DNA from: an uncultured Eubacteriales bacterium
GTDB taxonomy: Bacteria; Bacillota; Clostridia; Oscillospirales; Acutalibacteraceae
Reading direction: 5' to 3'
DNA: 64,000 nt
Assembly (NCBI GenBank): GCA_900315605.1
Contig: OMZU01000024.1
Span: 18,849 to 82,848, forward strand
Shown here: positions 1 through 64,000 of the stretch, piece by piece
How the letters are laid out: each line of letters starts with the position of its first letter
Numbering within the stretch: position 1 is the stretch's first letter
Translations under genes and position numbers: made by a program
The notes under the pieces: generated by a model
Told to the model about the DNA's origin: nothing
Seen by the model: only the letters and a program-made list of their open reading frames with translations
The model's database searches: none

Positions 1-524
1 GCAAAAACGGGCTTGACGCAGACGAATTACAAACGAACGTTGTTGAGCTGTTGGCAAAGAACGGGCTCAAAATAGCCACCGCCGAAAGCTGTACAGGCGG
101 TCTGATAAGCGAGAGGATAACCTCTGTCAGCGGTGCAAGTGCGGTGTTTGACTGCGGGATCTGTTCATACGCAAACTCGATCAAAGAAAAGCTGCTCGGC
201 GTCAGCGGCGAAACGCTTGAGGTGCTCGGAGCGGTGTCCGCAGAAACAGCCATTCAAATGGCGGAAGGTATTCGCAAGGTCTCGGGTGCAGATATAGGCT
301 TGAGTACCACCGGGATCGCGGGACCGACCGGCGGAACGGAGCTAAAGCCTGTGGGCACGGTGTTCGTGGGTATTTGTACCGAAAAGCGCACATATGCGAT
401 CCACCTGAAGCTGGGCGGAGTAAATATTGTAAATTCGCGCAGCTACATCAGGAGAGTTGCCTCGGACGCAGTGCTGTTCACAGCAATAAACGAAATCCAT
501 TTTTTGAAGCAGCCAAGTGAATAA
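1..524 (+). CDS. cinA: CinA C-terminal (nicotinamide-nucleotide amidase) domain, 5' end outside window
   Basis: The reading frame is open from position 3 and ends at 524, so the gene starts before the window. The visible protein carries the AESCTGG signature of the CinA/PncC amidase domain, which deamidates nicotinamide mononucleotide in pyridine-nucleotide salvage. It also has the conserved STTGIAGPTGG loop typical of the family. An internal TTG at 51 could mimic a start, but coding similarity (VVELLAKNGLKIATAESC) continues upstream of it. The N-terminal COG1058 domain of full-length CinA would lie off the left edge and cannot be confirmed. A hairpin terminator follows directly. Confidence 0.9.
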   Translation, partial: KNGLDADELQTNVVELLAKNGLKIATAESCTGGLISERITSVSGASAVFDCGICSYANSIKEKLLGVSGETLEVLGAVSAETAIQMAEGIRKVSGADIGLSTTGIAGPTGGTELKPVGTVFVGICTEKRTYAIHLKLGGVNIVNSRSYIRRVASDAVLFTAINEIHFLKQPSE

Positions 525-527
525 AAC

Positions 528-578
528 AACCGCAGAGCGTGTTTTACCGTTACGGAAAAGCCGGCTCTGCGGTTTTTG
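528..578 (+). terminator. Rho-independent terminator after cinA
   Basis: An 11-bp perfect stem (AACCGCAGAGC with GCTCTGCGGTT) encloses a 25-nt loop and is followed by a T-run. It starts just 3 nt after the cinA stop codon. On the opposite strand it also lies just past the end of the sirtuin gene, so it may serve both convergent genes. Confidence 0.75.
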
Positions 579-581
579 TAT

Positions 582-1310
582 TTATACTTTGTTTATTTTG
601 ATTTGAGAAAGCAAGGCTCCCACCTTTTCGTGGAACACAATATCCGCCTCGCTGTCAAACGGCGTTTCGTCGCGGTTTATCAAAACGACCTTGTCGCCGC
701 GAAAATACCTTACAAACCCGGCGGCAGGGTACACAGTCAGGCTTGTTCCGGCGATTATCAGCAGATCTGCGTTTTGGATAGCAGCGACCGCGCCGCCGAT
801 AACCTTATCGTTAAGGCTCTCCTCATACAGCACCACGTCGGGCTTGATTATTCCGCCGCATTCGCAGTGCGGCACACCCTCGCTTTTCTTGATAAACTCC
901 GCGCTGTAGCTCTTGCCGCACGACATGCAGTAGTTTCTCAGCACGCTGCCGTGCAGCTCAAAAACCTTTTTGCTGCCTGCCGCCTGATGAAGTCCGTCGA
1001 TGTTTTGCGTAACGACCGCGCTGAGCTTTCCGGCTTCTTCAAGCTGAGCAAGCCAAAGGTGAGCAGGGTTGGGCTTTTTGTCCGTGAGCAGCATTTTGTC
1101 ACGGTAAAAGCGATAAAACTCCTCGGTGTTTTTCATAAAAAATGTGTGGCTCAAAATCTGCTCCGGCGGCCAGTCATATTTTTGATTGTATAGCCCGTCA
1201 ACGCTGCGAAAATCGGGAATACCGCTTTCGGTGCTGACCCCGGCTCCGCCAAAGAAAACTATGCGGCTGTTCCGGTCAACCAGCTTTTGCAATTCTTCTG
1301 TATTGTTCAC
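582..1310 (-). CDS. cobB: NAD-dependent protein deacetylase, Sir2 family
   Basis: This 242-residue protein is a cytoplasmic sirtuin, which removes acyl groups from lysines using NAD+. It has the NAD-binding GAG-S-ESGIPDFR motif near residues 22-36, a TQNIDGLHQAAG motif and a catalytic His in ELHGS. A four-Cys zinc site is present (CMSC, then CEC), followed by GTSLTVYPA. The start is a GTG preceded by AAAGGAGTG at good spacing. The 3' end converges on cinA. The family assignment is secure; the substrate range cannot be read from the sequence. Confidence 0.93.
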   Translation of the reverse strand: MNNTEELQKLVDRNSRIVFFGGAGVSTESGIPDFRSVDGLYNQKYDWPPEQILSHTFFMKNTEEFYRFYRDKMLLTDKKPNPAHLWLAQLEEAGKLSAVVTQNIDGLHQAAGSKKVFELHGSVLRNYCMSCGKSYSAEFIKKSEGVPHCECGGIIKPDVVLYEESLNDKVIGGAVAAIQNADLLIIAGTSLTVYPAAGFVRYFRGDKVVLINRDETPFDSEADIVFHEKVGALLSQIKINKV

Positions 1311-1346
1311 AAAATCACTCCTTTACTTTAGAAACAATGAAAAATC

Positions 1347-3629
1347 TTATCTGTACTGAATACTTGAATTTGAAACAATGATTTGTCGCTTTTTATCATT
1401 GTTATACCACATTTTTCTGCCGTGATAATGAATAAACGGCACTAAATCATCCGGAACTTCCATTTTTGAGCCTAAGATGATTTCGTCAATATAGGTTTGA
1501 TAATTGCTGTGAATAAACAGCTTTGGAACCGCGCCAGGAATTGTCTTTACGTCCTCTAAATCCGAACTGGTTTTGGCGATAATAACTCTCGCTTCGTTTT
1601 CGTGTTTATATGATTCATGCTTGAATAAATACATTATACGCGAGTTGATATATTCCAGCAAATCCTCAATTTCTTCTTTAAACTCTTTTTTCATTCCATC
1701 AATTCCATCATATTTATATTTTTTTAAATCAGTATCACAGAATGTTACAATTTCCTTATAGGCATTTATATAATCATCAAGAAGCTCGTCTATTTCGCTA
1801 TTATTAACGCATTTGCCTTCGTCATTAAGATAATTGATTCTAATCAGCTCTGCGTTATCAAAGGTGCTTTCGTTTAATAGCACGCATACGCCTTTTGCGT
1901 CATCTCCATACTGAACCCACATAGGAAGAAATTCATTGAAGTTTTCCTTATCACTGATAAAAAAGGATTTAAGGAAAACATAGTTTTCGGTAAATTTTTC
2001 GCGTTGAAAACTTTCGCTGTCAGTTTGAATAGGCCTTGGAACAGATTCTGTCAAAATGTTATTAAGAAGCTTTCCTTCTTCCGGGTCGTTCATATGATTG
2101 GCATGGAAGATAGGTAACCTATATTTAACCTCATCATTTTCGTCTTCAAGTAAAAATCTCAAATTTTCTGTGCGAGTATAATAAAGAACATTGTATTTAG
2201 AGACATCCCAAATTCTGGATTTTTGTATTATTAAATCTGCACATCCCATCATAATTAAAAGATTTGAATATATGTCAGCCATTACATTTTGATTATTAAT
2301 CAAAAATAAATTATTATTTACAAAATCTACAATAGGCTCAAACTCTTTCAAGCCGAAAAAATAATGATTAACGTATTTATCCAGATTTTTTATTGCTTCA
2401 TGTTTGATACTATCGTCGTGGCTATTTATTCTTAGGTATTGGGCTGATATCCAAATTAAATAATGATAATATGAGTTTTTGTGCCACTTAATTAATCTGT
2501 TTTTTGGATTATTAATCACGGATAGCATTATATTATAAGCAGTTAAATAATCCTCTGTTTCAGCGATTATTGCAGATTTTTCCAATAGGATAGAGCTGAG
2601 ATTTACCGTTGTATCTTTTGGATTGGCTTCTTTGGCTGTTTTCGCTCTTTCAATAAAATCTTTTGCAATTTCCAGATAATCATTTCGCTGGGTTGAGTTT
2701 TCCTTTCTTGACTCGGTTTTATAGAATTGTGCGTAACAGTATAGATAATATTCATCTAAAGCAAAAGGATCCAATGTGTCTGTTTTACATAATACATCGT
2801 CCTTTTTCCCTGAAAGAAGAGCAAATTGCAAAAGGGAACGCGCCATATAATCTGATAATCCGGTAACTTGTTTTTTCAAAACATTTCCAATATATGAGGA
2901 ATTGATTTTTTTTAAAAAATAATATACGTTTTCATATTTTAAATTGCCATTTTCAGCACGAATTATGTATTTATTCATTATAAATACAATTTTACCAAAC
3001 ATAGCACGTGCAGAATCTGTTGACGGAACTTCTTCGGCTTTTTTGTCGTTATCAATTTCAAAGTAGGATTTTATAATTTCAACTAAACCATTATAGTCGC
3101 TTTCATTGATAAAAATATTAATTAGATAGTTTTTATCTTCCTCATGCAAAGCTTTTACGTTATTTGTAAAAGTGTATTTAGATAATTGATTTGCCTTTGT
3201 GTTTTTTTGAAATTGAACTTGGTAAATTATATATAATATACATGTTAATCGCTTAAAACAATTTTCTTTGTAAAGTATCGAGATGTTCACAATTATAAGA
3301 TCAAAAAATCTATCAAAACACAGTGAAGCTTCTTGCTTATCAATTCTAAGTAGAAATAAAAAATCATCAATACATTTATCTAATTCATCAATTTTTAATT
3401 TGTGTGGAAGTTCCGCAAAAAGAAAACCTCTGAGCTCTGAAACAGTATTACAATAATCATCTGAATCTTTTTTTGTACTTGATATTGTTTTTTTTGCGTC
3501 AATATATTCAACGAGCAATTTCGCTCCGATTTTTAAATCAAGATTTGTTTCATCAAACCAAAGTAATTCCTCAAGCTTTTTTATAATATGTTCATCTTCA
3601 ATAATAAGATATTCGTTTTTCATATCCAT
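1347..3629 (-). CDS. Large hypothetical protein with DUF2971-like C-terminal domain
   Basis: This is a 760-residue protein of unproven function. Residues 1-478 are rich in Leu, Lys, Asn and aromatic residues and look all-helical, possibly TPR-like repeats. From about residue 479 the protein resembles the DUF2971 family: YYTRTENLRFLL, HANHMNDPEEG, MWVQYGDDAKGVCV and HENEARVIIAK are landmarks of that domain. The gene is visibly much more AT- and AAT/AAA-codon-rich than its neighbours, and it sits alone between the sirtuin and the ribosomal rplM-rpsI unit with its own promoter. That suggests acquisition by transfer. An ATG two codons downstream (3623) is an alternative start behind the same AAAGGAAA. 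No catalytic motif is evident; a stress or phage-defence role would be speculation. Confidence 0.8.
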   Translation of the reverse strand: MDMKNEYLIIEDEHIIKKLEELLWFDETNLDLKIGAKLLVEYIDAKKTISSTKKDSDDYCNTVSELRGFLFAELPHKLKIDELDKCIDDFLFLLRIDKQEASLCFDRFFDLIIVNISILYKENCFKRLTCILYIIYQVQFQKNTKANQLSKYTFTNNVKALHEEDKNYLINIFINESDYNGLVEIIKSYFEIDNDKKAEEVPSTDSARAMFGKIVFIMNKYIIRAENGNLKYENVYYFLKKINSSYIGNVLKKQVTGLSDYMARSLLQFALLSGKKDDVLCKTDTLDPFALDEYYLYCYAQFYKTESRKENSTQRNDYLEIAKDFIERAKTAKEANPKDTTVNLSSILLEKSAIIAETEDYLTAYNIMLSVINNPKNRLIKWHKNSYYHYLIWISAQYLRINSHDDSIKHEAIKNLDKYVNHYFFGLKEFEPIVDFVNNNLFLINNQNVMADIYSNLLIMMGCADLIIQKSRIWDVSKYNVLYYTRTENLRFLLEDENDEVKYRLPIFHANHMNDPEEGKLLNNILTESVPRPIQTDSESFQREKFTENYVFLKSFFISDKENFNEFLPMWVQYGDDAKGVCVLLNESTFDNAELIRINYLNDEGKCVNNSEIDELLDDYINAYKEIVTFCDTDLKKYKYDGIDGMKKEFKEEIEDLLEYINSRIMYLFKHESYKHENEARVIIAKTSSDLEDVKTIPGAVPKLFIHSNYQTYIDEIILGSKMEVPDDLVPFIHYHGRKMWYNNDKKRQIIVSNSSIQYR

Positions 3630-3673
3630 TTTCCTTTCACTTTTACATTCGCTTTCGACTATATTACAACTTC

Positions 3674-3702
3674 ATTATACATCATGTCTTTTGGTATGTA
3701 AA
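3674..3702 (-). promoter_or_regulatory. Sigma-A-type promoter of the DUF2971-like gene
   Basis: On the minus strand TTTACA and TATAAT are separated by exactly 17 nt, about 45 nt upstream of the start codon. Confidence 0.7.
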
Positions 3703-3737
3703 TAAGTATTCTTGCCAAAACAAAACGGCAAAACAAA

Positions 3738-3762
3738 AAGGCTTCCCATAGCGGAAAGCCTT
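3738..3762 (-). terminator. Terminator of the rplM-rpsI unit
   Basis: On the minus strand AAGGCTTTCC pairs with GGGAAGCCTT around a five-base loop and is followed by TTTTTG. It lies about 25 nt after the rpsI stop codon. Confidence 0.8.
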
Positions 3763-3784
3763 GTAAAAATCGATAATGAAATGA

Positions 3785-4186
3785 TCATCTTTTTGAGAAC
3801 TGGGGAGCTCTGCGGGCTGCTTTGAGACCGTATTTCTTACGCTCTTTCATTCTCGGGTCACGTGTCAGGAAGCCTGCTTTTTTGAGCTTGCTGCGGAGAG
3901 CCTCTGAATCATACTGAAGCAGAGCTCTTGAGATTCCGTGACGGATCGCACCTGCCTGACCGGTTACGCCGCCGCCTGCAACACGGCAAACAACGTCGAA
4001 CTTCTCGTCTGTTTCTGTAAGCGCGAGGGGCTGTCTTACGATCAGCTTGAGTGTGTCAAGACCAAAATAATCGTCGATGTCGCGGTCGTTGATTGTGATT
4101 TTGCCTGTGCCCTGATAAAGTCTTACTCTGGCAACAGAGCTTTTTCTTCTGCCTGTACCGTAAAAATAAGGTGTCTTATCGTACAT
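3785..4186 (-). CDS. rpsI: 30S ribosomal protein S9
   Basis: S9 is a component of the small ribosomal subunit whose C-terminal tail reaches the P-site tRNA. The protein shows [12 protein letters not shown] near the N-terminus and the classic tail ending [13 protein letters not shown] place the start at the ATG at 4186, which is preceded by GGAGG at nine bases. An upstream TTG at 4192 lies too close to that site. The gene follows rplM by 17 nt, the usual L13-S9 pair, and is transcribed from the promoter ahead of rplM. Confidence 0.97.
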
Positions 4187-4203
4187 AATCAATTGCCTCC
4201 TTC

Positions 4204-4632
4204 TTAATCTTCAAGCATCTGAGGCTTCTGAGCCTGATGATTGTGTTCTGCACCCTCAAAGAGTCTGAGTCTTAAAAGAGCTGCTCTGCCGAGTGTGTTC
4301 TTGGGAAGCATACCCTTTACGGCAAGCTCCATAGCCTTGGTTGGCTTGGTTGCCATAAGAGTATCGTAGCGTGTTTCTTTAAGATGACCGATATATCCGG
4401 TGTGACGCTGCCACTTCTTCTGAGTGAGCTTGTTGCCTGTGAGCACAGCGTCCTTGCAGTTGATGATAATAACATGGTCGCCGCAGTCTACGTTTGGCGT
4501 AAAGATTGGCTTATGCTTGCCTCTGAGGAGCACCGCTGCCTGAGCTGCAACACGACCGAGGGGCTTGCCCGCTGCGTCGATTACATACCAGCTGCGCTCA
4601 ACTTCGCTTTTCTTAGCTAAATAAGTTGACAT
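4204..4632 (-). CDS. rplM: 50S ribosomal protein L13
   Basis: L13 is an early-assembling large-subunit protein. The sequence has [16 protein letters not shown] near the N-terminus, followed by GDHVIIIN and MLPKNTLGR. The start is the ATG at 4632 behind GGAGG (rather than any upstream in-frame start), giving [10 protein letters not shown], about 142 residues, the normal family length. It forms an operon with rpsI. The promoter lies only about 40 nt upstream, so there is no room for the structured L13 leader known in some Firmicutes. Confidence 0.97.
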
Positions 4633-4669
4633 AAATTTTCCTCCTATACTTTTGATTCGTGCAGATATG

Positions 4670-4698
4670 ATTATAGTACAGTTTTTGCCCATTGTCAA
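4670..4698 (-). promoter_or_regulatory. Perfect-consensus promoter of rplM-rpsI
   Basis: On the minus strand TTGACA, 17 nt, TATAAT. Both hexamers are exact consensus, as expected for a strongly expressed ribosomal protein operon. The predicted transcript start near 4663 leaves a leader of only about 30 nt. Confidence 0.92.
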
Positions 4699-5110
4699 CA
4701 GTTTTTTCAGATTTTTTAATTTACATTCGGAACTGCTCTCAAAATCTCTGAAATACTCTTATATACTCTCTGATTCTCACATGCGATTTTTACTTTTTTA
4801 CTTTGAGAAGAAAGCACGCCGAAAGAAATCACGTCGGTTACCCGAAAAATCTTTCGCGATCCTTTTTATGAGCCGGCTTGCAGAAATGAATCGTATAGGT
4901 TGTCCGAGAAGTTGAAGAGATGTTCCGAATCCATGCTGAAATAAAGCGTTGTTTCAATTCTGTTTTTATGTATATTATTACCAAACATCAACTACAATGC
5001 ATTTTCAAAAAGCTTCCACAAACAATTCACCCAAATTTCACAAGGGCAATATTTGGTTTTCATATACGAGGGGTATTATATACTCAACAAAGCAAAGGGA
5101 GGTGAAAACG
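4699..5110. other. Gene-free stretch between rplM promoter and UspA-like gene
   Basis: I see no credible gene here: the short open frames lack ribosome-binding sites. A 7-bp inverted repeat CGAAAGA / TCTTTCG lies near 4820-4856. A weak candidate promoter for the next gene (TTGGTT and TTATAT, 17-nt spacing) lies near 5054-5082. Confidence 0.4.
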
Positions 5111-5527
5111 ATGACCGACAACAGACCGTCGATATTGGCATGTGTAACAAGTCAATTTGACTGCGACAGGATCATCAGCACGGCAAAACAGATTGCAGAC
5201 GCTCAGGATTGTGAGCTTAGGGTGCTGACCGTTTTAAAGCCTATGACAGATTATCGCGAGATCAGCGATCAGATCGAATATCTATACCTCGTATCTAAAG
5301 AAAACGGCGCGGATATGACTGTACTTTTTAATCCCGACGCCGCTGCAGCAACAGCCGATTTTGTAAACAAAAGTAATGTGAACCGAATTGTTACCGGTAT
5401 GCACGACGGCGGCAGCGAAAGCTTTCTTGTTATGTTCAACAGATATTCGCCCGATGTTGCGATCACAATGGTCGCCAAGGACGATAAGGTATATAGTATG
5501 GAAGTGTGCACTGTATCTGCACGATAA
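5111..5527 (+). CDS. Small universal-stress-protein-like (UspA/KdpD-type) domain protein
   Basis: This 138-residue soluble protein begins with the USP-like pattern ILACVTSQFDCDRIISTAK, then a second strand, LRVLTVLKP, and ends with VNRIVTGMHDGGSESFLVMF. That last stretch recalls the nucleotide-binding loop of USP proteins but lacks a clean G-2x-G-9x-G(S/T) motif, so ATP binding is uncertain. The ATG at 5111 has a strong GGGAGGTG site seven bases upstream, so the longer open frame beginning at 4949 is rejected. It is monocistronic, with a terminator-like hairpin about 140 nt downstream. Confidence 0.75.
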   Translation: MTDNRPSILACVTSQFDCDRIISTAKQIADAQDCELRVLTVLKPMTDYREISDQIEYLYLVSKENGADMTVLFNPDAAAATADFVNKSNVNRIVTGMHDGGSESFLVMFNRYSPDVAITMVAKDDKVYSMEVCTVSAR

Positions 5528-5666
5528 TTAAAATATTTTTCTTATAAATAAGTTTATTACGCATTTTCGGGCAACCGTGCGTTGCTAATATATCGGGCTG
5601 AGTGTCCGAATAAAAATCTCCTTTCTTTTTTTCTTTTTAAATCTCTCCTACACCGGGAATACCGGT

Positions 5667-5709
5667 AAACAAAAAGAACCGACGAATATTACGCCGGTTC
5701 TTTTTGTTT
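5667..5709 (+). terminator. Bidirectional terminator-like hairpin
   Basis: AAACAAAAAGAACCG pairs with CGGTTCTTTTTGTTT around a 13-nt loop, giving an A-tract and a T-tract on either side. It lies between the UspA-like gene and the rhamnose operon. Confidence 0.75.
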
Positions 5710-5771
5710 GCACATATTTTGTAACATATTTTTTAAATGTGAGTTATATTTTCTGCAATTTTAATGTTTCG

Positions 5772-5800
5772 TTGACTTATAGCAAAACTGATGTTATAAT
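5772..5800 (+). promoter_or_regulatory. Promoter of the dTDP-rhamnose operon
   Basis: TTGACT, 17 nt, TATAAT, about 35 nt upstream of the rfbA start. No other promoter is visible inside the tightly packed operon, so all four genes are probably co-transcribed from here. Confidence 0.88.
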
Positions 5801-5836
5801 ATTGTGGATATTGTATTAAATAACGGAGGATACAGA

Positions 5837-6724
5837 ATGAAAGGTATTGTTTTGGCGGGAGGAGCCGGAACGCGCTTATATCCCCTGACTATGGTAACGT
5901 CTAAACAGCTTTTGCCGGTTTATGACAAGCCAATGATTTATTACCCCTTGTCTACACTTATGCTTGCAGGAATCAAAGATATTTTGATTATCAGCACGCC
6001 GGACGACACACCCAGGTTTGAAAATCTTTTGGGAGACGGCTCTCAGTTTGGAATAAGCCTTTCGTACAAGGTTCAGCCCTCTCCCGACGGGCTTGCTCAG
6101 GCGTTTATCCTGGGCGAGGAATTTATCGGAGACGACGCCTGCGCAATGGTTTTGGGCGACAATATTTTCTTTGGGAACGGTCTTGACGCCATTTTGCAAA
6201 ATGCTGTTAAGAATGCCGAGGAAAACAAACGTGCCACAGTTTTTGGATACTATGTTTCCGATCCCGAACGCTTCGGCGTTGTGGCGTTTGACGAAAACGG
6301 AACTGTCACAAGCATTGAAGAAAAGCCCAAGGAGCCAAAATCAAACTACGCTGTAACCGGCTTATACTTTTATCCCAAGGGCGTAAGCGCGAGAGCAAAC
6401 AACGTAAAGCCCTCGGCACGCGGCGAGCTTGAGATCACCACACTCAACGAAATGTACCTCAACGACAATCTGCTTGACGTCCAGCCGCTTGGCAGAGGCT
6501 TTGCCTGGCTTGACACCGGAACTGTTGACAGTCTGCTTTCGGCTTCAAATTTTGTTGAAACGATCGAAACCCGTCAGGGAATGACGATCTCAACGCCTGA
6601 GGAAATAGCCTTTAAAAACGGCTGGATAGATAAAGAAATGCTACTGGCGTCCGCCGAGCGTTACGGAAAAAGCCCCTACGGCGCGCACCTCAAGGCTGTG
6701 GCGGAAGGAAAGGTAAGGTATTGA
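5837..6724 (+). CDS. rfbA: Glucose-1-phosphate thymidylyltransferase
   Basis: RfbA/RmlA joins glucose-1-phosphate and dTTP to give dTDP-glucose, the first step to dTDP-L-rhamnose for cell-surface polysaccharide. The N-terminus has the nucleotidyltransferase motif [11 protein letters not shown], followed by [18 protein letters not shown], both diagnostic of this family. Length is 295 residues, normal for RmlA. The ATG at 5837 has GGAGG eight bases upstream, so the upstream in-frame start at 5804 is not favoured. It is first in the four-gene operon and ends one base before rfbB. Confidence 0.96.
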
Positions 6725-6725
6725 T

Positions 6726-7745
6726 ATGACTATAATCGTAACCGGAGGAGCCGGCTTTATCGGCTCAAATTTTGTTTTTCACATGCTTTCCGCTCACCCG
6801 GATTACCGGATCGTCTGCCTTGACAAGCTGACCTACGCCGGCAATCTCAGCACGCTTGCTCCCGTTATGGATAATCCTAATTTTCGCTTTGTAAAGCTGG
6901 ATATCTGCGATCGTGAGGGTGTTTACTCGCTTTTTGAAGAAGAAAAGCCCGATATCGTCGTAAATTTTGCGGCGGAAAGTCATGTTGACCGTTCTATTGA
7001 GAACCCGGAAATCTTTTTGACAACAAATATTCTCGGCACACAGGTGCTTATGGACGCCTGCCGAAAATACGGAAATATCAGATATCATCAGGTGAGCACC
7101 GACGAGGTCTACGGCGACCTGCCGCTTGACCGCCCGGATCTGTTCTTTACCGAAGAAACTCCGATACACACAAGCAGCCCCTACAGCTCGTCAAAGGCAG
7201 GCGCAGACCTGCTTGTTTTGGCGTATCACCGCACCTATGGTCTGCCGGTGACTATTTCGCGCTGCTCAAACAACTACGGACCGTATCACTTTCCCGAGAA
7301 GCTTATTCCGCTTATGATCGCAAACGCGCTTGCGGACAAGCCGCTCCCGGTTTACGGCAAGGGCGAAAACGTTCGCGACTGGCTGTATGTTGAGGATCAC
7401 TGCAAGGCGATCGACCTTATTATCCACAAGGGCAAAATCGGTGAGGTTTACAATGTCGGCGGTCACAACGAGATGGCTAATATCGACATTGTAAAGCTGA
7501 TCTGTAAGGAGCTGGGCAAGCCCGAAAGCCTGATAACCTACGTCACCGACCGCAAGGGTCACGACCTGCGCTATGCGATCGATCCGACTAAGATCCACAA
7601 CGAGCTGGGCTGGCTGCCGGAAACAAAATTTGAGGACGGCATCAAAAAGACGATACAGTGGTATCTCGACAACAAGGACTGGTGGGAAGAGATCATCAGC
7701 GGCGAGTACCAAAACTATTACGAGAAAATGTACGGTAACAGATGA
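6726..7745 (+). CDS. rfbB: dTDP-glucose 4,6-dehydratase
   Basis: RfbB/RmlB is an NAD+-dependent extended short-chain dehydrogenase that converts dTDP-glucose to dTDP-4-keto-6-deoxyglucose. The sequence has the Rossmann motif [10 protein letters not shown] at the N-terminus, the catalytic Thr-Asp-Glu at residues 125-127 (STDEVYG) and the Tyr153-x3-Lys157 pair (YSSSK). Length is 339 residues. The last bases overlap the rfbD start, which suggests translational coupling. Confidence 0.96.
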
Positions 7746-8650
7746 TGAAGGTTTTTGTAACGGGAGTTTGCGGTCAGCTTGGATATGACTGTATAAACGA
7801 GCTTAAAAAGCGTGGATATGAGGCTGTTGCCTCTGATATAAAAGATTGCGATTCACCGGATTATGTTCGGCTTGACATAACCGACGGACAGGCTGTTTCA
7901 AAAGCAGTCGAAGAAATAAAGCCGGATGTTATTATTCACTGTGCGGCATGGACTGCGGTTGACGCTGCGGAGGACGAAGAAAACCGCAAAACGGTTGACG
8001 CTATAAACCATATCGGAACAAAAAACCTCGCGCTTGCGGCAAAGGCTGTCGGAGCAAAGCTGATATACATAAGCACAGATTATGTGTTTGACGGTCAGGG
8101 CGAAGAGCCCTGGAAGCCTGATGACAAAAACTACGCGCCGCTAAATGTTTACGGTGCTTCAAAGCTTGCAGGAGAGCTTGCTGTCGCAGAAACGCTTGAA
8201 AAGTTTTTTATAGTGCGGATCGCATGGGTGTTTGGATTCAACGGCAAAAACTTTATAAAAACAATGATAAATGTTGGAAAAACCCACGATACCGTAAGGG
8301 TCGTAAGCGACCAAATCGGCACTCCGACCTATACGCTTGACCTTGCACGCCTCCTCGTAGATATGGCTGAGACCGACAAATACGGATATTATCACGCAAC
8401 AAACGAAGGCGGATATATAAGCTGGTACGATTTTACAAAGGAAATTTATCGTCAGGCAGGAATGGACACAAAGGTTATCCCGGTGACCACAGCGGAATAC
8501 GGCTTGTCAAAAGCAGCAAGACCTTATAATTCACGACTTGACAAAAGCAAGCTGAAGGAATCGGGCTTTGAACCTTTGCCGGACTGGAAGGACGCGCTTC
8601 ATAGGTATTTGCTGGAAGCAAAATTGACAGAGCAAAAAGAAGGAGAATAG
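7742..8650 (+). CDS. rfbD: dTDP-4-dehydrorhamnose reductase
   Basis: RfbD/RmlD carries out the last step, reducing dTDP-4-keto-rhamnose to dTDP-L-rhamnose. It has a GVCGQLGYD nucleotide-binding loop, the family motif [10 protein letters not shown], and a catalytic YGASK. Length is 302 residues. The tandem ATG-ATG at 7742/7745 overlaps the rfbB stop codon, so either may be used. The order A-B-D-C places the reductase before the epimerase. Confidence 0.95.
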
Positions 8651-8653
8651 ATC

Positions 8654-9256
8654 ATGGGGCAGATTAAGGTAGATTACAATGTCGGCGGAATCGAGGGACT
8701 TTGCGTAATTGAACCGGCTGTTCACGGAGACAGCAGAGGATATTTTACCGAGACCTACAATGCCGCAGATATGAAAGAAGCAGGACTTGACATTTTGTTT
8801 GTGCAGGACAATCAGTCCGGATCGACAAAGGGTGTTCTGCGCGGACTGCATTTTCAAAAGCAGTATCCTCAGACCAAGCTCGTTCGCGTTATAAACGGCG
8901 AGGTCTATGATGTGGCTGTTGATTTAAGAACAGACTCTCCGACCTACGGAAAGTACTACGGAGTTCTTTTGAGCGACGAAAACAAAAAGCAATTTTTGAT
9001 TCCCCGCGGCTTTGCTCACGGCTTTCTTGTGCTTTCGGACGTTGCGGAATTTTGCTACAAATGCGATGATTTCTACCATCCCAACGACGAGGGCGGAATC
9101 GCCTGGAACGACCCCGAAATCGGAATCGAATGGCCAAAGCTCAAGGGCGAATACAACAACTCCGCCTGTGCAGACGGCTACACAGTTGACGGCGCACCAT
9201 TAAAGCTGTCGGACAAGGATCAAAAGCAACCGCTTATATCGGAGATCTCAAAATAA
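8654..9256 (+). CDS. rfbC: dTDP-4-dehydrorhamnose 3,5-epimerase
   Basis: RfbC/RmlC is a cupin-fold epimerase acting at C3 and C5 of the dTDP-4-keto sugar. The sequence shows the family landmarks DNQSGSTKGVLRGLHFQ (with the catalytic His), VRVINGEVYDVAVDLR and PRGFAHGFLVLS. Length is 200 residues, slightly longer than the usual 180-190 because of a C-terminal extension. The ATG follows an AAGGAGAA site in the end of rfbD. It is the last operon gene, followed by a strong terminator. Confidence 0.95.
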   Translation: MGQIKVDYNVGGIEGLCVIEPAVHGDSRGYFTETYNAADMKEAGLDILFVQDNQSGSTKGVLRGLHFQKQYPQTKLVRVINGEVYDVAVDLRTDSPTYGKYYGVLLSDENKKQFLIPRGFAHGFLVLSDVAEFCYKCDDFYHPNDEGGIAWNDPEIGIEWPKLKGEYNNSACADGYTVDGAPLKLSDKDQKQPLISEISK

Positions 9257-9280
9257 CAAGCTGAAATAAACGCAAAAAAT

Positions 9281-9310
9281 AAAGCCCATCGTTTTTCGGT
9301 GGGCTTTTTT
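9281..9310 (+). terminator. Terminator of the rhamnose operon
   Basis: AAAGCCCATCG pairs with CGGTGGGCTTT (one G-U pair) and continues into a T-run, 25 nt after the rfbC stop. Confidence 0.9.
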
Positions 9311-9331
9311 CATTTGTTTTTCAATCCTCTT

Positions 9332-9463
9332 ATACTAATCTCAGATAAAAAGTGGACAAAGATTTGCGAGGATATTTTTCGCAAGACGAGGCGAAGGACG
9401 CCGCAAGGCTGTCGCCTTGCAAGGACGCGCAAAGATTGTCTATTTTTTATCTGAGTTTAGTAT
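9332..9463. repeat. 132-bp inverted-repeat element abutting the lgt stop codon
   Basis: The ends are imperfect inverted repeats of about 27 bp: ATACTAATCTCAGATAAAAA on the left, and ATACTAAACTCAGATAAAAA on the complementary strand at the right end. The interior is GC-richer, has smaller inverted repeats (GCAAGGC/GCCTTGC) and codes for nothing credible. It occupies the whole space between the rhamnose operon terminator and the lgt stop codon. It resembles a MITE or a REP-type element. Confidence 0.7.
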
Positions 9464-10281
9464 TAACCGGGTTTTTTGTTTTCCGGGATTCTCTTTCGGC
9501 GGTAGATAAATATAAAATAAAAAGCAGAGAACAGAAACAGAATAATACTGATTACTTGTGAAGTTGACAGACCCAAGAAAAAACCGCGGTAGGCGTCGCC
9601 TCTGAGAAATTCATCGAGGAATCTTATCACAGAATACAAGCCGAGATACAAAGCAAAAAGACCGCCCTTTAGCTTACCCTTGTTAAGCAGATAATAGAGT
9701 AGGAAGAACAAGCCCAGATTCAGCGCGGCTTCCAAAAGCTGCACCGGAAAGCGTTCAACGTCATTCACGCTGGGATTAACAGTGTTTCCGTGAATCGTGA
9801 TCCCACAGCCGTGACACTCGATACCGTAGCAGCAGCCGCCGAAGAAGCAGCCGATCCTTCCAAAGCAATGGAACAGAGGGACTGCCGGCGCGAGGATATC
9901 GGAATATTCCAAAAGGTCAAGCCTTTTGATTTTTCCGTAAATCAAGCCCGCGGCGATTCCGCCCAAAAGTCCGCCGTAGAACACAGAGCCGCCGAAAATA
10001 TAAGAAAAAATCGCGATAAAATCTCCAATGCTCTTGATATACTTGCCCCAGTGGGTCACAACCTCCCAAAACGCGGTCATCTGGGTCACGCCGTAAAGAA
10101 TGTGTCCGCCGATAAAAACGCCGATTGCCGAAATCAGCATAAATACAATGTAGTCGTTGTCGTCGTGACCGCGCTTTTTGGCTGTTCGGCACACAACAAA
10201 GCCGGATGTCAGCACGCCTATCAGCACAAACACCGCATAGGACGAAAGCTTCATTCCGAATATATCAAAATATGGAAGCAT
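9463..10281 (-). CDS. lgt: Prolipoprotein diacylglyceryl transferase
   Basis: Lgt is an integral membrane enzyme that moves diacylglycerol from phosphatidylglycerol to the lipobox cysteine of prelipoproteins. The sequence has about seven hydrophobic segments and the Lgt core signature GRIGCFFGGCCYG near residues 140-155, flanked by PLFHCF and FPVQLLEA. Length is 272 residues, typical of the family. The ATG is preceded by GAGGTG. A plausible client, the lipoprotein at 33,622, lies in the same window. The stop codon coincides with the end of an inverted-repeat element. Confidence 0.94.
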   Translation of the reverse strand: MLPYFDIFGMKLSSYAVFVLIGVLTSGFVVCRTAKKRGHDDNDYIVFMLISAIGVFIGGHILYGVTQMTAFWEVVTHWGKYIKSIGDFIAIFSYIFGGSVFYGGLLGGIAAGLIYGKIKRLDLLEYSDILAPAVPLFHCFGRIGCFFGGCCYGIECHGCGITIHGNTVNPSVNDVERFPVQLLEAALNLGLFFLLYYLLNKGKLKGGLFALYLGLYSVIRFLDEFLRGDAYRGFFLGLSTSQVISIILFLFSAFYFIFIYRRKRIPENKKPG

Positions 10282-10292
10282 AATTCACCTCA

Positions 10293-10325
10293 GAAAAACA
10301 GCCCCCCTGAATTGTCGGGAGGCTG
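10293..10325 (-). terminator. Terminator of the small membrane protein gene
   Basis: On the minus strand CAGCCTCCC pairs with GGGGGGCTG (one G-U) around GACAATTCA and is followed by TTTTTC. Confidence 0.8.
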
Positions 10326-10346
10326 AATTTTGTTTTAAAGCTGTTA

Positions 10347-10721
10347 TTAGTTGAGTGAGCTGCTGAGATCGTTGAGTGCGCTGCTGAGCTGATCAAGTGC
10401 GCTTGAATCGCTGGCAAGATTTGCAACTCCTACTGCTGCACAAGCTACACATGCTACACAAATAACTGAGATACCTGCAAATACTGTTGCAATGATACCT
10501 GTAACGAGACCGGCTGTGCCCATTCCCTGATTTGCATTGGAATCCTTACGAGCCTTAACGCCCATAACAATGGCAACGATACCGCCTACGAGAGCTACAA
10601 GCACGAGTATGATAGCTAAAACACCGTTGTTTCCGGCAAAGGTGTTGCCGAAGATTGAGATAACGATAGCTACGATACCGATAATCATTGCAATCATGCC
10701 TGTATTATTCTTCTGTTCCAT
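10347..10721 (-). CDS. Small DUF4190-like membrane protein
   Basis: This 124-residue protein has three hydrophobic segments: residues 8-27, 32-54 and a Gly/Ala/Val-rich segment at about 70-100. A short hydrophilic KARKDSNANQG loop lies before the third. The C-terminus is a Ser/Leu/Asn amphipathic stretch. The layout matches the DUF4190/DUF4064-type small membrane proteins common in Clostridia, whose function is unknown. I choose the ATG at 10721 because GGAGGT precedes it at seven bases. It has its own promoter and terminator. The gene at 36,797 encodes a protein of the same general architecture. Confidence 0.7.
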   Translation of the reverse strand: MEQKNNTGMIAMIIGIVAIVISIFGNTFAGNNGVLAIILVLVALVGGIVAIVMGVKARKDSNANQGMGTAGLVTGIIATVFAGISVICVACVACAAVGVANLASDSSALDQLSSALNDLSSSLN

Positions 10722-10768
10722 GATTCTACCTCCAATTAAATATGTCCTGCTCATTATCGAGCAATACA

Positions 10769-10797
10769 ATTTTAACATTTTATTAGGCAAAAGTCAA
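10769..10797 (-). promoter_or_regulatory. Promoter of the DUF4190-like gene
   Basis: On the minus strand TTGACT, 17 nt, TAAAAT, about 45 nt upstream of the start codon. Confidence 0.75.
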
Positions 10798-10895
10798 TTG
10801 TATATTGTTTATTTATGCTATTTTGTAGGTTTGTATAATCAAATATTAATATGTTTGTGAAAATTGCACAACAAATTTATAAGTTTTGTTTTTTA

Positions 10896-12176
10896 TTAGC
10901 CGATTTTGTCCTTTCCGCCCATGTAGGGTCTGAGAGCCTCGGGGATCCTCACGCTGCCGTCGGCGTTGAGATTGTTTTCAAGGAAAGCGATCAGCATTCT
11001 CGGAGGAGCAACAACTGTGTTGTTAAGAGTGTGAGCAAAATACTTTTTGCCGCCCTCGCCCGACACTCTGATTTTGAGTCGTCTTGCCTGTGCGTCTCCG
11101 AGGTTTGAGCACGATCCGACCTCAAAATATTTTTTCTGGCGCGGCGACCACGCTTCAACATCAAGCGAACGCACCTTTAAATCAGCCAAATCTCCCGAAC
11201 AACATTCAAGCGTTCTTACCGGAATGTCCATTGAACGGAACAAATCTACTGTGTTTTGCCAGAGCTTGTCAAACCACATCTTACTGTCCTCGGGCTTGCA
11301 AACAACGATCATTTCCTGCTTTTCAAACTGATGGATCCTGTAAACTCCGCGCTCCTCGATTCCGTGCGCTCCCTTTTCTTTGCGGAAGCAAGGCGAATAG
11401 CTGGTGAGGGTCTGAGGAAGGTCAGCTTCCTTGTTGATGGTGTCAATAAACTTGCCTATCATAGAATGTTCGCTTGTACCGATAAGATAAAGGTCCTCTC
11501 CCTCAATCTTATACATCATGGAATCCATCTCGGCAAAGCTCATTACGCCGGTAACAACGTTGCTTCTGATCATAAACGGCGGCACGCAATAGGTGAAGCC
11601 GCGGTCGATCATAAAGTCACGCGCATAAGAAATAACCGCGCTGTGAAGGCGCGCAATATCGCCCATAAGATAGTAGAAGCCGTTGCCGGCAACCTTTCTT
11701 GCAGAATCAAGATCGATGCCGTTGAGCTTTTCCATTATGTCGGTGTGGTAAGGCACCTCGAAATCAGGCACAAAGGGATCGCCAAAGCGTTCGATCTCTA
11801 CGTTCTGTGTATCGTCCTTTCCGATCGGTACCTCAGGGTCGATCATCTGAGGGATCTGCATCATGATTTCGGTCACTTCTTCGCCGAGCTTGCCCTCTTT
11901 TTCTTCAAGCTCTGCAAGCTGCTCCGCCTGCTTTGTGACCTCTTCCTTTAGTGCCATTCCCTCTTCTTTTTTACCCTGAGCCATCAGCGCACCGATTTGC
12001 TTTGAGATTTTGTTGCGGTTTGAGCGCAAATCGTCTGCCTGCTGCTTTACCGCGCGGTTGAGCGCGTCAAGCTCAATCACCTTGTCAACAAGCTCCAGCT
12101 TGTGATCCTGGAATTTCTTTTTAATATTTTCCTTTACCGCGTCCGGATTTTCGCGCAGAAATTTTATATCAATCAT
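10896..12176 (-). CDS. serS: Serine--tRNA ligase
   Basis: SerRS charges tRNA-Ser with serine. Residues 1-105 form the long antiparallel coiled-coil arm that grips the tRNA-Ser variable arm (many Lys, Glu, Leu and Gln). The class II catalytic core follows, with motif 2 near FRKEKGAHGIEERGVYRIHQFEK. Motif 3 is the LNNTVVAPPRMLIAFLENN variant rather than the commoner LNGSGLAVGR form. Length is 426 residues. The gene follows parB by 13 nt, so it is probably the last gene of a parA-parB-serS transcript. No T-box leader is visible. Two tRNA-Ser genes lie at 36.4 kb. Confidence 0.96.
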   Translation of the reverse strand: MIDIKFLRENPDAVKENIKKKFQDHKLELVDKVIELDALNRAVKQQADDLRSNRNKISKQIGALMAQGKKEEGMALKEEVTKQAEQLAELEEKEGKLGEEVTEIMMQIPQMIDPEVPIGKDDTQNVEIERFGDPFVPDFEVPYHTDIMEKLNGIDLDSARKVAGNGFYYLMGDIARLHSAVISYARDFMIDRGFTYCVPPFMIRSNVVTGVMSFAEMDSMMYKIEGEDLYLIGTSEHSMIGKFIDTINKEADLPQTLTSYSPCFRKEKGAHGIEERGVYRIHQFEKQEMIVVCKPEDSKMWFDKLWQNTVDLFRSMDIPVRTLECCSGDLADLKVRSLDVEAWSPRQKKYFEVGSCSNLGDAQARRLKIRVSGEGGKKYFAHTLNNTVVAPPRMLIAFLENNLNADGSVRIPEALRPYMGGKDKIG

Positions 12177-12189
12177 GTTTTTCTCTCCT

Positions 12190-13038
12190 TTATTTTAATT
12201 TGTTTGAAATATCAGTCAAATCCTCGTCGGAATAGAACTCAATTTGCAGAACTCCGCCCTCTTTACCCTTGCTCTTGCTGATTTTTATTTTACGCCCGAG
12301 ACTTTCGTTTAGAGCAAGCTCAACCATGCTGTAGAAGCTCGGCTTTTTTTCAGACTGCTGTGGCTTGACTTGTTTTTTTGCTGCTTTGCAAAGCTTTTCA
12401 ACCTCACGAACCGACAGATCCTTTTGCACGATCTGTTCGCAAACAGCCAGCATTTCTTCTTCGTTATCAAGCGAAAGCAGGGAGCGCGCATGTCCTGCGC
12501 TGATTTTGCCGTCGCTCAGGTATTCCGCCACGCTCTTGGGCAGCTTTAGCAGCCTTAGCGCGTTGGCAACCGCCGGTCTGGATTTTCCCACCGACTGAGC
12601 CGCCTCGTCCTGTGTAAAGCCGTATTCCTCAATCAGAAGGTTATAACCCTGAGCCTCTTCAAGCGGCGTCAGATCCTCACGCTGCAAGTTTTCTATCAGC
12701 GCGATCTCCATTGTTTCGGCGTCACCAAGCTCGCGGATTATTACGGGGACCTCTTTTACGCCTGCCATTCTGCACGCCCTGTACCGGCGTTCTCCGGCAA
12801 CGATTTGGTATCCGCCGAGCGGAAGCGGTCTGACAAGAATCGGCTGTAGCAAGCCGTGGCGAGATATGCTTTCTGCAAGCTCGGAAAGTGCGCCTTCGTC
12901 AAATTCCTTTCTCGGCTGTGTGCGGTTCGGCTCGATTTCAGAGATGTTGAGCGTTACCGGACTTTCGTTGCTTTCGGAATTGTTTTCAATGAATATGGCG
13001 TTTAGTCCTTTGCCCAGTCCTCCCAGTCTTTTTGCCAT
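12190..13038 (-). CDS. parB: Chromosome partitioning protein ParB (Spo0J)
   Basis: ParB is the CTP-dependent clamp that loads at parS and spreads around the origin. The 282-residue protein starts MAKRLGGLGKGLNAIF, as typical Spo0J proteins do. It then has the QPRKEFDEG segment, the CTPase motif GERRYRACRMAG, an ENLQREDLTPLEEA segment, and the helix-turn-helix TQDEAAQSVGKSRPAVANAL that reads parS. The ATG overlaps the parA stop codon. Perfect parS sites lie about 0.9 and 3.5 kb upstream. Confidence 0.95.
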   Translation of the reverse strand: MAKRLGGLGKGLNAIFIENNSESNESPVTLNISEIEPNRTQPRKEFDEGALSELAESISRHGLLQPILVRPLPLGGYQIVAGERRYRACRMAGVKEVPVIIRELGDAETMEIALIENLQREDLTPLEEAQGYNLLIEEYGFTQDEAAQSVGKSRPAVANALRLLKLPKSVAEYLSDGKISAGHARSLLSLDNEEEMLAVCEQIVQKDLSVREVEKLCKAAKKQVKPQQSEKKPSFYSMVELALNESLGRKIKISKSKGKEGGVLQIEFYSDEDLTDISNKLK

Positions 13039-13805
13039 CAGCCTCTCTCCTTTGCAATAATTTCAGCCGCAAGCCCGGTGTATGCTGTGCTTCCCTTGCA
13101 GGATTTGTCGTAGTAGATCACAGGCATACCAAAGCTCGGAGCCTCCGAAAGTCTTACTCCTCGGGGTATCACTGTTTTGAATACCTTCCCGGGGAAGAAT
13201 TTTTTTACTTCCTGAACGACCTGTTGAGTAAGATTCAGTCTGCCATCGTACATTGTGAGCAAAACTCCCTCAAGCGCGATCGAGCTGTTGTACTGTCGCT
13301 TGATCCTGCGAACTGTGCTCATTAGCTGAGAAAGTCCTTCGAGCGCGTAGTATTCGCACTGGATCGGCACAATAAAGCTGTCGGCAAGAGTAAGCGCGTT
13401 GGCTGTTATCAAGCCCAGGGACGGCGGACAGTCGATGATTATGTAATCATAGTATTGCTTGATTGGCAGGATCGCGTTTTTGAGCAGCGATTCACGGTGG
13501 GGTATGTCGGCGATCTCAAGCTCCGCCGCTGCAAGACTTATACCCGATGGCAAAACATTGAGATTGGCATAGGGGGTTTTTAAAACGCATTGCTCCGCCT
13601 TTGCGCCCTCAACCAGTATATCGTAGGTTGAGAATTGAATTTTACTTTTGTCGATCGCAACGCCGCTTGTAGCGTTGCCCTGAGGGTCAGCGTCAATCAG
13701 TAGCACGGTTTTTCCCGCAGCACCCAAACATGCCGCAAGGTTTACTGCGGTGGTTGTTTTTCCAACGCCGCCTTTTTGATTGGATATCGCTATGATTTTT
13801 GCCAA
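13038..13805 (-). CDS. parA: Chromosome partitioning ATPase ParA (Soj)
   Basis: ParA is a DNA-binding ATPase that moves ParB-parS complexes and, in Bacillus, modulates DnaA. The deviant Walker A KGGVGKTTTAVNLAA occurs at residues 10-24, with the signature Lys. DADPQGNATSG follows, with Walker B in YIIIDCPPSLG. Length is 255 residues. It is the first gene of the parA-parB-serS unit, with parS 117 bp upstream of its start codon. Confidence 0.96.
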   Translation of the reverse strand: MAKIIAISNQKGGVGKTTTAVNLAACLGAAGKTVLLIDADPQGNATSGVAIDKSKIQFSTYDILVEGAKAEQCVLKTPYANLNVLPSGISLAAAELEIADIPHRESLLKNAILPIKQYYDYIIIDCPPSLGLITANALTLADSFIVPIQCEYYALEGLSQLMSTVRRIKRQYNSSIALEGVLLTMYDGRLNLTQQVVQEVKKFFPGKVFKTVIPRGVRLSEAPSFGMPVIYYDKSCKGSTAYTGLAAEIIAKERG

Positions 13806-13921
13806 AATATCACCTTTTTACTAATTCTCATTTGTTACCATATGATTATATCATATTTTGACGGTTTATTAAAGAGATATTTTGAATTTTTGCCCATAAT
13901 TTTTAAAATTTCGCAGCTTAT

Positions 13922-13937
13922 TGTTTCACGTGAAACA
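13922..13937. promoter_or_regulatory. parS: parS site, ParB loading centromere
   Basis: TGTTTCACGTGAAACA is a perfect 16-bp palindrome identical to the canonical parS of Gram-positive chromosomes. It lies in the gap upstream of parA. Confidence 0.95.
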
Positions 13938-14045
13938 AATACAAATAGCATTCTTATTTATGTTAGAAGCAAGATTTCTTTAAAAGTTAAATCAACATAA
14001 CAAGTTATTTATTCTATTATTAGGATTTCAATATTTTAAAAATAA

Positions 14046-14220
14046 AACTCATTTTCGGGTCTCTGACGTTTTTTCTTGCTTCGACCCTTATTCCCGGCGT
14101 AAAAAACGTTATTTATAAATATAACTCATTTTCGGGTCACCGACGTTTTTTATTGCTCCAACCCTTCTTCCCGACGTAAAAAACGTTATTTTATAGGAAA
14201 GGTTATTTTCGGGTTACCGA
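14046..14220. repeat. 77-bp direct repeats, two full copies and a truncated third
   Basis: Equivalent positions occur at about 14,049, 14,126 and 14,203, an exact 77-bp period. Each full unit begins TCATTTTCGGGTC and contains ACGTTTTTT and AAAAAACGT as 9-bp inverted arms around a GACCC/CCCG-rich loop, so each could fold as a hairpin. The third copy stops after about 20 bp. The block lies between parS and the noc-like gene and has no coding capacity. Confidence 0.75.
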
Positions 14221-14229
14221 GGCATATAC

Positions 14230-14270
14230 TTACTCCGAGTATTCTACTCGGAGTAAAAAACTCGGAGTAA
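14230..14270. repeat. Perfect 12-bp-arm palindrome plus a third half-site
   Basis: TTACTCCGAGTA, a three-base spacer, and TACTCGGAGTAA form a perfect inverted repeat. A third ACTCGGAGTAA follows in direct orientation. It could be a hairpin or a protein-binding site. Confidence 0.65.
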
Positions 14271-14274
14271 AAAA

Positions 14275-14311
14275 GCAAAAAACCGGGCGGACTTGCCGCT
14301 CGGTTTTTTGC
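14275..14311 (-). terminator. Bidirectional terminator after the noc-like gene
   Basis: GCAAAAAACCGGGCGG pairs with CCGCTCGGTTTTTTGC around ACTTG. A-runs and T-runs make it usable on both strands. It is about 85 nt downstream of the noc-like stop codon. Confidence 0.85.
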
Positions 14312-14396
14312 AAGGGGTTAGATAAGGAAATGGGTATGAGTGGAACGGATGCTTTCGCATCCTAACTGGAAAGCTATTTGATTCGGCAAAAGAGGA

Positions 14397-15233
14397 TCAT
14401 GCGGAACTCTTTTTTTGTATGGGCTGCTTTGGGATCCTGATTGTGTATTCGATAAAATCCTGCGCGTCTGTTTTGTCGGACTGAGCCTCTATACCTGCAA
14501 GCCGCATTGCATCTATTGCCTTGTTAATGGTGTTGATGAATATTCTTATGTCTTTTATCACCGCTTTGCTTGTACCCCTCGGCTTATCCGCCTTTTGGGG
14601 ACCGGAATTGTTCATCAGCTCAATTAGCTGCTCTGACTGTTGAACGTTGAGGTTTTCTGCAATTATTCTTGACAATGCTTCCCACCTCAGGGATTCTTCG
14701 TCCAGCTTTAGCAAAGCACGGGCATGTCGTTCGGAAAGACCGGACTGTTCGATCCATTCCTGTTCCTCAGAGCTAAGCCGCAGCAGTCTGAGCTTGTTAG
14801 CTATTGTAGACTGGGTTTTGCCAAGCTTTTGAGCGGCTTGCTCCTGAGTTAGTCCATAGCGACGGATCAATCTTGAAATCCCGCGTGCTTCCTCGAAAAA
14901 ATCGAGGTCGCAACGCTGGATGTTTTCAAGGAGAGCGTAAATGGCTGATTCTTTTTCGCTGCATTTCACAACGACGCAGGGAACTTTTTTTAGACCTGCC
15001 AAAACAGAAGCGCGTAATCTTCGCTCACCGGCGATCAGTTCATACTCGCTTGCGCTGATCTTGCGAACAGTCAGCGGTTGAAGTATCCCGTTCTCTGTTA
15101 TTGACTGAGAAAGCTGGTTCAGCTCGGTTTCGGAAAACTGTTTGCGGGGTTGAGATTTATTGGGTCGAATTTTGAGGATTGGAATTTCAGAGATTATGTT
15201 TTCACTTTTAACTAAAAAATTCAACCGTATCAT
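14397..15233 (-). CDS. noc: ParB-family nucleoid occlusion-like protein (Noc)
   Basis: This is a second ParB paralogue, 278 residues from the chosen start. It has NKSQPRKQFSE, the CTP-binding motif GERRLRASVLAG, an ENIQRCDLDFFEEARG segment and a helix-turn-helix (TQEQAAQKLGKTQSTIANKL). Its place beside rsmG-mnmG-mnmE is exactly where Bacillus noc lies; Noc keeps the divisome off the nucleoid. I saw no Noc-binding sequence of the Bacillus type (ATTTCCCGGGAAAT) in the window, so Noc versus Spo0J function is inferred from position only. The start is uncertain: an in-frame ATG exists at 15284, but a TATAAT lies inside that extension and neither start has a strong ribosome-binding site. Confidence 0.8.
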   Translation of the reverse strand: MIRLNFLVKSENIISEIPILKIRPNKSQPRKQFSETELNQLSQSITENGILQPLTVRKISASEYELIAGERRLRASVLAGLKKVPCVVVKCSEKESAIYALLENIQRCDLDFFEEARGISRLIRRYGLTQEQAAQKLGKTQSTIANKLRLLRLSSEEQEWIEQSGLSERHARALLKLDEESLRWEALSRIIAENLNVQQSEQLIELMNNSGPQKADKPRGTSKAVIKDIRIFINTINKAIDAMRLAGIEAQSDKTDAQDFIEYTIRIPKQPIQKKSSA

Positions 15234-15269
15234 CCCGCTTAGCTTAGCATCAGAGCTTGTCCCTGTGCT

Positions 15270-15275
15270 ATTATA
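15270..15275 (-). promoter_or_regulatory. Possible -10 element of the noc-like gene
   Basis: On the minus strand TATAAT occurs about 37 nt upstream of the ATG at 15233. No convincing -35 hexamer accompanies it. If it is real, translation cannot start at the upstream ATG at 15284. Confidence 0.35.
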
Positions 15276-15414
15276 GTACCACATAATATCTGCATTTTCG
15301 GTCGAATCGTCAGCATATTTTTTATAATGTTGTGCAATAAAGTGTATATATCAGTCGAAAGCTGATAGCAGCACCGGTTTTCAACGGCAAGGACAAGCAA
15401 ATTTCATATAGTAG

Positions 15415-15438
15415 AAAAGGCAGGGTCAACGCCCTGCC
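15415..15438 (-). terminator. Terminator after rsmG
   Basis: On the minus strand GGCAGGG, a six-base loop and CCCTGCC are followed by TTTTC. It lies 21 nt after the rsmG stop and ends the khpB-mnmE-mnmG-rsmG transcript. Confidence 0.85.
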
Positions 15439-15458
15439 TAAACTCACTTATGATAAGA

Positions 15459-16166
15459 TCAAAGTGGATTTGATTTGATTTTTCCGGAATTGCGCGGATA
15501 TTTTTCGGGGGTAGGTCTAACTTTTTCAACCAGAACAATTGTCCTGCCGCCGCCGTTTTCATAAAGCTCAAACTCATTAATTTTGAAGATTTTACCGCCG
15601 AGAATTTGAATCGCATTCTTTGCTGCTTGGATCTCAGGCTGCGCGTCGGGCCCTTTCATAGCGGCAAAATGTCCGGAAAGTCGGACGAAAGGCAGACAGT
15701 ATTCGCTGAGAACATTCATCCTTGCAACTGCGCGCGAAACCGCAAGGTCAAAGCCTTCTCTCAAATCAATGTTTTGCGCTGCGTTTTCAGCTCGGTCGTG
15801 GATAAGTTCACTGCTCAGTCCAAGCTTGTTCAAAACGCTTTCAAGAAAAACAAGGCGTTTTTTGAGGCTGTCAAGCAACGTAAGCTCTAAATCAGGTCTG
15901 GCGATCTTTATTACAACTCCCGGAAAGCCTGCTCCTGTTCCAACGTCGATAATACGCGCGTTTTGTGGCAAATCTATATAATTAAATATAGACAGGCTGT
16001 CTGCAAAGTGTTTTATCGCAACTTCTTTTGGATCGGTGATCGCTGTGAGATTCATTTTTTGATTCCATTCAATCAACATTTCATAATAGCCTTGAAGTTG
16101 GTTGATTTGTTCGTCGCTGAGCGATATTTTGTATTTATCTATAGCAGAAATCAAATATTCTTTCAT
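15459..16166 (-). CDS. rsmG: 16S rRNA (guanine-527-N7)-methyltransferase
   Basis: RsmG (GidB) uses S-adenosylmethionine to methylate G527 of 16S rRNA; its loss gives low-level streptomycin resistance in known species. The SAM-binding motif is IDVGTGAGFPGVVIKI at about residues 70-85, followed by LLDSLKKR and SRAVARM, typical of the family. Length is 235 residues. It begins one base after the mnmG stop and is followed by a terminator. Confidence 0.95.
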   Translation of the reverse strand: MKEYLISAIDKYKISLSDEQINQLQGYYEMLIEWNQKMNLTAITDPKEVAIKHFADSLSIFNYIDLPQNARIIDVGTGAGFPGVVIKIARPDLELTLLDSLKKRLVFLESVLNKLGLSSELIHDRAENAAQNIDLREGFDLAVSRAVARMNVLSEYCLPFVRLSGHFAAMKGPDAQPEIQAAKNAIQILGGKIFKINEFELYENGGGRTIVLVEKVRPTPEKYPRNSGKIKSNPL

Positions 16167-16167
16167 A

Positions 16168-18042
16168 TTATCCCTTTTTCTTCTGAGCCAGCCAAATCAG
16201 CAAAACACTGATATCAGCCGGTGAAACTCCCGAAATTCTGGACGCCTGCCCAATATTCAGAGGCTTTATTTTGTTTAGCTTTTCCTGAGCCTCAAGCCTC
16301 AAGCCTGTGATTTGCGTGTAGTCAAAATCAACAGGCAGGTGTTTTTCTTCCAGCTTTCGCATTTGTTCAACCTGCTTCTGCTGTTTTTGAATGTAGCCCT
16401 CATACTTGATCTCGATTTCAACCTGCTCAAAAATATTTGCGTCAAGATTTGGTCTCCCGGAATCGATCGGAGCAAGTGCCTTATAATCAAGCTGCGGACG
16501 TTTCATAAGTTCAATCAACCGAACGCCTGTGCTTATCTCTGATGTTTCACGTGAAACAAGAATTTGATTGACTTCCTTGGTCGGTGAAATAACAGTTGAC
16601 CTGAGACGTTCAAACTCGCGGCGTTTGAGCTCCTGCTTGTTAAGAAAGCTTTCGTAACGTTCGTCAGTGATAAGCCCGATTTTATGTCCGAGCGGAGTGA
16701 GACGTTCGTCGGCATTATCCTGCCTGAGCACAAGGCGGTACTCACTGCGCGAGGTCATCATGCGATACGGTTCGTTCGCACCCTTGGTAACAAGGTCGTC
16801 GATCAGCGTGCCGATATAAGAGTTGTCGCGGGTGAGTATAAACGGTTCTTTGCCCAGCACCTTTTGCGCGGCATTGATTCCTGCGATCAAACCCTGAGCG
16901 GCGGCTTCCTCATAACCCGAGCTGCCGTTAAACTGACCTGCACCGAACAAACCCTCAAAATTCTTAAATTCCAACGTAGCGTTCATAGCCATTGGATCAA
17001 CGCAATCATATTCGATTGCATACGCAGGTCTCATAATGATACAGTTTTCGAGACCCTTTATTGTATGGTAAAATTTAAGTTGAACCTCCTCGGGGAGAGA
17101 AGAACTCATTCCCTGAAGATACATTTCTTCTGTGTTCAATCCGCAAGGCTCTATAAAGAGCTGATGTCGGGGCTTATTAGAAAAACGCACGATCTTGTCC
17201 TCAAGACTTGGACAGTACCGCGGACCGACGCCTTCGATCTCTCCTGTATAAAGCGGCGAGCGGTGAATATTGTCAAGAATTATCTGCTTTGTTTCTTCGT
17301 TTGTCCAGCTTATATAACAATCAACCTTGTTCTCACCCAGACTCTCGGTTTCATAAGAAAACGGCTGCGGAGGCTCGTCGCCCTTTTGAATTTCAAGATC
17401 AGAAAAATCTATAGACCTTCGCAGCACCCTTGCAGGCGTACCGGTTTTAAATCGCCTGAGCGGAAGTCCAAGCTCCTTTAGGCTCTTGCCAAGCCGAGTT
17501 GCAGCAAAAATCCCGTCGGGTCCGCTTTCGTAAGAAATCTCGCCCACAAAAATTCTGCCGCCAAGATAGGTTCCTGTGGCTATAATAACAGTCTTGCATT
17601 TAAAAACAGCAAGCATTTTTGTGGTCAATTCGTACCCGGAATCGATCTGCCTGATATCGGTGATCTCAGCCTGACGCAGTTCGAGGTTCGGCTCCAGTTC
17701 AAGCTTGCGCTTCATTGTATCGGCATATTTTCTTCTGTCGATTTGAGCACGAAGCGAATGAACGGCAGGTCCCTTTCCTCTGTTCAGCATACGCGACTGC
17801 AAAAAACATTCATCTGCGGTTTTTCCCATTTCACCGCCCAGTGCGTCTATCTCACGAACAAGATGACCCTTTGCCGTACCGCCGATCGAAGGATTGCAGG
17901 GACAGTTGCCCACAGCGTCCATATTAATTGTAAAAACAGCAGTTTTACATCCAAGCCTTGCGGCGGCAAGCGCAGCCTCGATACCTGCGTGACCTGCTCC
18001 GATGACCGCAACGTCATATTCACCAGCAAAATAAGTATTCAT
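16168..18042 (-). CDS. mnmG: tRNA uridine-5-carboxymethylaminomethyl modification enzyme, FAD subunit
   Basis: MnmG (GidA), together with MnmE, builds the carboxymethylaminomethyl group at wobble uridine 34 of certain tRNAs. The N-terminus has the FAD-binding motif [19 protein letters not shown], followed by [22 protein letters not shown], a hallmark of the family. Length is 624 residues, normal. It sits between mnmE and rsmG in the conserved order. A perfect parS site lies inside the coding sequence at 16,543-16,558. Confidence 0.96.
16543..16558. promoter_or_regulatory. parS: Second parS site, within mnmG
   Basis: TGTTTCACGTGAAACA is identical to the intergenic parS at 13,922 and lies 2.6 kb nearer the origin. 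Placement of parS inside coding sequence near the origin is common in Firmicutes. Confidence 0.93.
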
Positions 18043-18084
18043 ACTACCATTAAAATCCTTAATTATTATTATTTTGGTTTGAAA

Positions 18085-19449
18085 TTATTTTCCAACGCAG
18101 AAGTTGTGGAACACACGATCAACTATTTCTTCGCTCACTCTTTCGCCGGTGAGCTCCAAAACAGCAGAAATGGCTTCTTCCAGAGAAACTGTTACGGCGT
18201 CATATGTCATCCCGTTTTTCAGTGACTCCTTTGCTTCGGTAACGGAGCGCAGCGCATTAACGACCGCAGTTCTCTGGCGTTCATTTGAAAGAATCCCTTC
18301 GCTCGGATTCAGCTTGTCCGTACCGGCGATTTTGCGAACAGCAGAAATAATTTCTTCTTTTCCCTCACCGCTCGCTGCGGAAACCTTTATAATATTGTCG
18401 CAATAATCCGCGATCTTATCTGTATCTAATTTGCCGACAAGGTCTGTTTTGTTTATGATGACAATTGTAGGAACGTTTTTTGCTTCTTTAAGCAGCGAAA
18501 AATCCTCGTCATTCAGCTCGCGGCTGTTATCCAAGACCGCAAGAAGCAAACCGCATTGTTCAAGACGTTTTCTTGCTTTTTCAACGCCGATTTTTTCAAC
18601 CTCGTCGTTTGTTGATCTCAACCCTGCGGTATCACTGAGCCTGAGTATAACATCACCGACCAGCACGGTATCCTCAACAACGTCGCGCGTTGTGCCCGGA
18701 ATATTGGTGACAATGCTTCTTTCACTGCCGGAAAGCAAGTTCATCAGGGTTGATTTGCCAACGTTCGGTCTGCCTGCAATAACAGTATCAATTCCTTCCT
18801 TAACCGCTTGACCGCTATCGTATGTATTAAGCAAATGAGAAAGAGAAGATATCGCTTTGTCACAAGCGTCAAAAATCATATCGTCCGTAACCTCGGCAAT
18901 ATCTTCCTCAGGATAATCCGCCCACGCAGAAAGATGAGAAGCCAGATTCAAAAGATCATTTTTTATATCATCAAGCTTTGCTCTGAGCGCGCCGTCCTTT
19001 ACACAAAGCGCAGCACGAGCGGCACTTTTGCTTCGCGCGCTGATAATATCCGCAACAGCCTCAGCCTCGGTAAGGTCCATTTTACCGTTGAGAAATGCCC
19101 GCTTGGTAAATTCACCCGGTTCGGCAGGTCTCGCGCCGCTGTCCAATGCGGCTCTGAGAACGCGGGCAGTAACATAAACTCCGCCGTGACAGGACAGTTC
19201 AACAACATTTTCTCCCGTATAGCTGTGGGGCGCACGAAAAACAAGCGCGACTGCTTCATCAATCTCCTCGCCGCCGAAAGTAACCTTTCCGAACGCGGCA
19301 GTGTAGCCCTTCATATCAGTCAGCTTTTTATTATTAATATTTTTGAAAATCTTATCGGCAATTTTGATCGCACTTTCACCCGAAATGCGAATAACACCGA
19401 TACCGCCCTCGCCCTGAGCGGTACTTATAGCAGCTATTGTATTACTCAT
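18085..19449 (-). CDS. mnmE: tRNA modification GTPase MnmE
   Basis: MnmE (TrmE) is a dimeric, potassium-activated GTPase that works with MnmG on tRNA wobble uridines. The N-terminal formyl-THF-binding domain begins TIAAISTAQGEGGIGVIRISG. The inserted G domain has G1 GRPNVGKS, the DTAGLR switch and NKTD. The C-terminal tail is FCVGK, matching the essential C-(I/L/V)-GK motif. Length is 454 residues. It lies between khpB and mnmG, all on the leftward strand. Confidence 0.96.
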   Translation of the reverse strand: MSNTIAAISTAQGEGGIGVIRISGESAIKIADKIFKNINNKKLTDMKGYTAAFGKVTFGGEEIDEAVALVFRAPHSYTGENVVELSCHGGVYVTARVLRAALDSGARPAEPGEFTKRAFLNGKMDLTEAEAVADIISARSKSAARAALCVKDGALRAKLDDIKNDLLNLASHLSAWADYPEEDIAEVTDDMIFDACDKAISSLSHLLNTYDSGQAVKEGIDTVIAGRPNVGKSTLMNLLSGSERSIVTNIPGTTRDVVEDTVLVGDVILRLSDTAGLRSTNDEVEKIGVEKARKRLEQCGLLLAVLDNSRELNDEDFSLLKEAKNVPTIVIINKTDLVGKLDTDKIADYCDNIIKVSAASGEGKEEIISAVRKIAGTDKLNPSEGILSNERQRTAVVNALRSVTEAKESLKNGMTYDAVTVSLEEAISAVLELTGERVSEEIVDRVFHNFCVGK

Positions 19450-19539
19450 ATATCTTTATGTTCAAACTGTTCTTATACTGATAAAATGGAGATAATGGCT
19501 AAGCTTTGCTTAATCATTACCTCCGATTTTTTGTAGATA

Positions 19540-20361
19540 TTATTTGTCGATTCTTCCGTAAAGACCGGTTTCTCCGCCCTCATTAAGAGGAACTCTGTTT
19601 GGATCTGCCGGAGCAGCAGCCGGCTTTGAGCCGCCTCTGCCGTTATAAGGACGTCTGCCGCCCCTGTTGCCGCCTCTGTTACCGCCCCTGTTGCCTTTGT
19701 AGGGCTTGCGGTAATTCTGCTTAAAGTTAGGATCAACGCCGATAACAACGTGTCTGTTGCTGTTTTCGCCCTCACTCCATGAGGTTGCGCCGTTGACCTT
19801 TTGAACCGCGGTATGAATTATCCTTCTTTCATAAGGATTCATAGGCTCAAGACTTGTCTTTTTGCCTGTCTTGATAGCCTTGAACGCAAGCTTTCTACCC
19901 AGGATCTCAAGAGTTTTTTCTCTTTTTTCTCTATAGTCTCCGGTGTTGATCGTAACCTTGACATAATCCTTTTCGGCATGATTGGCAACAAGACTTGTAA
20001 GGTACTGAAGCGAATCCAGGGTCTCGCCCCTTCTTCCGATAACAAAGCCAACGTCCTCGCCCTCAAGGTCAAATTCGATTCCGCCTTCTACCTCTTTTTT
20101 CTCAATCGTGATGTTTTCAAGACCCATCTTGTCGAGAACCTGTCTCAAAAATTCCTCTGCGCCCATTTCGGGTTCAGGCTCTTCTTGTACAATAACCTTA
20201 ACCTTTGCCGGAGAGCCGCCGAAAAGTCCGAATTTTTTCTTTTCGGCACGCTGAATCAGCTCAAATTCAACGTCGTCCGTCTCGCTCAGACCAAGCTGTC
20301 TTTTTGCGTCGTTAAGAGCCTCAAGCTCTGTTTCGCCAACGCCGATTGCTTCTCTAGTCAC
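19540..20361 (-). CDS. khpB: RNA-binding protein KhpB (Jag/SpoIIIJ-associated) with an Arg-Gly-Gly tail
   Basis: Residues 1-50 form a Jag-N domain (EALNDAKRQLGL, KKKFGLFGG). Residues about 68-145 are a KH domain with the GxxG loop in VIGRRGETLDSLQYL. Residues about 150-211 are an R3H domain (PYERRIIHTAVQ). Such proteins bind RNA and affect cell elongation and division. Unusually, residues 216-246 form a basic tail with repeated NRGG/GRGG units, like a eukaryotic RGG box, followed by a Pro/Ala linker and an acidic end. The start is GTG behind AAGGAG. The gene follows yidC, as in most Firmicutes. Confidence 0.93.
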   Translation of the reverse strand: MTREAIGVGETELEALNDAKRQLGLSETDDVEFELIQRAEKKKFGLFGGSPAKVKVIVQEEPEPEMGAEEFLRQVLDKMGLENITIEKKEVEGGIEFDLEGEDVGFVIGRRGETLDSLQYLTSLVANHAEKDYVKVTINTGDYREKREKTLEILGRKLAFKAIKTGKKTSLEPMNPYERRIIHTAVQKVNGATSWSEGENSNRHVVIGVDPNFKQNYRKPYKGNRGGNRGGNRGGRRPYNGRGGSKPAAAPADPNRVPLNEGGETGLYGRIDK

Positions 20362-20464
20362 GTTAATTTTCTCCTTTTATTTGAATAAATATATCAGGCT
20401 GTCCGCGCCGAGAACTGCGCCGCGCCTTTTTTACCTCATTATATATTACTAAAATTTTGACGCT

Positions 20465-21460
20465 TTAGCGTTTTCTGCCTCTGTTATTCTGATTTGAGGA
20501 CTTTGCAGAGAATTCTTTTGCCTCTGCCGGAACATAAGAATACTGAACCTTTGCCTCATTTTCAAACATAAGCGCAGCATGTCTTGCTTCTGCGTTTGCA
20601 GTGATCTTCTGCGGACTGCAAATCTTTGCCAGCACAAGCGACTGAACCAAGCTGAGAAGTGCAGAAATGATCCAATAAAAAGCCATTGCCGCAGGCACAT
20701 TGTATGTGATCCATGCAGAGAACAGCGGCAAGCCGTACATAGCGATCTTCATGCAGCCCTGCTGCTGAGCCATCTGGTTGTTGTTGACCTTCTGCATAAT
20801 AAACTGCGAACCGAGGTTTGAAAGCAAGCTGAATACCGGGAACAGAGTATAGGGTGAAAACAAGCCTCTCTCGTTTGGAATTACAAGCAAGTCTATTCCA
20901 AAGAAGTTAAAACCGTTTCCAAAGCTTTCAATAGCAGAAATTTCCGAAGAGTTAAAAATATTTTGAATTGCCTCGGTGTTTACGATATTCGGGAACACCT
21001 TGAGCAAACCGATTTCCTGATATGTTTGATTTATGCTCGAAACATAACCCGGAATTGTGTTCACATAACTGATCGCAGACTGAATACTCTGCGAATTGAT
21101 ATGAAGCGTGTTGGTCAGCGGCTGTGCAACAGCATAGAAAATACCGAAAAGGACGATGATCGGAACTATCGACGTCAGGCATCCGCCCATTGGCTTAACG
21201 CCTTCCTTTTCGTACAGCTTATTCATTTCTTCCTGGAGCTTTTGCTTATTGTTAGCGTATTTTTCTCTCAGCTCCTGCTGTTTTTTCTGCATTTTGGCAG
21301 TGCCGGCCATTGATTTTTGCTGCTTTACCGAAAACGGCAAAAGAATAAGCTTTACAACAAGTGTAAACGCTATGATCGCCAGACCGAAATTTTGGAGAAC
21401 ATAGAATATACCCCAAAGGATATATCCGAAAGCGTACCCCAGAAATCCAAATATTTGCAT
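20465..21460 (-). CDS. yidC: Membrane protein insertase YidC/OxaA (SpoIIIJ type)
   Basis: YidC inserts and folds inner-membrane proteins alone or with SecYEG. This 331-residue protein is the short Gram-positive form without the large periplasmic domain. It has a membrane segment at residues 10-40, then a basic cytoplasmic hairpin (KQQKSMAGTAKMQKKQQELR) that is the family signature, MGGCLTSIVPIIVLFGIFYA, and two or three more membrane segments. The C-terminus is basic. It has no lipobox cysteine, unlike SpoIIIJ of Bacillus. Between TM2 and TM3 is an extracytoplasmic segment longer than usual (about residues 120-200). Its neighbours rnpA, yidD and khpB are canonical. Confidence 0.93.
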   Translation of the reverse strand: MQIFGFLGYAFGYILWGIFYVLQNFGLAIIAFTLVVKLILLPFSVKQQKSMAGTAKMQKKQQELREKYANNKQKLQEEMNKLYEKEGVKPMGGCLTSIVPIIVLFGIFYAVAQPLTNTLHINSQSIQSAISYVNTIPGYVSSINQTYQEIGLLKVFPNIVNTEAIQNIFNSSEISAIESFGNGFNFFGIDLLVIPNERGLFSPYTLFPVFSLLSNLGSQFIMQKVNNNQMAQQQGCMKIAMYGLPLFSAWITYNVPAAMAFYWIISALLSLVQSLVLAKICSPQKITANAEARHAALMFENEAKVQYSYVPAEAKEFSAKSSNQNNRGRKR

Positions 21461-21671
21461 ATTGTTCCTTTCTGTTTGATCCGGACTTTTGAAAAAGAAG
21501 ATCCGGATTCGTTGATTTAGGACGGATATCTCAAAGCATAAATATAAGGTTATTTTTTATAACTTATTAATAGATATCCAAAAAAGTTATTGTCAAAACG
21601 ATTTTTTGACTTCAAATATCAAAGAAAAATCTAATATGACTTTGATATAATCTGCTTGACCTACCAAAAAA

Positions 21672-21905
21672 TTACTTTTTTTTGCGTTTTTTTCTTTCCG
21701 GAACAGGATCGTATCCACCCTTAGAAAACGGGTTGCAGCGCAAAAAACGCCAAATAGTCATCATCATACCGATGAAAGCACCATAGCTTTCAATTGCCTC
21801 AATTCCATATTGAGAACAGGTAGGATAATATTTGCACCTGGGCGGGGTATTTGGCGAAATCGACCGCTGATAAAACTTTATTGCGGAAATCAAAAGCTTT
21901 TTCAT
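21672..21905 (-). CDS. yidD: Membrane protein insertion efficiency factor YidD
   Basis: This 77-residue protein has the unmistakable YidD motif [20 protein letters not shown], followed by the [13 protein letters not shown] signature near the C-terminus. YidD is a peripheral membrane protein that assists YidC-dependent insertion. It overlaps rnpA by 4 nt, so the two are translationally coupled. Confidence 0.95.
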
Positions 21906-22246
21906 TTTTCTAAATCCAATGCGCCTGCCTGTGAAAGATGATTTTTCATGGCGCGCGTGATCACATAAGATTTTACCGCCGGAGTTTTGGCTCTTGCAAC
22001 AAACACAAAATCATATCCTTCCCTGATTTTGGGATAAAGCTCGCGATACGCTGTGCGGATCACCCTTCTGGCTCTTGTCCGGCTAACAGCCTTGCCAACC
22101 TTTTTGCCCGTTGTGATTCCGTAACGCTTTGCTCCTGATTTATTTTTTTGAACATATGTCACAAGCACAGGACTGACAAAGGATTTTCCGCGCCTGTATA
22201 TTCGTGAAAAATCCCTGTTTTCCTTTAAAGTAATATATTCGCTCAT
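21902..22246 (-). CDS. rnpA: Ribonuclease P protein component
   Basis: RnpA binds the RNase P RNA for tRNA 5' maturation. The 114-residue basic protein has the N-terminal [14 protein letters not shown] and the RNR-like motif [16 protein letters not shown]. It lies between rpmH and yidD, the universal order, and is probably transcribed from the rpmH promoter. The RNase P RNA gene is not in this window. Confidence 0.95.
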
Positions 22247-22330
22247 TATTGCGCACCCTCCGGCAAACGACCGAAAATCAGACTTCTTACCCTAAAAAAG
22301 AAAGACCACCGATAAAAAGTGGTCTGTTCT

Positions 22331-22465
22331 TTAGTAAGACAGCCTTTTTCTTCCTTTAGCTCTTCTTCTGGCTAAAACCTTTCTGCCGTTTGATGTAGAC
22401 ATTCTTTTTCTGAAACCGTGCTCTTTTTTTCTGTGAAGCTTCTTTGGCTGGTATGTTCTGAACAT
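22331..22465 (-). CDS. rpmH: 50S ribosomal protein L34
   Basis: This short gene encodes 44 residues beginning [20 protein letters not shown] and ending in [12 protein letters not shown], an L34 match along its whole length. GGAGG precedes the ATG by eight bases. It marks the left border of the origin region and is the first gene of the leftward rpmH-rnpA-yidD unit. Confidence 0.97.
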
Positions 22466-22506
22466 ATCTGTAAACCTCCCTTCAAACTATAACCTTGCAC
22501 CATAGC

Positions 22507-22535
22507 ATTATAGCCTAAATATGCCGCTAAGTCAA
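22507..22535 (-). promoter_or_regulatory. Promoter of rpmH-rnpA-yidD
   Basis: On the minus strand TTGACT, 17 nt, TATAAT, about 42 nt upstream of the rpmH start codon. Confidence 0.9.
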
Positions 22536-22570
22536 GCCTTTTTTGCCTTTTGAAATCATAAAAATTTAAG

Positions 22571-22579
22571 TTTTCCACA
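22571..22579 (+). promoter_or_regulatory. Near-consensus DnaA box
   Basis: TTTTCCACA differs from TTATCCACA at one position and lies upstream of the rpmH promoter in the presumed origin. Confidence 0.5.
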
Positions 22580-22809
22580 TCTTGTATTTTGTTTGGTTCA
22601 TCACCACAATATTTTACGGCATATCATAAACTCTCAATATGCCGCCGCATAATTTTGGTGCTTTGTTCGCAAACAAAAATTTTTTCGTAAGAATGGACAA
22701 AAAAGCAGCTAAAAACCAACGTATTTCCAAGACTTTTCGGTAAAACCGACAGAATAATAATCAGCCAAGCCGTGCGCTGCCGTCTGTGCGTTGCCGACTT
22801 AAAAAATGC

Positions 22810-22838
22810 TTGATTTTTATTTTGGTTTGAGGTATAAT
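22810..22838 (+). promoter_or_regulatory. Promoter of dnaA
   Basis: TTGATT, 17 nt, TATAAT, giving a leader of roughly 85 nt. A small GC-rich hairpin (GCGCGA at 22,891-22,896 with TCGCGC at 22,901-22,906) sits just before the GAGAGG ribosome-binding site and could affect translation. Confidence 0.85.
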
Positions 22839-22929
22839 TTATATTGTATGGATTTCTAATAAATAGGGGAATTTTTAAGATCAGAAAGGGGCGCGAAAAA
22901 TCGCGCAAAATGAGAGGAAGGTTGAATTA

Positions 22930-24252
22930 ATGAATTCATTTGACGACGCCTGGGAGCTTATCTGCTCATATTGTAAGAGTAAGATTACCGACGTAGCTTA
23001 TAATACCTGGATCAGCCGAATCAAGCCCATGAATTTGGATTTTGACACAAATACGGCATATCTAACTGTGCCCAACGATTTTCACAGACAAACCATAGCA
23101 CGCTGCTACATACCTCTGCTCAACGAGGCTTTTGAAGCTATTTTTGACACAAAATTTAATATAGATCTCAAAACCGAAGAAAAGCCGCCGGAATTTGTTG
23201 AGAAAAAGACTGTTCCCGACGAAATCAGCGACGAAAATTACGAATATACCTTTGACACCTTTATTGTCGGCTCGTCAAACAAGTTTGCTCACGCTGCCTG
23301 TCTTGCCGTTGCCACAAACCCGTCAAAGGCATATAATCCGCTGTTCTTATACGGAAATTCCGGACTCGGCAAAACTCATTTGCTGCACGCTATCGGAAAC
23401 GAAATCAAAAAAAATGACCCAAGCAAAATCATTTGCTACATAAAGGGCGACGATTTTACAAACGAACTGATCGAATCTCTGAGACTCGCAAAAATGGCTG
23501 AGTTCAGACATAAATACAGACAAGCCGACATTCTTTTGGTGGACGACGTTCAGTTTATCGGCGGCAAGGAAAGCACCCAGGAAGAATTTTTCCACACCTT
23601 TAACGCACTCTACGAGGCAAAAAAGCAGATCGTTCTGACCTCCGACCGACCGCCAAAGGAGATCAAAACTCTTGACGACAGACTTCGCTCACGCTTTGAG
23701 CAGGATCTGATCGCCGACATCCAGCCGCCTGACCTTGAAACAAGGATAGCTATTATCAAGCGCAAGGCAGAGCTTGTCGATATCGAGCTGAGCAATGAGG
23801 TTTGCGAGTACATCGCCTCAAAAATCAAGGCAAATATACGCCAGCTTGAGGGCACAGTAAAAAAGCTCAAAGCAAAATCCTTGCTCAATAACGAAAAACC
23901 GACGATCTCCTCTGCACAAGAGGTCATCGCAGATATTTTGAACAACGACGTTCCGCCCGAGGTAACAGTCGAGCGTATAATCGAAGAGGTCGCACGCTCC
24001 TACGGAGTTTCCCCGGACGAGATACGCTCACAGAAAAACCGAAGCGCGAACATAAGCAACGCGCGCCACATCGCTATTTATATCACGCGCGAGATGACAA
24101 CGCTTCCGATGGTTTCAATCGGAAAGGAATTTGGCGACAGGCACTATTCCACTATCATCTATACGATCTCAAAGGTCCAAAAGATGATGGAAAAGGATCA
24201 AAAGATCAAGGAGCTTATCGAGGATACCATCAAAAATATAAGAGACCGTTGA
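22930..24252 (+). CDS. dnaA: Chromosomal replication initiator DnaA
   Basis: DnaA melts the origin and loads helicase. The 440-residue protein has an N-terminal interaction domain (residues 1-80), a short acidic linker, and an AAA+ domain with Walker A GNSGLGKTH near residue 143 and Walker B ILLVDDVQFIGG. The C-terminal DNA-binding domain carries the DnaA signature around ITREMTTLPMVSIGKEFGDRHYSTI. The ATG follows GAGAGGAAGG. It is the first gene on the rightward side of the origin. Confidence 0.98.
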   Translation: MNSFDDAWELICSYCKSKITDVAYNTWISRIKPMNLDFDTNTAYLTVPNDFHRQTIARCYIPLLNEAFEAIFDTKFNIDLKTEEKPPEFVEKKTVPDEISDENYEYTFDTFIVGSSNKFAHAACLAVATNPSKAYNPLFLYGNSGLGKTHLLHAIGNEIKKNDPSKIICYIKGDDFTNELIESLRLAKMAEFRHKYRQADILLVDDVQFIGGKESTQEEFFHTFNALYEAKKQIVLTSDRPPKEIKTLDDRLRSRFEQDLIADIQPPDLETRIAIIKRKAELVDIELSNEVCEYIASKIKANIRQLEGTVKKLKAKSLLNNEKPTISSAQEVIADILNNDVPPEVTVERIIEEVARSYGVSPDEIRSQKNRSANISNARHIAIYITREMTTLPMVSIGKEFGDRHYSTIIYTISKVQKMMEKDQKIKELIEDTIKNIRDR

Positions 24253-24588
24253 TCCAATTGAAAATTTAAACATTTTATTAACATTGATTTGTTATCAAAA
24301 ATGTTGATCGATTTTTGACAGGCGGAAATTTTTAACATTTCCGCTAACATTAAATAACAAACCATAACAGTAACTAATATCCGTGTTATAATTTTTATTG
24401 GGAACTGTTTTAAGAAAAACTCCGTTTTGTCTCTCCTCACCCAAAAATAAACATTCTTTATAAAACTGCCAACTGAGAGACGTGGACAGATTTTTCGCAT
24501 GGATCAGGGAAGTACAAGGCTTTTCCATGTTTTAACATCACCTACTACGACTACTAAATAATATACATTACATAGGAGAGTATATTGC
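24253..24588. other. dnaA-dnaN intergenic region, AT-rich with recurring TTAACAT motifs
   Basis: This gap carries several TTAACAT/TTAACATT-like words (near 24,290, 24,332, 24,344 and 24,530) and one inverted copy near 24,300. A TATAAT at 24,386 lacks a clear -35. The minus strand carries TAGTAGTCGTAGTAG (24,542-24,556), resembling the TAG trinucleotide run of DnaA-trios, but no DnaA box flanks it. It may be the unwinding half of a bipartite origin, as in Bacillus. Confidence 0.4.
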
Positions 24589-25695
24589 ATGAAAATTTCC
24601 TGCTTAAGAACCGAGCTTGCAGCAGCGGTAACAAACGCCTCAAGAGCAGTTTCTTCAAAATCCGCAATACCAGCCCTTGAGGGTGTGCTGTTAAAGGCTC
24701 AGGGAGAAAAGCTTAATATCTCGGGCTACAACCTTGAGATCGGAATAACCTCAGATATCGAGGCGACTGTTCAGCAACCGGGAGAGGTAGTTGTCAGCGC
24801 AAAGCTTTTTCTTGATATCGTGCGCAGACTTCCGGAAGAAATCGTTACGATCGAAACAGACGAAAGACTCATAACCTATATAATCTGCGGCAAGGCGGAA
24901 TTTCAAATCGTGGGAATGCCCTCGGTCGAATATCCCGATCTGCCGACCTTTGAAAAAACAAACTCAATAACTATTGATGTAAAAACTCTGCGCGAGATGA
25001 TCCGCCAGACTGTTTACGCAGTAAGCGACAACGAATCAAAGCCTGTGTATATGGGATCGCTCTATGAGCTCGAAAACGGGATATTGAGGATCGTGGCGAT
25101 CGACGGCTTTAGAATGGCTATCCGAAGCGAGGCGGTCAACAGCGACAGCACTACCGACTTTATTGTTCCCGGAAAAACTCAAAACGAGGTTTTGAAGCTT
25201 TTGACAGATGATGAAGAACAGGTTGAGATCATTATCGGTCAGCGTCACATCACCTATTGCGTAAAAAACTACAAGGTCATTTCAAGACTTATTGAAGGAA
25301 CCTTTCTTGATTACAGAACAACTATTCCAAAGGAATTTAAGACAGAGCTTGTTATTAAAACAAGAACTCTGATAGATTCTGTTGAAAGAATGTCGCTGCT
25401 TGACAACGAAAGGGTAAAAAGTCCCGTAAGATGCAAGCTTTCAAATGACGAAATCAAGCTTTCGTGCGCTTCCGCAGTCGGCAGAGCAAACGACGAGATC
25501 TCGGTCACGATCGCCGGAGAGCCGCTTGAAATCGGTTTTAACAACAGATATATGCTCGACGCGCTCAGAAATGCAGACGCCGACGAGGTCAGAATAAAAT
25601 TCAACAGCCCGGTATCTCCTATAGTTATCGAGCCGGTTGAGGGCGACAGCTTTTTGTACATAGTTGTTCCCGTGAGGATATCTAATGAAATATGA
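24589..25695 (+). CDS. dnaN: DNA polymerase III sliding clamp (beta subunit)
   Basis: DnaN is the ring-shaped processivity clamp of the replicative polymerase. The 368-residue protein begins MKISCLRTELAAAV and has the family features SKSAIPALEGVLLKA and VDGFR-like AIDGFRMAIR. It ends with the conserved FLYIVVPVRI. It follows dnaA after a 336-bp gap and its end overlaps the S4-domain gene by 11 bp. Confidence 0.97.
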   Translation: MKISCLRTELAAAVTNASRAVSSKSAIPALEGVLLKAQGEKLNISGYNLEIGITSDIEATVQQPGEVVVSAKLFLDIVRRLPEEIVTIETDERLITYIICGKAEFQIVGMPSVEYPDLPTFEKTNSITIDVKTLREMIRQTVYAVSDNESKPVYMGSLYELENGILRIVAIDGFRMAIRSEAVNSDSTTDFIVPGKTQNEVLKLLTDDEEQVEIIIGQRHITYCVKNYKVISRLIEGTFLDYRTTIPKEFKTELVIKTRTLIDSVERMSLLDNERVKSPVRCKLSNDEIKLSCASAVGRANDEISVTIAGEPLEIGFNNRYMLDALRNADADEVRIKFNSPVSPIVIEPVEGDSFLYIVVPVRISNEI

Positions 25696-25906
25696 GACAG
25701 TAGAAATCGACACAGAATTTATTCGCCTTCAGGATCTTCTAAAGCTTGGCGGTGCGGTTCAAACAGGCGGCATGGCAAAGCTTGAGATACAAAACGGCGA
25801 AGTGAGCGTAAACGACGAAATCTGCACCATGAGAGGAAAAAAACTCAGACCGGGCGATTTTGCCGAATACAACGGGCTTAGGCTGATTGTTGAAGCAAAA
25901 AAATGA
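25685..25906 (+). CDS. yaaA: S4-domain RNA-binding protein (YaaA/RlbA type)
   Basis: This 73-residue protein is a lone S4 fold: FIRLQDLLKLGG at residues 12-23, then GGMAKLEIQNGEVSVNDE and RGKKLRPGD. A small S4 protein between dnaN and recF is a fixed feature of Firmicute origins; in Bacillus it is implicated in ribosome biology. It overlaps dnaN by 11 bp and recF by 4 bp, so translation of all three is probably coupled. Confidence 0.92.
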   Translation: MKYETVEIDTEFIRLQDLLKLGGAVQTGGMAKLEIQNGEVSVNDEICTMRGKKLRPGDFAEYNGLRLIVEAKK

Positions 25907-27060
25907 GAGTGATCGCGCTAAAGCTTGAAAACTACAGAAACCTAAAGAATGACATAATACTCCCGTGCGAGGGAGTAAATGTGATCTGCGGTGACAACGC
26001 ACAGGGAAAAACAAATCTGATAGAGGCTCTTTGGCTGTTTTGCGGAGGTCATTCCTTTCGCCCCGGCAAGGACAGCGAGGTCATTTGCTGGGATAAAAAA
26101 AACGCGCGCCTGGAAATGAAATTTTTTGGGCAGGAGAGAGAGCAGACTGCAAAGCTCGGGTTTTTTCCCGGAAAAAAGACCGTTGAGATCAACGGAGTCG
26201 AAAAACGCTCCGCAGCTGCGCTCATAGAAAAATTCTGCGCCGTTGTGTTTTCCCCGGAGCATCTGAATCTGATAAAACGCGGACCGGGCGAAAGAAGAAG
26301 ATTTGTTGACAGCGCGATTTGCCGCGAAAAGTTAAAAAATGCCGTATTGCTTTCAAAATATAACAGATTGCTGAGTCAAAGAAATTCGCTTTTGAAAGAT
26401 ATTTCAAAACATCCTTCGCTTAAAAAAACTCTTCCGATTTGGGACGAACCGCTGATAAAAAACGGCGCGGCTCTCATAAAAAAGCGACTGGAATATATTG
26501 CAAACCTTTCGGAAAGCGCAAAGAGATATCACAGCGGAATATCAAACAGCCGCGAAGAGCTTGAGATAAGATATATTTCAACTGCCGGAATAACGGCTGA
26601 CGACGATATTGCAGAGGTTGAAAAAAAGCTCGGAGACGAGCTGAAAAAAAGAAACGACGAGGATATAAGAACGGGCGTGACCAATACCGGACCGCACCGC
26701 GACGATATAGAAATACTGATAAACGGAAAAAGCGCGCGCAGCTTTGCCTCTCAGGGACAGCAGCGAAGCGCGGTGCTCTCGCTTAAGCTTGCCGAGGCGA
26801 GCGTGCTGAGAGAAAGAATGGGCGAGGAGCCGGTCGTGCTTCTTGATGATGTGCTCTCGGAGCTTGACAGCTCACGCAGGGATTATCTGCTGAACGAGCT
26901 TACAGGCTGTCAGGTGTTTATAACCTGCTGCGAGGATTCGGGTAGAGAGCAGCTTAGAAGCGGAAAAATATTTAACGTCAGAAACGGAGAAATATCCGAT
27001 GTATCTGCACTTGGGTCAGGATACGGTGATCGAGGCGGAAACGATAACGGCAATGTTTGA
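25903..27060 (+). CDS. recF: DNA replication and repair protein RecF
   Basis: RecF is an SMC-like ATPase that helps load RecA at gapped DNA. It has Walker A GDNAQGKTNLIEAL at residues 31-44, the ABC-type signature SQGQQRSAVLSLKLAEA and Walker B PVVLLDDVLSELD. Length is 385 residues. The protein extends about 20 residues past the usual C-terminus (a Gly/Asp-rich tail), running 62 bp into the next gene in another frame. Confidence 0.95.
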   Translation: MRVIALKLENYRNLKNDIILPCEGVNVICGDNAQGKTNLIEALWLFCGGHSFRPGKDSEVICWDKKNARLEMKFFGQEREQTAKLGFFPGKKTVEINGVEKRSAAALIEKFCAVVFSPEHLNLIKRGPGERRRFVDSAICREKLKNAVLLSKYNRLLSQRNSLLKDISKHPSLKKTLPIWDEPLIKNGAALIKKRLEYIANLSESAKRYHSGISNSREELEIRYISTAGITADDDIAEVEKKLGDELKKRNDEDIRTGVTNTGPHRDDIEILINGKSARSFASQGQQRSAVLSLKLAEASVLRERMGEEPVVLLDDVLSELDSSRRDYLLNELTGCQVFITCCEDSGREQLRSGKIFNVRNGEISDVSALGSGYGDRGGNDNGNV

Positions 27061-27256
27061 TATCGACGCCTGCACCGTGTCAAAAAAAACAAGGGATTTT
27101 CTCGCCGCAGCACAAAAAAACGGTGAGGTAGTAAACGTATCCTATGAGCTGCCGAGATCATTTGTAGTTTGTCGGGAAGCCGAAAAAAACATTGTTTATA
27201 TAAGCCAGCTTTCAACAAAAACGCTTATGAAAAGAATTTTATCAATGGACAATTGA
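26999..27256 (+). CDS. remB: RemB-like DUF370 regulator (YaaB family)
   Basis: The 85-residue protein begins MYLHLGQDTVIEAETITAMFDID, the pattern of Bacillus RemB/YaaB (DUF370), a small DNA-binding regulator linked to biofilm matrix genes. Position between recF and gyrB agrees with Bacillus gene order. It overlaps the recF 3' end by 62 bp. The final codons (SMDN) lie in the first bases of a CAATTGACAATGG-type repeat, so the C-terminus has probably been altered by it. Confidence 0.85.
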   Translation: MYLHLGQDTVIEAETITAMFDIDACTVSKKTRDFLAAAQKNGEVVNVSYELPRSFVVCREAEKNIVYISQLSTKTLMKRILSMDN

Positions 27257-27485
27257 CAATGGACAATTGACAATTAATGTCGGGCAGACAGAATTAATTT
27301 TTAAAAAAACTTTGTTCCCGACTGTATCACTATTGAGATAATTCTGTTTATATAGCATTTAACTATAGTTAATTAATATAGAAAAAAATAAATCAATATT
27401 TATACAGTCGGGAATAAACGCATTTTCCAAGCAGATTTTTCTTCCCGACCAAAATTGTCAATTGTCAATTGTCCATTGTCAATTG
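27241..27485. repeat. Large imperfect inverted repeat with CAATTGACAA-type arms
   Basis: The left arm (27,242-27,284) and right arm (27,444-27,485) consist of reiterated GACAATTGACAATGG-like words in opposite orientation, each ending in GTCGGG/CCCGAC. Inside, TTCCCGACTGTAT near 27,316 and ATACAGTCGGGAA near 27,403 form a second, perfect 13-bp inverted pair. There is no coding capacity. It fills the whole remB to zinc-ribbon gene gap. Confidence 0.75.
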
Positions 27486-27500
27486 AAAAGAGAGGTATAT

Positions 27501-28247
27501 ATGAAGGGAAAAAGATGTCCTTATTGCGGCAAAAGGGTCTCGTATGCTTCTGCATACGGCAGCAGAAGAAAGGCTGAATATGTGTGTGAAAGGTGCGGAA
27601 AGGAAAGCCGCGTCGTAATCAACAAGATCGTAATACTTGTTTTTTTGATTTTCTTTTTGATAGCTGCCGGAATAATGGCGGCGGCAATATTCACCAACAA
27701 TTCCTATAATCCCATATTCATATTGTTAGTTGCGATCCCGCTGTTGATTTTTCTTTTTATCAGTCCGAAATTTGTCAGCTTTGAACCGCTGAAAAAATAT
27801 AAAAAATCAATGGAAGCCAGAAAAGCCGGGATCGAATATTCAGATAATCTTATGATGTCGGATTTTGAGCCGGAACCCTCGGGAATCAGCAGCCAGGGAA
27901 TCGAAAACAGCGGACAGTTCAATATCAACAGCGACGTATTTAACAAAATAAAAGCGGAGCGAACTGCCGCCAGAGAAAAAATAAATATGGATTCACCCGA
28001 AACCGACAGCGAAAGGTTTAAAAAAATTCAGGAAGAAGCCGAAGAAAGCTATGTTCACATAATCAAGGACGTCAGCGAGGATCATTCAAATTCCGACGCT
28101 CCTCTGAAAAAGATCCATTCCGAGGGCACTCCCTACAGAGGCAGACATTATATTGAAGAAGAGCCGGAGGAGGACGTTAAGGAATACAAAAAACCTTCTC
28201 AGCCAAAGAACGGAACAGGAAAATATACGGCGAACCGTAAGTTTTAA
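27501..28247 (+). CDS. Hypothetical zinc-ribbon membrane protein
   Basis: The 248-residue protein begins with a zinc ribbon, Cys6-x2-Cys9 and Cys29-x2-Cys32 (RCPYCGKR and VCERCGKE). Two membrane segments follow at about residues 40-65 and 72-92, then a long hydrophilic acidic/basic tail (residues 105-248) that is probably disordered. GAGAGG precedes the ATG. Its position just before gyrB suggests co-transcription, but no function is recognised. Similar zinc-ribbon/TM proteins occur at this locus in other Clostridia only as far as I recall, so I leave it unnamed. Confidence 0.75.
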   Translation: MKGKRCPYCGKRVSYASAYGSRRKAEYVCERCGKESRVVINKIVILVFLIFFLIAAGIMAAAIFTNNSYNPIFILLVAIPLLIFLFISPKFVSFEPLKKYKKSMEARKAGIEYSDNLMMSDFEPEPSGISSQGIENSGQFNINSDVFNKIKAERTAAREKINMDSPETDSERFKKIQEEAEESYVHIIKDVSEDHSNSDAPLKKIHSEGTPYRGRHYIEEEPEEDVKEYKKPSQPKNGTGKYTANRKF

Positions 28248-28300
28248 CTGACAACGGAAAATTAAAAAACATCTGCATCTTTGAACAGAGATGCCCATAA

Positions 28301-30350
<2,050 letters not shown>

Positions 30351-30431
30351 GTTCTATGATTCTTTCAAAAAACGTTATTATAATATGAAGGCATTTTTCG
30401 GGCAATTAACGTTTGATTTTCAAATTAAAGT

Positions 30432-30469
30432 TTCTACTCGAATTAAAAGATTCTACTCGAATTAAAAGT
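30432..30469. repeat. 19-bp tandem duplication upstream of the thioesterase gene
   Basis: TTCTACTCGAATTAAAAG occurs twice back to back (30,432-30,450 and 30,451-30,469), preceded by a partial copy. It lies immediately before the ribosome-binding site region. Confidence 0.75.
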
Positions 30470-30498
30470 TTTTGACCGAAAAAAACAGAGGTGTATCC

Positions 30499-30942
30499 AT
30501 GCATTCCAGAAGCTATATAACCGTCCGTTATGCGGAAACAGACAGAATGTGTATCGCTCACCACTCAAACTATCCGGTATGGTACGAGGTGGGCAGAACT
30601 GATTTTATAAAGATGTTCGGCATAACCTATTCCGATATAGAAGCGTCGGGTATCCTAATGCCTTTGATCAACCTGACATGCCATTTTGGGCTTCCCGCGC
30701 TGTATGAGGACAACCTTATCATCCGCACCTGGTGCATAAATATGTCTGCGGCAAGAATTGAATTTACATATTCAGTCAAGCGCAAGGAGCCGGACGGCAC
30801 CGAAACCGAGCTTGGCTACGGCACAACAGAACACGCCTTTGTTGACTCAAAAACCTTTAAACCGTGTAACATAAAAAAGCGTATGCCGCAGTTTTATGAG
30901 ATGATCAACAAGAATATTAAGGGCACCTCTAAAAATTCATAG
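30499..30942 (+). CDS. Acyl-CoA thioesterase, hot-dog fold (YbgC/4HBT family)
   Basis: This 147-residue protein has the hot-dog thioesterase pattern YAETDRMCIAHHSNYPVWYEVGR, with the catalytic-type Asp and the H-x-NY helix, followed by INLTCHFGLPALYEDNLIIRTW. Such enzymes hydrolyse acyl-CoA or acyl-ACP thioesters. GAGGTG five bases before the ATG at 30,499 fixes the start. The last six residues (GTSKNS) and the stop codon are encoded by a copy of a dispersed repeat, so the native C-terminus has been replaced. Confidence 0.88.
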   Translation: MHSRSYITVRYAETDRMCIAHHSNYPVWYEVGRTDFIKMFGITYSDIEASGILMPLINLTCHFGLPALYEDNLIIRTWCINMSAARIEFTYSVKRKEPDGTETELGYGTTEHAFVDSKTFKPCNIKKRMPQFYEMINKNIKGTSKNS

Positions 30943-30955
30943 CTAACCATAAGAC
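30917..30955 (-). repeat. Terminal fragment of the 44,326-type element, overlapping a coding end
   Basis: TTAAGGGCACCTCTAAAAAT and the following TCATAGCT are identical to the right end (complementary strand) of the complete element at 44,326-44,460. After that the match fades (ACCATAAG versus GCCCATAG). It supplies the last codons and TAG stop of the thioesterase gene. Confidence 0.75.
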
Positions 30956-31008
30956 TTTAATTTTGTGAAATTAATTGAATACGAAAGAAATCGAAAGGTA
31001 GAATACAG

Positions 31009-33561
31009 ATGGACGAACAGCAGACGAACGAAATGAACGAAACAACCGAAAAAAGAATAATAGACGTTGATTTGCGCGACGAAATGCGCCAGAGCTTTTT
31101 GGATTATTCCATGAGCGTAATTGTTGCCAGAGCTCTGCCCGACGTGCGCGACGGACTAAAGCCCGTTCACAGACGTATTCTATATACAATGTATGAGCGC
31201 GGTCTTGAGCCTTCAAAGCCATATCACAAATGCGCCGACACAGTCGGTTCTGTTCTGGGTGCATATCATCCTCACGGCGACGCTTCTGTTTACGACGCAA
31301 TGGTGCGTCTTGCCCAGGATTTCTCAATGCGCTATATGCTGGTTGACGGTCACGGAAACTTTGGTTCGGTTGACGGCGATCCGCCTGCGGCATACAGATA
31401 CACCGAGGCGCGAATGAGCAAAATCTCAATGGATATGCTCACGGATATCAACAAGGATACCGTTGATTTTGTGCCGAACTACGACGACAGACTCAAAGAG
31501 CCTGTGGTGCTTCCCAGCCGCTTTCCAAACCTTTTGGTCAACGGTTCAAGCGGTATCGCGGTCGGAATGGCAACCGAGATCCCTCCGCACAACCTGGGCG
31601 AGACGATCGACGCGGTCTGCGCGCTGATCGACAATCCCGACGCCGAGGTCGCCGAGCTTATGGATTATATTCCGGGTCCGGATTTTCCGACAGGCGGAAT
31701 AATCATGGGCAGAAGCGGGATCCGCGCCGCCTATGCCACAGGCAAGGGAAAAATCACCGTTCGCGCCAAAACCGAGATCATTGAAGGCAAAAACGGAAGA
31801 TTTAAAATTATCGTTACCGAGTTGCCCTACAAGGTAAACAAGGCGAGACTGATTGAAAATATCGCAAACCTTGTCAAGGACAAGAGGCTGGAGGGTATCT
31901 CAAATATCGAAGATCACTCCGACAGGATCGGTATGCACATCGAAATAGACGTAAAGCGCGACGCTTCACCGCAGATCGTGCTTAATCAGCTTTTCTCATA
32001 CACTCAGCTGCAAACCACCTTCGGCGCGATTTTGCTGGCAATTGTTGACGGCCAGCCAAAAATCCTCACGCTCAAGGATATGCTTCAATGCTATATTGAG
32101 TTCCAAGAGGACGTGATCCGCCGCAGAACAGAATTCGACCTCAAAAAAGCGCGCGACAGAGAGCACATCCTCGAAGGCTTGAAAATCGCGATCGACTTTA
32201 TCGACGAGGTTATCGCGATCATCCGTCACAGCAAGGATCTGCCCGGTGCGCGTGCCGCACTCATGGAAAGATTCGGGCTTGACGAGGTTCAGGCGCAGGC
32301 GATCGTGCAAATGCGTCTCGGACAGCTCACCAATATGGAACGCGCCAAAATCGAAGAAGAAATCGCAGAGCTGCGCGAAAAAATCAAGAATTTCCTCGAA
32401 ATCCTCGCAAGCGAGACCCGCAAGCTTGAAATCGTCAAGGAAGAGCTTATCGAGCTGCGCAACAAATACGCCGATCCCAGAAGAACCGAAATCTGTTCGA
32501 TCAGCGGAGAGGTTGACATCGAAGATCTTATTCCGCAGGAGGAATGTGTGCTCACGCTCACTCAGTTCGGCTATGTAAAGAGACTTTCGGTTGATACCTA
32601 CAAGACCCAGCGCAGGGGCGGCAGGGGAGTTTCCGGAATGTCGCGCCGCGAAGAGGACGTTGCTACCGAGATGTTCATAATCAACTCGCACGACTACGTT
32701 CTGTTCTTTACTGACAAGGGCAAGGTTTACCGCCTGAAATGCTACGAGGTTCCCGAGGGCAGCCGTCAGTCAAAGGGCATCAACATTGCAAATCTGCTTC
32801 CGATCGAGCCCGACGAAAAGGTGACCTCAATGATCCGCGTGCCTGAGTTTGATGAGGACAAATATCTTATTATGGTCACACGCAAGGGAATCATCAAGCG
32901 TATCTCGCTCAACGCCTACAACACTGCGCGCAAGGGCGGACTTATCGCGCTTGAGCTCAACGAAGGCGACGAGCTTGCCTGGGTAAGAATGACTGACGGA
33001 ACAAAGCAGGTTATCGTTGCCACCAAAAAGGGCTATGCGATCCGCTTTAACGAAACAGACGTTCGTCCCATGGGAAGGCTTGCCCGCGGCGTAAAGGCAC
33101 TCTCGCTCAAGGACGACGATCAGGTTGTCGGCATGAGCGTTGTGCGCGAGGGCGGACTGGTGCTCACAGTTTCCGAGACCGGCTATGGAAGGCTTTCTCA
33201 GCCCGACGATTATCGGATCCAGACCCGCGGCGGCAAGGGCTTGATAAACTATCATGTTGAAAAATTCGGCGACGTTGCGGCAATCAAGGTCGTTGATCTC
33301 GACGACGATGTTATCATTATTTCGCAGGACGGAATCATCATCAGGATCGCGGCAGAGTCGATCAGACTTTGTTCTCGTCCGTCAAAGGGCGTTACCGTGA
33401 TGAAGGTCAGCGAGGGCGACAAGGTTGTAACTCTCGCGCGTGCTCCGCATGAGGAGGACGAGGATATTCCCGGAGAAGCCGAGGAAAACCCCGACGATAA
33501 CTCAACGGAAAACACACCGAATGATCCCGAAATAATCACAGAAGACAAGGAAGAAAACTAA
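31009..33561 (+). CDS. gyrA: DNA gyrase subunit A
   Basis: GyrA is the DNA cleavage and wrapping subunit. The N-terminal breakage domain contains [21 protein letters not shown], the GAYHPHGD region and the catalytic Tyr in YRYTEARM. The C-terminal beta-pinwheel begins with the gyrase-specific GyrA box QRRGGRG (near residue 530), which distinguishes it from ParC. Length is 850 residues including an acidic tail. AAAGGTAG precedes the ATG. A thioesterase gene is inserted between gyrB and gyrA. Confidence 0.97.
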
Positions 33562-33565
33562 TCAT

Positions 33566-33590
33566 ATGGGCGCACCCGGAGTGCGCCCAT
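33566..33590 (+). terminator. Hairpin after gyrA
   Basis: ATGGGCGCA pairs perfectly with TGCGCCCAT around CCCGGAG, five bases after the gyrA stop. There is no T-run, so termination efficiency is uncertain. Confidence 0.5.
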
Positions 33591-33621
33591 TGCAGTATTA
33601 TATTATAATTATATTGATTCT

Positions 33622-34416
33622 ATGAAAAAGTTATTTTTATCAAACAAGAAATCACCTAACAACGCAGCTGAACGCAGTTTTGGTTATCAGCGCAGTTTGC
33701 ATAGGCAGGCTAAATTGTCCGCCGGCATATTTTTATCTTTGATCGCAGCAATAATAATGGTATTGTCTGCATGTTCAAAGGAGAGCAAGCCGCTGAAAAT
33801 CGACAATCCAAATTCCTCAACGAATGATGAGATCCTGCCGGCATTCAACGAAAATTCAGTTGAATCCAGTCCGAACGTAAACGGAATGAGATTCACGATG
33901 ACGATTGATGATTTCACCGATAGCTACAACGAATTCAAGCGCGAAAAGGGAGAGCAAGACCTGATTTCCAAAGACAAATGGAAGCAAAAAGACGGTGTTA
34001 CGCGCGACAACAACGGCGTTGAGATAAAATACTTTTACTACGACGATGATGAAGTGAACTTTACAGCAACCGTAGAAGCGGACAGCGGAAAGCTGCTCAA
34101 CATCGGCTGCGGCACAACCATGAGCACCTTCATGTCTCAGGACGAAAACGGAAACAACAGCGACAGGATCCTATATAAGGCGGCTGTTATGGCAAAAACC
34201 GTTTGCCGTTTTCCGACAGGCAGCGAAGGAGTTATGCAGGACATTTTCTACCGCATAACCACCGAAAACATCGACTCAATGTGGTACCAGGGTTTCATCT
34301 TTTCCCTCAGCACCCAAGAGGATAAATCCGACCCAAAAAGCAATGTGATGCTGTTCCGCGTATTTCCGATCTCCGAAACCCTAAAAGAAGAATGGAACCC
34401 CCAAGAATATTTTTAG
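33622..34416 (+). CDS. Hypothetical secreted lipoprotein
   Basis: The 264-residue protein has an unusually long basic N-region (about 30 residues), a hydrophobic segment GIFLSLIAAIIMVLS and the lipobox LSAC with Cys51, so it should be a lipoprotein processed by Lgt (encoded at 9.5 kb). The mature part starts Ser/Asn-rich, then has FTMTIDDFTDSYNEF and a mixed alpha/beta domain with no motif I recognise. The ribosome-binding site is weak. The function is unknown. Confidence 0.75.
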   Translation: MKKLFLSNKKSPNNAAERSFGYQRSLHRQAKLSAGIFLSLIAAIIMVLSACSKESKPLKIDNPNSSTNDEILPAFNENSVESSPNVNGMRFTMTIDDFTDSYNEFKREKGEQDLISKDKWKQKDGVTRDNNGVEIKYFYYDDDEVNFTATVEADSGKLLNIGCGTTMSTFMSQDENGNNSDRILYKAAVMAKTVCRFPTGSEGVMQDIFYRITTENIDSMWYQGFIFSLSTQEDKSDPKSNVMLFRVFPISETLKEEWNPQEYF

Positions 34417-34450
34417 TCCGGGCAGCCTATATTAATGAAGAATATGACGG

Positions 34451-34479
34451 TTGACATATTCCTTTTGAAATAGTAAAAT
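34451..34479 (+). promoter_or_regulatory. Promoter of mgtE with a long leader
   Basis: TTGACA, 17 nt, TAAAAT. The next recognised gene starts about 260 nt beyond the expected transcript start. Confidence 0.85.
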
Positions 34480-34485
34480 AAAAGT

Positions 34486-34746
34486 ACGGAATGATCCGAA
34501 TTTAAAACAAAGTGAGGCGAGATGAATGGACGCGGAAAACAGCAGCGGCACCGGAGGGCGAAGTATTGCGCGTTCTTTCGTCGCGCAGTAATAAGGCAAA
34601 TCCGCATAATTCATTATTACCTTAATATCTGTAATGGATTTGCCGCTCAAACATAGAACAGAAAAAATCGTTTTGCTTTAACGGTTTTATATTTTTCTGT
34701 TTGCGGTGCCTTCTACGTATATTTATTTTTTGTAGGAGGTATTTTT
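34486..34746 (+). promoter_or_regulatory. Long structured 5' leader of mgtE
   Basis: The leader has at least three potential stems: TGCGCG/CGCGCA near 34,566-34,586, GGCAAATCC (34,595-34,603) with GGATTTGCC (34,636-34,644), and AACAGAAAA/TTTTCTGTT with a nested AAAATCGTT/AACGGTTTT stem ending in a T-rich stretch about 45 nt before the mgtE start. Mg2+ transporters are often controlled by M-box riboswitches, but I do not recognise the M-box consensus here. The middle stem resembles the ends of the TTAA repeat family. Confidence 0.5.
34522..34656 (+). CDS. Possible 44-residue Arg-rich leader peptide
   Basis: An ATG with GTGAGG just upstream opens a frame encoding MNGRGKQQRHRRAKYCAFFR and then 24 more residues, ending at TAG. 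It has about ten basic residues in the first 28. The frame spans the stem at 34,595-34,644, so translation would disrupt it. No family is recognised. It may equally be a chance frame in a structured leader. Confidence 0.25.
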   Translation: MNGRGKQQRHRRAKYCAFFRRAVIRQIRIIHYYLNICNGFAAQT

Positions 34747-36129
34747 ATGGAAAAAACCAACACCGTCTCATTGTTTGAGACGATAGCAACGCTTTTGGAA
34801 AAAAAGCGTTATTCAACCCTCAGAGATATCCTGACAACAATGAACCCAGTTGATATTGCGACTGCGTTCGAGGAGATCGGAAGCGAAAAATGCGCTCTGC
34901 TCTTCAGGCTTTTGCCCAAGGAGCTGGCTGCCGATACCTTTGTTGAAATGGATGAGGACACCCAGGAGTTGCTCATTCACGGCTTCTCCGACACAGAGCT
35001 AAAAGAAATCATCGGCGAGCTCTACGTTGACGACGCGGTTGATATCATCGAAGAAATGCCGGCAAATGTTGTAAAGCGTATTTTGCAGCAAGCTGACCCT
35101 CAGACGCGCCGTGAAATCAACGAGATCCTCAAATACCCCGAGGACAGCGCGGGATCAATTATGACGACCGAGTGCGTTATTTTGAGACCTAAGATGACTG
35201 TTGAGGAAGCAATAAAAAGGATCCGCCGCACGGGTATTGACAAAGAAACTATCAACACCTGTTATGTAGCAGACAACTCAGCCAAGCTTATCGGAATAAT
35301 CACGATCCGAAGCTTGCTTCTTGCTGAGGATGACGAGCTTATCGAAAATATTATGGAGACCAACGTGATCTCTGTAAACACGCTCGACGACCAGGAAGAG
35401 GTTGCGCAGATATTCAACAAGTATAATTTTCTTGCACTCCCTGTTGTTGACAAAGAAAACCGTATCGTAGGTATTGTAACGGTAGACGACGCTATCGACG
35501 TAATGGAAGAAGAGGTAACTGAGGATATCCAAAAAATGGCGGCTATCACCCCGACCGCGGACAAGCCCTATGACAAGGTCGGCGTATTTGAAACCTTTTT
35601 CAGCCGTATTCCCTGGCTTTTGATACTTATGATCTCGGCAACGTTCACCGGAATGATAATAACGGGCTTTGAGTCCGCTCTGGCAGGCTCTCTGGTGCTC
35701 TCATCATTTATTCCGATGCTGATGGATACAGGCGGTAACTCAGGCTCACAGGCAAGCGTAACCATAATCCGTGCCCTCTCGCTCGGTGAGATCGAGTTCA
35801 AGGATATTTTCAAGGTAATCTTCAAGGAATGTCGAGTTTCACTGCTTTGCGGTGCAGCACTTGCTATTGCAAACTTTGCAAAGATCATGCTGTTTGACCG
35901 CCTGCTTTTGGGAAACACATCAATAAGCATAACCATAGCAATAGTTGTTTGTCTCACGATCGTTGTCACGGTGTTCATAGCAAAGCTTGTGGGCTGCACC
36001 TTGCCCCTGTTTGCAAAGAAAATCGGCTTTGACCCTGCGGTCATGGCTTCTCCGTTCATTACAACCATCGTGGACGCGATTTCACTATTTGTATATTTCC
36101 AAATCGCAACAGCTTTACTAAAGCTTTAA
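34747..36129 (+). CDS. mgtE: Magnesium transporter MgtE
   Basis: MgtE is a Mg2+-gated Mg2+ channel of the plasma membrane. Residues 1-130 form the superhelical N domain (LLPKELAADTFVEMD). Tandem CBS domains follow at about 140-255 (GIITIRSLLLA, VGIVTVDDAIDVMEEE). The C-terminal pore domain has five membrane segments, with MDTGGNSGSQASVTIIRALSLGEI marking the family. Length is 460 residues. GGAGG precedes the ATG. It has its own promoter and long leader. Confidence 0.96.
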   Translation: MEKTNTVSLFETIATLLEKKRYSTLRDILTTMNPVDIATAFEEIGSEKCALLFRLLPKELAADTFVEMDEDTQELLIHGFSDTELKEIIGELYVDDAVDIIEEMPANVVKRILQQADPQTRREINEILKYPEDSAGSIMTTECVILRPKMTVEEAIKRIRRTGIDKETINTCYVADNSAKLIGIITIRSLLLAEDDELIENIMETNVISVNTLDDQEEVAQIFNKYNFLALPVVDKENRIVGIVTVDDAIDVMEEEVTEDIQKMAAITPTADKPYDKVGVFETFFSRIPWLLILMISATFTGMIITGFESALAGSLVLSSFIPMLMDTGGNSGSQASVTIIRALSLGEIEFKDIFKVIFKECRVSLLCGAALAIANFAKIMLFDRLLLGNTSISITIAIVVCLTIVVTVFIAKLVGCTLPLFAKKIGFDPAVMASPFITTIVDAISLFVYFQIATALLKL

Positions 36130-36148
36130 GTGCTTGCGATTTGATCTA

Positions 36149-36269
36149 ATAAGGCTTGTTTAATAAATAAGAATGCTACTAAAACAGCGTTTTGAAAAAA
36201 TTTGTGTTGTTATTCTCACAATTTTTTAAAACCGCTCCGAGCATACGATATTTATTAAACAAGCCTTAT
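36149..36269. repeat. 121-bp element with perfect 21-bp inverted ends after mgtE
   Basis: Both ends read ATAAGGCTTGTTTAATAAAT inward (36,149-36,169 and, inverted, 36,249-36,269). A second pair of inner arms (ACAGCGGTTTTAAAAAATTG-like) makes the whole element foldable into one long hairpin. It begins 20 bp after the mgtE stop and may also terminate transcription. No second copy was seen in the window. Confidence 0.75.
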
Positions 36270-36335
36270 GCTTATGGCAACAACAGCAGAATTTCAAATT
36301 CACGTGTTAAGCTGTGTTAATTTTTAATTTTGCTA

Positions 36336-36364
36336 TTGACAAATATGGTATGGTATGTTAAAAT
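36336..36364 (+). promoter_or_regulatory. Promoter of the tRNA-Ser pair
   Basis: TTGACA, 17 nt, TAAAAT, 29 nt upstream of the first mature tRNA end. Confidence 0.85.
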
Positions 36365-36393
36365 AATCTAAGCTGAAACGCACAGCAATATAT

Positions 36394-36482
36394 GGAGAGA
36401 TGTCCGAGTGGTTTAAGGAGCTAGTCTTGAAAACTAGTGATCCCGCAAGGGACCAAGGGTTCGAATCCCTTTCTCTCCGCCA
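36394..36482 (+). tRNA. tRNA-Ser (anticodon UGA)
   Basis: An 89-nt class II cloverleaf. The acceptor stem GGAGAGA pairs with TCTCTCC, with discriminator G and an encoded CCA. The anticodon stem CTAGT/ACTAG encloses CTTGAAA, giving anticodon TGA. The long variable arm is GATCCCGCAAGGGACC and the T-loop GGTTCGAATCC. Confidence 0.95.
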
Positions 36483-36507
36483 TTTTCTTTTAGACACTTT
36501 GCCGCAC

Positions 36508-36597
36508 GGAGGATTACTCAAGTGGTGAAGAGGCTCCCCTGCTAAGGGAGTAGGTCGCTAACGCGGCGCGAGGGTTCAAATCCCTTGTCCTCCGCCA
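36508..36597 (+). tRNA. tRNA-Ser (anticodon GCU)
   Basis: A 90-nt class II cloverleaf with encoded CCA. Acceptor GGAGGAT pairs with GTCCTCC (one wobble). Anticodon stem CTCCC/GGGAG encloses CTGCTAA, giving anticodon GCT. The long variable arm is characteristic of tRNA-Ser. It lies 25 nt after the UGA tRNA and shares its promoter. Confidence 0.95.
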
Positions 36598-36602
36598 AAA
36601 AG

Positions 36603-36631
36603 TCCTGTCACTTTTGTGACAGGATTTTTGT
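36603..36631 (+). terminator. Terminator of the tRNA-Ser unit
   Basis: TCCTGTCAC pairs with GTGACAGGA around TTTT and is followed by TTTTTG. Confidence 0.92.
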
Positions 36632-36796
36632 TTTGCAAAATTTAAAAAAATTTTTAAAAAAATTGAAAAAACCATATTTTTTGTCATGGTTTTGTAATAG
36701 TGGGTCTGATATACTATAGTCACAGTCAAGGGAACAACACAAAAACCACTTAACTGCAAAACAAATTAAATTAAAAAACAAAAGGAGAAAACAATC

Positions 36797-37207
36797 ATGA
36801 AAAAGAACACAAAAGGAATCATCGGACTCACAGCAGGTATTTTATCATTCGCATCAATCGTTATGACATTCGTACCACTTTATCAGCTTGCAGGAACCTC
36901 AATCAAATTCTTGGGCGCAGCAAACGTTTACTTCGGCATAGCTGCCGGCGTACTCGCACTGATAGCAATTGTATTCGGCATAATGAGCCGAAAGGACGCC
37001 GACAAAAAGGGTCCGCGCAAGGCAGGCGTCATCATCGGAGCGTTCGCTTTGATTATCGCAATGTTCTCAACCGGAATCGCAGGTCTCGGTTCAATGATCA
37101 CAGACTACGCAAACCACGTTGAAGGCAACACAATTTCACAAATGAATTCAAAAACCCGCGAGCCTGTTGATAAAATGCTCTTAGAGTTGAAAGCCATGAA
37201 AAAATAA
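36797..37207 (+). CDS. Small DUF4190-like membrane protein
   Basis: The 136-residue protein has three membrane segments (residues 8-30, about 45-65 and 77-98). A charged loop, MSRKDADKKGPRKAG, lies between the second and third, and a hydrophilic C-terminal tail follows. The arrangement, with a Gly-rich third helix after a K/R/D loop, mirrors the protein at 10,347. AAAGGAG precedes the ATG. The codons are strikingly uniform (CGC/GCA/GTA/ATC-type), suggesting high expression. The function is unknown. Confidence 0.7.
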   Translation: MKKNTKGIIGLTAGILSFASIVMTFVPLYQLAGTSIKFLGAANVYFGIAAGVLALIAIVFGIMSRKDADKKGPRKAGVIIGAFALIIAMFSTGIAGLGSMITDYANHVEGNTISQMNSKTREPVDKMLLELKAMKK

Positions 37208-37285
37208 TTACATTATACTAAAATAACATTTCATAAAAAAGCCTTTCTTTCTTAACTTCCTTAATTTTCATAAAATCAAAAAAGC

Positions 37286-37330
37286 AAGCCGGCGTTGACA
37301 AACACTGTCAATGTCGGCTTCTTTATCTTT
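37286..37330 (+). terminator. Terminator after the small membrane protein gene
   Basis: AAGCCGGCGTTGACA pairs with TGTCAATGTCGGCTT (two G-U pairs) around AACAC and leads into CTTTATCTTTT. Confidence 0.88.
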
Positions 37331-37341
37331 TACAAAAATAT

Positions 37342-37442
37342 TTAAGGCAATACCGCATAATTCAGGTGTACGGATTGCTCAGTCAGATTTTTCGTCAGAA
37401 TGTTCAAATAATCAGTTCGCATACTGACGTATGGGGACTGAT
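37342..37442 (+). repeat. Truncated TTAA-family inverted-repeat element
   Basis: The left 100 bp of the complete element at 38,088 are present with scattered differences (TTAAGGCAATACCGCATAAT start, internal CATACTGACGTATGGGGACT). The right half, including the inverted end, is missing. It stops exactly at the stop codon of the GyrI-like gene. Confidence 0.8.
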
Positions 37443-38075
37443 TTAAGCTTTCCTTATAGGGTGTCTGATTATGGTTTTCAGCTTTTCGGGAGAAACCTTT
37501 CTTGCGTCGCTGAGATAGATTTCGTGATGCAGCCGGCTTTTTGTGATGTCAAGAGCATAACCCTGACTTTCCATATACTCGTGCATAAGTGCTTCGGTTT
37601 TCGGCTCGTCATCATATGCACCGATATGCATACACTGAACGCACAAGCCCTCATCATAGGTAAAAAATTCGACCTTTGAAAAATCAAGCTTCTTTTTCCT
37701 CATTGCCTCGTCAACAGCCCATTCAAGGTCAGCTCTTGTTACAAAATCGGGAAGCCTTATCATTGAGATCCACCTAAAGCTTTCTTTGTGAGCATAATCG
37801 ATTCCGCTCACTCCGTCCTGCCACCACAAGCCCTCAAGCGGAGGAACAACATAGTCAAAATAACCGTCGATCACGCGGCTGCCCTTTTTGCTCATTTTGA
37901 TCGTATAAGCGATCGAATACAGCAATTCTATCGACTGCTTGTATTCGCCGCCCTCCTCGTTGGGGTCGCCCTGTCCGCGAACGGCAATAAAATTCATGCT
38001 CGGAACAGTAACAATGCCGGGCTTGTTCTTAGGCATATAAAATTCCCTAAACTCTTTTTTGTAGTCAAAAGCCAT
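37443..38075 (-). CDS. GyrI-like small-molecule-binding domain protein
   Basis: The 210-residue soluble protein shows the pattern of stand-alone GyrI-like proteins: VPSMNFIAVRGQGDPNEEGG near residues 25-44, then EGLWWQDG and HEIYLSDARKVSPEKLKTIIRHPI at the C-terminus. GyrI-like domains bind small hydrophobic ligands, and some act as detoxifying hydrolases; the ligand here is unknown. GAGGTG precedes the ATG. The gene is bracketed by a truncated TTAA repeat (downstream) and a complete one (upstream). Confidence 0.85.
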   Translation of the reverse strand: MAFDYKKEFREFYMPKNKPGIVTVPSMNFIAVRGQGDPNEEGGEYKQSIELLYSIAYTIKMSKKGSRVIDGYFDYVVPPLEGLWWQDGVSGIDYAHKESFRWISMIRLPDFVTRADLEWAVDEAMRKKKLDFSKVEFFTYDEGLCVQCMHIGAYDDEPKTEALMHEYMESQGYALDITKSRLHHEIYLSDARKVSPEKLKTIIRHPIRKA

Positions 38076-38087
38076 ATCGCACCTCAG

Positions 38088-38256
38088 TTAAGGCAATACC
38101 GCACAATTCAGGTGTGCGGATTGCGCAGTCAGATTTTTTGTCAGAGTGCCCAAATAATCAGTGTGCATACTGCCGTACGGATACTGATTTTTGGGCAGTC
38201 TGACGGAATAATATGCAAGCAAGGCGTGCGCCACGAATTGTACGGTGTTGCCTTAA
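38088..38256 (+). repeat. Complete 169-bp TTAA-bounded inverted-repeat element (MITE-like)
   Basis: The left end TTAAGGCAATACCGCACAAT and right end (complement) TTAAGGCAACACCGTACAAT match at 20 or so of 23 positions. The interior holds further paired words (CAGTCAGATT with GTCTGACGG; CAAATAATCAGT with ACTGATTTTTGGGC) and a core CATACTGCCGTACG. It has no open frame. The right TTAA overlaps the birA stop codon; the left edge is 13 bp from the GyrI-like start. Confidence 0.88.
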
Positions 38257-39227
38257 TAAATCCCCTGAACCGTGACCTCGCCGGCGTTCACCAAACAAAT
38301 CGTTCCGTCCGGCATCATTACCATCAGCTCGCCGCGATTACTGACATCTGCTGCGGTTCCGCTGATGCGTGAGGAACCGCGCTGAAAGCTTACGCTTTTA
38401 CCGATTGTCGCACAAAGCGGGATATATTCGTCGAGCGCGTCTCTTGTCATGCTCAGATTCGTTTTGGTGAATATATGCTCAAGCTCGCCCAAAATCACTG
38501 CAAGCAGCTTGTTTTGGTCAAAGCTTCTTTTGGTTTCAAGGGCAAGCGAGGTCGCTTTGTATGCGATTTCATTCGGAAATTCCGTCTGGCTGACGTTGAT
38601 CCCGATTCCTGCAATAACATATTCAACTGCGTCAAATTCCGCGCTCATTTCGGTCAGGATCCCGCAAAGCTTTTTGTTGCCGACGATCACGTCGTTAGGC
38701 CATTTAATACGGCAGTCAAGCCTTGTTGCCTTTCTCAAAGCCTTGCAAACCGCAAGCCCGGTCAGCGGAGTTATCGCCGCGACCTCTCCGGGCACTATAT
38801 GCGGTCTGAGCAAAACCGAAAACATCAGGCACTCGTCCTTTTTCGCGCTCCAAATCCTGCCCAGCCTGCCCTTTCCGTGCAGCTGCTCGCGCGTGGCGGC
38901 AACGGTTCCGTTTTCGCAGCCGTTTGTGTAAAGCTCCTTGAGATAGTCGTTGGTTGAGCCAACGCTGTCGAGCACGATCAGATTTTTGCCCAAAATACTG
39001 GTTTTCAATTCTCGCCTTATTGCCGCTTCGTTAAGATAGCTCGGAAGCGATTCCAACCGGTAGCCTTTGTTTGGGACAGACAAAATTTTGTAGCCCTGTT
39101 CTTTAAGCGCGCTGATGGTTTTCCACACAGCCTGCCGCGACACTCCCAACTGCTCCGCAAGAGCCTGTCCGGAAATATATCCGTCTGTTTGCGTCAATAA
39201 ATTAAGAAGTTTAACGGTGTTTTTCAT
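38253..39227 (-). CDS. birA: Bifunctional biotin--protein ligase / biotin operon repressor
   Basis: BirA attaches biotin to carboxylases and represses biotin genes. Residues 1-60 form a winged helix (GYISGQALAEQLGVSRQAVWKTI). The ligase domain follows, with GSTNDYLKEL, GKGRLGRIWSAKKDECLMFSVLLRP and the KWPNDVIVGNKKLCGILTE motif, then GIGINV. The C-terminal SH3-like domain ends with the stop codon inside the boundary of a repeat element. I place the start at the ATG at 39227; an upstream in-frame TTG (39278) exists, and neither has a clear ribosome-binding site. Confidence 0.93.
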   Translation of the reverse strand: MKNTVKLLNLLTQTDGYISGQALAEQLGVSRQAVWKTISALKEQGYKILSVPNKGYRLESLPSYLNEAAIRRELKTSILGKNLIVLDSVGSTNDYLKELYTNGCENGTVAATREQLHGKGRLGRIWSAKKDECLMFSVLLRPHIVPGEVAAITPLTGLAVCKALRKATRLDCRIKWPNDVIVGNKKLCGILTEMSAEFDAVEYVIAGIGINVSQTEFPNEIAYKATSLALETKRSFDQNKLLAVILGELEHIFTKTNLSMTRDALDEYIPLCATIGKSVSFQRGSSRISGTAADVSNRGELMVMMPDGTICLVNAGEVTVQGIY

Positions 39228-39347
39228 AATCTTATTTATCTGATCAAAAATCAGAGTTTCCTTTATAATATTTGACAACGCGGAAGAATACCGCTATACT
39301 AATCTTTGGTAGCCTATAAATACAAAATAACTTGCGAGGTAATTGAT

Positions 39348-40544
39348 ATGTTAAAAGACAAAAACATACTTTTGGGGGTAACCGGCAGTATTTCCGCATA
39401 TAAAATAGTCAATCTGGCAAGTGCGCTTGTTAAGCTTCACGCGAATGTCGACGTTATTTTGACGAAAAACGGGGAAAGATTTATTACCCCTGTTACGTTT
39501 GAAACGCTGACAAAAAACCGCTGTCTTACCGATACGTTCGATCGCGGAGACGTCAGCGAAATCAAGCATATCGCGCTTGCCGAACGTGCGGACGTTATTT
39601 TGATCGCTCCTGCATCGGCGGATATAATCGGTAAAATGGCTCACGGTATCGCGGACGATATGCTTAGCACGACTGTTCTTGCTGCCGGGTGTCCCGTTTT
39701 GGTGGCTCCCGCAATGAATGTAAATATGTTTCGTCATCCTGCCGTACAGGAAAATCTCGCTGTTTTAGAAAAACGCGGCATTACGGTCATTCCGCCGGAA
39801 AGCGGCATTTTGGCTTGCGGTGCTGTGGGAGAAGGAAAGCTTCCGTCCGAGCAAACCTTGCTTGATTTCATTCTGAGAGAAACAGCGCACAAAAAAGATT
39901 TGTCAGGAAAAAAAGTGCTGGTTACGGCAGGTCCTACTCAGGAAAGCCTTGACCCTGTCCGCTTTATCACTAATCATTCCACCGGCAAAATGGGATATGC
40001 CGTAGCGCGTCAGGCAATGCTGCGCGGTGCCGAAGTAACACTTGTAAGCGGTCCTGTAAATATTTCTCCACCGCCGTTTGTAAAGGTAGTTCAGGTCAAA
40101 AGCGCAGAGGATATGTTTCAGGCAGTTTCTGTCTGCTGCGAAGAGCAAGACTACTTTGTAATGGCGGCCGCTGTTGCAGATTATACTCCTGCCGAAATCA
40201 AAAGTGAAAAAATCAAAAAATCCTCAGATGAATCCGATTTATCGTTGCAGCTCAAACGCACTAAGGATATTCTAAAGTGGCTCGGCGAGCATAAAAAAGA
40301 CGGTCAGCTTATTTGCGGCTTTTCGATGGAAACCGAAAATATTATGGAAAATTCCAAGGCGAAGCTGCAAAAGAAAAACGCTGATATGATCGCTGCAAAT
40401 TCATTAAGAGAGAAAGGTTCGGGCTTTGACACCGAAACCAATCATATAACCCTAATCAAAAAAGACGGTGTTATCGATCTGCCGATGCTTTCCAAGGAGG
40501 AAGCCGCGGACAGACTGCTTGATGTATTATCGGAAATCAAATAA
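39348..40544 (+). CDS. coaBC: Bifunctional phosphopantothenoylcysteine decarboxylase / synthase
   Basis: CoaBC makes 4'-phosphopantetheine from phosphopantothenate and cysteine. The N-terminal flavin-binding CoaC half has GVTGSISAYKIVNLAS and the active-site APAMNVNMF. The C-terminal CoaB half begins near residue 185 (KKVLVTAGPTQESLDPVRFITNHSTGKMG) and shows the VMAAAVADYTP and KTRDIL-like KRTKDILKWLG motifs. Length is 398 residues. GCGAGGT precedes the ATG. It lies opposite birA and converges on a probable pantothenate transporter and pantothenate kinase. Confidence 0.95.
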   Translation: MLKDKNILLGVTGSISAYKIVNLASALVKLHANVDVILTKNGERFITPVTFETLTKNRCLTDTFDRGDVSEIKHIALAERADVILIAPASADIIGKMAHGIADDMLSTTVLAAGCPVLVAPAMNVNMFRHPAVQENLAVLEKRGITVIPPESGILACGAVGEGKLPSEQTLLDFILRETAHKKDLSGKKVLVTAGPTQESLDPVRFITNHSTGKMGYAVARQAMLRGAEVTLVSGPVNISPPPFVKVVQVKSAEDMFQAVSVCCEEQDYFVMAAAVADYTPAEIKSEKIKKSSDESDLSLQLKRTKDILKWLGEHKKDGQLICGFSMETENIMENSKAKLQKKNADMIAANSLREKGSGFDTETNHITLIKKDGVIDLPMLSKEEAADRLLDVLSEIK

Positions 40545-40549
40545 TATAT

Positions 40550-40584
40550 GGGAATCTCTAAAATTTCATAGCTGCCCATATGAT
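40550..40584 (-). repeat. Degenerate fragment of the 44,326-type element
   Basis: GGAATCTCTAAAATTTCATAGCTGCCCATA aligns, with a few changes, to the right end of the complete element at 44,326-44,460. It lies just after the coaBC stop. Confidence 0.6.
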
Positions 40585-40591
40585 ATTATTC

Positions 40592-40625
40592 AAACCTCCT
40601 CCGTGATAAACGAAGGAGGTTTTGT
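40592..40625 (+). terminator. Bidirectional terminator between coaBC and the ECF gene
   Basis: AAACCTCCTCCG pairs with CGAAGGAGGTTT around TGATAAA and is followed by TTTTG. Confidence 0.8.
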
Positions 40626-40715
40626 AATACGCTTTGGAAATCACATGTTAAAAAACTGTAAACAATATGAGTGCCAAGCTTTTTGGCGTGGATAAATCTG
40701 TGGTTCCTTTGTGGT

Positions 40716-41351
40716 TTACAGCTTGTTTTTTGTCACTGCGAACATTGCGCGGCAGATAGCTGTGCCGAAAATAAGATTGATTACAAACTCAATGATCGCG
40801 TTGATTGAAGCGAGTGCGAAAATAAACACAAATACATTTTCTGTAGGCTGACTGCCGACCTTTTGAATAACATCACTGTTTACTAAAAAAGCGTCTCTGA
40901 AAAATACCCACATAAGACCGAGAAAGCCCACTGTATTGAGCAGCGTAGTAAGTCCGCAGCACAGCGCAGAGCTTGCCAAACGCTTGATCTCGTTGTCCTT
41001 AGGAAGTGCTTTGAACAGCAATCCCGGAACAAATCCGCAGATCACACGCGGTACAACGCACATTATAAACGTGTAAAAGGGTGAGACGCTGAGCAAAACA
41101 GTGGTCAGCGAAGCGGAAGTGAAGCTTGCAAAGAAGCTTGACAGACCGAACACGGCTCCTAAAATTGCACCGTAAGCAGGTCCGAGAAATACCGCGCCGA
41201 TGGCCAGCGGCAGACAGTTGAGTGTAATTACCAGCGGTCCTATACGTAGGTTGATTGATAAAAACGTCAACAAGATAATCAATGCTGCCAGCAATGATGC
41301 GAAAACCGGTTTAAAATAAACAGGTAACGCGTTTTTTTTAACTTTTGCCAT
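40716..41351 (-). CDS. ECF transporter S component, probably pantothenate-specific (PanT-like)
   Basis: The 211-residue protein has about six membrane segments and the layout of energy-coupling-factor substrate-binding subunits: the first helix is followed by RIGPLVITLNCLPLAIGAVFLGPAYGAILG, a family hallmark. GGAGG eight bases before the ATG at 41,351 fixes the start. Pantothenate specificity is inferred from context only: it lies between coaBC and coaX, both on the CoA pathway. Folate or another vitamin cannot be excluded. The shared A/A'/T energising module is not in the window. Confidence 0.82.
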   Translation of the reverse strand: MAKVKKNALPVYFKPVFASLLAALIILLTFLSINLRIGPLVITLNCLPLAIGAVFLGPAYGAILGAVFGLSSFFASFTSASLTTVLLSVSPFYTFIMCVVPRVICGFVPGLLFKALPKDNEIKRLASSALCCGLTTLLNTVGFLGLMWVFFRDAFLVNSDVIQKVGSQPTENVFVFIFALASINAIIEFVINLIFGTAICRAMFAVTKNKL

Positions 41352-41467
41352 AAAAAAACCTCCTGCTGTTTCCCTGCCTTTTTGCAGGTGAAACGCTGAT
41401 TTATTTACAAACGTCCGGCTTTCGGATAAGTCCGAATTTCCGGGCGAGTGCAGACTTTTTTTAATTG

Positions 41468-42250
41468 TCAATTAAATTTCCGCTCGTTTTTGTTTTTTTG
41501 ATAAATATAGTGCAAGCCCTCAAGAATGATATCCTCGTCAAACAAAATGTTGTGCTTGCAGTTTTTTATCATCATCGGCGCAAGTCCGCCTGTGGCGATG
41601 ATCTGACATTTGCTGCCGGCTTCTTCAAAAAATCTTTCGATCATGCCGTCAAGCATACACGAGGTCCCGAACATAACGCCGGAGCGAATACAATCGACCG
41701 TATTGGTCATAATAGCTTTTCTGGGAGCCTTGAAATCAACCGAGGGCAGCAGCGCGCCGTGGTTTGTCAAAGCGTCAAGCGAGATCCCGGCTCCGGGAGC
41801 GATCGCGCCGCCGTGGTATGACTTGTTTTCGTCAACATATGCTATAACCGTTGCCGTGCCCATAAAAATCATCACGAGCGGTCCGCCGTATTTTTCAAAC
41901 GCGCCCACACAACCGCACACAATGTCTCCGCCCAAGGTTTCGGGATGGTCGATTTTGAGATCCATTCCGGTTTTGAGACCGGGACCGACGATCAGACTTT
42001 TTGCTCCCGTAACCGTTTGTATCGCAACTCTCAGCGGATAGGTCACGGCAGGAACGACCGAGCTGATGATCGAAGCGTCAACTTTTTTTGCGTTCAGTCC
42101 GTAAATCAGAAAAAAAGAATACAGCTCAACCGCAAACTCGTCGCTGGTTTTGCTTTTGTCGGTTGAAAATCTAAACTTGAATTTCAGCTTGTTCTCATCA
42201 AAAATACCGATTTTGATGTTTGTGTTGCCAACGTCGGCTGTGAGAAGCAT
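41468..42250 (-). CDS. coaX: Type III pantothenate kinase
   Basis: CoaX phosphorylates pantothenate, the first step to CoA, and is insensitive to CoA feedback in known examples. The 260-residue protein starts with the ASKHA phosphate-binding motif ADVGNTNIKIG. It has the substrate motif LGGDIVCGC (DR replaced by the DI variant often seen), GTATVIAYVDENKSYHGGAIAPG and GGLAPMM. GGAGG precedes the ATG. It is first in a minus-strand pair with the ECF gene. Confidence 0.94.
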   Translation of the reverse strand: MLLTADVGNTNIKIGIFDENKLKFKFRFSTDKSKTSDEFAVELYSFFLIYGLNAKKVDASIISSVVPAVTYPLRVAIQTVTGAKSLIVGPGLKTGMDLKIDHPETLGGDIVCGCVGAFEKYGGPLVMIFMGTATVIAYVDENKSYHGGAIAPGAGISLDALTNHGALLPSVDFKAPRKAIMTNTVDCIRSGVMFGTSCMLDGMIERFFEEAGSKCQIIATGGLAPMMIKNCKHNILFDEDIILEGLHYIYQKNKNERKFN

Positions 42251-42287
42251 ATGCGGTCCTCCAATCGGATGTATCTGTCTAATGATA

Positions 42288-42315
42288 ATTATACCACATT
42301 TACTGTTTCTTTCAA
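42288..42315 (-). promoter_or_regulatory. Extended -10 promoter of coaX
   Basis: On the minus strand TTGAAA, 16 nt, TATAAT, with TGG directly before the -10 (extended -10 TGn). Confidence 0.8.
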
Positions 42316-42364
42316 GATGATATTGAGTAAATTTGACACTTTTTTAACAATTCGGAAAAAAACA

Positions 42365-42392
42365 TTGAAATTCTCCGCTGAATGTGTATAAT
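42365..42392 (+). promoter_or_regulatory. Promoter of the transketolase genes
   Basis: TTGAAA, 16 nt, TATAAT, about 65 nt upstream of the first transketolase start. Confidence 0.75.
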
Positions 42393-42455
42393 TATAGTAG
42401 TTGAAACATCGGTTTTTGTTGAAAACCGACGTTTTCGGAAAGGAATGAATTTAAC

Positions 42456-43304
42456 ATGGATAGTTCTGAAATCAAGCAGCTTCAAATTCTTGCCGCCAAA
42501 GCAAGACTGGGAGCAATTCTCGGTACGTACCACGCAAAATCCGGTCATCCCGGCGGCTCGCTCTCGGCAGCGGACATCTTCGCTTACCTTTATGAAAAGG
42601 AAATGAATATTGACCCCAAAAACCCAAAATGGGCTGACAGAGACCGCTTTGTGCTTTCAAAGGGTCATTGCTGCCCGTCTCTTTATGCGGTTTTGGCTCT
42701 CAAGGGATATTTTGACTGGGACGAGCTGACAAAGCTTCGCCAGGTTGGCGCAATGCTCCAGGGTCACCCCGACATGAAGGGAACTCCCGGTATCGATATG
42801 AGCACAGGCTCGCTTGGACAGGGCATTTCGGCAGCGTGCGGAATGGCTCTTGCCGCAAAGCTCGACAACAAGGACTATCGGACATATACTCTCCTTGGCG
42901 ACGGCGAGGTTGAAGAGGGTCAGGTTTGGGAGGCTGCAATGTTTGCTTCTCACAACAAGCTTGACAACCTTGTGGTCATTGTTGACCAGAACGGACTTCA
43001 AATCGACGGCTCTGTTGAGGATGTTGCAGGAATCGAACCGCTTGACAAAAAGTTTGAGTCATTTGGATTTTATGTAATCAAAATCGACGGTCACGACTTT
43101 GAGCAGATCGCCGAGGCTCTTGACAAGGCAAAGACAGTCAAGGGTCAGCCTACCGCTATCTTGGCAAAAACCGTCAAGGGCAAGGGCGTTTCATTCATGG
43201 AAAATCAGGTCGGCTGGCACGGCACAGCCCCCAACAAAGAGCAGTATGAACAGGCGACCGCCGAGCTTCAGGCTGAAATTGACAGATTGGAGGGCAACTG
43301 CTGA
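42456..43304 (+). CDS. Transketolase, N-terminal (thiamine-binding) subunit
   Basis: Split transketolase of the pentose phosphate pathway; this half binds thiamine diphosphate. The 282-residue protein has SGHPGGSLSAADI near residue 30, STGSLGQGISAACGMA, and the ThDP motif GDGEVEEGQVWEAAMFASHNKLDN. GGAAAGGA precedes the ATG. It overlaps the second subunit by 1-4 bases. Split enzymes like this are common in Clostridia and archaea. Confidence 0.95.
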   Translation: MDSSEIKQLQILAAKARLGAILGTYHAKSGHPGGSLSAADIFAYLYEKEMNIDPKNPKWADRDRFVLSKGHCCPSLYAVLALKGYFDWDELTKLRQVGAMLQGHPDMKGTPGIDMSTGSLGQGISAACGMALAAKLDNKDYRTYTLLGDGEVEEGQVWEAAMFASHNKLDNLVVIVDQNGLQIDGSVEDVAGIEPLDKKFESFGFYVIKIDGHDFEQIAEALDKAKTVKGQPTAILAKTVKGKGVSFMENQVGWHGTAPNKEQYEQATAELQAEIDRLEGNC

Positions 43305-44251
43305 TGTCACAGGTAATCAAAAAAGCAACAAGAGAAAGCTTTGGCGAGGCTCTTTGCGAGCTTGCCGAGGAAAACAAAGATATAATCGTGTTTGACGCAG
43401 ATTTGGCTGCGGCAACAAAAACCGGAATTTTTAAGAAGCAATATCCCGACCGCTTTTTTGACTGCGGAATCGCCGAGGGCAACATGATCGGCGTAGCCGC
43501 AGGAATGGCGGCGGCAGGCAAGATCCCTGTTGCGGCTTCGTTCGCAATGTTTGCGACCGGCAGAGCCTTTGAGCAGATCCGCAACTCCGTGGCTTATCCT
43601 AAGCTTAATGTCAAAATCGCAGGAAGCCATGCCGGAATCTCAACAGGCGAGGACGGCGCGACCCACCAGTGCATCGAGGATATCGCGATCATGCGCGCGA
43701 TCCCGAACATGATGGTGCTCAATCCGGCGGATCACTGGGAAATGAAGGCGGCTACAAAGGCAGCTATCGAATACAACGGTCCTGTTTATATCAGACTGGG
43801 CAGACTTGCAATAGACAGCTTTAACGACCCCGAAAACTACAGCTTTGAGCTTGGCAAGGGAATCACCCTGCACGAGGGCGACGACATTACCGTTATAGCT
43901 ACCGGACTTGTTGTAAACGAGGCTCTCAAGGCTGTCAAAGAGCTTGAGGCTGAGGGAATCAACGCAAGGCTTATCAATATTCACACGATCAAGCCGATCG
44001 ACAGAGACATCATAATCAAGGCGGCAAAGGAAACCGGCAGGATCGTCACAGTCGAGGAGCACAACGTTATCGGCGGACTCGGCGACGCAGTGTGCGAGGT
44101 TGTCAGCGCGGAGTGCCCCGTAAAGGTAACAAAGCTCGGCGTTCAGGACAGATTCGGTTACAGCGGTCCCGCGCTCGAACTGCTCGATAAATTTGAACTT
44201 ACTCAGCCGCATATTGCCAAAGCAGTAAGAGATATTGTAAAAGAAGCATAA
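43304..44251 (+). CDS. Transketolase, C-terminal subunit
   Basis: The 315-residue protein carries the pyrimidine-binding and C-terminal domains: FDADLAAATKTGIFKK, DCGIAEGNMIGVAAGMAAAGK, and VEEHNVIGGLGDAVCEV. It works as a heteromer with the preceding subunit. The start codon overlaps the upstream stop, indicating coupled translation. A terminator follows. Confidence 0.95.
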   Translation: MSQVIKKATRESFGEALCELAEENKDIIVFDADLAAATKTGIFKKQYPDRFFDCGIAEGNMIGVAAGMAAAGKIPVAASFAMFATGRAFEQIRNSVAYPKLNVKIAGSHAGISTGEDGATHQCIEDIAIMRAIPNMMVLNPADHWEMKAATKAAIEYNGPVYIRLGRLAIDSFNDPENYSFELGKGITLHEGDDITVIATGLVVNEALKAVKELEAEGINARLINIHTIKPIDRDIIIKAAKETGRIVTVEEHNVIGGLGDAVCEVVSAECPVKVTKLGVQDRFGYSGPALELLDKFELTQPHIAKAVRDIVKEA

Positions 44252-44279
44252 TTCCGCGCACAAAGCAAATAATCAAACT

Positions 44280-44310
44280 CAGGGTCGGCATTTTTGTCAG
44301 CCCTGTTTTT
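44280..44310 (+). terminator. Terminator of the transketolase unit
   Basis: CAGGGTCGGC pairs with GTCAGCCCTG (one mismatch and two wobbles) around ATTTTT and is followed by TTTTT. Confidence 0.75.
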
Positions 44311-44325
44311 AATTTATATCACACA

Positions 44326-44460
44326 TTAAGGGCACCTCTAAAAATTCACTGTTGTTCAGAGGTGCGGATATTTTATAGTAGATTTATGTCAAAACGACGA
44401 AGTCATACTGACGTATAACGAGGACTATGGGCAGCTATGAATTTTTAGAGGTGCCCTTAA
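44326..44460 (+). repeat. Complete 135-bp TTAA-bounded element with perfect 23-bp inverted ends
   Basis: The two ends (44,326-44,348 and 44,438-44,460) are exact inverted repeats opening TTAAGGGCACCTCTAAAAAT. The interior has GTTGTTCAGAGGTGCGG and a core CATACTGACGTAT shared with the elements at 37,342 and 38,088. No open frame is present. It lies between the transketolase terminator and trxB-like gene. Confidence 0.9.
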
Positions 44461-44499
44461 CATCAACAGAATTTCAAAAACCCGAAAGAGGATATTTTT

Positions 44500-45390
44500 A
44501 TGGATTTGATTATTATAGGCGGCGGAGCCGCAGGACTGACAGCAGCAATTTACGCTTGCAGAAGCGGTCTTGAATTTCTGCTTTTGGATTTTTCTTCTTC
44601 AATGGGAAGCCAGCTCACCCAAACCGACGAGATCGAAAACTATACCGGCTTTGAAAAAATCGGAGGTATGGAGCTGATAACAAAATTCCGCGCTCACGCT
44701 AAGGCATTGGGTGCGCCTATGAAAAACGCCGCGGTCAGGCAAATCGCCAAAACCGACGGCGGCTTTGAGGTCACGACCGCAAAGGAAAGCTTTTTTGCAA
44801 AATCGGTCATTTTCTGCGGCGGTGCGAGCCACCGCGAGCTGGGAGTCAAGGGCGAAAAGGAATTTGCCGGCAAAGGCGTCAGCTACTGCGCGGTTTGCGA
44901 CGGCTTTTTCTATCGCGGCAAGACCGTGTGCGTTATCGGCGGCGGTGATACCGCCGTGACCGAAGCCTTGTATCTCTCAAAATTCTGCGCCAAGGTCAAC
45001 GTTATTCTCAGGCGCGACAAATTCCGCGCTCAGGGCGCGCTTGTTAAGAAGCTTGAAGAAGCAGCTAATGTTGAGATTTTCTACAAGTCTCAGCTTGCCG
45101 AAATTTGCGGAAGCGAGCTTGTTGAGCGCGTGGTTTTGACCGACGGAAGAAGCGTTGAAACAAACGGAGTATTCATTGCCGTGGGGATCACCCCCAACAG
45201 CTCTCTTGTAGCTGAGCTTGCAGAGCTTAACGAGGGCGGATACGTTGTTGCCGACGAAGCCTGCCAAACCTCCTGCGAAGGACTTTTTGTTGCAGGAGAC
45301 GTTCGCCAAAAGCCGCTCAGACAGGTTATCACCGCTTGCTCGGACGGAGCTAACGCAGTGAACTCTGCGGTCGATTTTCTTAACGAATAA
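44500..45390 (+). CDS. trxB: Thioredoxin reductase-like flavoprotein
   Basis: This 296-residue FAD/NAD(P)H enzyme reduces thioredoxin or a related disulfide partner. FAD motif GGGAAGLTAAIYACRSG is at residues 6-22, the redox pair CAVC (YCAVCDGFF) near 130, the NAD(P) motif GGGDTAVTEAL near 150, and the C-terminal FAD motif VAGDVRQKPLRQV. GAGG precedes the ATG. No thioredoxin gene is adjacent, so the partner is unknown. Confidence 0.92.
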   Translation: MDLIIIGGGAAGLTAAIYACRSGLEFLLLDFSSSMGSQLTQTDEIENYTGFEKIGGMELITKFRAHAKALGAPMKNAAVRQIAKTDGGFEVTTAKESFFAKSVIFCGGASHRELGVKGEKEFAGKGVSYCAVCDGFFYRGKTVCVIGGGDTAVTEALYLSKFCAKVNVILRRDKFRAQGALVKKLEEAANVEIFYKSQLAEICGSELVERVVLTDGRSVETNGVFIAVGITPNSSLVAELAELNEGGYVVADEACQTSCEGLFVAGDVRQKPLRQVITACSDGANAVNSAVDFLNE

Positions 45391-45393
45391 GCC

Positions 45394-46308
45394 TTGAAAG
45401 CCTTGACAAAGCTTCTTGACCACAGGGGCGCGGCATATTTTGCGGCAGTGCTGTGTACGCTTTTATGGGGCACGGCGTTTCCGTTCATAAAGCTCGGTTA
45501 CGAAGCGTTTGAGATCGAAACCGTAGGCTCGCGGCTGCTTTTTGCCGGAGCAAGATTTTTTATCGCCGGGTTTATGGTTTTTGCGGTTGGCTCCGCTCTG
45601 CGGCGAAAGCCCCTGATCCCCCAAAGCGGCGATCTCCGTCCGATTTTGCTGCTCGGACTTGTGCAAACTGCGGCGCAGTATATTTTCACCTATATCGGCA
45701 TAGGCTTAACAAGCGGCGCAAACACCTCGATAATCACCGCCTGCGCTTCGTTTTTTACCGTTATCGGCGCGGCGATATTCTTTAAAAGCGACCGCCTGAA
45801 TGTTCAAAAGCTGATTGGCTGCGCAGTCGGCTTTGCAGGAGTGCTCATAGTCAACACAAAAGGCGGCTTCAGCCCTCAAACGCTTTTGGGCGACGCGCTG
45901 ATTTTGTGCTCCACCGTTTCGGCTGCCGCAGGCAACCTTATCGCAAAAAAACTGATGCCGGGGCGCGACCCGGTAACTGTGACCGCGTGGCAGCTAATGC
46001 TCGGCGGCGCGATACTCACATTTACGGGAATAATAAACGGCGGCAGACTTTCATTTGATTTACGCGGAATAATGATTTTGCTTTGGCTCGCGCTTGTTTC
46101 GGCAGCGGCGTTCACGATATGGACAGCCCTGCTAAAGCGACACGCGGCAAGCAGGATTTCAATTTTCAATCTGCTCGTGCCTGTTTTCGGCACATTGCTG
46201 TCGGGAATTTTATTAGGCGAGGATGTTTTCAGAATCGAAATTTTTATCTCAGCCGCATTGATTTCCGCAGGTATCGTGCTTGTGAATTATCGGCAAAGGT
46301 CAAAATAA
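45394..46308 (+). CDS. DMT-family permease (EamA domains)
   Basis: The 304-residue protein has about ten hydrophobic segments in two EamA repeats; TLLWGTAFPFIKLGYE marks the first and LVSAAAFTIWTALLKRHAAS the second. Such permeases usually export amino acids or other metabolites; the substrate cannot be told. The likely start is a TTG four bases after the trxB-like stop, without a strong ribosome-binding site, so coupling is probable. Its 3' end overlaps the convergent GNAT gene by 22 bp. Confidence 0.85.
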   Translation: MKALTKLLDHRGAAYFAAVLCTLLWGTAFPFIKLGYEAFEIETVGSRLLFAGARFFIAGFMVFAVGSALRRKPLIPQSGDLRPILLLGLVQTAAQYIFTYIGIGLTSGANTSIITACASFFTVIGAAIFFKSDRLNVQKLIGCAVGFAGVLIVNTKGGFSPQTLLGDALILCSTVSAAAGNLIAKKLMPGRDPVTVTAWQLMLGGAILTFTGIINGGRLSFDLRGIMILLWLALVSAAAFTIWTALLKRHAASRISIFNLLVPVFGTLLSGILLGEDVFRIEIFISAALISAGIVLVNYRQRSK

Positions 46309-46862
46309 TATACGTCTCTGATCCCACCGTACTTTTCGACCGGCTCTGAATTTGCTTTTGCAAAACCGTTTTTGACAAAATTTCGGGAGCTGAAAATGTT
46401 CTCAGGGTGGACTGTTGCCCAAACGCTTGTTTTACCATTTTCAATTGCGAAGCTTTTCAAAATCCCGATCAGGAGCGACTGGATGCCGTAACCCACAAAA
46501 TCCGGGTCTACAAAAACCGTGTCAAGCACACAGTCGCCACCTAAATACGGAGAATATTCAAAATCTGCGAATTTGCAAAGGCTTTGCGTGCTGTCGGGGT
46601 TTAAGATCAGATACGCGAAAGCGATCATTTTTTCACCGCTCATAACCGCGACCGCAGGGCTTCCGCACTCAAACGCCGATTCAAGCTCGGCGCGCGAGGT
46701 ATACGCAAACCATTCCTTTTGCTTCATTTCAGAATGAACCCTGTCTTGCAAAGCGAGGATCATGTCGATATCTTTTATATCGCAATTTTTTAGTTCCGCG
46801 TCAAGCGAGGGCTTGGTTTTGCTGTGCAGCGTTAAGCCGCTTTGGTTTTTTATATCGCTCAT
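46287..46862 (-). CDS. GNAT-family acetyltransferase
   Basis: The 191-residue protein has an N-terminal segment and a C-terminal GNAT fold: VLDTVFVDPDFVGYGIQSLLIGILKSFA is the acetyl-CoA-binding V-x-P-x-x-x-G-x-G-like region, followed by VHPENIFSSRNFVKNGF. The canonical R/Q-x-x-G-x-G/A is present as GYGIQS only in part. The substrate is unknown. It converges on the EamA gene. Confidence 0.8.
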   Translation of the reverse strand: MSDIKNQSGLTLHSKTKPSLDAELKNCDIKDIDMILALQDRVHSEMKQKEWFAYTSRAELESAFECGSPAVAVMSGEKMIAFAYLILNPDSTQSLCKFADFEYSPYLGGDCVLDTVFVDPDFVGYGIQSLLIGILKSFAIENGKTSVWATVHPENIFSSRNFVKNGFAKANSEPVEKYGGIRDVYYFDLCR

Positions 46863-46922
46863 AATATCACCCTTATTATAATTTTATCACACCATCACCT
46901 GATTAACAACCCGGAGGAAAGT

Positions 46923-47573
46923 ATGAAAACAAAAGGAATCATATCCGATATGGACGGCGTAATACTTGACACCGAAAAGCTTTACGTCCGCTTTTGGCGC
47001 GAGGCTGCAAGCTTCTACGGATTTCCCATGACCCTCGAACACGCCTTGGGGATCCGTTCGCTCTCGGGCAAGCTCGCCGAAGAAAAGCTACAGGGTTGGT
47101 TCGGCAAGGAGTTTGATTATAATGCAGTTCGGCAAAAGCGTATTGAGCTGATGGATGAATTTGTAAATCAAAACGGAGTGGAGCCAAAGCCCGGAGCAAA
47201 GGCTCTGCTAAGCTACATAAAAGACAACGGCTACGCCCTCGCGCTTGCGACCGCAACTCCGGTTGACAGAGCCGGGCGATACCTCAAATCGGTTGAGCTC
47301 TACAGCTTTTTTGACCAAATCGTAAGCGCGCGCGAGGTCAAGCGCGGCAAACCTGCCCCCGATATTTACCTTTGCGCGGCAAAGCGGCTGGGTCTTGACC
47401 CCAAAGAATGTATCGCGCTTGAGGATTCGCAAAACGGAATCCGCTCGGCGTTTGCGGCAGGCTGCAAAACAATTATGGTGCCCGACCTTGACCAACCCAC
47501 AGAAGAAATAATGCCGTTGCTTTTTGGGGTGGCAAACGGACTGGAGGACGTTATAAACATCGGAAAGCTCTGA
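46923..47573 (+). CDS. HAD-superfamily phosphatase (beta-phosphoglucomutase-like)
   Basis: The 216-residue protein has HAD motif I SDMDGVILDTE, motif II ATATP, and a helical cap from residue 18 to about 85. Motif III is KRGKPAPDIY and motif IV ALEDSQNGIRSAFAAG. Such enzymes dephosphorylate small sugars or convert beta-phosphoglucose; the substrate is not predictable. GGAGG before the ATG at 46,923 fixes the start. Confidence 0.9.
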   Translation: MKTKGIISDMDGVILDTEKLYVRFWREAASFYGFPMTLEHALGIRSLSGKLAEEKLQGWFGKEFDYNAVRQKRIELMDEFVNQNGVEPKPGAKALLSYIKDNGYALALATATPVDRAGRYLKSVELYSFFDQIVSAREVKRGKPAPDIYLCAAKRLGLDPKECIALEDSQNGIRSAFAAGCKTIMVPDLDQPTEEIMPLLFGVANGLEDVINIGKL

Positions 47574-47605
47574 TTTTCCGGTATAATACATAAGCGAGTG
47601 TAACA

Positions 47606-49306
47606 ATGGAATTTTTAACAACAATAGCAAACAACATCGACAACTTTATCTGGGGCTTGCCGATGATAATAATACTGATCGGAACCCACATTTATATGAC
47701 TGTGCGCACCAAGGGCGTACAGCGCAGGATAATTACGGGAATCAAGCTTTCCGTCACCAAAGACCCTGACGGCGACGGCGAAATCAGCCCGTTTCAGGCT
47801 CTGACGACCGCCCTTGCCTCAACGATCGGCACGGGAAATATAATCGGAGTAGGCACGGCGATCGCGCTTGGCGGCGCAGGAGCGGTGCTTTGGTGCTGGC
47901 TCACGGGCGTATTCGGAATCGCAACAAAATACGCCGAATCACTCATCGCGCTCAAATACCGCGTCAAGACCACCGACGGCAAAACGCTCGGCGGTGCAAT
48001 GTATGTGATCGAACGCGCGCTAAAGCCCAAAATAGGCGGCAAAAAAAGAAGCATGAAGTGGCTTGCCGTAGCGTTTGCTTTGTTTGCCGTGGTCGCCTCG
48101 TTTGGGATCGGCTGCGGAGTTCAGGCAAATGCGATCTCAAATGTTTTGGACAACGCCTTTAACCCGAATCTGACGCTTGAGCTCAGCTTTATGGGCTCCG
48201 ACAAATCCGGCGGAGCAGCCTTTGAGGGCTACGGAAAAATCTATGAAAACGGAAAATGGCAAGACTTTGACGGTGCAGACGGAAAGGTTTATTTCAAAAA
48301 TTCCCAAGGCTTGAACAGTCCCAGAATTTATTATACGGCAGACGGCAAATGGATGGGCGCAGCCATGAACGAAGCCGAGGACGCGCCGGATGTGTTCTTT
48401 GCCGAGATCCCGACAAACGCCGGGAACATAAGGTTTGAAGAAAAGGGGATCTCACTGGTCGCGCTTATTGCTGGAATAATCACCGCTTTGTGCATAGGAC
48501 TGGTGATCTTTGGAGGGATCGGCGCGATCTCAAGGGTGTGCGAGCTGCTTGTGCCGTTTATGGCGGTCATGTACGCAATAGGCTGCATAATAATTTTGTT
48601 CATCAACCGCGACGTTTTGCTCGAAACCCTGCGCGTGATAGTCACCTCCGCTTTTTCGTTCAAATCCTTCGGCGGCGGGATCATGGGCAGCGGCATCATG
48701 CTTGCGGCACGCTACGGAGTTGCGCGAGGTTTGTTCAGCAACGAGTCGGGAATGGGCTCCGCGCCTATCGTGGCTTCTGCGGCTCAGTCGCGCAACGCGG
48801 TCAGACAGGCGTTGATCTCTGCGACCGGAACCTTTTGGGACACAGTTGTTGTTTGCCTGATGACAGGTCTTGTGATCGTCAGCTCCTGCCTGAAAAATCC
48901 TAACATCAGCGCAGAAACCATTGAGGGCGGACGACTTACCTCTGCCGCGTTTGAACAAATCCCGATAATCGGAACGCCGATTTTGGTTGTAGGGATCGTG
49001 CTGTTCGCCTTTTCAACCATTCTTGGCTGGTCGTACTACGGCGAAAGCTGCATAGAATACATGTTTGGCAAAAAGGGAATAATTCCATACAGGCTGATTT
49101 TTGTTTTGATCCTCGTCATCGCGCCGATCACCGCGCTTGACCTTGTGTGGACGCTCTCTAATATTTTTAACGCGCTGATGTCTTTGCCGAATATTATCGC
49201 GATTTTCGCGCTCGCCCCATTGATTACGCGCGAAACAAGCTACTATCTGTACGGCAGACGGCTTGACGAATACGATCACACGCCGATCCCCGTGGTTGAC
49301 AAATAA
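47606..49306 (+). CDS. Sodium:alanine symporter (AgcS) with a large extra loop
   Basis: This 566-residue membrane protein imports alanine or glycine with sodium. Family motifs include SPFQALTTALASTIGTGNIIGV, NESGMGSAPIVASAAQ and TGTFWDTVVVCLMTG. AgcS proteins are normally about 450-490 residues. The excess is a hydrophilic stretch at residues about 186-281 (48,161-48,449), after the GVQANAIS motif, rich in Gly, Asp, Lys and aromatic residues. It sits where a short loop is expected and is probably extracytoplasmic. No coupled gene follows. Confidence 0.92.
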   Translation: MEFLTTIANNIDNFIWGLPMIIILIGTHIYMTVRTKGVQRRIITGIKLSVTKDPDGDGEISPFQALTTALASTIGTGNIIGVGTAIALGGAGAVLWCWLTGVFGIATKYAESLIALKYRVKTTDGKTLGGAMYVIERALKPKIGGKKRSMKWLAVAFALFAVVASFGIGCGVQANAISNVLDNAFNPNLTLELSFMGSDKSGGAAFEGYGKIYENGKWQDFDGADGKVYFKNSQGLNSPRIYYTADGKWMGAAMNEAEDAPDVFFAEIPTNAGNIRFEEKGISLVALIAGIITALCIGLVIFGGIGAISRVCELLVPFMAVMYAIGCIIILFINRDVLLETLRVIVTSAFSFKSFGGGIMGSGIMLAARYGVARGLFSNESGMGSAPIVASAAQSRNAVRQALISATGTFWDTVVVCLMTGLVIVSSCLKNPNISAETIEGGRLTSAAFEQIPIIGTPILVVGIVLFAFSTILGWSYYGESCIEYMFGKKGIIPYRLIFVLILVIAPITALDLVWTLSNIFNALMSLPNIIAIFALAPLITRETSYYLYGRRLDEYDHTPIPVVDK

Positions 49307-49320
49307 CATCTGCCGAATGC

Positions 49321-49343
49321 CTAAAGGGCACCTATAAAAAACA
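49321..49343 (+). repeat. Degenerate end of a 44,326-type element
   Basis: TAAAGGGCACCTATAAAAAAC resembles the element end TTAAGGGCACCTCTAAAAAT. It follows the AgcS gene closely; no matching inverted end is seen. Confidence 0.45.
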
Positions 49344-49355
49344 TATAAAAACTGA

Positions 49356-49387
49356 GAAGCCGAGCCTAATGAATCAGGCTCGGCTTC
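49356..49387 (+). terminator. Hairpin after the AgcS gene
   Basis: GAAGCCGAGCCT pairs perfectly with AGGCTCGGCTTC around an eight-base loop; the following sequence is CCTTACTTTAAT, a weak U-tract. Confidence 0.7.
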
Positions 49388-49586
49388 CCTTACTTTAATA
49401 ATGAGGGGGTGCAGGTCTCTTTTTCGACCTGCAATAAAAGAGGAGGGTAGAACATTATACTCGACGGTTGCGGTTCCGTCTTTTGAGTACACCTATATTA
49501 AACACCATTATTTTGATAGTTGTGTGAACTTATGTTGAAGAGTCGCTGAAATTTAAGAAAAAAGCAGATGAATAACAAAAAACTTG

Positions 49587-49598
49587 AAACAAACGTTT
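49587..49598. promoter_or_regulatory. Candidate LexA operator
   Basis: AAACAAACGTTT has inverted AAAC/GTTT half-sites with four-base spacing, one base per half away from the Gram-positive SOS box core GAAC-N4-GTTC. It overlaps the -35 of the lexA promoter, fitting autoregulation. Confidence 0.5.
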
Positions 49599-49625
49599 GA
49601 TTTTTTGCGATTTGTGTGTTATAAT
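49597..49625 (+). promoter_or_regulatory. Promoter of lexA
   Basis: TTGATT, 17 nt, TATAAT, 33 nt upstream of the lexA start codon. Confidence 0.85.
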
Positions 49626-49657
49626 ATTTGCATAAATATATAAAGGGGCGAAAAGCC

Positions 49658-50245
49658 ATGAAGCCGCTTAACAAAACCCAACAAAGAATCCTTGAGTTTA
49701 TCAAAGAACGTTCTGCGGAAAACCGCATCCCCTCAATTCGTGAAATATGCGATGAAATCGGGCTCAGCTCAACCTCGACCGTACATTATCACCTCAACGC
49801 CCTTGAAGAAAAGGGCTTTATAACCCGCGAGCACGGACTGAACAGATGCATAAAGATCGTCGGCGAAGAAAAATCCGTAGCTGTTCCGGTAATGGGACGC
49901 GTTGCCGCCGGTATGCCTATCCTTGCAGTTGAGGACATCGAGTGTTATGTACCCGTGCCCGAAAAGCTCTCGCACGGAAGGGAGCTTTTTGCCCTTAGGA
50001 TCCAGGGCGACAGCATGATCAACGCCGGGATACTTGACGGCGATATCGTGATCGTCAACCGCTCTCCTGTTGCCGAAAACGGAGAAATAGCGGTGGCTCT
50101 TGTCGGAGATGAGGCAACTGTAAAAAGGTTTTACAAAGAAAACGGACATTTCAGGCTTCAGCCCGAGAACGATAACTATGAGCCGATAATCGTCGAACAG
50201 GTGGTACTGCTCGGAAAGGTGATTTCGGTCGTCAGATACTATTGA
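49658..50245 (+). CDS. lexA: SOS response repressor LexA
   Basis: LexA represses DNA damage genes until RecA triggers self-cleavage. The 195-residue protein has a winged helix (IPSIREICDEIGLSSTSTVHYHL), the cleavage-site region VAAGMP, the catalytic Ser in GDSMINAGILDGD and the Lys in ATVKRF. The start is the ATG at 49658 behind AAAGGGG. A possible operator overlaps the promoter. Confidence 0.96.
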   Translation: MKPLNKTQQRILEFIKERSAENRIPSIREICDEIGLSSTSTVHYHLNALEEKGFITREHGLNRCIKIVGEEKSVAVPVMGRVAAGMPILAVEDIECYVPVPEKLSHGRELFALRIQGDSMINAGILDGDIVIVNRSPVAENGEIAVALVGDEATVKRFYKENGHFRLQPENDNYEPIIVEQVVLLGKVISVVRYY

Positions 50246-50259
50246 TTTGAGAGGTCTTT

Positions 50260-50841
50260 ATGAACATTTGTGTTTTCGGCTCCTCCAGCGAGCAAATTGA
50301 AAAAAAATATCTTGATTCTGCCCAAAGCCTGGGCGCGGCGATCGCGGCGCGCGGCTGGGGGCTGATCTTCGGAGCGGGAAAATACGGAGTTATGGGAGCT
50401 GTTGCCCGTGGCGCAGCAGAGAAAAACGGCGTCATTGTCGGCGTAAGCCCCGAGTTTTTTAAGGAACTAAACGTTTTGCGCTATGATTGCACCGAACTTG
50501 TTTTCACCGATACCATGCGCGAGCGCAAAGGAGTTATGGAGGACAGAGCCGACGCCTTTGTGATTTGCCCCGGAGGAATCGGGACCTTTGAAGAATTTTT
50601 TGAGGTCATAACCCTAAAGCAGCTTGAACAGCACTCAAAGCCCATAATAATATATAACGTGGGCGGCTACTACGACCCAATGCTCGAAATGATGAATATT
50701 TCGATCGGACAGGATTTTATGAGCCACGACGTAACAAAGCTGTATGAGGTTGTTGACACCGAGCGCGAGGTGCTTGACCATATCGAAAACTACGTGCCGT
50801 TCTCATACAACAAATATAAGGTCAGCTCTAAAAATTCATAG
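50260..50841 (+). CDS. LOG-family protein (TIGR00730, phosphoribohydrolase-like)
   Basis: This 193-residue Rossmann-like protein has the LOG signature PGGIGTFEEFFEV and GLIFGAGKYGVMGAVARGA. LOG enzymes release free bases from nucleoside 5'-monophosphates; many bacterial members were mis-called lysine decarboxylases. GAGAGG precedes the ATG. The last four or five residues (SSKNS) and the TAG stop are supplied by a copy of the 44,326-type repeat, as in the thioesterase at 30.5 kb. Confidence 0.88.
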   Translation: MNICVFGSSSEQIEKKYLDSAQSLGAAIAARGWGLIFGAGKYGVMGAVARGAAEKNGVIVGVSPEFFKELNVLRYDCTELVFTDTMRERKGVMEDRADAFVICPGGIGTFEEFFEVITLKQLEQHSKPIIIYNVGGYYDPMLEMMNISIGQDFMSHDVTKLYEVVDTEREVLDHIENYVPFSYNKYKVSSKNS

Positions 50842-50852
50842 CTGCCCATAAA
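50823..50852 (-). repeat. Terminal fragment of the 44,326-type element inside a coding end
   Basis: AGCTCTAAAAATTCATAGCT and the following GCCCATA match the complement of the right end of the 44,326-44,460 element. It provides the final codons and stop of the LOG-family gene. Confidence 0.7.
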
Positions 50853-50867
50853 AAACGGAGGACAAAA

Positions 50868-51041
50868 ATGGCTGATTGCTGCGAAAAATGTGCGCACTAC
50901 ATAACCGATGAAGAATTTGGAGATTATTGTGCGCTTGATCTTGATGAGGACGAAATGGCGCGGTTTTTGACCCAAAGCATGGACAACTGCAATTATTTTC
51001 AGCTTTATGATGAATACAAGATCGTGCGTAAGCAAAACTGA
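50868..51041 (+). CDS. DUF6472-like small Cys-rich protein
   Basis: This 57-residue protein begins MADCCEKCAHYITDEEFGDY and has five Cys, probably binding a metal. The central DLDEDEMARFL and the C-terminal YFQLYDEYKIVRKQ are features I associate with the DUF6472 family of Clostridia, whose function is unknown. GGAGG lies eight bases before the ATG. It follows the LOG gene in the same direction and is too short for many gene callers. Confidence 0.8.
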   Translation: MADCCEKCAHYITDEEFGDYCALDLDEDEMARFLTQSMDNCNYFQLYDEYKIVRKQN

Positions 51042-51109
51042 GGCAACAAAGCTCAGCTTGTGTTGCAGCTAATAAAAATGGCTTATACAGTCAGGAAAAG
51101 AGGTCATAA

Positions 51110-51949
51110 ATGAATACAAACAACTCGCCAACCAAACGAAAAAGCTCGTTTCTGTCGTCAAACCCCGTAATGCGGCGACTCGACAGGATCAGTGACTATT
51201 CGCCGTCAAACTCCGCCACCTACGGAGGTATCACCGCAAAAACCGCATATTTCATCCTTTTCACAGTTGTGGGGATCATTGTTCATCTGATTATGGCAGA
51301 GAAGCTGGCTGCCGGTGATCCTGTTAATATCAACTACAAGGGCTTTGAAATCCAAATGTATTCAAATGAGGTCATCGCGCTCGGAGCGTCTGTTGTTCTT
51401 GCGATCGTCTTTCAGCTTTTAGCGTTTTTTGTAAAGGTGACAATCCCCGTAACGGGCGCGCTGTACTGCGTCACCCAAGGCTATTTCATCTCGTTTTTGG
51501 TGTTCAAGGTGCTAAAGGGCTATGAATATCTCGGCGCACTCGCCCTCGTTATCACCCTTGTGATAATCATGGTAATGGCGATCCTGTACTGCACCGGCAT
51601 AGTCCGAGTGACCAAGAAATTCAAGATGGTCATGACTACCCTGTTTATCACGGTCGTTTCTACCACTCTTATCAGCGTTGCCGGATATTTCATTCCGCTG
51701 ACAAGACCGCTTGTAACCGCGCTGAGCCAAAACATTTTGTTCTCGATCGGAACCTCGGTTGTGTTTATCATAATCGCAGCACTGTTCTTGATTTGTGATT
51801 TTGACACGATCGACCACGTTGTCAGCGACAAGCTGCCCAAAAAGTATGAGTGGCAGGCGGCGTTCGGTCTTGCATTCACCGTTATCTGGATCTACCTCAA
51901 GGTGCTCGACATCATTTTGACGATCGCCGGCAACAAAAAGGATTCGTAA
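51110..51949 (+). CDS. Bax inhibitor-1/YccA-like membrane protein
   Basis: The 279-residue protein has a hydrophilic N-terminus (SNPVMRRLDRISDYS, then ATYGGITAKTAYFILF), about seven membrane segments and the C-terminal signature DFDTIDHVVSDKLPKKYEWQAAFGL. This pattern fits the bacterial Bax-inhibitor-like group (PF12811 type). Relatives act as pH-sensitive cation leak channels or protease modulators; the role here is unknown. AGAGGT precedes the ATG. Confidence 0.85.
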   Translation: MNTNNSPTKRKSSFLSSNPVMRRLDRISDYSPSNSATYGGITAKTAYFILFTVVGIIVHLIMAEKLAAGDPVNINYKGFEIQMYSNEVIALGASVVLAIVFQLLAFFVKVTIPVTGALYCVTQGYFISFLVFKVLKGYEYLGALALVITLVIIMVMAILYCTGIVRVTKKFKMVMTTLFITVVSTTLISVAGYFIPLTRPLVTALSQNILFSIGTSVVFIIIAALFLICDFDTIDHVVSDKLPKKYEWQAAFGLAFTVIWIYLKVLDIILTIAGNKKDS

Positions 51950-51978
51950 ATTTATCAGAGTTTCCTATTAATAACACA

Positions 51979-52013
51979 CAAAAAGAGGCTGCCGCGTTAC
52001 TGCGACAGCCTCT
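51979..52013 (-). terminator. Terminator of the DUF6465-like gene
   Basis: On the minus strand AGAGGCTG-T-CGC pairs with GCG-G-CAGCCTCT around AGTAAC and is followed by TTTTTG. Confidence 0.82.
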
Positions 52014-52049
52014 GATCGTACTTGAAAATGTGTGTTAAAAAAGCTTTGA

Positions 52050-52376
52050 TTAGCAGAAGAAAACGTCCATTTCTTTCTCTTCGCCGTCAGCAACGAAGTA
52101 AGCCTTGCTCTCTTCGGGCTTGAGATAAACAGAGATTTCCTTTGCGTCCTTGCCGTTTGTTGCTTTGATGTTTTCGATAACCTCGTCAACAGAAACCTGA
52201 ACTCCGCCAAACTCGATGAAGAAGTCAACCTTTGTTGCGGCAGGCTTCTTTGGAGCTGTCTTTTTGGGAGCTGCTTTCTTTGCAGGAGCTTTTTTCTCGG
52301 CAACCTTCTTCTCGGCTGCCTTGGTGGTTGTTTCCTTCTCGGCTGTCTTAGCGGCAGCCTTCTTTGTTGTTGCCAT
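52050..52376 (-). CDS. DUF6465-like protein with histone-H1-like Lys/Ala tail
   Basis: The 108-residue protein has two parts. Residues 1-48 are a Lys/Ala/Pro/Thr-rich low-complexity segment (AAEKKVAEKKAPAKKAAPKK) like bacterial histone H1-type tails, likely to bind nucleic acid non-specifically. Residues 49-108 form a compact domain (VDFFIEFGGVQVSVDEVIENI, then VYLKPEESKAYFV) of the DUF6465 type. The function is unknown. A perfect consensus promoter and a strong terminator suggest high single-gene expression. Confidence 0.8.
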   Translation of the reverse strand: MATTKKAAAKTAEKETTTKAAEKKVAEKKAPAKKAAPKKTAPKKPAATKVDFFIEFGGVQVSVDEVIENIKATNGKDAKEISVYLKPEESKAYFVADGEEKEMDVFFC

Positions 52377-52452
52377 AAAAATCCTTCTTTCAAATCCAAA
52401 ATTATACTGTAAATTTTAAGGGCATTTTGTTAAAAAATCCGCCTTTAGTCTA

Positions 52453-52481
52453 ATTATACCGTTGCAAAAAAAAATTGTCAA
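52453..52481 (-). promoter_or_regulatory. Perfect-consensus promoter of the DUF6465-like gene
   Basis: On the minus strand TTGACA, 17 nt, TATAAT, with a leader of about 70 nt. It lies in the 433-bp divergent gap; the rest of that gap (52,482-52,670) shows nothing I recognise. Confidence 0.9.
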
Positions 52482-52672
52482 TAAATACAAATTATTTTCG
52501 GCGGTTAATACATATTTGCAAATAATATATTTTTTCATTGAGCACTTTTCACAATAAACTATGTAATATTTTGTAGATAATTCCGCCTTGACAATCTTTT
52601 TTGACCTTTGCGATTTTGGGCTGCGCCCGACCTTGGCTCACAAAACCGAGGCACAGATTTCAGAATTGTAAA

Positions 52673-52701
52673 TTGAAAACACCTCTCCTGTATGTTACAA
52701 T
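52673..52701 (+). promoter_or_regulatory. Promoter of the AEC permease gene
   Basis: TTGAAA, 17 nt, TACAAT, about 110 nt upstream of the start. The leader is GC-rich with CACCGCAGGATCTGC and GCGGTGTTGCCGC able to pair (CACCGC/GCGGTG). Confidence 0.65.
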
Positions 52702-52809
52702 AAAATAAGTGTAAGTCAGCACCGCAGGATCTGCACAGCCCGATCATGCGGTGTTGCCGCAAATAACGCGCGCCGCATTTTGTGCGCAGCCGTAAAGAAG
52801 GAAATTGTT

Positions 52810-53736
52810 TTGACAGATAGCTTTTTGATGATTGCCGAGCAGGTGCTTGTGCTGTTTGTGCTGATAGCTGTGGGCTTTGCCTGCGGAAAAAAAGGCTTGC
52901 TGACCGAGCACGCGTCCAAAAAAATGACAGATATCGTGCTCTATGTTGTCACACCATGCGTAATGATATCGGCGTTTCAGCGCGAGTTTTCTTTTGAACT
53001 GTTGGGCAAGACCTTGATCGCCGCGGTCGTTGCCGCGCTGATAATCGTCGGCTCAATATTTATTTCGATTCTGATTTTTCGCGACAAAAACGAGGCACGA
53101 AAAAAGGTTTTGCGATTTTCGGTGGTTTTCTCAAACTGCGGCTTTATGTCGCTGCCTCTTCAAAAGGCGATCCTCGGCAACGACGGCTGGTTTTACGGAT
53201 CGATTTTCGTTGCGGTTTTCAATGTCTTTGTGTGGACGTACGGTCTGGCTTCCATGAGCGGAGACATCAAGCAGCTCTCTATCAAGAAGCTCGCATTCAA
53301 CCCCGGTATCGTGGGAGTTGCAGTCGCGCTTGTTTTGTTCGTTTGCAGGATAAGTCTTCCTAATGTCATCAGCTTGCCTGTGGAGTACCTTTCAAGCCTG
53401 AACACTCCGCTGCCAATGCTGATAATCGGCTTCTATCTTTCGCGTGCAAACCTAAAAAAAGCTTTCGGCGACCGCTGGGTTTACCTTGCAATGCTGATCC
53501 GCTTGGTCGTTATCCCTGCTGTCGCATTGCTCGCAATGGTTGTGCTTAGGCTCGACAGCACAATGACGGTTGCGTTTATCATCGCTTCCTCAGCACCGAC
53601 AGCCGCTACAACAACAATGTTTGCGGCAAAGTTCAACAGGGACTCAGAGCTTTCGGTTAGCATAGTCGCAGCCTCGACCTTGGTTTCAATAGCAACAATG
53701 CCGCCGATAGTAGCCTTGGCGCAGACCCTGACTTAA
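52810..53736 (+). CDS. AEC-family (auxin efflux carrier-like) permease
   Basis: This protein of about 308 residues has ten hydrophobic segments with the AEC pattern: VLFVLIAVGFACGKKGLLTEHASKKMTDIVLYVVTPCVMISAF at the start, FSNCGFMSLPL centrally and SSAPTAATTTMFA near the end. AEC carriers move organic anions or amino acids; the substrate is unknown. I prefer the TTG start at 52,810 (AAGGAA five bases upstream) to the TTG at 52,780. The start is uncertain. Confidence 0.88.
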   Translation: MTDSFLMIAEQVLVLFVLIAVGFACGKKGLLTEHASKKMTDIVLYVVTPCVMISAFQREFSFELLGKTLIAAVVAALIIVGSIFISILIFRDKNEARKKVLRFSVVFSNCGFMSLPLQKAILGNDGWFYGSIFVAVFNVFVWTYGLASMSGDIKQLSIKKLAFNPGIVGVAVALVLFVCRISLPNVISLPVEYLSSLNTPLPMLIIGFYLSRANLKKAFGDRWVYLAMLIRLVVIPAVALLAMVVLRLDSTMTVAFIIASSAPTAATTTMFAAKFNRDSELSVSIVAASTLVSIATMPPIVALAQTLT

Positions 53737-53797
53737 CAGACGGTTGCCTGATTTTATAAAATTCGTAATTTTCTCAAATTTTTCGTGAGGTGAAAAA

Positions 53798-54808
53798 ATG
53801 CCGAGAAGCTCTATGCAGAAGCAGAAGCTTTTATATCTCCAAAAAATAATGCTCGAAAAAACCGACGAAGCTCACGGGCTGACTGTTGTGCAGCTGGAGG
53901 AAGAGCTTGCGCGCTACGGGATCGCGGCAAGCCGAAAGGCGTTGTATGACGATTTAAAGATCCTTGATGAAAGCGGCTTGGATGTTTGCAGCACACGCAC
54001 CAAAACCGTGAAGTACTATGTAGGCAGCAGAGATTTTGAGATCCCGGAGCTAAAGCTGCTTGTTGACGCGATCCAAAGCTCAAAATTTATCACCAGAAAA
54101 AAGAGTCTGAGCCTGATAAAAAAACTTGGCAAGCTTGTCAGCGAAAACGAAGCCAAACAGCTTGTAAGGCAGGTGTATGTGTCCAACCGCGTAAAAAATG
54201 TAAACGAGAGGATATATTATAACGTTGACAAGATTTATGCGGCTATTTCGGGAGATAAGCAGATCTCGTTTATTTACTATATGTGGCAGGTCAACTTTGG
54301 CGGAGATCTGGACAAAAGGATCGTTCGCATTCCGCGCAAAAACGGAGAAAGATACTGCGTTTCGCCGTGGGCACTTTGCTGGGATGATGAAAACTATTAT
54401 TTGGTCGCCTATGACAGCACGGCTGATATGATAAAGCACTACCGGGTTGACAAAATGGAGGATATCATTGTCACAGAAGCTGCGCGCGACGGCGACAGGC
54501 AGTTTGAAAAATTTGATATCGTCCGTTACACCAAAGGGGTGTTCTCAATGTTCGGCGGCGAAGAAACCGAAATCACGCTCAGCGTTGACAACAGCCTTGT
54601 GGGGGTCATTGCCGACCGGTTTGGCTCGGATGTTTTTATATCGCGCGAAAGCGACGAAAGCTTCAGAGTCAATATCAGGGTGATGTTGAGCGATCAATTC
54701 TATGCGTGGTTGTTTGGATTGGGCAACAAAGTGAAAATAATATCCCCTAAAACAGCAATAAATGGCTTAAAAAACAAAATATCGCATATTTATGACATAT
54801 ATATGTAG
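53798..54808 (+). CDS. WYL-domain transcriptional regulator
   Basis: The 336-residue protein has an N-terminal winged helix (residues about 10-70; TVVQLEEELARYGIAASRKALYDDLKIL) and a WYL domain with the core RYCVSPWALCWDDENYYLVAYD and HYRVDKMEDI. A C-terminal WCX segment follows. WYL domains sense nucleotides or nucleic acids and control DNA damage or defence genes in known cases. GAGGTG precedes the ATG. It lies 60 bp after the AEC gene, so either could be its target; no defence genes are nearby. Confidence 0.92.
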   Translation: MPRSSMQKQKLLYLQKIMLEKTDEAHGLTVVQLEEELARYGIAASRKALYDDLKILDESGLDVCSTRTKTVKYYVGSRDFEIPELKLLVDAIQSSKFITRKKSLSLIKKLGKLVSENEAKQLVRQVYVSNRVKNVNERIYYNVDKIYAAISGDKQISFIYYMWQVNFGGDLDKRIVRIPRKNGERYCVSPWALCWDDENYYLVAYDSTADMIKHYRVDKMEDIIVTEAARDGDRQFEKFDIVRYTKGVFSMFGGEETEITLSVDNSLVGVIADRFGSDVFISRESDESFRVNIRVMLSDQFYAWLFGLGNKVKIISPKTAINGLKNKISHIYDIYM

Positions 54809-54856
54809 TTGTGTTAATAGATATTTGTTGTTTTTTGTCGAATATGAAAATTATCA

Positions 54857-54885
54857 TTGACCAAATGGCTTTTTTTGGTTATAAT
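54857..54885 (+). promoter_or_regulatory. Promoter of the AraC-family gene
   Basis: TTGACC, 17 nt, TATAAT, about 82 nt upstream of the start codon. Confidence 0.85.
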
Positions 54886-54967
54886 TAAAGAATAGGAATA
54901 GCACAATGCTGTATTTTATTCCACATATTTTAACATTATATAATAATTACTCAAAAGTGGTGAGTTT

Positions 54968-55807
54968 ATGAGTCTGAGTTTTCACAAAGGACCTCCAACA
55001 GAAGGCACGTTTAGGGTGACGTGCAGCGAAACAATGCTTCACGATACATGGAATGCGCAAACCGAAGCTATTTTGGGGAGAGTTAAAACCGGCTCCTTTG
55101 TAATCGAGTCTGCGTCGCGGGCGGCGAGCCTCAAAGAGCAGGATGTTTTTTTTATTGCGCCAAATCACAAATACAGATTTGTAAACACCCAAGACGCAAA
55201 GGTCGAGGTCATCGGGCTGAATCTGTCTAATCCGGCTTCCGTTACCCAGGAATATGTGCCGTCAAACATCTTGAAGGCTCTTGCCAACGGCAACTGCACT
55301 CCGTTTGCCGTTGTTGAGTCAACAGACGAATTTTCACGTCCGCTTCACGAATGTATCGATCAAATCAATGCAGCCGTTGAGGATAAATCCGAGTATTATC
55401 AGCTTTTGGTTCACGGAAAAATGTACGAGGCGTACTATCATCTGTTCTCAAACGGAATGATAAAGGTCTTTGATTCCGAAAACAAGAGCCGCAAATATTG
55501 CATTATGAGCAACATCACCGAGTATATCGGCGAGCACTATGTTGAGAATATTTCGCTTGAAAGCGTTGCCGAGGCAACCGGCATCAGCCGCTACTATGTT
55601 TCGCATCTCTTTAAGGAGCTTATGAACACAACGTTTGTTAATTATGTCAACGAGCTTCGCCTTAACCGCGCGGCAATGCTTTTGATAACCACCGATAACC
55701 CAGTCATTGAAATCGCGTCGATGTCAGGCTTTAACAACCTCTCTAATTTTAACCGTGTGTTCAAAATTCGTTTTGAAAAGACCCCGACGGCGTATAGAAA
55801 GCCTTGA
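54968..55807 (+). CDS. AraC-family transcriptional regulator
   Basis: The 279-residue protein has an N-terminal cupin-like sensor (residues about 10-110; FVIESASRAASLKEQDVFFIAPNHKYRF) and a C-terminal pair of helix-turn-helix motifs (ISLESVAEATGISRYYVSHLFKE and NPVIEIASMSGFNNLSNFNRVFK), ending TPTAYRK. It probably responds to a sugar or other small ligand. GTGGTG precedes the ATG. No obvious target operon lies next to it. Confidence 0.93.
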   Translation: MSLSFHKGPPTEGTFRVTCSETMLHDTWNAQTEAILGRVKTGSFVIESASRAASLKEQDVFFIAPNHKYRFVNTQDAKVEVIGLNLSNPASVTQEYVPSNILKALANGNCTPFAVVESTDEFSRPLHECIDQINAAVEDKSEYYQLLVHGKMYEAYYHLFSNGMIKVFDSENKSRKYCIMSNITEYIGEHYVENISLESVAEATGISRYYVSHLFKELMNTTFVNYVNELRLNRAAMLLITTDNPVIEIASMSGFNNLSNFNRVFKIRFEKTPTAYRKP

Positions 55808-55837
55808 TTCAATAATTAAAGTATTCACAAAATAAAG

Positions 55838-55871
55838 AGCAGACAGAAAGCGAAAAATCCTTCTGTCTGCT
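55838..55871. terminator. Bidirectional terminator between AraC and the helical protein gene
   Basis: AGCAGACAGAA pairs with TTCTGTCTGCT around a 12-nt loop; T-rich sequence follows on both strands. Confidence 0.75.
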
Positions 55872-55900
55872 TTGTTATATCCTGTGTATTTATACAAGCC

Positions 55901-56509
55901 TTAGAACAGCTCGTCTGTATCAAGCGCGTCCTCTGCCACGGCAGAAACCTTTTCCGCTGCGGCTTCGGCAGTTTCCTTTGCAGAGTCCTTAAGCTCTTCG
56001 GCGGTTTCCTTTGCAGCATCCTTAAGCTCTTCCGCTTTTTTCTCTGCACTTTCGCAGGCTTTTTCGGCAGCGTCGGCAACAGCCTCAAACGGCGAGCTTT
56101 CATATTCGCTTTCGTTTGAGCACGCAACGGTGATATCAACGATATCGTCTGCTTCATACTTCGGCTCTGCGTCGTCTTTGAGCTTGTAAATAAACTCGTC
56201 TCTGCTCTCAACGATCGTTCTGTAGCAGTTTCTGGCTCTGGCGATTTTTGCCTTGGAGTCCTCGATCACCTTAAAAAGCTGCTTTTGCTTGTCGTCAAGC
56301 TGAATGTCGCCTTTTTTCTGCATTTCGTAATACTGCTTGCCCAGTGCGATATATGCCCTGTTCATCATTTCGCTCTCGTTTTTCATAACAAGTCTGAGCC
56401 TGTTGAGCTTTGCTTTGGTTCTGTTTTTCTCAACCAAGCTTTGTGTAACAGAGGAAATTGTATTTACCGCGGAATTAACAGTGTCCTTTAATGTATCCAT
56501 TATTGCCAT
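55901..56509 (-). CDS. Hypothetical helical protein with LEA-like Ala/Glu/Lys repeats
   Basis: This protein of about 202 residues is almost entirely helical. Residues 1-105 (DTLKDTVNSAVNTISSVTQSL onward) look like a coiled coil. Residues about 135-190 contain the repeats EELKDAAKETAEELKDSAK and ETAEAAAEK, resembling LEA or apolipoprotein-like amphipathic helices. There is no signal peptide. AAAGGAG is six bases before the ATG at 56,509, which I prefer to the ATG at 56,515. A stress-protective or membrane-surface role is only a guess. Confidence 0.7.
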   Translation of the reverse strand: MAIMDTLKDTVNSAVNTISSVTQSLVEKNRTKAKLNRLRLVMKNESEMMNRAYIALGKQYYEMQKKGDIQLDDKQKQLFKVIEDSKAKIARARNCYRTIVESRDEFIYKLKDDAEPKYEADDIVDITVACSNESEYESSPFEAVADAAEKACESAEKKAEELKDAAKETAEELKDSAKETAEAAAEKVSAVAEDALDTDELF

Positions 56510-56681
56510 AACCATTCTCCTTTTAGGTGATAGTTTTTGTTCTCTATTATTATGACAGATATCTTTTATAAAATCAACATTTTTTTAAAAATTACTTGTG
56601 AATTTTACTTAATGTTGATATAATATTCCCAGAGCTATTATTAACAGAGCCGAAATCAAGGCTCAAAAAAGAGGTGTTATC

Positions 56682-57377
56682 ATGCCCAACAGCAAGGTCA
56701 GCAAGGCAGTGGTTTGTCCCGAGTGCGGCGAGCTTGGCAAGGCTGAAATATATACGAGTGTAAACGCGACGGTCCACAAGGGCTTGCGCGACAAGGTTCT
56801 TGAGGGAGATTTGTTTGCCTGGGTTTGCCCGGCGTGCGGTCACAAGGCAAGGCTCACATATCCGATTTTGTATAACGATATGAAAAACCGTTTTATGGTT
56901 TATATGATCCCGAAAATCGACAGGTTCCAGCTTTGCGACAAAGAGCTTGAGGAAAAGTACAGCAATCTTCGCAATATAAGCAAGAGGATAGTCCCCGACT
57001 TCAACTCGTTCAAGGAAAAGATTTTTATTTTTGAAAGCGGACTTGACGATATGGCGGTGGAGCTGACCAAGGTCGCAATAAGCCAGACTGTTTCAAAAAA
57101 GCTCAACGGCGCAAAAATTTCGGAAGGATATCTTTCGATGTACGACCGCGAGAGCAATACAATGGGCTTTACGTATTTTACCGGCGAGCACACTCCGTAC
57201 GTCCAAACCGCCCGACTTGAAATATACGGAAAATCCAAGGATATCATCGAGCGTTTTGCTGTCAAGGATAAAAAGCTCAAGGGCTTTATCAATATCAACG
57301 ACGAATGGGCGGAAAATATTCTCTATCGCTACAAGCGTGCAAAGCATATCGAAAAGCTGAACAAGCTCAGCGAGTAG
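56682..57377 (+). CDS. CpXC-domain protein
   Basis: The 231-residue protein begins with the CpXC zinc-binding domain: Cys12-Pro-Glu-Cys15 and Cys49-Pro-Ala-Cys52 around a beta-rich segment. The C-terminal 150 residues have no motif I recognise. CpXC proteins are common in Clostridia and their function is unknown. AGAGGT precedes the ATG. It converges on, and overlaps by 11 bp, the next minus-strand gene. Confidence 0.85.
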   Translation: MPNSKVSKAVVCPECGELGKAEIYTSVNATVHKGLRDKVLEGDLFAWVCPACGHKARLTYPILYNDMKNRFMVYMIPKIDRFQLCDKELEEKYSNLRNISKRIVPDFNSFKEKIFIFESGLDDMAVELTKVAISQTVSKKLNGAKISEGYLSMYDRESNTMGFTYFTGEHTPYVQTARLEIYGKSKDIIERFAVKDKKLKGFININDEWAENILYRYKRAKHIEKLNKLSE

Positions 57378-57984
57378 TAATATCCGCAGAAAGCTCCGGA
57401 GCAAGAGGAGTTTTGATGCAAAAGGCCTTTATAACGCCGCGGATCTGGTTTGGACTGATGCGCGACGGCTGCGGCTGATTGCAAAATCTGTTCAGCGAAA
57501 ACGATCCGTCCGGGGTGTTTATTACGCAGTAATAATGCTCGGTGATCGAGCGGCGGTTTCTGATATAGATGATCGCCGCAGGGTATTTTTCTATATTTTC
57601 CCGGCATTGTTTGGTGTTCTTATAAACTTCATAGTCAAATCCGTGAGCGTTCAAATATCCTTCGATCCCGCGTGAGGATACCCCCAACGCTCCGTTTAGC
57701 CTGAGCGCGTGATTGTGTTCAAGCTCAAGGATGATCTTGGCAAGATCGGCTTTTCCGCGCGTCATCAGCGTCAGGTTATACAGCGCGATCGCTCCGCAGC
57801 CGTTGCAGAACACCGAAAAGCCGCCGATGGAAATCCTTTTGAAAATTTCAAGACTTTGACTGCATATTTCGCCGCCTTGATAAAACAGGGCGGCGTTTTT
57901 GCGGTATTTTTCTTTGCGGCTGAGGTTAGGATCGGAAGAAAGTATACTGTCCGCGTCAGCCCAGCCGCGCCCAAGCCTAAGCAA
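57367..57984 (-). CDS. Papain-fold cysteine-peptidase-like protein
   Basis: The 205-residue protein shows a C39-like core: NGCGAIALYNLTLM near residue 61 (candidate catalytic Cys63), a GALGVSSRGIEGYLNAHGF stretch, and HYYCVINTPDG with a candidate His. This pattern is shared with bacteriocin-processing and other C39-like proteins, but no ABC transporter or peptidase partner is present. It begins at a TTG overlapping the FliB-like stop, so it is probably translated with it. The call is inferred from motif order only. Confidence 0.55.
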   Translation of the reverse strand: MLRLGRGWADADSILSSDPNLSRKEKYRKNAALFYQGGEICSQSLEIFKRISIGGFSVFCNGCGAIALYNLTLMTRGKADLAKIILELEHNHALRLNGALGVSSRGIEGYLNAHGFDYEVYKNTKQCRENIEKYPAAIIYIRNRRSITEHYYCVINTPDGSFSLNRFCNQPQPSRISPNQIRGVIKAFCIKTPLAPELSADITTR

Positions 57985-59011
57985 GCTCTTCGAGCAGCGC
58001 GATCAGATTTTCGGTTGAAAATCCCGGCTCGCTGTCAAACTCTGCGTTCAGGGCTTCGGTGTTGTCGTAGGAGTGCTCAACCTCCTTTGAGTATCTTTGT
58101 AAAATTCTCATTCGGTTGAACGGATAATTTTTTTCTGCAAAATCAGCGTCCAGCTTGCCTGTTACAATAAATGCGCACACAATTCGCTTGATCGAATACA
58201 GCACGTCGGCGGAATGGATCGCCTCAAGGTAATAGCGATAGATATAATACAGAGCGAATTTTTCAAAATCTGTGGAAAAATCCTCGCGGATCTTTATTTT
58301 TTCGGCTTGCTTTGAAGCTTCCGAAAGAGCTTTTCTCCACTCTTCGTTCATGATCTCAAAGCCAAGGTGCATATCAAAAATAAAACCGCAGCCGCGGCTC
58401 TCGGCTTTTGAAAGCTCCAGAGGCTGAGGCTCCTTTCCGTTGAGCAGGCTTTGAACCTGAGCATTGAATTCAAGGCAGTTCGCAAGCCTGTAAGCAAACG
58501 GCTCTTCGCGGTCAAGCAGAAGATTTGCGGTGCGCTCTCTTGCCTTTAGCAAAAAGCTCATAAAATCGTCGCTGTTTCCGTATTGCGCAAGCTCGGCTTC
58601 AGAACCGAAATCAGAATAAGCGTCGTCGCCGGAACGAAGCATGATCCTTGCCGCCTCCGGGCAGGCAAAGGAAAGTATATGCTCGGTAAAGCCGTCATAA
58701 TCAATATGTACTCTCGGAAAATTGGCGCAGGTTTGGCTCAGGTGCTCCTCGCCGATACCGATGTATATGTCGCAGAGCATATCCTTGTTCCAAAACGGAC
58801 ATCTTCCGCCGCGCGATTTAAACACTCGCTCGCCGTACTCGTCGGTTTCGGCAAGGGCGCGGATCTTGTCGCCGAGCGCGCCCTCAACGGTCTGATAAAA
58901 CTTTTCGGTTTCGCTGTCAAGGTCAATATCCCAGTCCTTGCAGCAGCTGTCCTCACAAAGATTGGCAATGCATTTAAAGCTTTTGTAAAAGCTTGGATAG
59001 ATGTCAGGCAT
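57977..59011 (-). CDS. fliB: FliB-like Cys-rich protein (flagellin lysine-N-methylase family)
   Basis: The 344-residue protein has the Cys clusters characteristic of FliB: Cys14, Cys19, Cys23 and Cys24 (CIANLCEDSCCKDW), then CPFWNKDMLCDIYI, CANFPR and CPEAAR. Known FliB methylates flagellin lysines; many homologues occur in non-flagellated Clostridia. No flagellar gene lies in this window, so the substrate is open. The clusters suggest a metal or Fe-S site. It lies downstream of a GT39-like membrane protein gene (33 bp gap), in the same direction. Confidence 0.85.
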   Translation of the reverse strand: MPDIYPSFYKSFKCIANLCEDSCCKDWDIDLDSETEKFYQTVEGALGDKIRALAETDEYGERVFKSRGGRCPFWNKDMLCDIYIGIGEEHLSQTCANFPRVHIDYDGFTEHILSFACPEAARIMLRSGDDAYSDFGSEAELAQYGNSDDFMSFLLKARERTANLLLDREEPFAYRLANCLEFNAQVQSLLNGKEPQPLELSKAESRGCGFIFDMHLGFEIMNEEWRKALSEASKQAEKIKIREDFSTDFEKFALYYIYRYYLEAIHSADVLYSIKRIVCAFIVTGKLDADFAEKNYPFNRMRILQRYSKEVEHSYDNTEALNAEFDSEPGFSTENLIALLEELA

Positions 59012-59044
59012 AAAACCACTTCCGTATTTTCAGCATAAAGCTGC

Positions 59045-60604
59045 TTAATTTATTACAGCAACCGAGTATCGCTCAAATTTGTATATCTCGGTCGTTTTGC
59101 TTTGAGCCTGCGGTATTCGCTCGTTTTCGATAACGTAGATTCCGGGAGTGCTGTAATTCAGTCCCTCGGCGTTGTCAAAAACGTAGTTTGAGAATGAGCT
59201 GATCTCCTGAAACATACTGCCCGGGTTGGAGATTGAAGCTGTTGTGGTGAATTCCTGAGGCGGAGTCTTGGATACATACAAGGCATAGATATACGGCATG
59301 AGCGGCTGGGTCGTAACGCTGATGGTGCGCTCTTTATGAGCCAGCGAGGTCGCCTTTGCCAATGCCTCGTCAAAGGTGTCGAAAAAATCGGAGGTTGAAT
59401 AATTTTTGAAATCCTTGCCGAAATATCTGGTCAAAAAGCCTGAGAAGCAGATCGCATAGGCGACCGCGATCGCCGCAAGCCTGCGCTTGTCGGTTGCAAG
59501 GTCTGCAATGCCGACAGCGGTGAAAAACAACAGCGGAATATAAATCGAGCTGATGCGGTTGATGTTGGGGTCCTTGTAATAGAAAAACATTGTGATAGTA
59601 CACGCCAGCGCGGCAAGCACAATAAAATCAAAATGCGTTTTGCTTTTGAAAAAGCGGTAGATACCAACCGCCCAAAACGGCGCGGAGATAACATAAATAC
59701 AGCCGTAAAACGTGAATGCGTTTCTCTCATATGTATCGGTTTGCTCAATAAATCTGTAGAAAATATTGCGGAAAAAGTCATAGAACGTTGTGCCGCCCTG
59801 TGCTTCGATCCGGTTTCCGTACAAACGCGGGATAGAGATAGGACCAATAAATACGCTGCTGTCAAACTGGAAAAAGTTGATTATAACAAAAATATAGATC
59901 GGGGTAGAAATAATCAAAAATACGATCGCAGCGATTATCAGGGTTTTGAGCGGCGCAAGCTTTTTGATTATAAAATAGATGAAGCATACAAGCACCAAAA
60001 GTGTGATAACAAGGTACGAGGGACCGTAGGAATAAAGCGACAGTGCGGCGATCACCGCAGCGGCATAGAGGTATCGCGGCTTTTCGGTCGCATAAGAAAC
60101 CGCCCAAATCAAGAGCAGCAGCATTACCGGAAAAATATTTGCCTCCAAGCCCCAGCGACCCGACATAATGCTCCAGGGCGCGGCAGCGGCAAGAGCCATT
60201 GCAATAAAGCCTGCGCGCTTGCCCTTAAAGTGCCTGACTGTAAAATACATTAAGACCACAGTCAGCAGTGAAAATAACAAATTCACGGCTCTAACGGAAT
60301 AAATATTCAGCCCGAAAACTGCGATAAATGGCATTGACAGATAGGCGTACAGCGCGTTTTGACCGCTGCCCCATGCAAGCAGATGAACAGGCAGGGTAAA
60401 GCCGTTGCGGTCCATTCCGTAGTTGAGCAAAGCCCAGGCGTCGTATCCTATTGAGGCTTCGTCCTGATTGATACCTCCGGGATGCTTGCCGAAAAGTATT
60501 ATCCTTGCGGCAAAAGCCACGGCGAATATGATCGCGAACAAAATTTTATCTTTATTTGCGTATACAAAATCGTTTTCCTGAATTTTATGTTTTAGCTTTT
60601 CCAA
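59045..60604 (-). CDS. GT39/PMT-like membrane glycosyltransferase
   Basis: The 519-residue protein has about twelve membrane segments. A short loop after TM1 carries NQDEASIGYDAW, the acidic DE motif typical of GT-C enzymes (ArnT/PMT family), which transfer sugars from lipid-linked donors outside the membrane. A C-terminal soluble domain of about 100 residues follows. The acceptor is unknown; with FliB and a cysteine-peptidase-like gene downstream, a role in modifying a surface protein is an inference. Confidence 0.87.
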   Translation of the reverse strand: MEKLKHKIQENDFVYANKDKILFAIIFAVAFAARIILFGKHPGGINQDEASIGYDAWALLNYGMDRNGFTLPVHLLAWGSGQNALYAYLSMPFIAVFGLNIYSVRAVNLLFSLLTVVLMYFTVRHFKGKRAGFIAMALAAAAPWSIMSGRWGLEANIFPVMLLLLIWAVSYATEKPRYLYAAAVIAALSLYSYGPSYLVITLLVLVCFIYFIIKKLAPLKTLIIAAIVFLIISTPIYIFVIINFFQFDSSVFIGPISIPRLYGNRIEAQGGTTFYDFFRNIFYRFIEQTDTYERNAFTFYGCIYVISAPFWAVGIYRFFKSKTHFDFIVLAALACTITMFFYYKDPNINRISSIYIPLLFFTAVGIADLATDKRRLAAIAVAYAICFSGFLTRYFGKDFKNYSTSDFFDTFDEALAKATSLAHKERTISVTTQPLMPYIYALYVSKTPPQEFTTTASISNPGSMFQEISSFSNYVFDNAEGLNYSTPGIYVIENERIPQAQSKTTEIYKFERYSVAVIN

Positions 60605-60785
60605 GTTGATTTTTCCCTGCCCGATTTTTGTGATTCAAGACAATTATAATATACGGCTGAAATTTAGTCAAGCATTAACCGGGATCGAATAGGAATCGAA
60701 TAGAAATAATCGAAACATAAAAAACCCGGGTTGATTTTGTTGTTTTTACATAAAAAGCGATCGATTTATTAAGCTATTTTGCGAA

Positions 60786-60814
60786 TTGATAATAAAAGCT
60801 CTGCGTGATATTAT
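60786..60814 (+). promoter_or_regulatory. Promoter of the LRR-dockerin gene
   Basis: TTGATA, 17 nt, TATTAT, about 70 nt before the start codon. Confidence 0.75.
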
Positions 60815-60884
60815 ATAGTTGTAAAAGCAAGGTAAATCATATGCGATTCTTGCTTTGAATAAAAACGGAACAGGAGGTTTTGTT

Positions 60885-62708
60885 ATGAAATCAAAAAAAG
60901 AATTGATAAAAATATTATCGGTAATTTTTTCGTTGGTGCTGTCTTTTGGAGCGGTATCGGTCGTTGCCCACGCGGAAGAAATTTACAAATACGCCGGGAA
61001 CACCTATACCTATAACGTGCTTAACGACGGAACGGCTGAGATCACATCTTTTTCCGGTACAAAACCGGAAAAAGAAATACCGAGAGCTGTGGGAGGTTAT
61101 ACAGTTTCGCGTATCGGCAATAACGCATATACCGGCTTGACGGTTGATAACGAAATAGATACGCTGAAGGTAAGATATTATCCCACCGGGTTTTATTTTC
61201 CTGAAACCACAGTTTCTATCGGAAATTCAGCTTATAAAAACTGCACGTTTGAACGCAATATAATGTATATGCCGCAGGCGTTGAAGAGAATTGAGGACTC
61301 TGCCTTTGAAAACTGTTCTTCTCTGAAATGTATCTCTTTTTATCCCGGCTTGGAGAGTATCGGCGATAACGCTTTTTCCGGATGTACCGGCTTGTCGTCA
61401 ATTGATTTTTTCGGTACGCAGGATGAATGGAACAATGTTGATATCGGAACCGGAAACGAGTGCTTGCTTAATGCTACGATTAATTTTACTTATGATTACA
61501 CAAATTACGGAGTTGAGATCTTGCCGGATGACACAATAGAATTGATCACTTACTATAACCCTGATATGCTCAGTATGGATAATTCTCTGCGTGTTGATGA
61601 TATTCCGCAAATTATTTTCAATCGCAATGTTACAAGTCTTGGTGAATGGTTCATTGCTGACACGGGCGCAGACTTGGATATAGTGATCCCGGAAAACATA
61701 ACACATATCCATCCGAAAGCGTTAGTAAAGAATTACAGCGTTGTCAATGTGACGGTAGACGAAAATAATCCTGTTTATGACAGCAGAAACAACTGCAAGG
61801 CTATTATAGAAACCGATACCGGAAAGCTTGTTTTCGGCTGCAAAAACACTGTTATACCTACAGGCGTCACATCGATCGGAGATTATGCCTTTTATTCCTG
61901 TAAAATACGGAGCCTTACTATCCCGGAGGGAATAGTGAGTATCGGCGAGGAAGCTTTTTGCGTTTCAAATCTAAAAAATTACAATCTGCCGTCATCTCTT
62001 CGCTATATAGGAAACGGGGCGTTTTCGCATACTTTGGCTAATTATATTACACTTCCGGGCAACTTGGAATATATAGGAGATACAGCGTTTTGGGGATGTA
62101 GAAATATTAAAAGTATAACCATTCCGGCGAGTGTAACTTACGTTGGCACCGGTGCGTTTAGCTATTGTGCATCACTTAACACTATCAAGGTGAACACAGG
62201 CAATTCCGTTTATGACAGCAGAGAAAACTGCAACGCTATAATAAAAACCGACACTAACGAATTAGTCGGAGGATGTAAATCGACCGTTATTCCGGATGGG
62301 ATTACAGCAATAGGTTCTGATGTATTCCGCTGGAGTGAAATTACGGAAATAACCATACCAAACAGCGTCCAAAGGATTGATGACAGGGCTTTTGACTGTT
62401 CCAAAATTACCGATGTGTATTTTATGGGAACCGAGGAGCAGTGGAACAGAATTTTGATCGGTAGTGACAACAGAGCGTTTAATAACGCGACTATTCATTA
62501 TCTTGCGCCCGATATTTTAGGTGATGCAGACGGAAACGGAACGTTAGATATCAATGATGCTACGCTGATCCAAAAGCACCTTGCTTCGTTAGAGACTGTT
62601 TCCGAAGACAAACTGGATTTGTGCGATACAGATAAAGACGGTTATGTTTCAATCAAGGACGTGACGCTGATTCAAAAATATCTTGTCGGACTAACCGAAT
62701 CTTTGTAG
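60885..62708 (+). CDS. Secreted BspA-type leucine-rich-repeat protein with C-terminal dockerin
   Basis: This 607-residue protein starts with a signal peptide (KKELIKILSVIFSLVLSFGAVSVVAHA). BspA-type LRR_5 repeats (IGNSAYKNC, IPASVTYVGTGAFSYCASL, YDSRNNCKAII twice) fill residues about 60-545. The last 60 residues form a type I dockerin: DADGNGTLDINDATLIQKHL and DTDKDGYVSIKDVTLIQKYL, the two calcium-binding repeats. Dockerins attach proteins to cohesins of cellulosomes. GGAGG before the ATG at 60,885 fixes the start. No cohesin gene is in this window. Confidence 0.92.
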   Translation: MKSKKELIKILSVIFSLVLSFGAVSVVAHAEEIYKYAGNTYTYNVLNDGTAEITSFSGTKPEKEIPRAVGGYTVSRIGNNAYTGLTVDNEIDTLKVRYYPTGFYFPETTVSIGNSAYKNCTFERNIMYMPQALKRIEDSAFENCSSLKCISFYPGLESIGDNAFSGCTGLSSIDFFGTQDEWNNVDIGTGNECLLNATINFTYDYTNYGVEILPDDTIELITYYNPDMLSMDNSLRVDDIPQIIFNRNVTSLGEWFIADTGADLDIVIPENITHIHPKALVKNYSVVNVTVDENNPVYDSRNNCKAIIETDTGKLVFGCKNTVIPTGVTSIGDYAFYSCKIRSLTIPEGIVSIGEEAFCVSNLKNYNLPSSLRYIGNGAFSHTLANYITLPGNLEYIGDTAFWGCRNIKSITIPASVTYVGTGAFSYCASLNTIKVNTGNSVYDSRENCNAIIKTDTNELVGGCKSTVIPDGITAIGSDVFRWSEITEITIPNSVQRIDDRAFDCSKITDVYFMGTEEQWNRILIGSDNRAFNNATIHYLAPDILGDADGNGTLDINDATLIQKHLASLETVSEDKLDLCDTDKDGYVSIKDVTLIQKYLVGLTESL

Positions 62709-62729
62709 TAACTTTATAGTAATAATAAT

Positions 62730-62763
62730 GGGGCTGACTCAAAAGTTGAATTGAGTCAGCCCC
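62730..62763. terminator. Terminator between LRR-dockerin and Nif11-like genes
   Basis: GGGGCTGACTCAA pairs perfectly with TTGAGTCAGCCCC around an eight-base loop; a TCTTTG tract follows on the plus strand and ATTATTATT on the minus strand. Confidence 0.78.
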
Positions 62764-62775
62764 TCTTTGTGGGGG

Positions 62776-63054
62776 TTATGTCCACAATAACGTCATAAAA
62801 AACTGCTCATAAGCGTCGTCCCAGCCGTCGATCGGGTTTACTCCGCCGCCGTTTACGCTCCTCAGCTTTTCGTCGCTTGAGTTTTGCCCTATAGCCATAA
62901 GCTCGCCCGGCTTTATATCATAGCCCATCGCTTGGCACAGGCTGCAAAAATCCTCTACCGGGTTTTTAGAATCCCTGGTTTTCAGCAGCTTATCCTTTAG
63001 GCTTTGGTCTTTTTTGGCGTCCTTTAGCAGGCGTTCAAGCTCTTGTTCTGTCAT
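62776..63054 (-). CDS. Nif11-like peptide precursor
   Basis: The 92-residue protein resembles Nif11-type RiPP leader proteins: FCSLCQAMGYDIKPGELMAI near residues 36-55, and a Gly-Gly-Gly motif at residues 69-71 (SVNGGGVNPIDGWDDAYEQF). In known systems the leader is cut after a GG motif to release a modified core. Here the 21 residues after GGG have no Cys, Ser or Thr cluster, and no modification enzyme or transporter lies in the window. GGAGG precedes the ATG. Precursor versus stand-alone function is open. Confidence 0.75.
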   Translation of the reverse strand: MTEQELERLLKDAKKDQSLKDKLLKTRDSKNPVEDFCSLCQAMGYDIKPGELMAIGQNSSDEKLRSVNGGGVNPIDGWDDAYEQFFMTLLWT

Positions 63055-63084
63055 ATTGCTTCCTCCTGTGCCCGGATTTTGCCC

Positions 63085-63128
63085 GAAAAATGCCCGACCT
63101 GATGCGAATTTCGCAGATCATGTCGGGC
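63085..63128 (-). terminator. Terminator of the tiny membrane protein gene
   Basis: On the minus strand GCCCGAC and GTCGGGC pair around an inner TGCGAA/TTCGCA stem, followed by a T-run. It lies 25 nt after the stop codon at 63,154. Confidence 0.8.
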
Positions 63129-63153
63129 GATAATGATTTTTGCGTTTGGCGAA

Positions 63154-63303
63154 TTACTCGATTGCGTTATCGAGATATTCCATAAGCTCCTCGTCGTCCT
63201 TTTTTTGCTTGTCTTTAACAATGAAGAAAGCTGTAAGTGCGGCGGAAAGTGCGGCAACCATAGAAATGATTCCGATGATTAATGCTAATTTTTTGTTTTT
63301 CAT
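63154..63303 (-). CDS. 49-residue single-pass membrane protein
   Basis: This small gene encodes MKNKKLALIIGIISMVAALS then a continued hydrophobic stretch and a charged tail (KDKQKKDDEELMEYLDNAIE). The first 35 residues form one membrane segment. GGAGGA lies seven bases before the ATG. The design, one TM and an acidic C-terminus, recurs in small stress-related or accessory proteins of Clostridia; no family is recognised. Confidence 0.7.
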   Translation of the reverse strand: MKNKKLALIIGIISMVAALSAALTAFFIVKDKQKKDDEELMEYLDNAIE

Positions 63304-63404
63304 AGTTGTTCCTCCAAACGTTAGTATTATTTAGCCTTTATTATTAGCCACTTGTATAATTATATTCTAACATTTTTTATAAAAAAGTCAACAACTAAAA
63401 CAAA

Positions 63405-63429
63405 AAAAGCAGAGAAAAACTCTGCTTTT
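63405..63429 (-). terminator. Terminator of rpsT
   Basis: On the minus strand AAAAGCAGAG pairs with CTCTGCTTTT around five bases and is followed by TTTG. Confidence 0.88.
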
Positions 63430-63529
63430 AAGTCAAAACTCTTAAAAAGTGCCGATAGACACCGCTGCGGCGTCAAAAGCTTCTGTTTCAAACAAAGTTG
63501 AAAAAAGCCTGCCTTGTGCGCCTGATGCC

Positions 63530-63790
63530 TTATGCCGAAGCGTTGAGTCTTTTTGCAAGAGAGGACTTGCTTCTTGCCGCTGTGTTCTTGTGAAGGATTC
63601 CCTTTGCAGCAGCCTGGTCGATTTTCTTGATAGCAAGACGAACTGCCTCTGCCTTGTTGTCGGCGTTTGTGTCAACAGCGTAGTAAGCCTTCTTAACAGC
63701 TGTTCTGAGAGCTGACTTTGCAGCCTTGTTGCGAGCTGTTTTTGCAGCGATAACCTTTACGCGCTTTTTGGCGGATTTAATGTTTGGCAT
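63530..63790 (-). CDS. rpsT: 30S ribosomal protein S20
   Basis: S20 is a basic helical small-subunit protein. The 86-residue protein starts [14 protein letters not shown] and ends [12 protein letters not shown], typical of S20. AAGGAGGTG precedes the ATG. It is monocistronic with its own promoter and terminator. Confidence 0.97.
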
Positions 63791-63827
63791 TGTCTCACCT
63801 CCTTAAAATATCAGTCATATGGATAAT

Positions 63828-63856
63828 ATAATATCATATTATACCTCTAAAATCAA
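63828..63856 (-). promoter_or_regulatory. Promoter of rpsT
   Basis: On the minus strand TTGATT, 17 nt, TATTAT, about 38 nt before the start codon. Confidence 0.7.
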
Positions 63857-63917
63857 GCGTTTTTTTGAAAAAAACCGAGAATTTAATAAAATTTTAAGGC
63901 GAGATAATTCCCAAAGT

Positions 63918-63949
63918 AAATTCCACAGTGGAATTTGACAGTGGAATTT
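63918..63949. promoter_or_regulatory. Palindrome and third half-site, possible operator of the next gene
   Basis: AAATTCCAC-A-GTGGAATTT is a 19-bp perfect palindrome (63,918-63,936). A third GTGGAATTT follows at 63,941. A GGAGGT ribosome-binding site appears at the extreme right edge, so a rightward gene probably starts just outside the window. Confidence 0.5.
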
Positions 63950-64000
63950 AATATGGGAAGAAAATACTGTAGAATTTAGTCTGGGAAAAGGAGGTCCCGG

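Follow-up and report, generated by a model that had tools for sequence, protein, structure and literature searches.

The window, the whole 64,000-nucleotide stretch of contig OMZU01000024.1 analyzed here, derives from an uncultured Eubacteriales bacterium of the family Acutalibacteraceae and carries, at positions 44326-44460, a 135-bp element whose first 23 bases (44326-44348) are the exact reverse complement of its last 23 (44438-44460). The element, assigned to a family denoted A, comprises the following features:

44326-44329, no strand: left copy of the target duplication TTAA (single TTAA at the empty site in G057, matched 4-mers elsewhere)
44330-44348, plus strand: 19-bp terminal inverted repeat at the left end (GGGCACCTCTAAAAATTCA), reverse-complementary to 44438-44456 at every base, with matching insertion sequence (IS) ends in L196
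44396-44424, plus strand: core module, with the tip hairpin enclosed by a purine-rich internal loop (GACGA / GAGGA), matched by the C-family model R1
44405-44416, plus strand: tip hairpin ATAC-TGAC-GTAT, within CATACTGACGTAT (44404-44416)
44420-44426, plus strand: approximate site of a deletion of about 34 bp (169 to 135 bp), from alignment to full-length copies
44438-44456, minus strand: right terminal inverted repeat, 19 bp
44457-44460, no strand: right copy of the target duplication TTAA (empty site in G057)

The element is a real insertion. In the same-genus genome G057, the orthologous site is empty, with the flanks joined at a single TTAA (...CACA-TTAA-CATC...), and other copies are flanked on both sides by TAAA, TATA, TTTA, TTAT, TATT or TTCA instead of TTAA; TTAA is thus the duplicated target, which leaves 19 bp for the inverted repeat itself. 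The sequence-only reading had described a TTAA element with perfect 23-bp ends; the 23 inverted bases are exact, consisting of the 4-bp target duplication and the 19-bp inverted repeat, and the inclusion of TTAA in the repeat was rejected, given the one TTAA at the empty site and the other 4-mers at other copies. With duplicates and composites longer than 200 bp left out, identical 4-mers flank 14 of 17 A copies (the 17 including 4 found in relatives) as well as 19 of 22 rows of a second family, B, in which element L047 is represented in both orientations as two rows, and identical 3-mers flank 25 of 27 copies of a third family, C.

Full-length A copies, of which the same genome contains many, are 169-170 bp long, duplications counted, and in comparison with these, about 34 bp are missing from the right arm of 44326-44460. 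One A copy is nested inside another, with TATA duplicated. The small size (135-177 bp), the many copies in the same genome, the lack of a transposase gene, the inverted repeats and the target duplication together define a miniature inverted-repeat transposable element (MITE), and 44326-44460 is a shortened copy of such a 169-bp MITE.

Two further families are represented in the window: B, with inverted repeats and a length of 169 bp, and C, with ends beginning TACTAAT and 3-bp duplications.

38088-38256, plus strand: full B element, 169 bp including the TTAA duplications, with the tip CATACTGCCGTAC at 38166-38178
37342-37444, plus strand: 5' 103 nt of a B element (169 bp when full), with an exact core at 37420-37432
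9333-9462, plus strand: C element with TACTAAT ends, TTA duplicated at 9330-9332 and 9463-9465
9403-9420, plus strand: C tip GCAAGGC-TGTC-GCCTTGC, within the C element 9333-9462

A fourth family, D, has the ends AAGTAGACAATGATTAATTC. Two covariance models were built, R1 from C interiors only and R2 from B/D interiors. In the window, R1 matches the C element at 9372-9447 (E 3.8e-9) and the A element at 44396-44424 (model positions 26-54), the latter at E 0.02 in the window search and 0.064 in a larger search. A short element at 36149-36269, with 21-bp perfect inverted ends (AAGGCTTGTTTAATAAATA) that resemble those of the core-carrying locus L333, was also observed; the R1 search of the window gave no match there.

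The core CATACTGACGTAT occurs exactly at 44404-44416 and 37420-37432, with the variant CATACTGCCGTAC at 38166-38178, in each case at an offset of 79 from the element start (44326, 37342 and 38088). Within the window alone, this recurrence is only mildly surprising (three matches at up to 2 mismatches vs 0.72 expected; 2 of 100 shuffles reach three). Genome-wide, CATACTGACGTAT is found exactly 43 times in the same genome and 152 times in G057, vs none in either for the reversed control, and a looser pattern with one mismatch allowed gives 57 matches in the same genome vs 6 for its reversed control. These counts led us to reject a chance match, and together with the common offset they bear out the earlier claim of an interior shared by the three copies. 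Among 150 same-genus genomes, 50 have the core; single matches of the reversed control occur in 15 of the 150, so that genomes with a lone core match may be chance cases. Loci in the genus scan were selected for CATACTGACGTAT; family C was also sampled without that selection.

The core forms a hairpin tip in each of the four families A, B, C and D, whose ends are unrelated. Interiors, taken as elements minus 25 bases at each end, were compared by local alignment against 1000 dinucleotide shuffles, yielding scores of 36 for A-C, 30 for B-C, 30 for C-D and 136 for B-D (0 of 1000 shuffles as high in each case), 28 for A-B (1 of 1000) and 26 for A-D (2 of 1000); in A-D, B-C and C-D, nothing beyond the 13-15 nt core is aligned. 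The 5' ends of the four families do not score above shuffles, 89 to 596 of 1000 of which reach the same score. An element from another genus of the family, L324, has a B end (17 identical bases) and an interior scoring 52 against A, 48 against C, 42 against D and 40 against B (all 0 of 1000), and by these alignments is a link element, with a B-type end on an A/C-type interior, that ties the wider interiors together. R1 finds most A copies, with E values from 8e-7, the A or A-like loci not below 0.01 being L016, L011, L094, L095, L127 and the window copy. Its matches to B/D elements are weak (best L195 at 0.01, L174 and L056 at 0.04), which counts against the reading of a common module. With R2, the E values are 8e-8 for L324, 2e-6 for L096 and 0.0015 upwards for other A copies, and C copies are matched at no better than 0.03. 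As judged from these alignments, the interior outlasts its ends, being found within different inverted repeats and target duplications of different lengths, in agreement with the earlier suggestion that ends and middle evolve separately.

Consensus sequences of A and B fold into a single long hairpin (-84.3 and -92.8 kcal/mol, respectively) with the core at the tip, and the same hairpin is formed by full-length C (L100, L104, L114, L121, L124) and D (L099, L113) elements. The short C copy in the window folds with a side hairpin, and copies L106, L110 and L123, each missing an arm, form no such hairpin. Covariation was scored on structures derived from these sequences themselves, by folding or by hand, with 29 of 30 C, 47 of 52 B and 17 of 17 A rows kept (the C copy L043:892-978, with an insertion, and five antisense B matches were dropped). 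In C, 91.1% of cells are paired, 13 of 25 pairs are changed on both sides, and covariation is 0.368 vs 0.151 in shuffles (0 of 500 as high) and at most 0.063 in slid controls; in the tip helix, pairing reaches 97%, and both sides have changed in 4 of the 7 pairs. Two features of C count against a conserved structure, namely, a middle helix only 66% paired and fewer further pair types than in shuffles (24 vs 27.2). In B/D, 95.0% of cells are paired, 7 of 31 pairs are doubly changed, and covariation is 0.153 vs 0.094 (0 of 500). Family A alone, with 95.4% paired and 2 of 36 pairs doubly changed, gives 0.067 vs 0.065, with 111 of 500 shuffles as high, which also counts against the main reading; the lack of signal reflects the fact that A copies hardly vary.

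A wider search yielded 39 hairpins, each an R1 match or a neighbor of one, with 25 different 7-base tip arms that pair at 6.49 of 7 positions on average vs 4.06 for shuffled partners (highest 4.59), a pairing that is partly selected because the hairpins were found via R1 and the longest central stem served as the tip, a few tips being doubtful. The tip loop is TGNC in 30 of the 39. In the same genome, 3 of 39 B rows have the stem GGTAAGGC/GCCTTGCC, with the loop TGAC, in place of the usual stem. The internal loop reads GACGA/GAGGA in A and GACGC/AAGGA in C and, as a model, can be drawn as the pairs G-A, A-G, C-G, G-A and A-G, the last being C-A in C.

The strands were compared by aligning each 5' arm to the reverse complement of the 3' arm, which treats both alike; the sense strand was named by the core sequence, not by the fold, and copies with no recognizable tip were left out of the mismatch counts. 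Among 16 representatives with less than 75% mutual identity, G-U exceeds A-C by 104:34 (more G-U in 14 of the 16), G-A exceeds T-C by 79:6, G-G exceeds C-C by 27:1 and A-A exceeds T-T by 32:18; the representatives are related, so that p-values from this test are too small. Across 91 elements, G-U is ahead in every group except Coth, where the ratio of 28:42 counts against the main reading, and the strand with the core folds more stably in 90 of the 91. Changes private to single copies are weakly one-sided (44 G-U vs 27 A-C, summed), again a point against the main reading, so the asymmetry comes mainly from the family founders. Such founder asymmetry is compatible with selection acting on lineages that continue to move, and does not indicate that inserted copies are maintained. 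Because G-U and G-A pairs fall on the core strand, vs A-C and T-C on the other, we infer that the module acts single-stranded, and from these sequence patterns the core appears to have been shaped by a single-stranded role, probably as RNA, and not as spacer DNA. Compensatory changes in B/D and C, a mostly constant loop on varied stems and the one-sided mismatches support a conserved structured core, in line with the proposal, made in the sequence-only reading, of a conserved RNA or protein-binding core; that reading had named a chance core match with no covariation as the contrary outcome and paired changes in the core as the test, and against the 43 exact matches vs 0 in the control, paired changes exceed shuffles in B/D and C and do not in A.

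A likely partner for the A elements lies on contig C73 of the same genome (L196), namely, an IS5-family element of 1231 bp with an open transposase frame (341 aa, TTG start) that scores 282.3 bits against NF033581 transpos_IS5_4 (cut-off 140). Its ends, GGTAACCTCTAAAAA and GGTCACCTCTAAAAA, match A-type ends and are flanked by ATAA on both sides; a broken relative is present on contig C1. IS5-family elements duplicate a short AT-rich target, 4-bp YTAR in the IS5 subgroup, and the IS loci examined here are flanked by 4 bp that are not all YTAR: ATAA (L196 and L132), TAAA (L130) and TTAA (L139 and L142). Ends of 12 transposase loci were read by script. A-like ends with matched 4-mers were found at L130 and L132, from named relatives, related ends with duplicated TTAA at L139 and L142, and A-like ends with no matched 4-mer at L128 and L131; the script found no ends at L129, L133, L134, L135 and L144, and the ends of L006, which it missed, are readable by eye. 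Judging from the matching ends, the C73 transposase most likely moves A elements in trans. A PF01609 search of G000 (the genome of the window), G057, G079 and G082, with L204-L207 checked, found none of the B, C or D end-types around a transposase, which counts against the main reading. At L196 1318-2721, on C73, a B element abuts the IS5-family element at a common ATAA boundary, so that A-type and B-type ends use one kind of 4-bp target.

R1 matches are widespread, stricter filters having been used in scans of more than 40 genomes. At E <= 1e-3, R1 matches 41 of 120 genomes of the family, representing 41 of 119 genera, with at least 39 matches in one genome (all 39 candidates scored there). 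At E <= 1e-4, it matches 49 of 197 genomes of the order, across 16 families, and 6 of 199 in a sample of the phylum, 2 inside the order and 4 outside. Ruminococcus sp. RGIG2444 (L129) and Ruminococcaceae bacterium P7 (contig L147, E 2.4e-5) are among the sources of matches. Other genera show at least six further apparent end-types. Double elements, made of two oppositely oriented core hairpins of which the minus one always precedes the plus one, were found at eight loci, seven in other genera (L323, L326, L328, L329, L336, L337, L339) and one within the genus (L102), and span 257-278 bp in the seven of eight with readable ends. A single 221-base query around the L312 element had no match in phage and plasmid collections.

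The elements are intergenic, with 1 of 83 inside an ORF of at least 100 aa. Among 42 elements between co-directed genes, 16 are sense and 26 antisense (p 0.16), and this lack of a significant orientation bias, which counts against the main reading, leaves a simple one-orientation cis-effect on neighboring mRNA unsupported, so that a stand-alone or trans-recognized RNA hairpin is preferred. No promoter-like or terminator-like site was seen at the window copy, the missing promoter being another point against the main reading. Searched with Rfam 15 at gathering scores, the window contains two tRNAs only, neither in an element, and at E <= 0.5, nine loci together gave one T-box-like and one L20-leader-like match, each adjoining an element, with none inside. 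One of the loci, L113, has a T-box-like leader at 1162-1414 on the minus strand (63 bits, gathering score 93) beside a D-type element. A search of open-licence papers gave, among the titles listed, no account of these elements, which is weak evidence of absence.

The element at 44326-44460 is a MITE, and we consider it probable that its module-bearing interior works single-stranded, most likely as RNA, and that an IS5-family transposase mobilizes the element. The MITE, with no transposase of its own, inserted into a TTAA and duplicated it, moved in trans most likely by an IS5-family transposase like that of C73. Between its ends lies the module common to other families, a long hairpin with a changeable short tip stem and a mostly TGNC loop, to which the A and C modules add a purine-rich internal loop drawable as tandem G-A pairs around C-G. 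The module would act single-stranded, most likely as an RNA recognized by a host factor that binds the loop and the internal loop, and in the course of time it would have acquired, or swapped, different transposase end-types. We lean slightly towards the broader proposal of an undescribed structured RNA, spread over many genera of an order of anaerobic gut bacteria with up to at least 39 scored copies in a genome, that travels between unrelated DNA transposons; what is conserved would be the RNA hairpin, with its mostly TGNC loop and tandem G-A internal loop, and the ends would be replaceable vehicles. The interior of a MITE is usually regarded as spacer or as a remnant of an IS; in the present families, it shows paired changes and one-sided mismatches. 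Should the module be an RNA, it would be a mobile non-coding RNA with a history of several transposases, and one could then test whether a carried function explains the success of bacterial MITEs.

Several alternatives compete with this reading. The families could be snapback MITEs of common ancestry, with the core a functionless palindrome tip and the matched changes produced by arm-to-arm copying. The elements are indeed palindromic end to end, A shows no covariation above shuffles and post-insertion changes are nearly symmetric; however, arm copying predicts equal numbers of G-U and A-C and of G-A and T-C mismatches, in conflict with the 104:34 and 79:6 found, and the loop has stayed mostly TGNC despite turnover of the stem, so we regard this explanation as unlikely. 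A main rival, to which we give somewhat less credence still, is a hairpin that works as single-stranded DNA, bound by the transposase or a host protein during movement or replication. REP hairpins, which are bound as single-stranded DNA, provide a somewhat comparable case, and G-T and sheared G-A pairs stabilize DNA hairpins too; an asymmetry that traces to family founders and not to inserted copies, together with the unbiased orientation relative to genes, also suits a DNA hairpin. Against it, the evidence for movement consists of ends and duplications, and the ends differ whereas the core is common.

The hairpin could instead be a cis-acting mRNA element, such as a terminator or a processing or stability hairpin, that affects neighboring genes, as proposed for NEMIS and ERIC. 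The intergenic placement and the strength of the hairpin agree with such a role, but the excess of antisense over sense copies is not significant and the window copy has no terminator-like site, making this improbable. That the core is a remnant of coding sequence we find barely credible: A and C copies do show, by eye, a short peptide frame that is similar in both, yet the compensated turnover of the stem alters the peptide while the loop and pairing stay, and on these compensated changes the coding remnant was disfavored.

Bacterial MITEs mobilized by IS5-family IS resemble the present elements in being short and geneless, with inverted repeats, a target duplication, many copies and a same-genome IS with matching ends, and REP/REPIN sequences, dispersed hairpins in inverted pairs that are moved by RAYT transposases, resemble them as dispersed hairpins; unlike REP/REPIN, the present elements have inverted repeats and target duplications. 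Unlike bacterial MITEs, they have an interior common to families with unrelated ends and duplication lengths, and their mismatches are one-sided. Hairpin transcripts of prokaryotic MITEs are known, according to the sections of PMC10969869 that treat them. NEMIS/Correia and ERIC are described in part of PMC2229807 as intergenic hairpin repeats proposed to act on mRNA; on that description, they are similar in placement and hairpin form, and differ in sequence and in that orientation is unbiased here. The relevant portions of PMC10969869 and PMC2229807 contain no single interior across families with unrelated ends. CIR elements of Caulobacter and relatives, again as outlined in PMC2229807, have two hairpin arms, a linker and the tip-loop motif GANTC; by this description, their two-arm plan is somewhat like that of the double elements here, and the loops differ (GANTC vs mostly TGNC). 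Modular, mosaic non-autonomous elements of another transposon family are reported in the part of PMC4133298 concerned; they are likewise modular and mosaic, and the elements here, from a different transposon family, carry a like core between unlike ends.

Other repeats were observed in the window. Nested inverted repeats of CAATTGACAATGGA-like units occupy 27239-27489, directly upstream of a gene start, and a 77-nt unit is repeated in three tandem copies, the third diverged, at 14035-14265. In G000, contigs C8, C15, C40, C54, C56, C66, C79, C80 and C81 have their ends inside elements or only a few bases away, so the assembly was probably broken by these repeats.

Micro-units of 27-28 bp that correspond to the outermost right end of A only were seen in the window and at L361 and L358:

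30921-30948, plus strand: 28-bp A right-end unit, flanked by unequal 4-mers (TTAA / ATAA)
40550-40577, plus strand: 28-bp A right-end unit, ATAT on both sides
50820-50847, plus strand: 28-bp A right-end unit, ATAA on both sides

Identical flanking 4-mers, read by eye, were found at three of the checked places (ATAT, ATAA, ATAT). At L358, a 38-bp A left-end unit, also read by eye, lies between copies of AATT. The 27-28 bp micro-units are possibly the smallest units moved by the A-end transposase.
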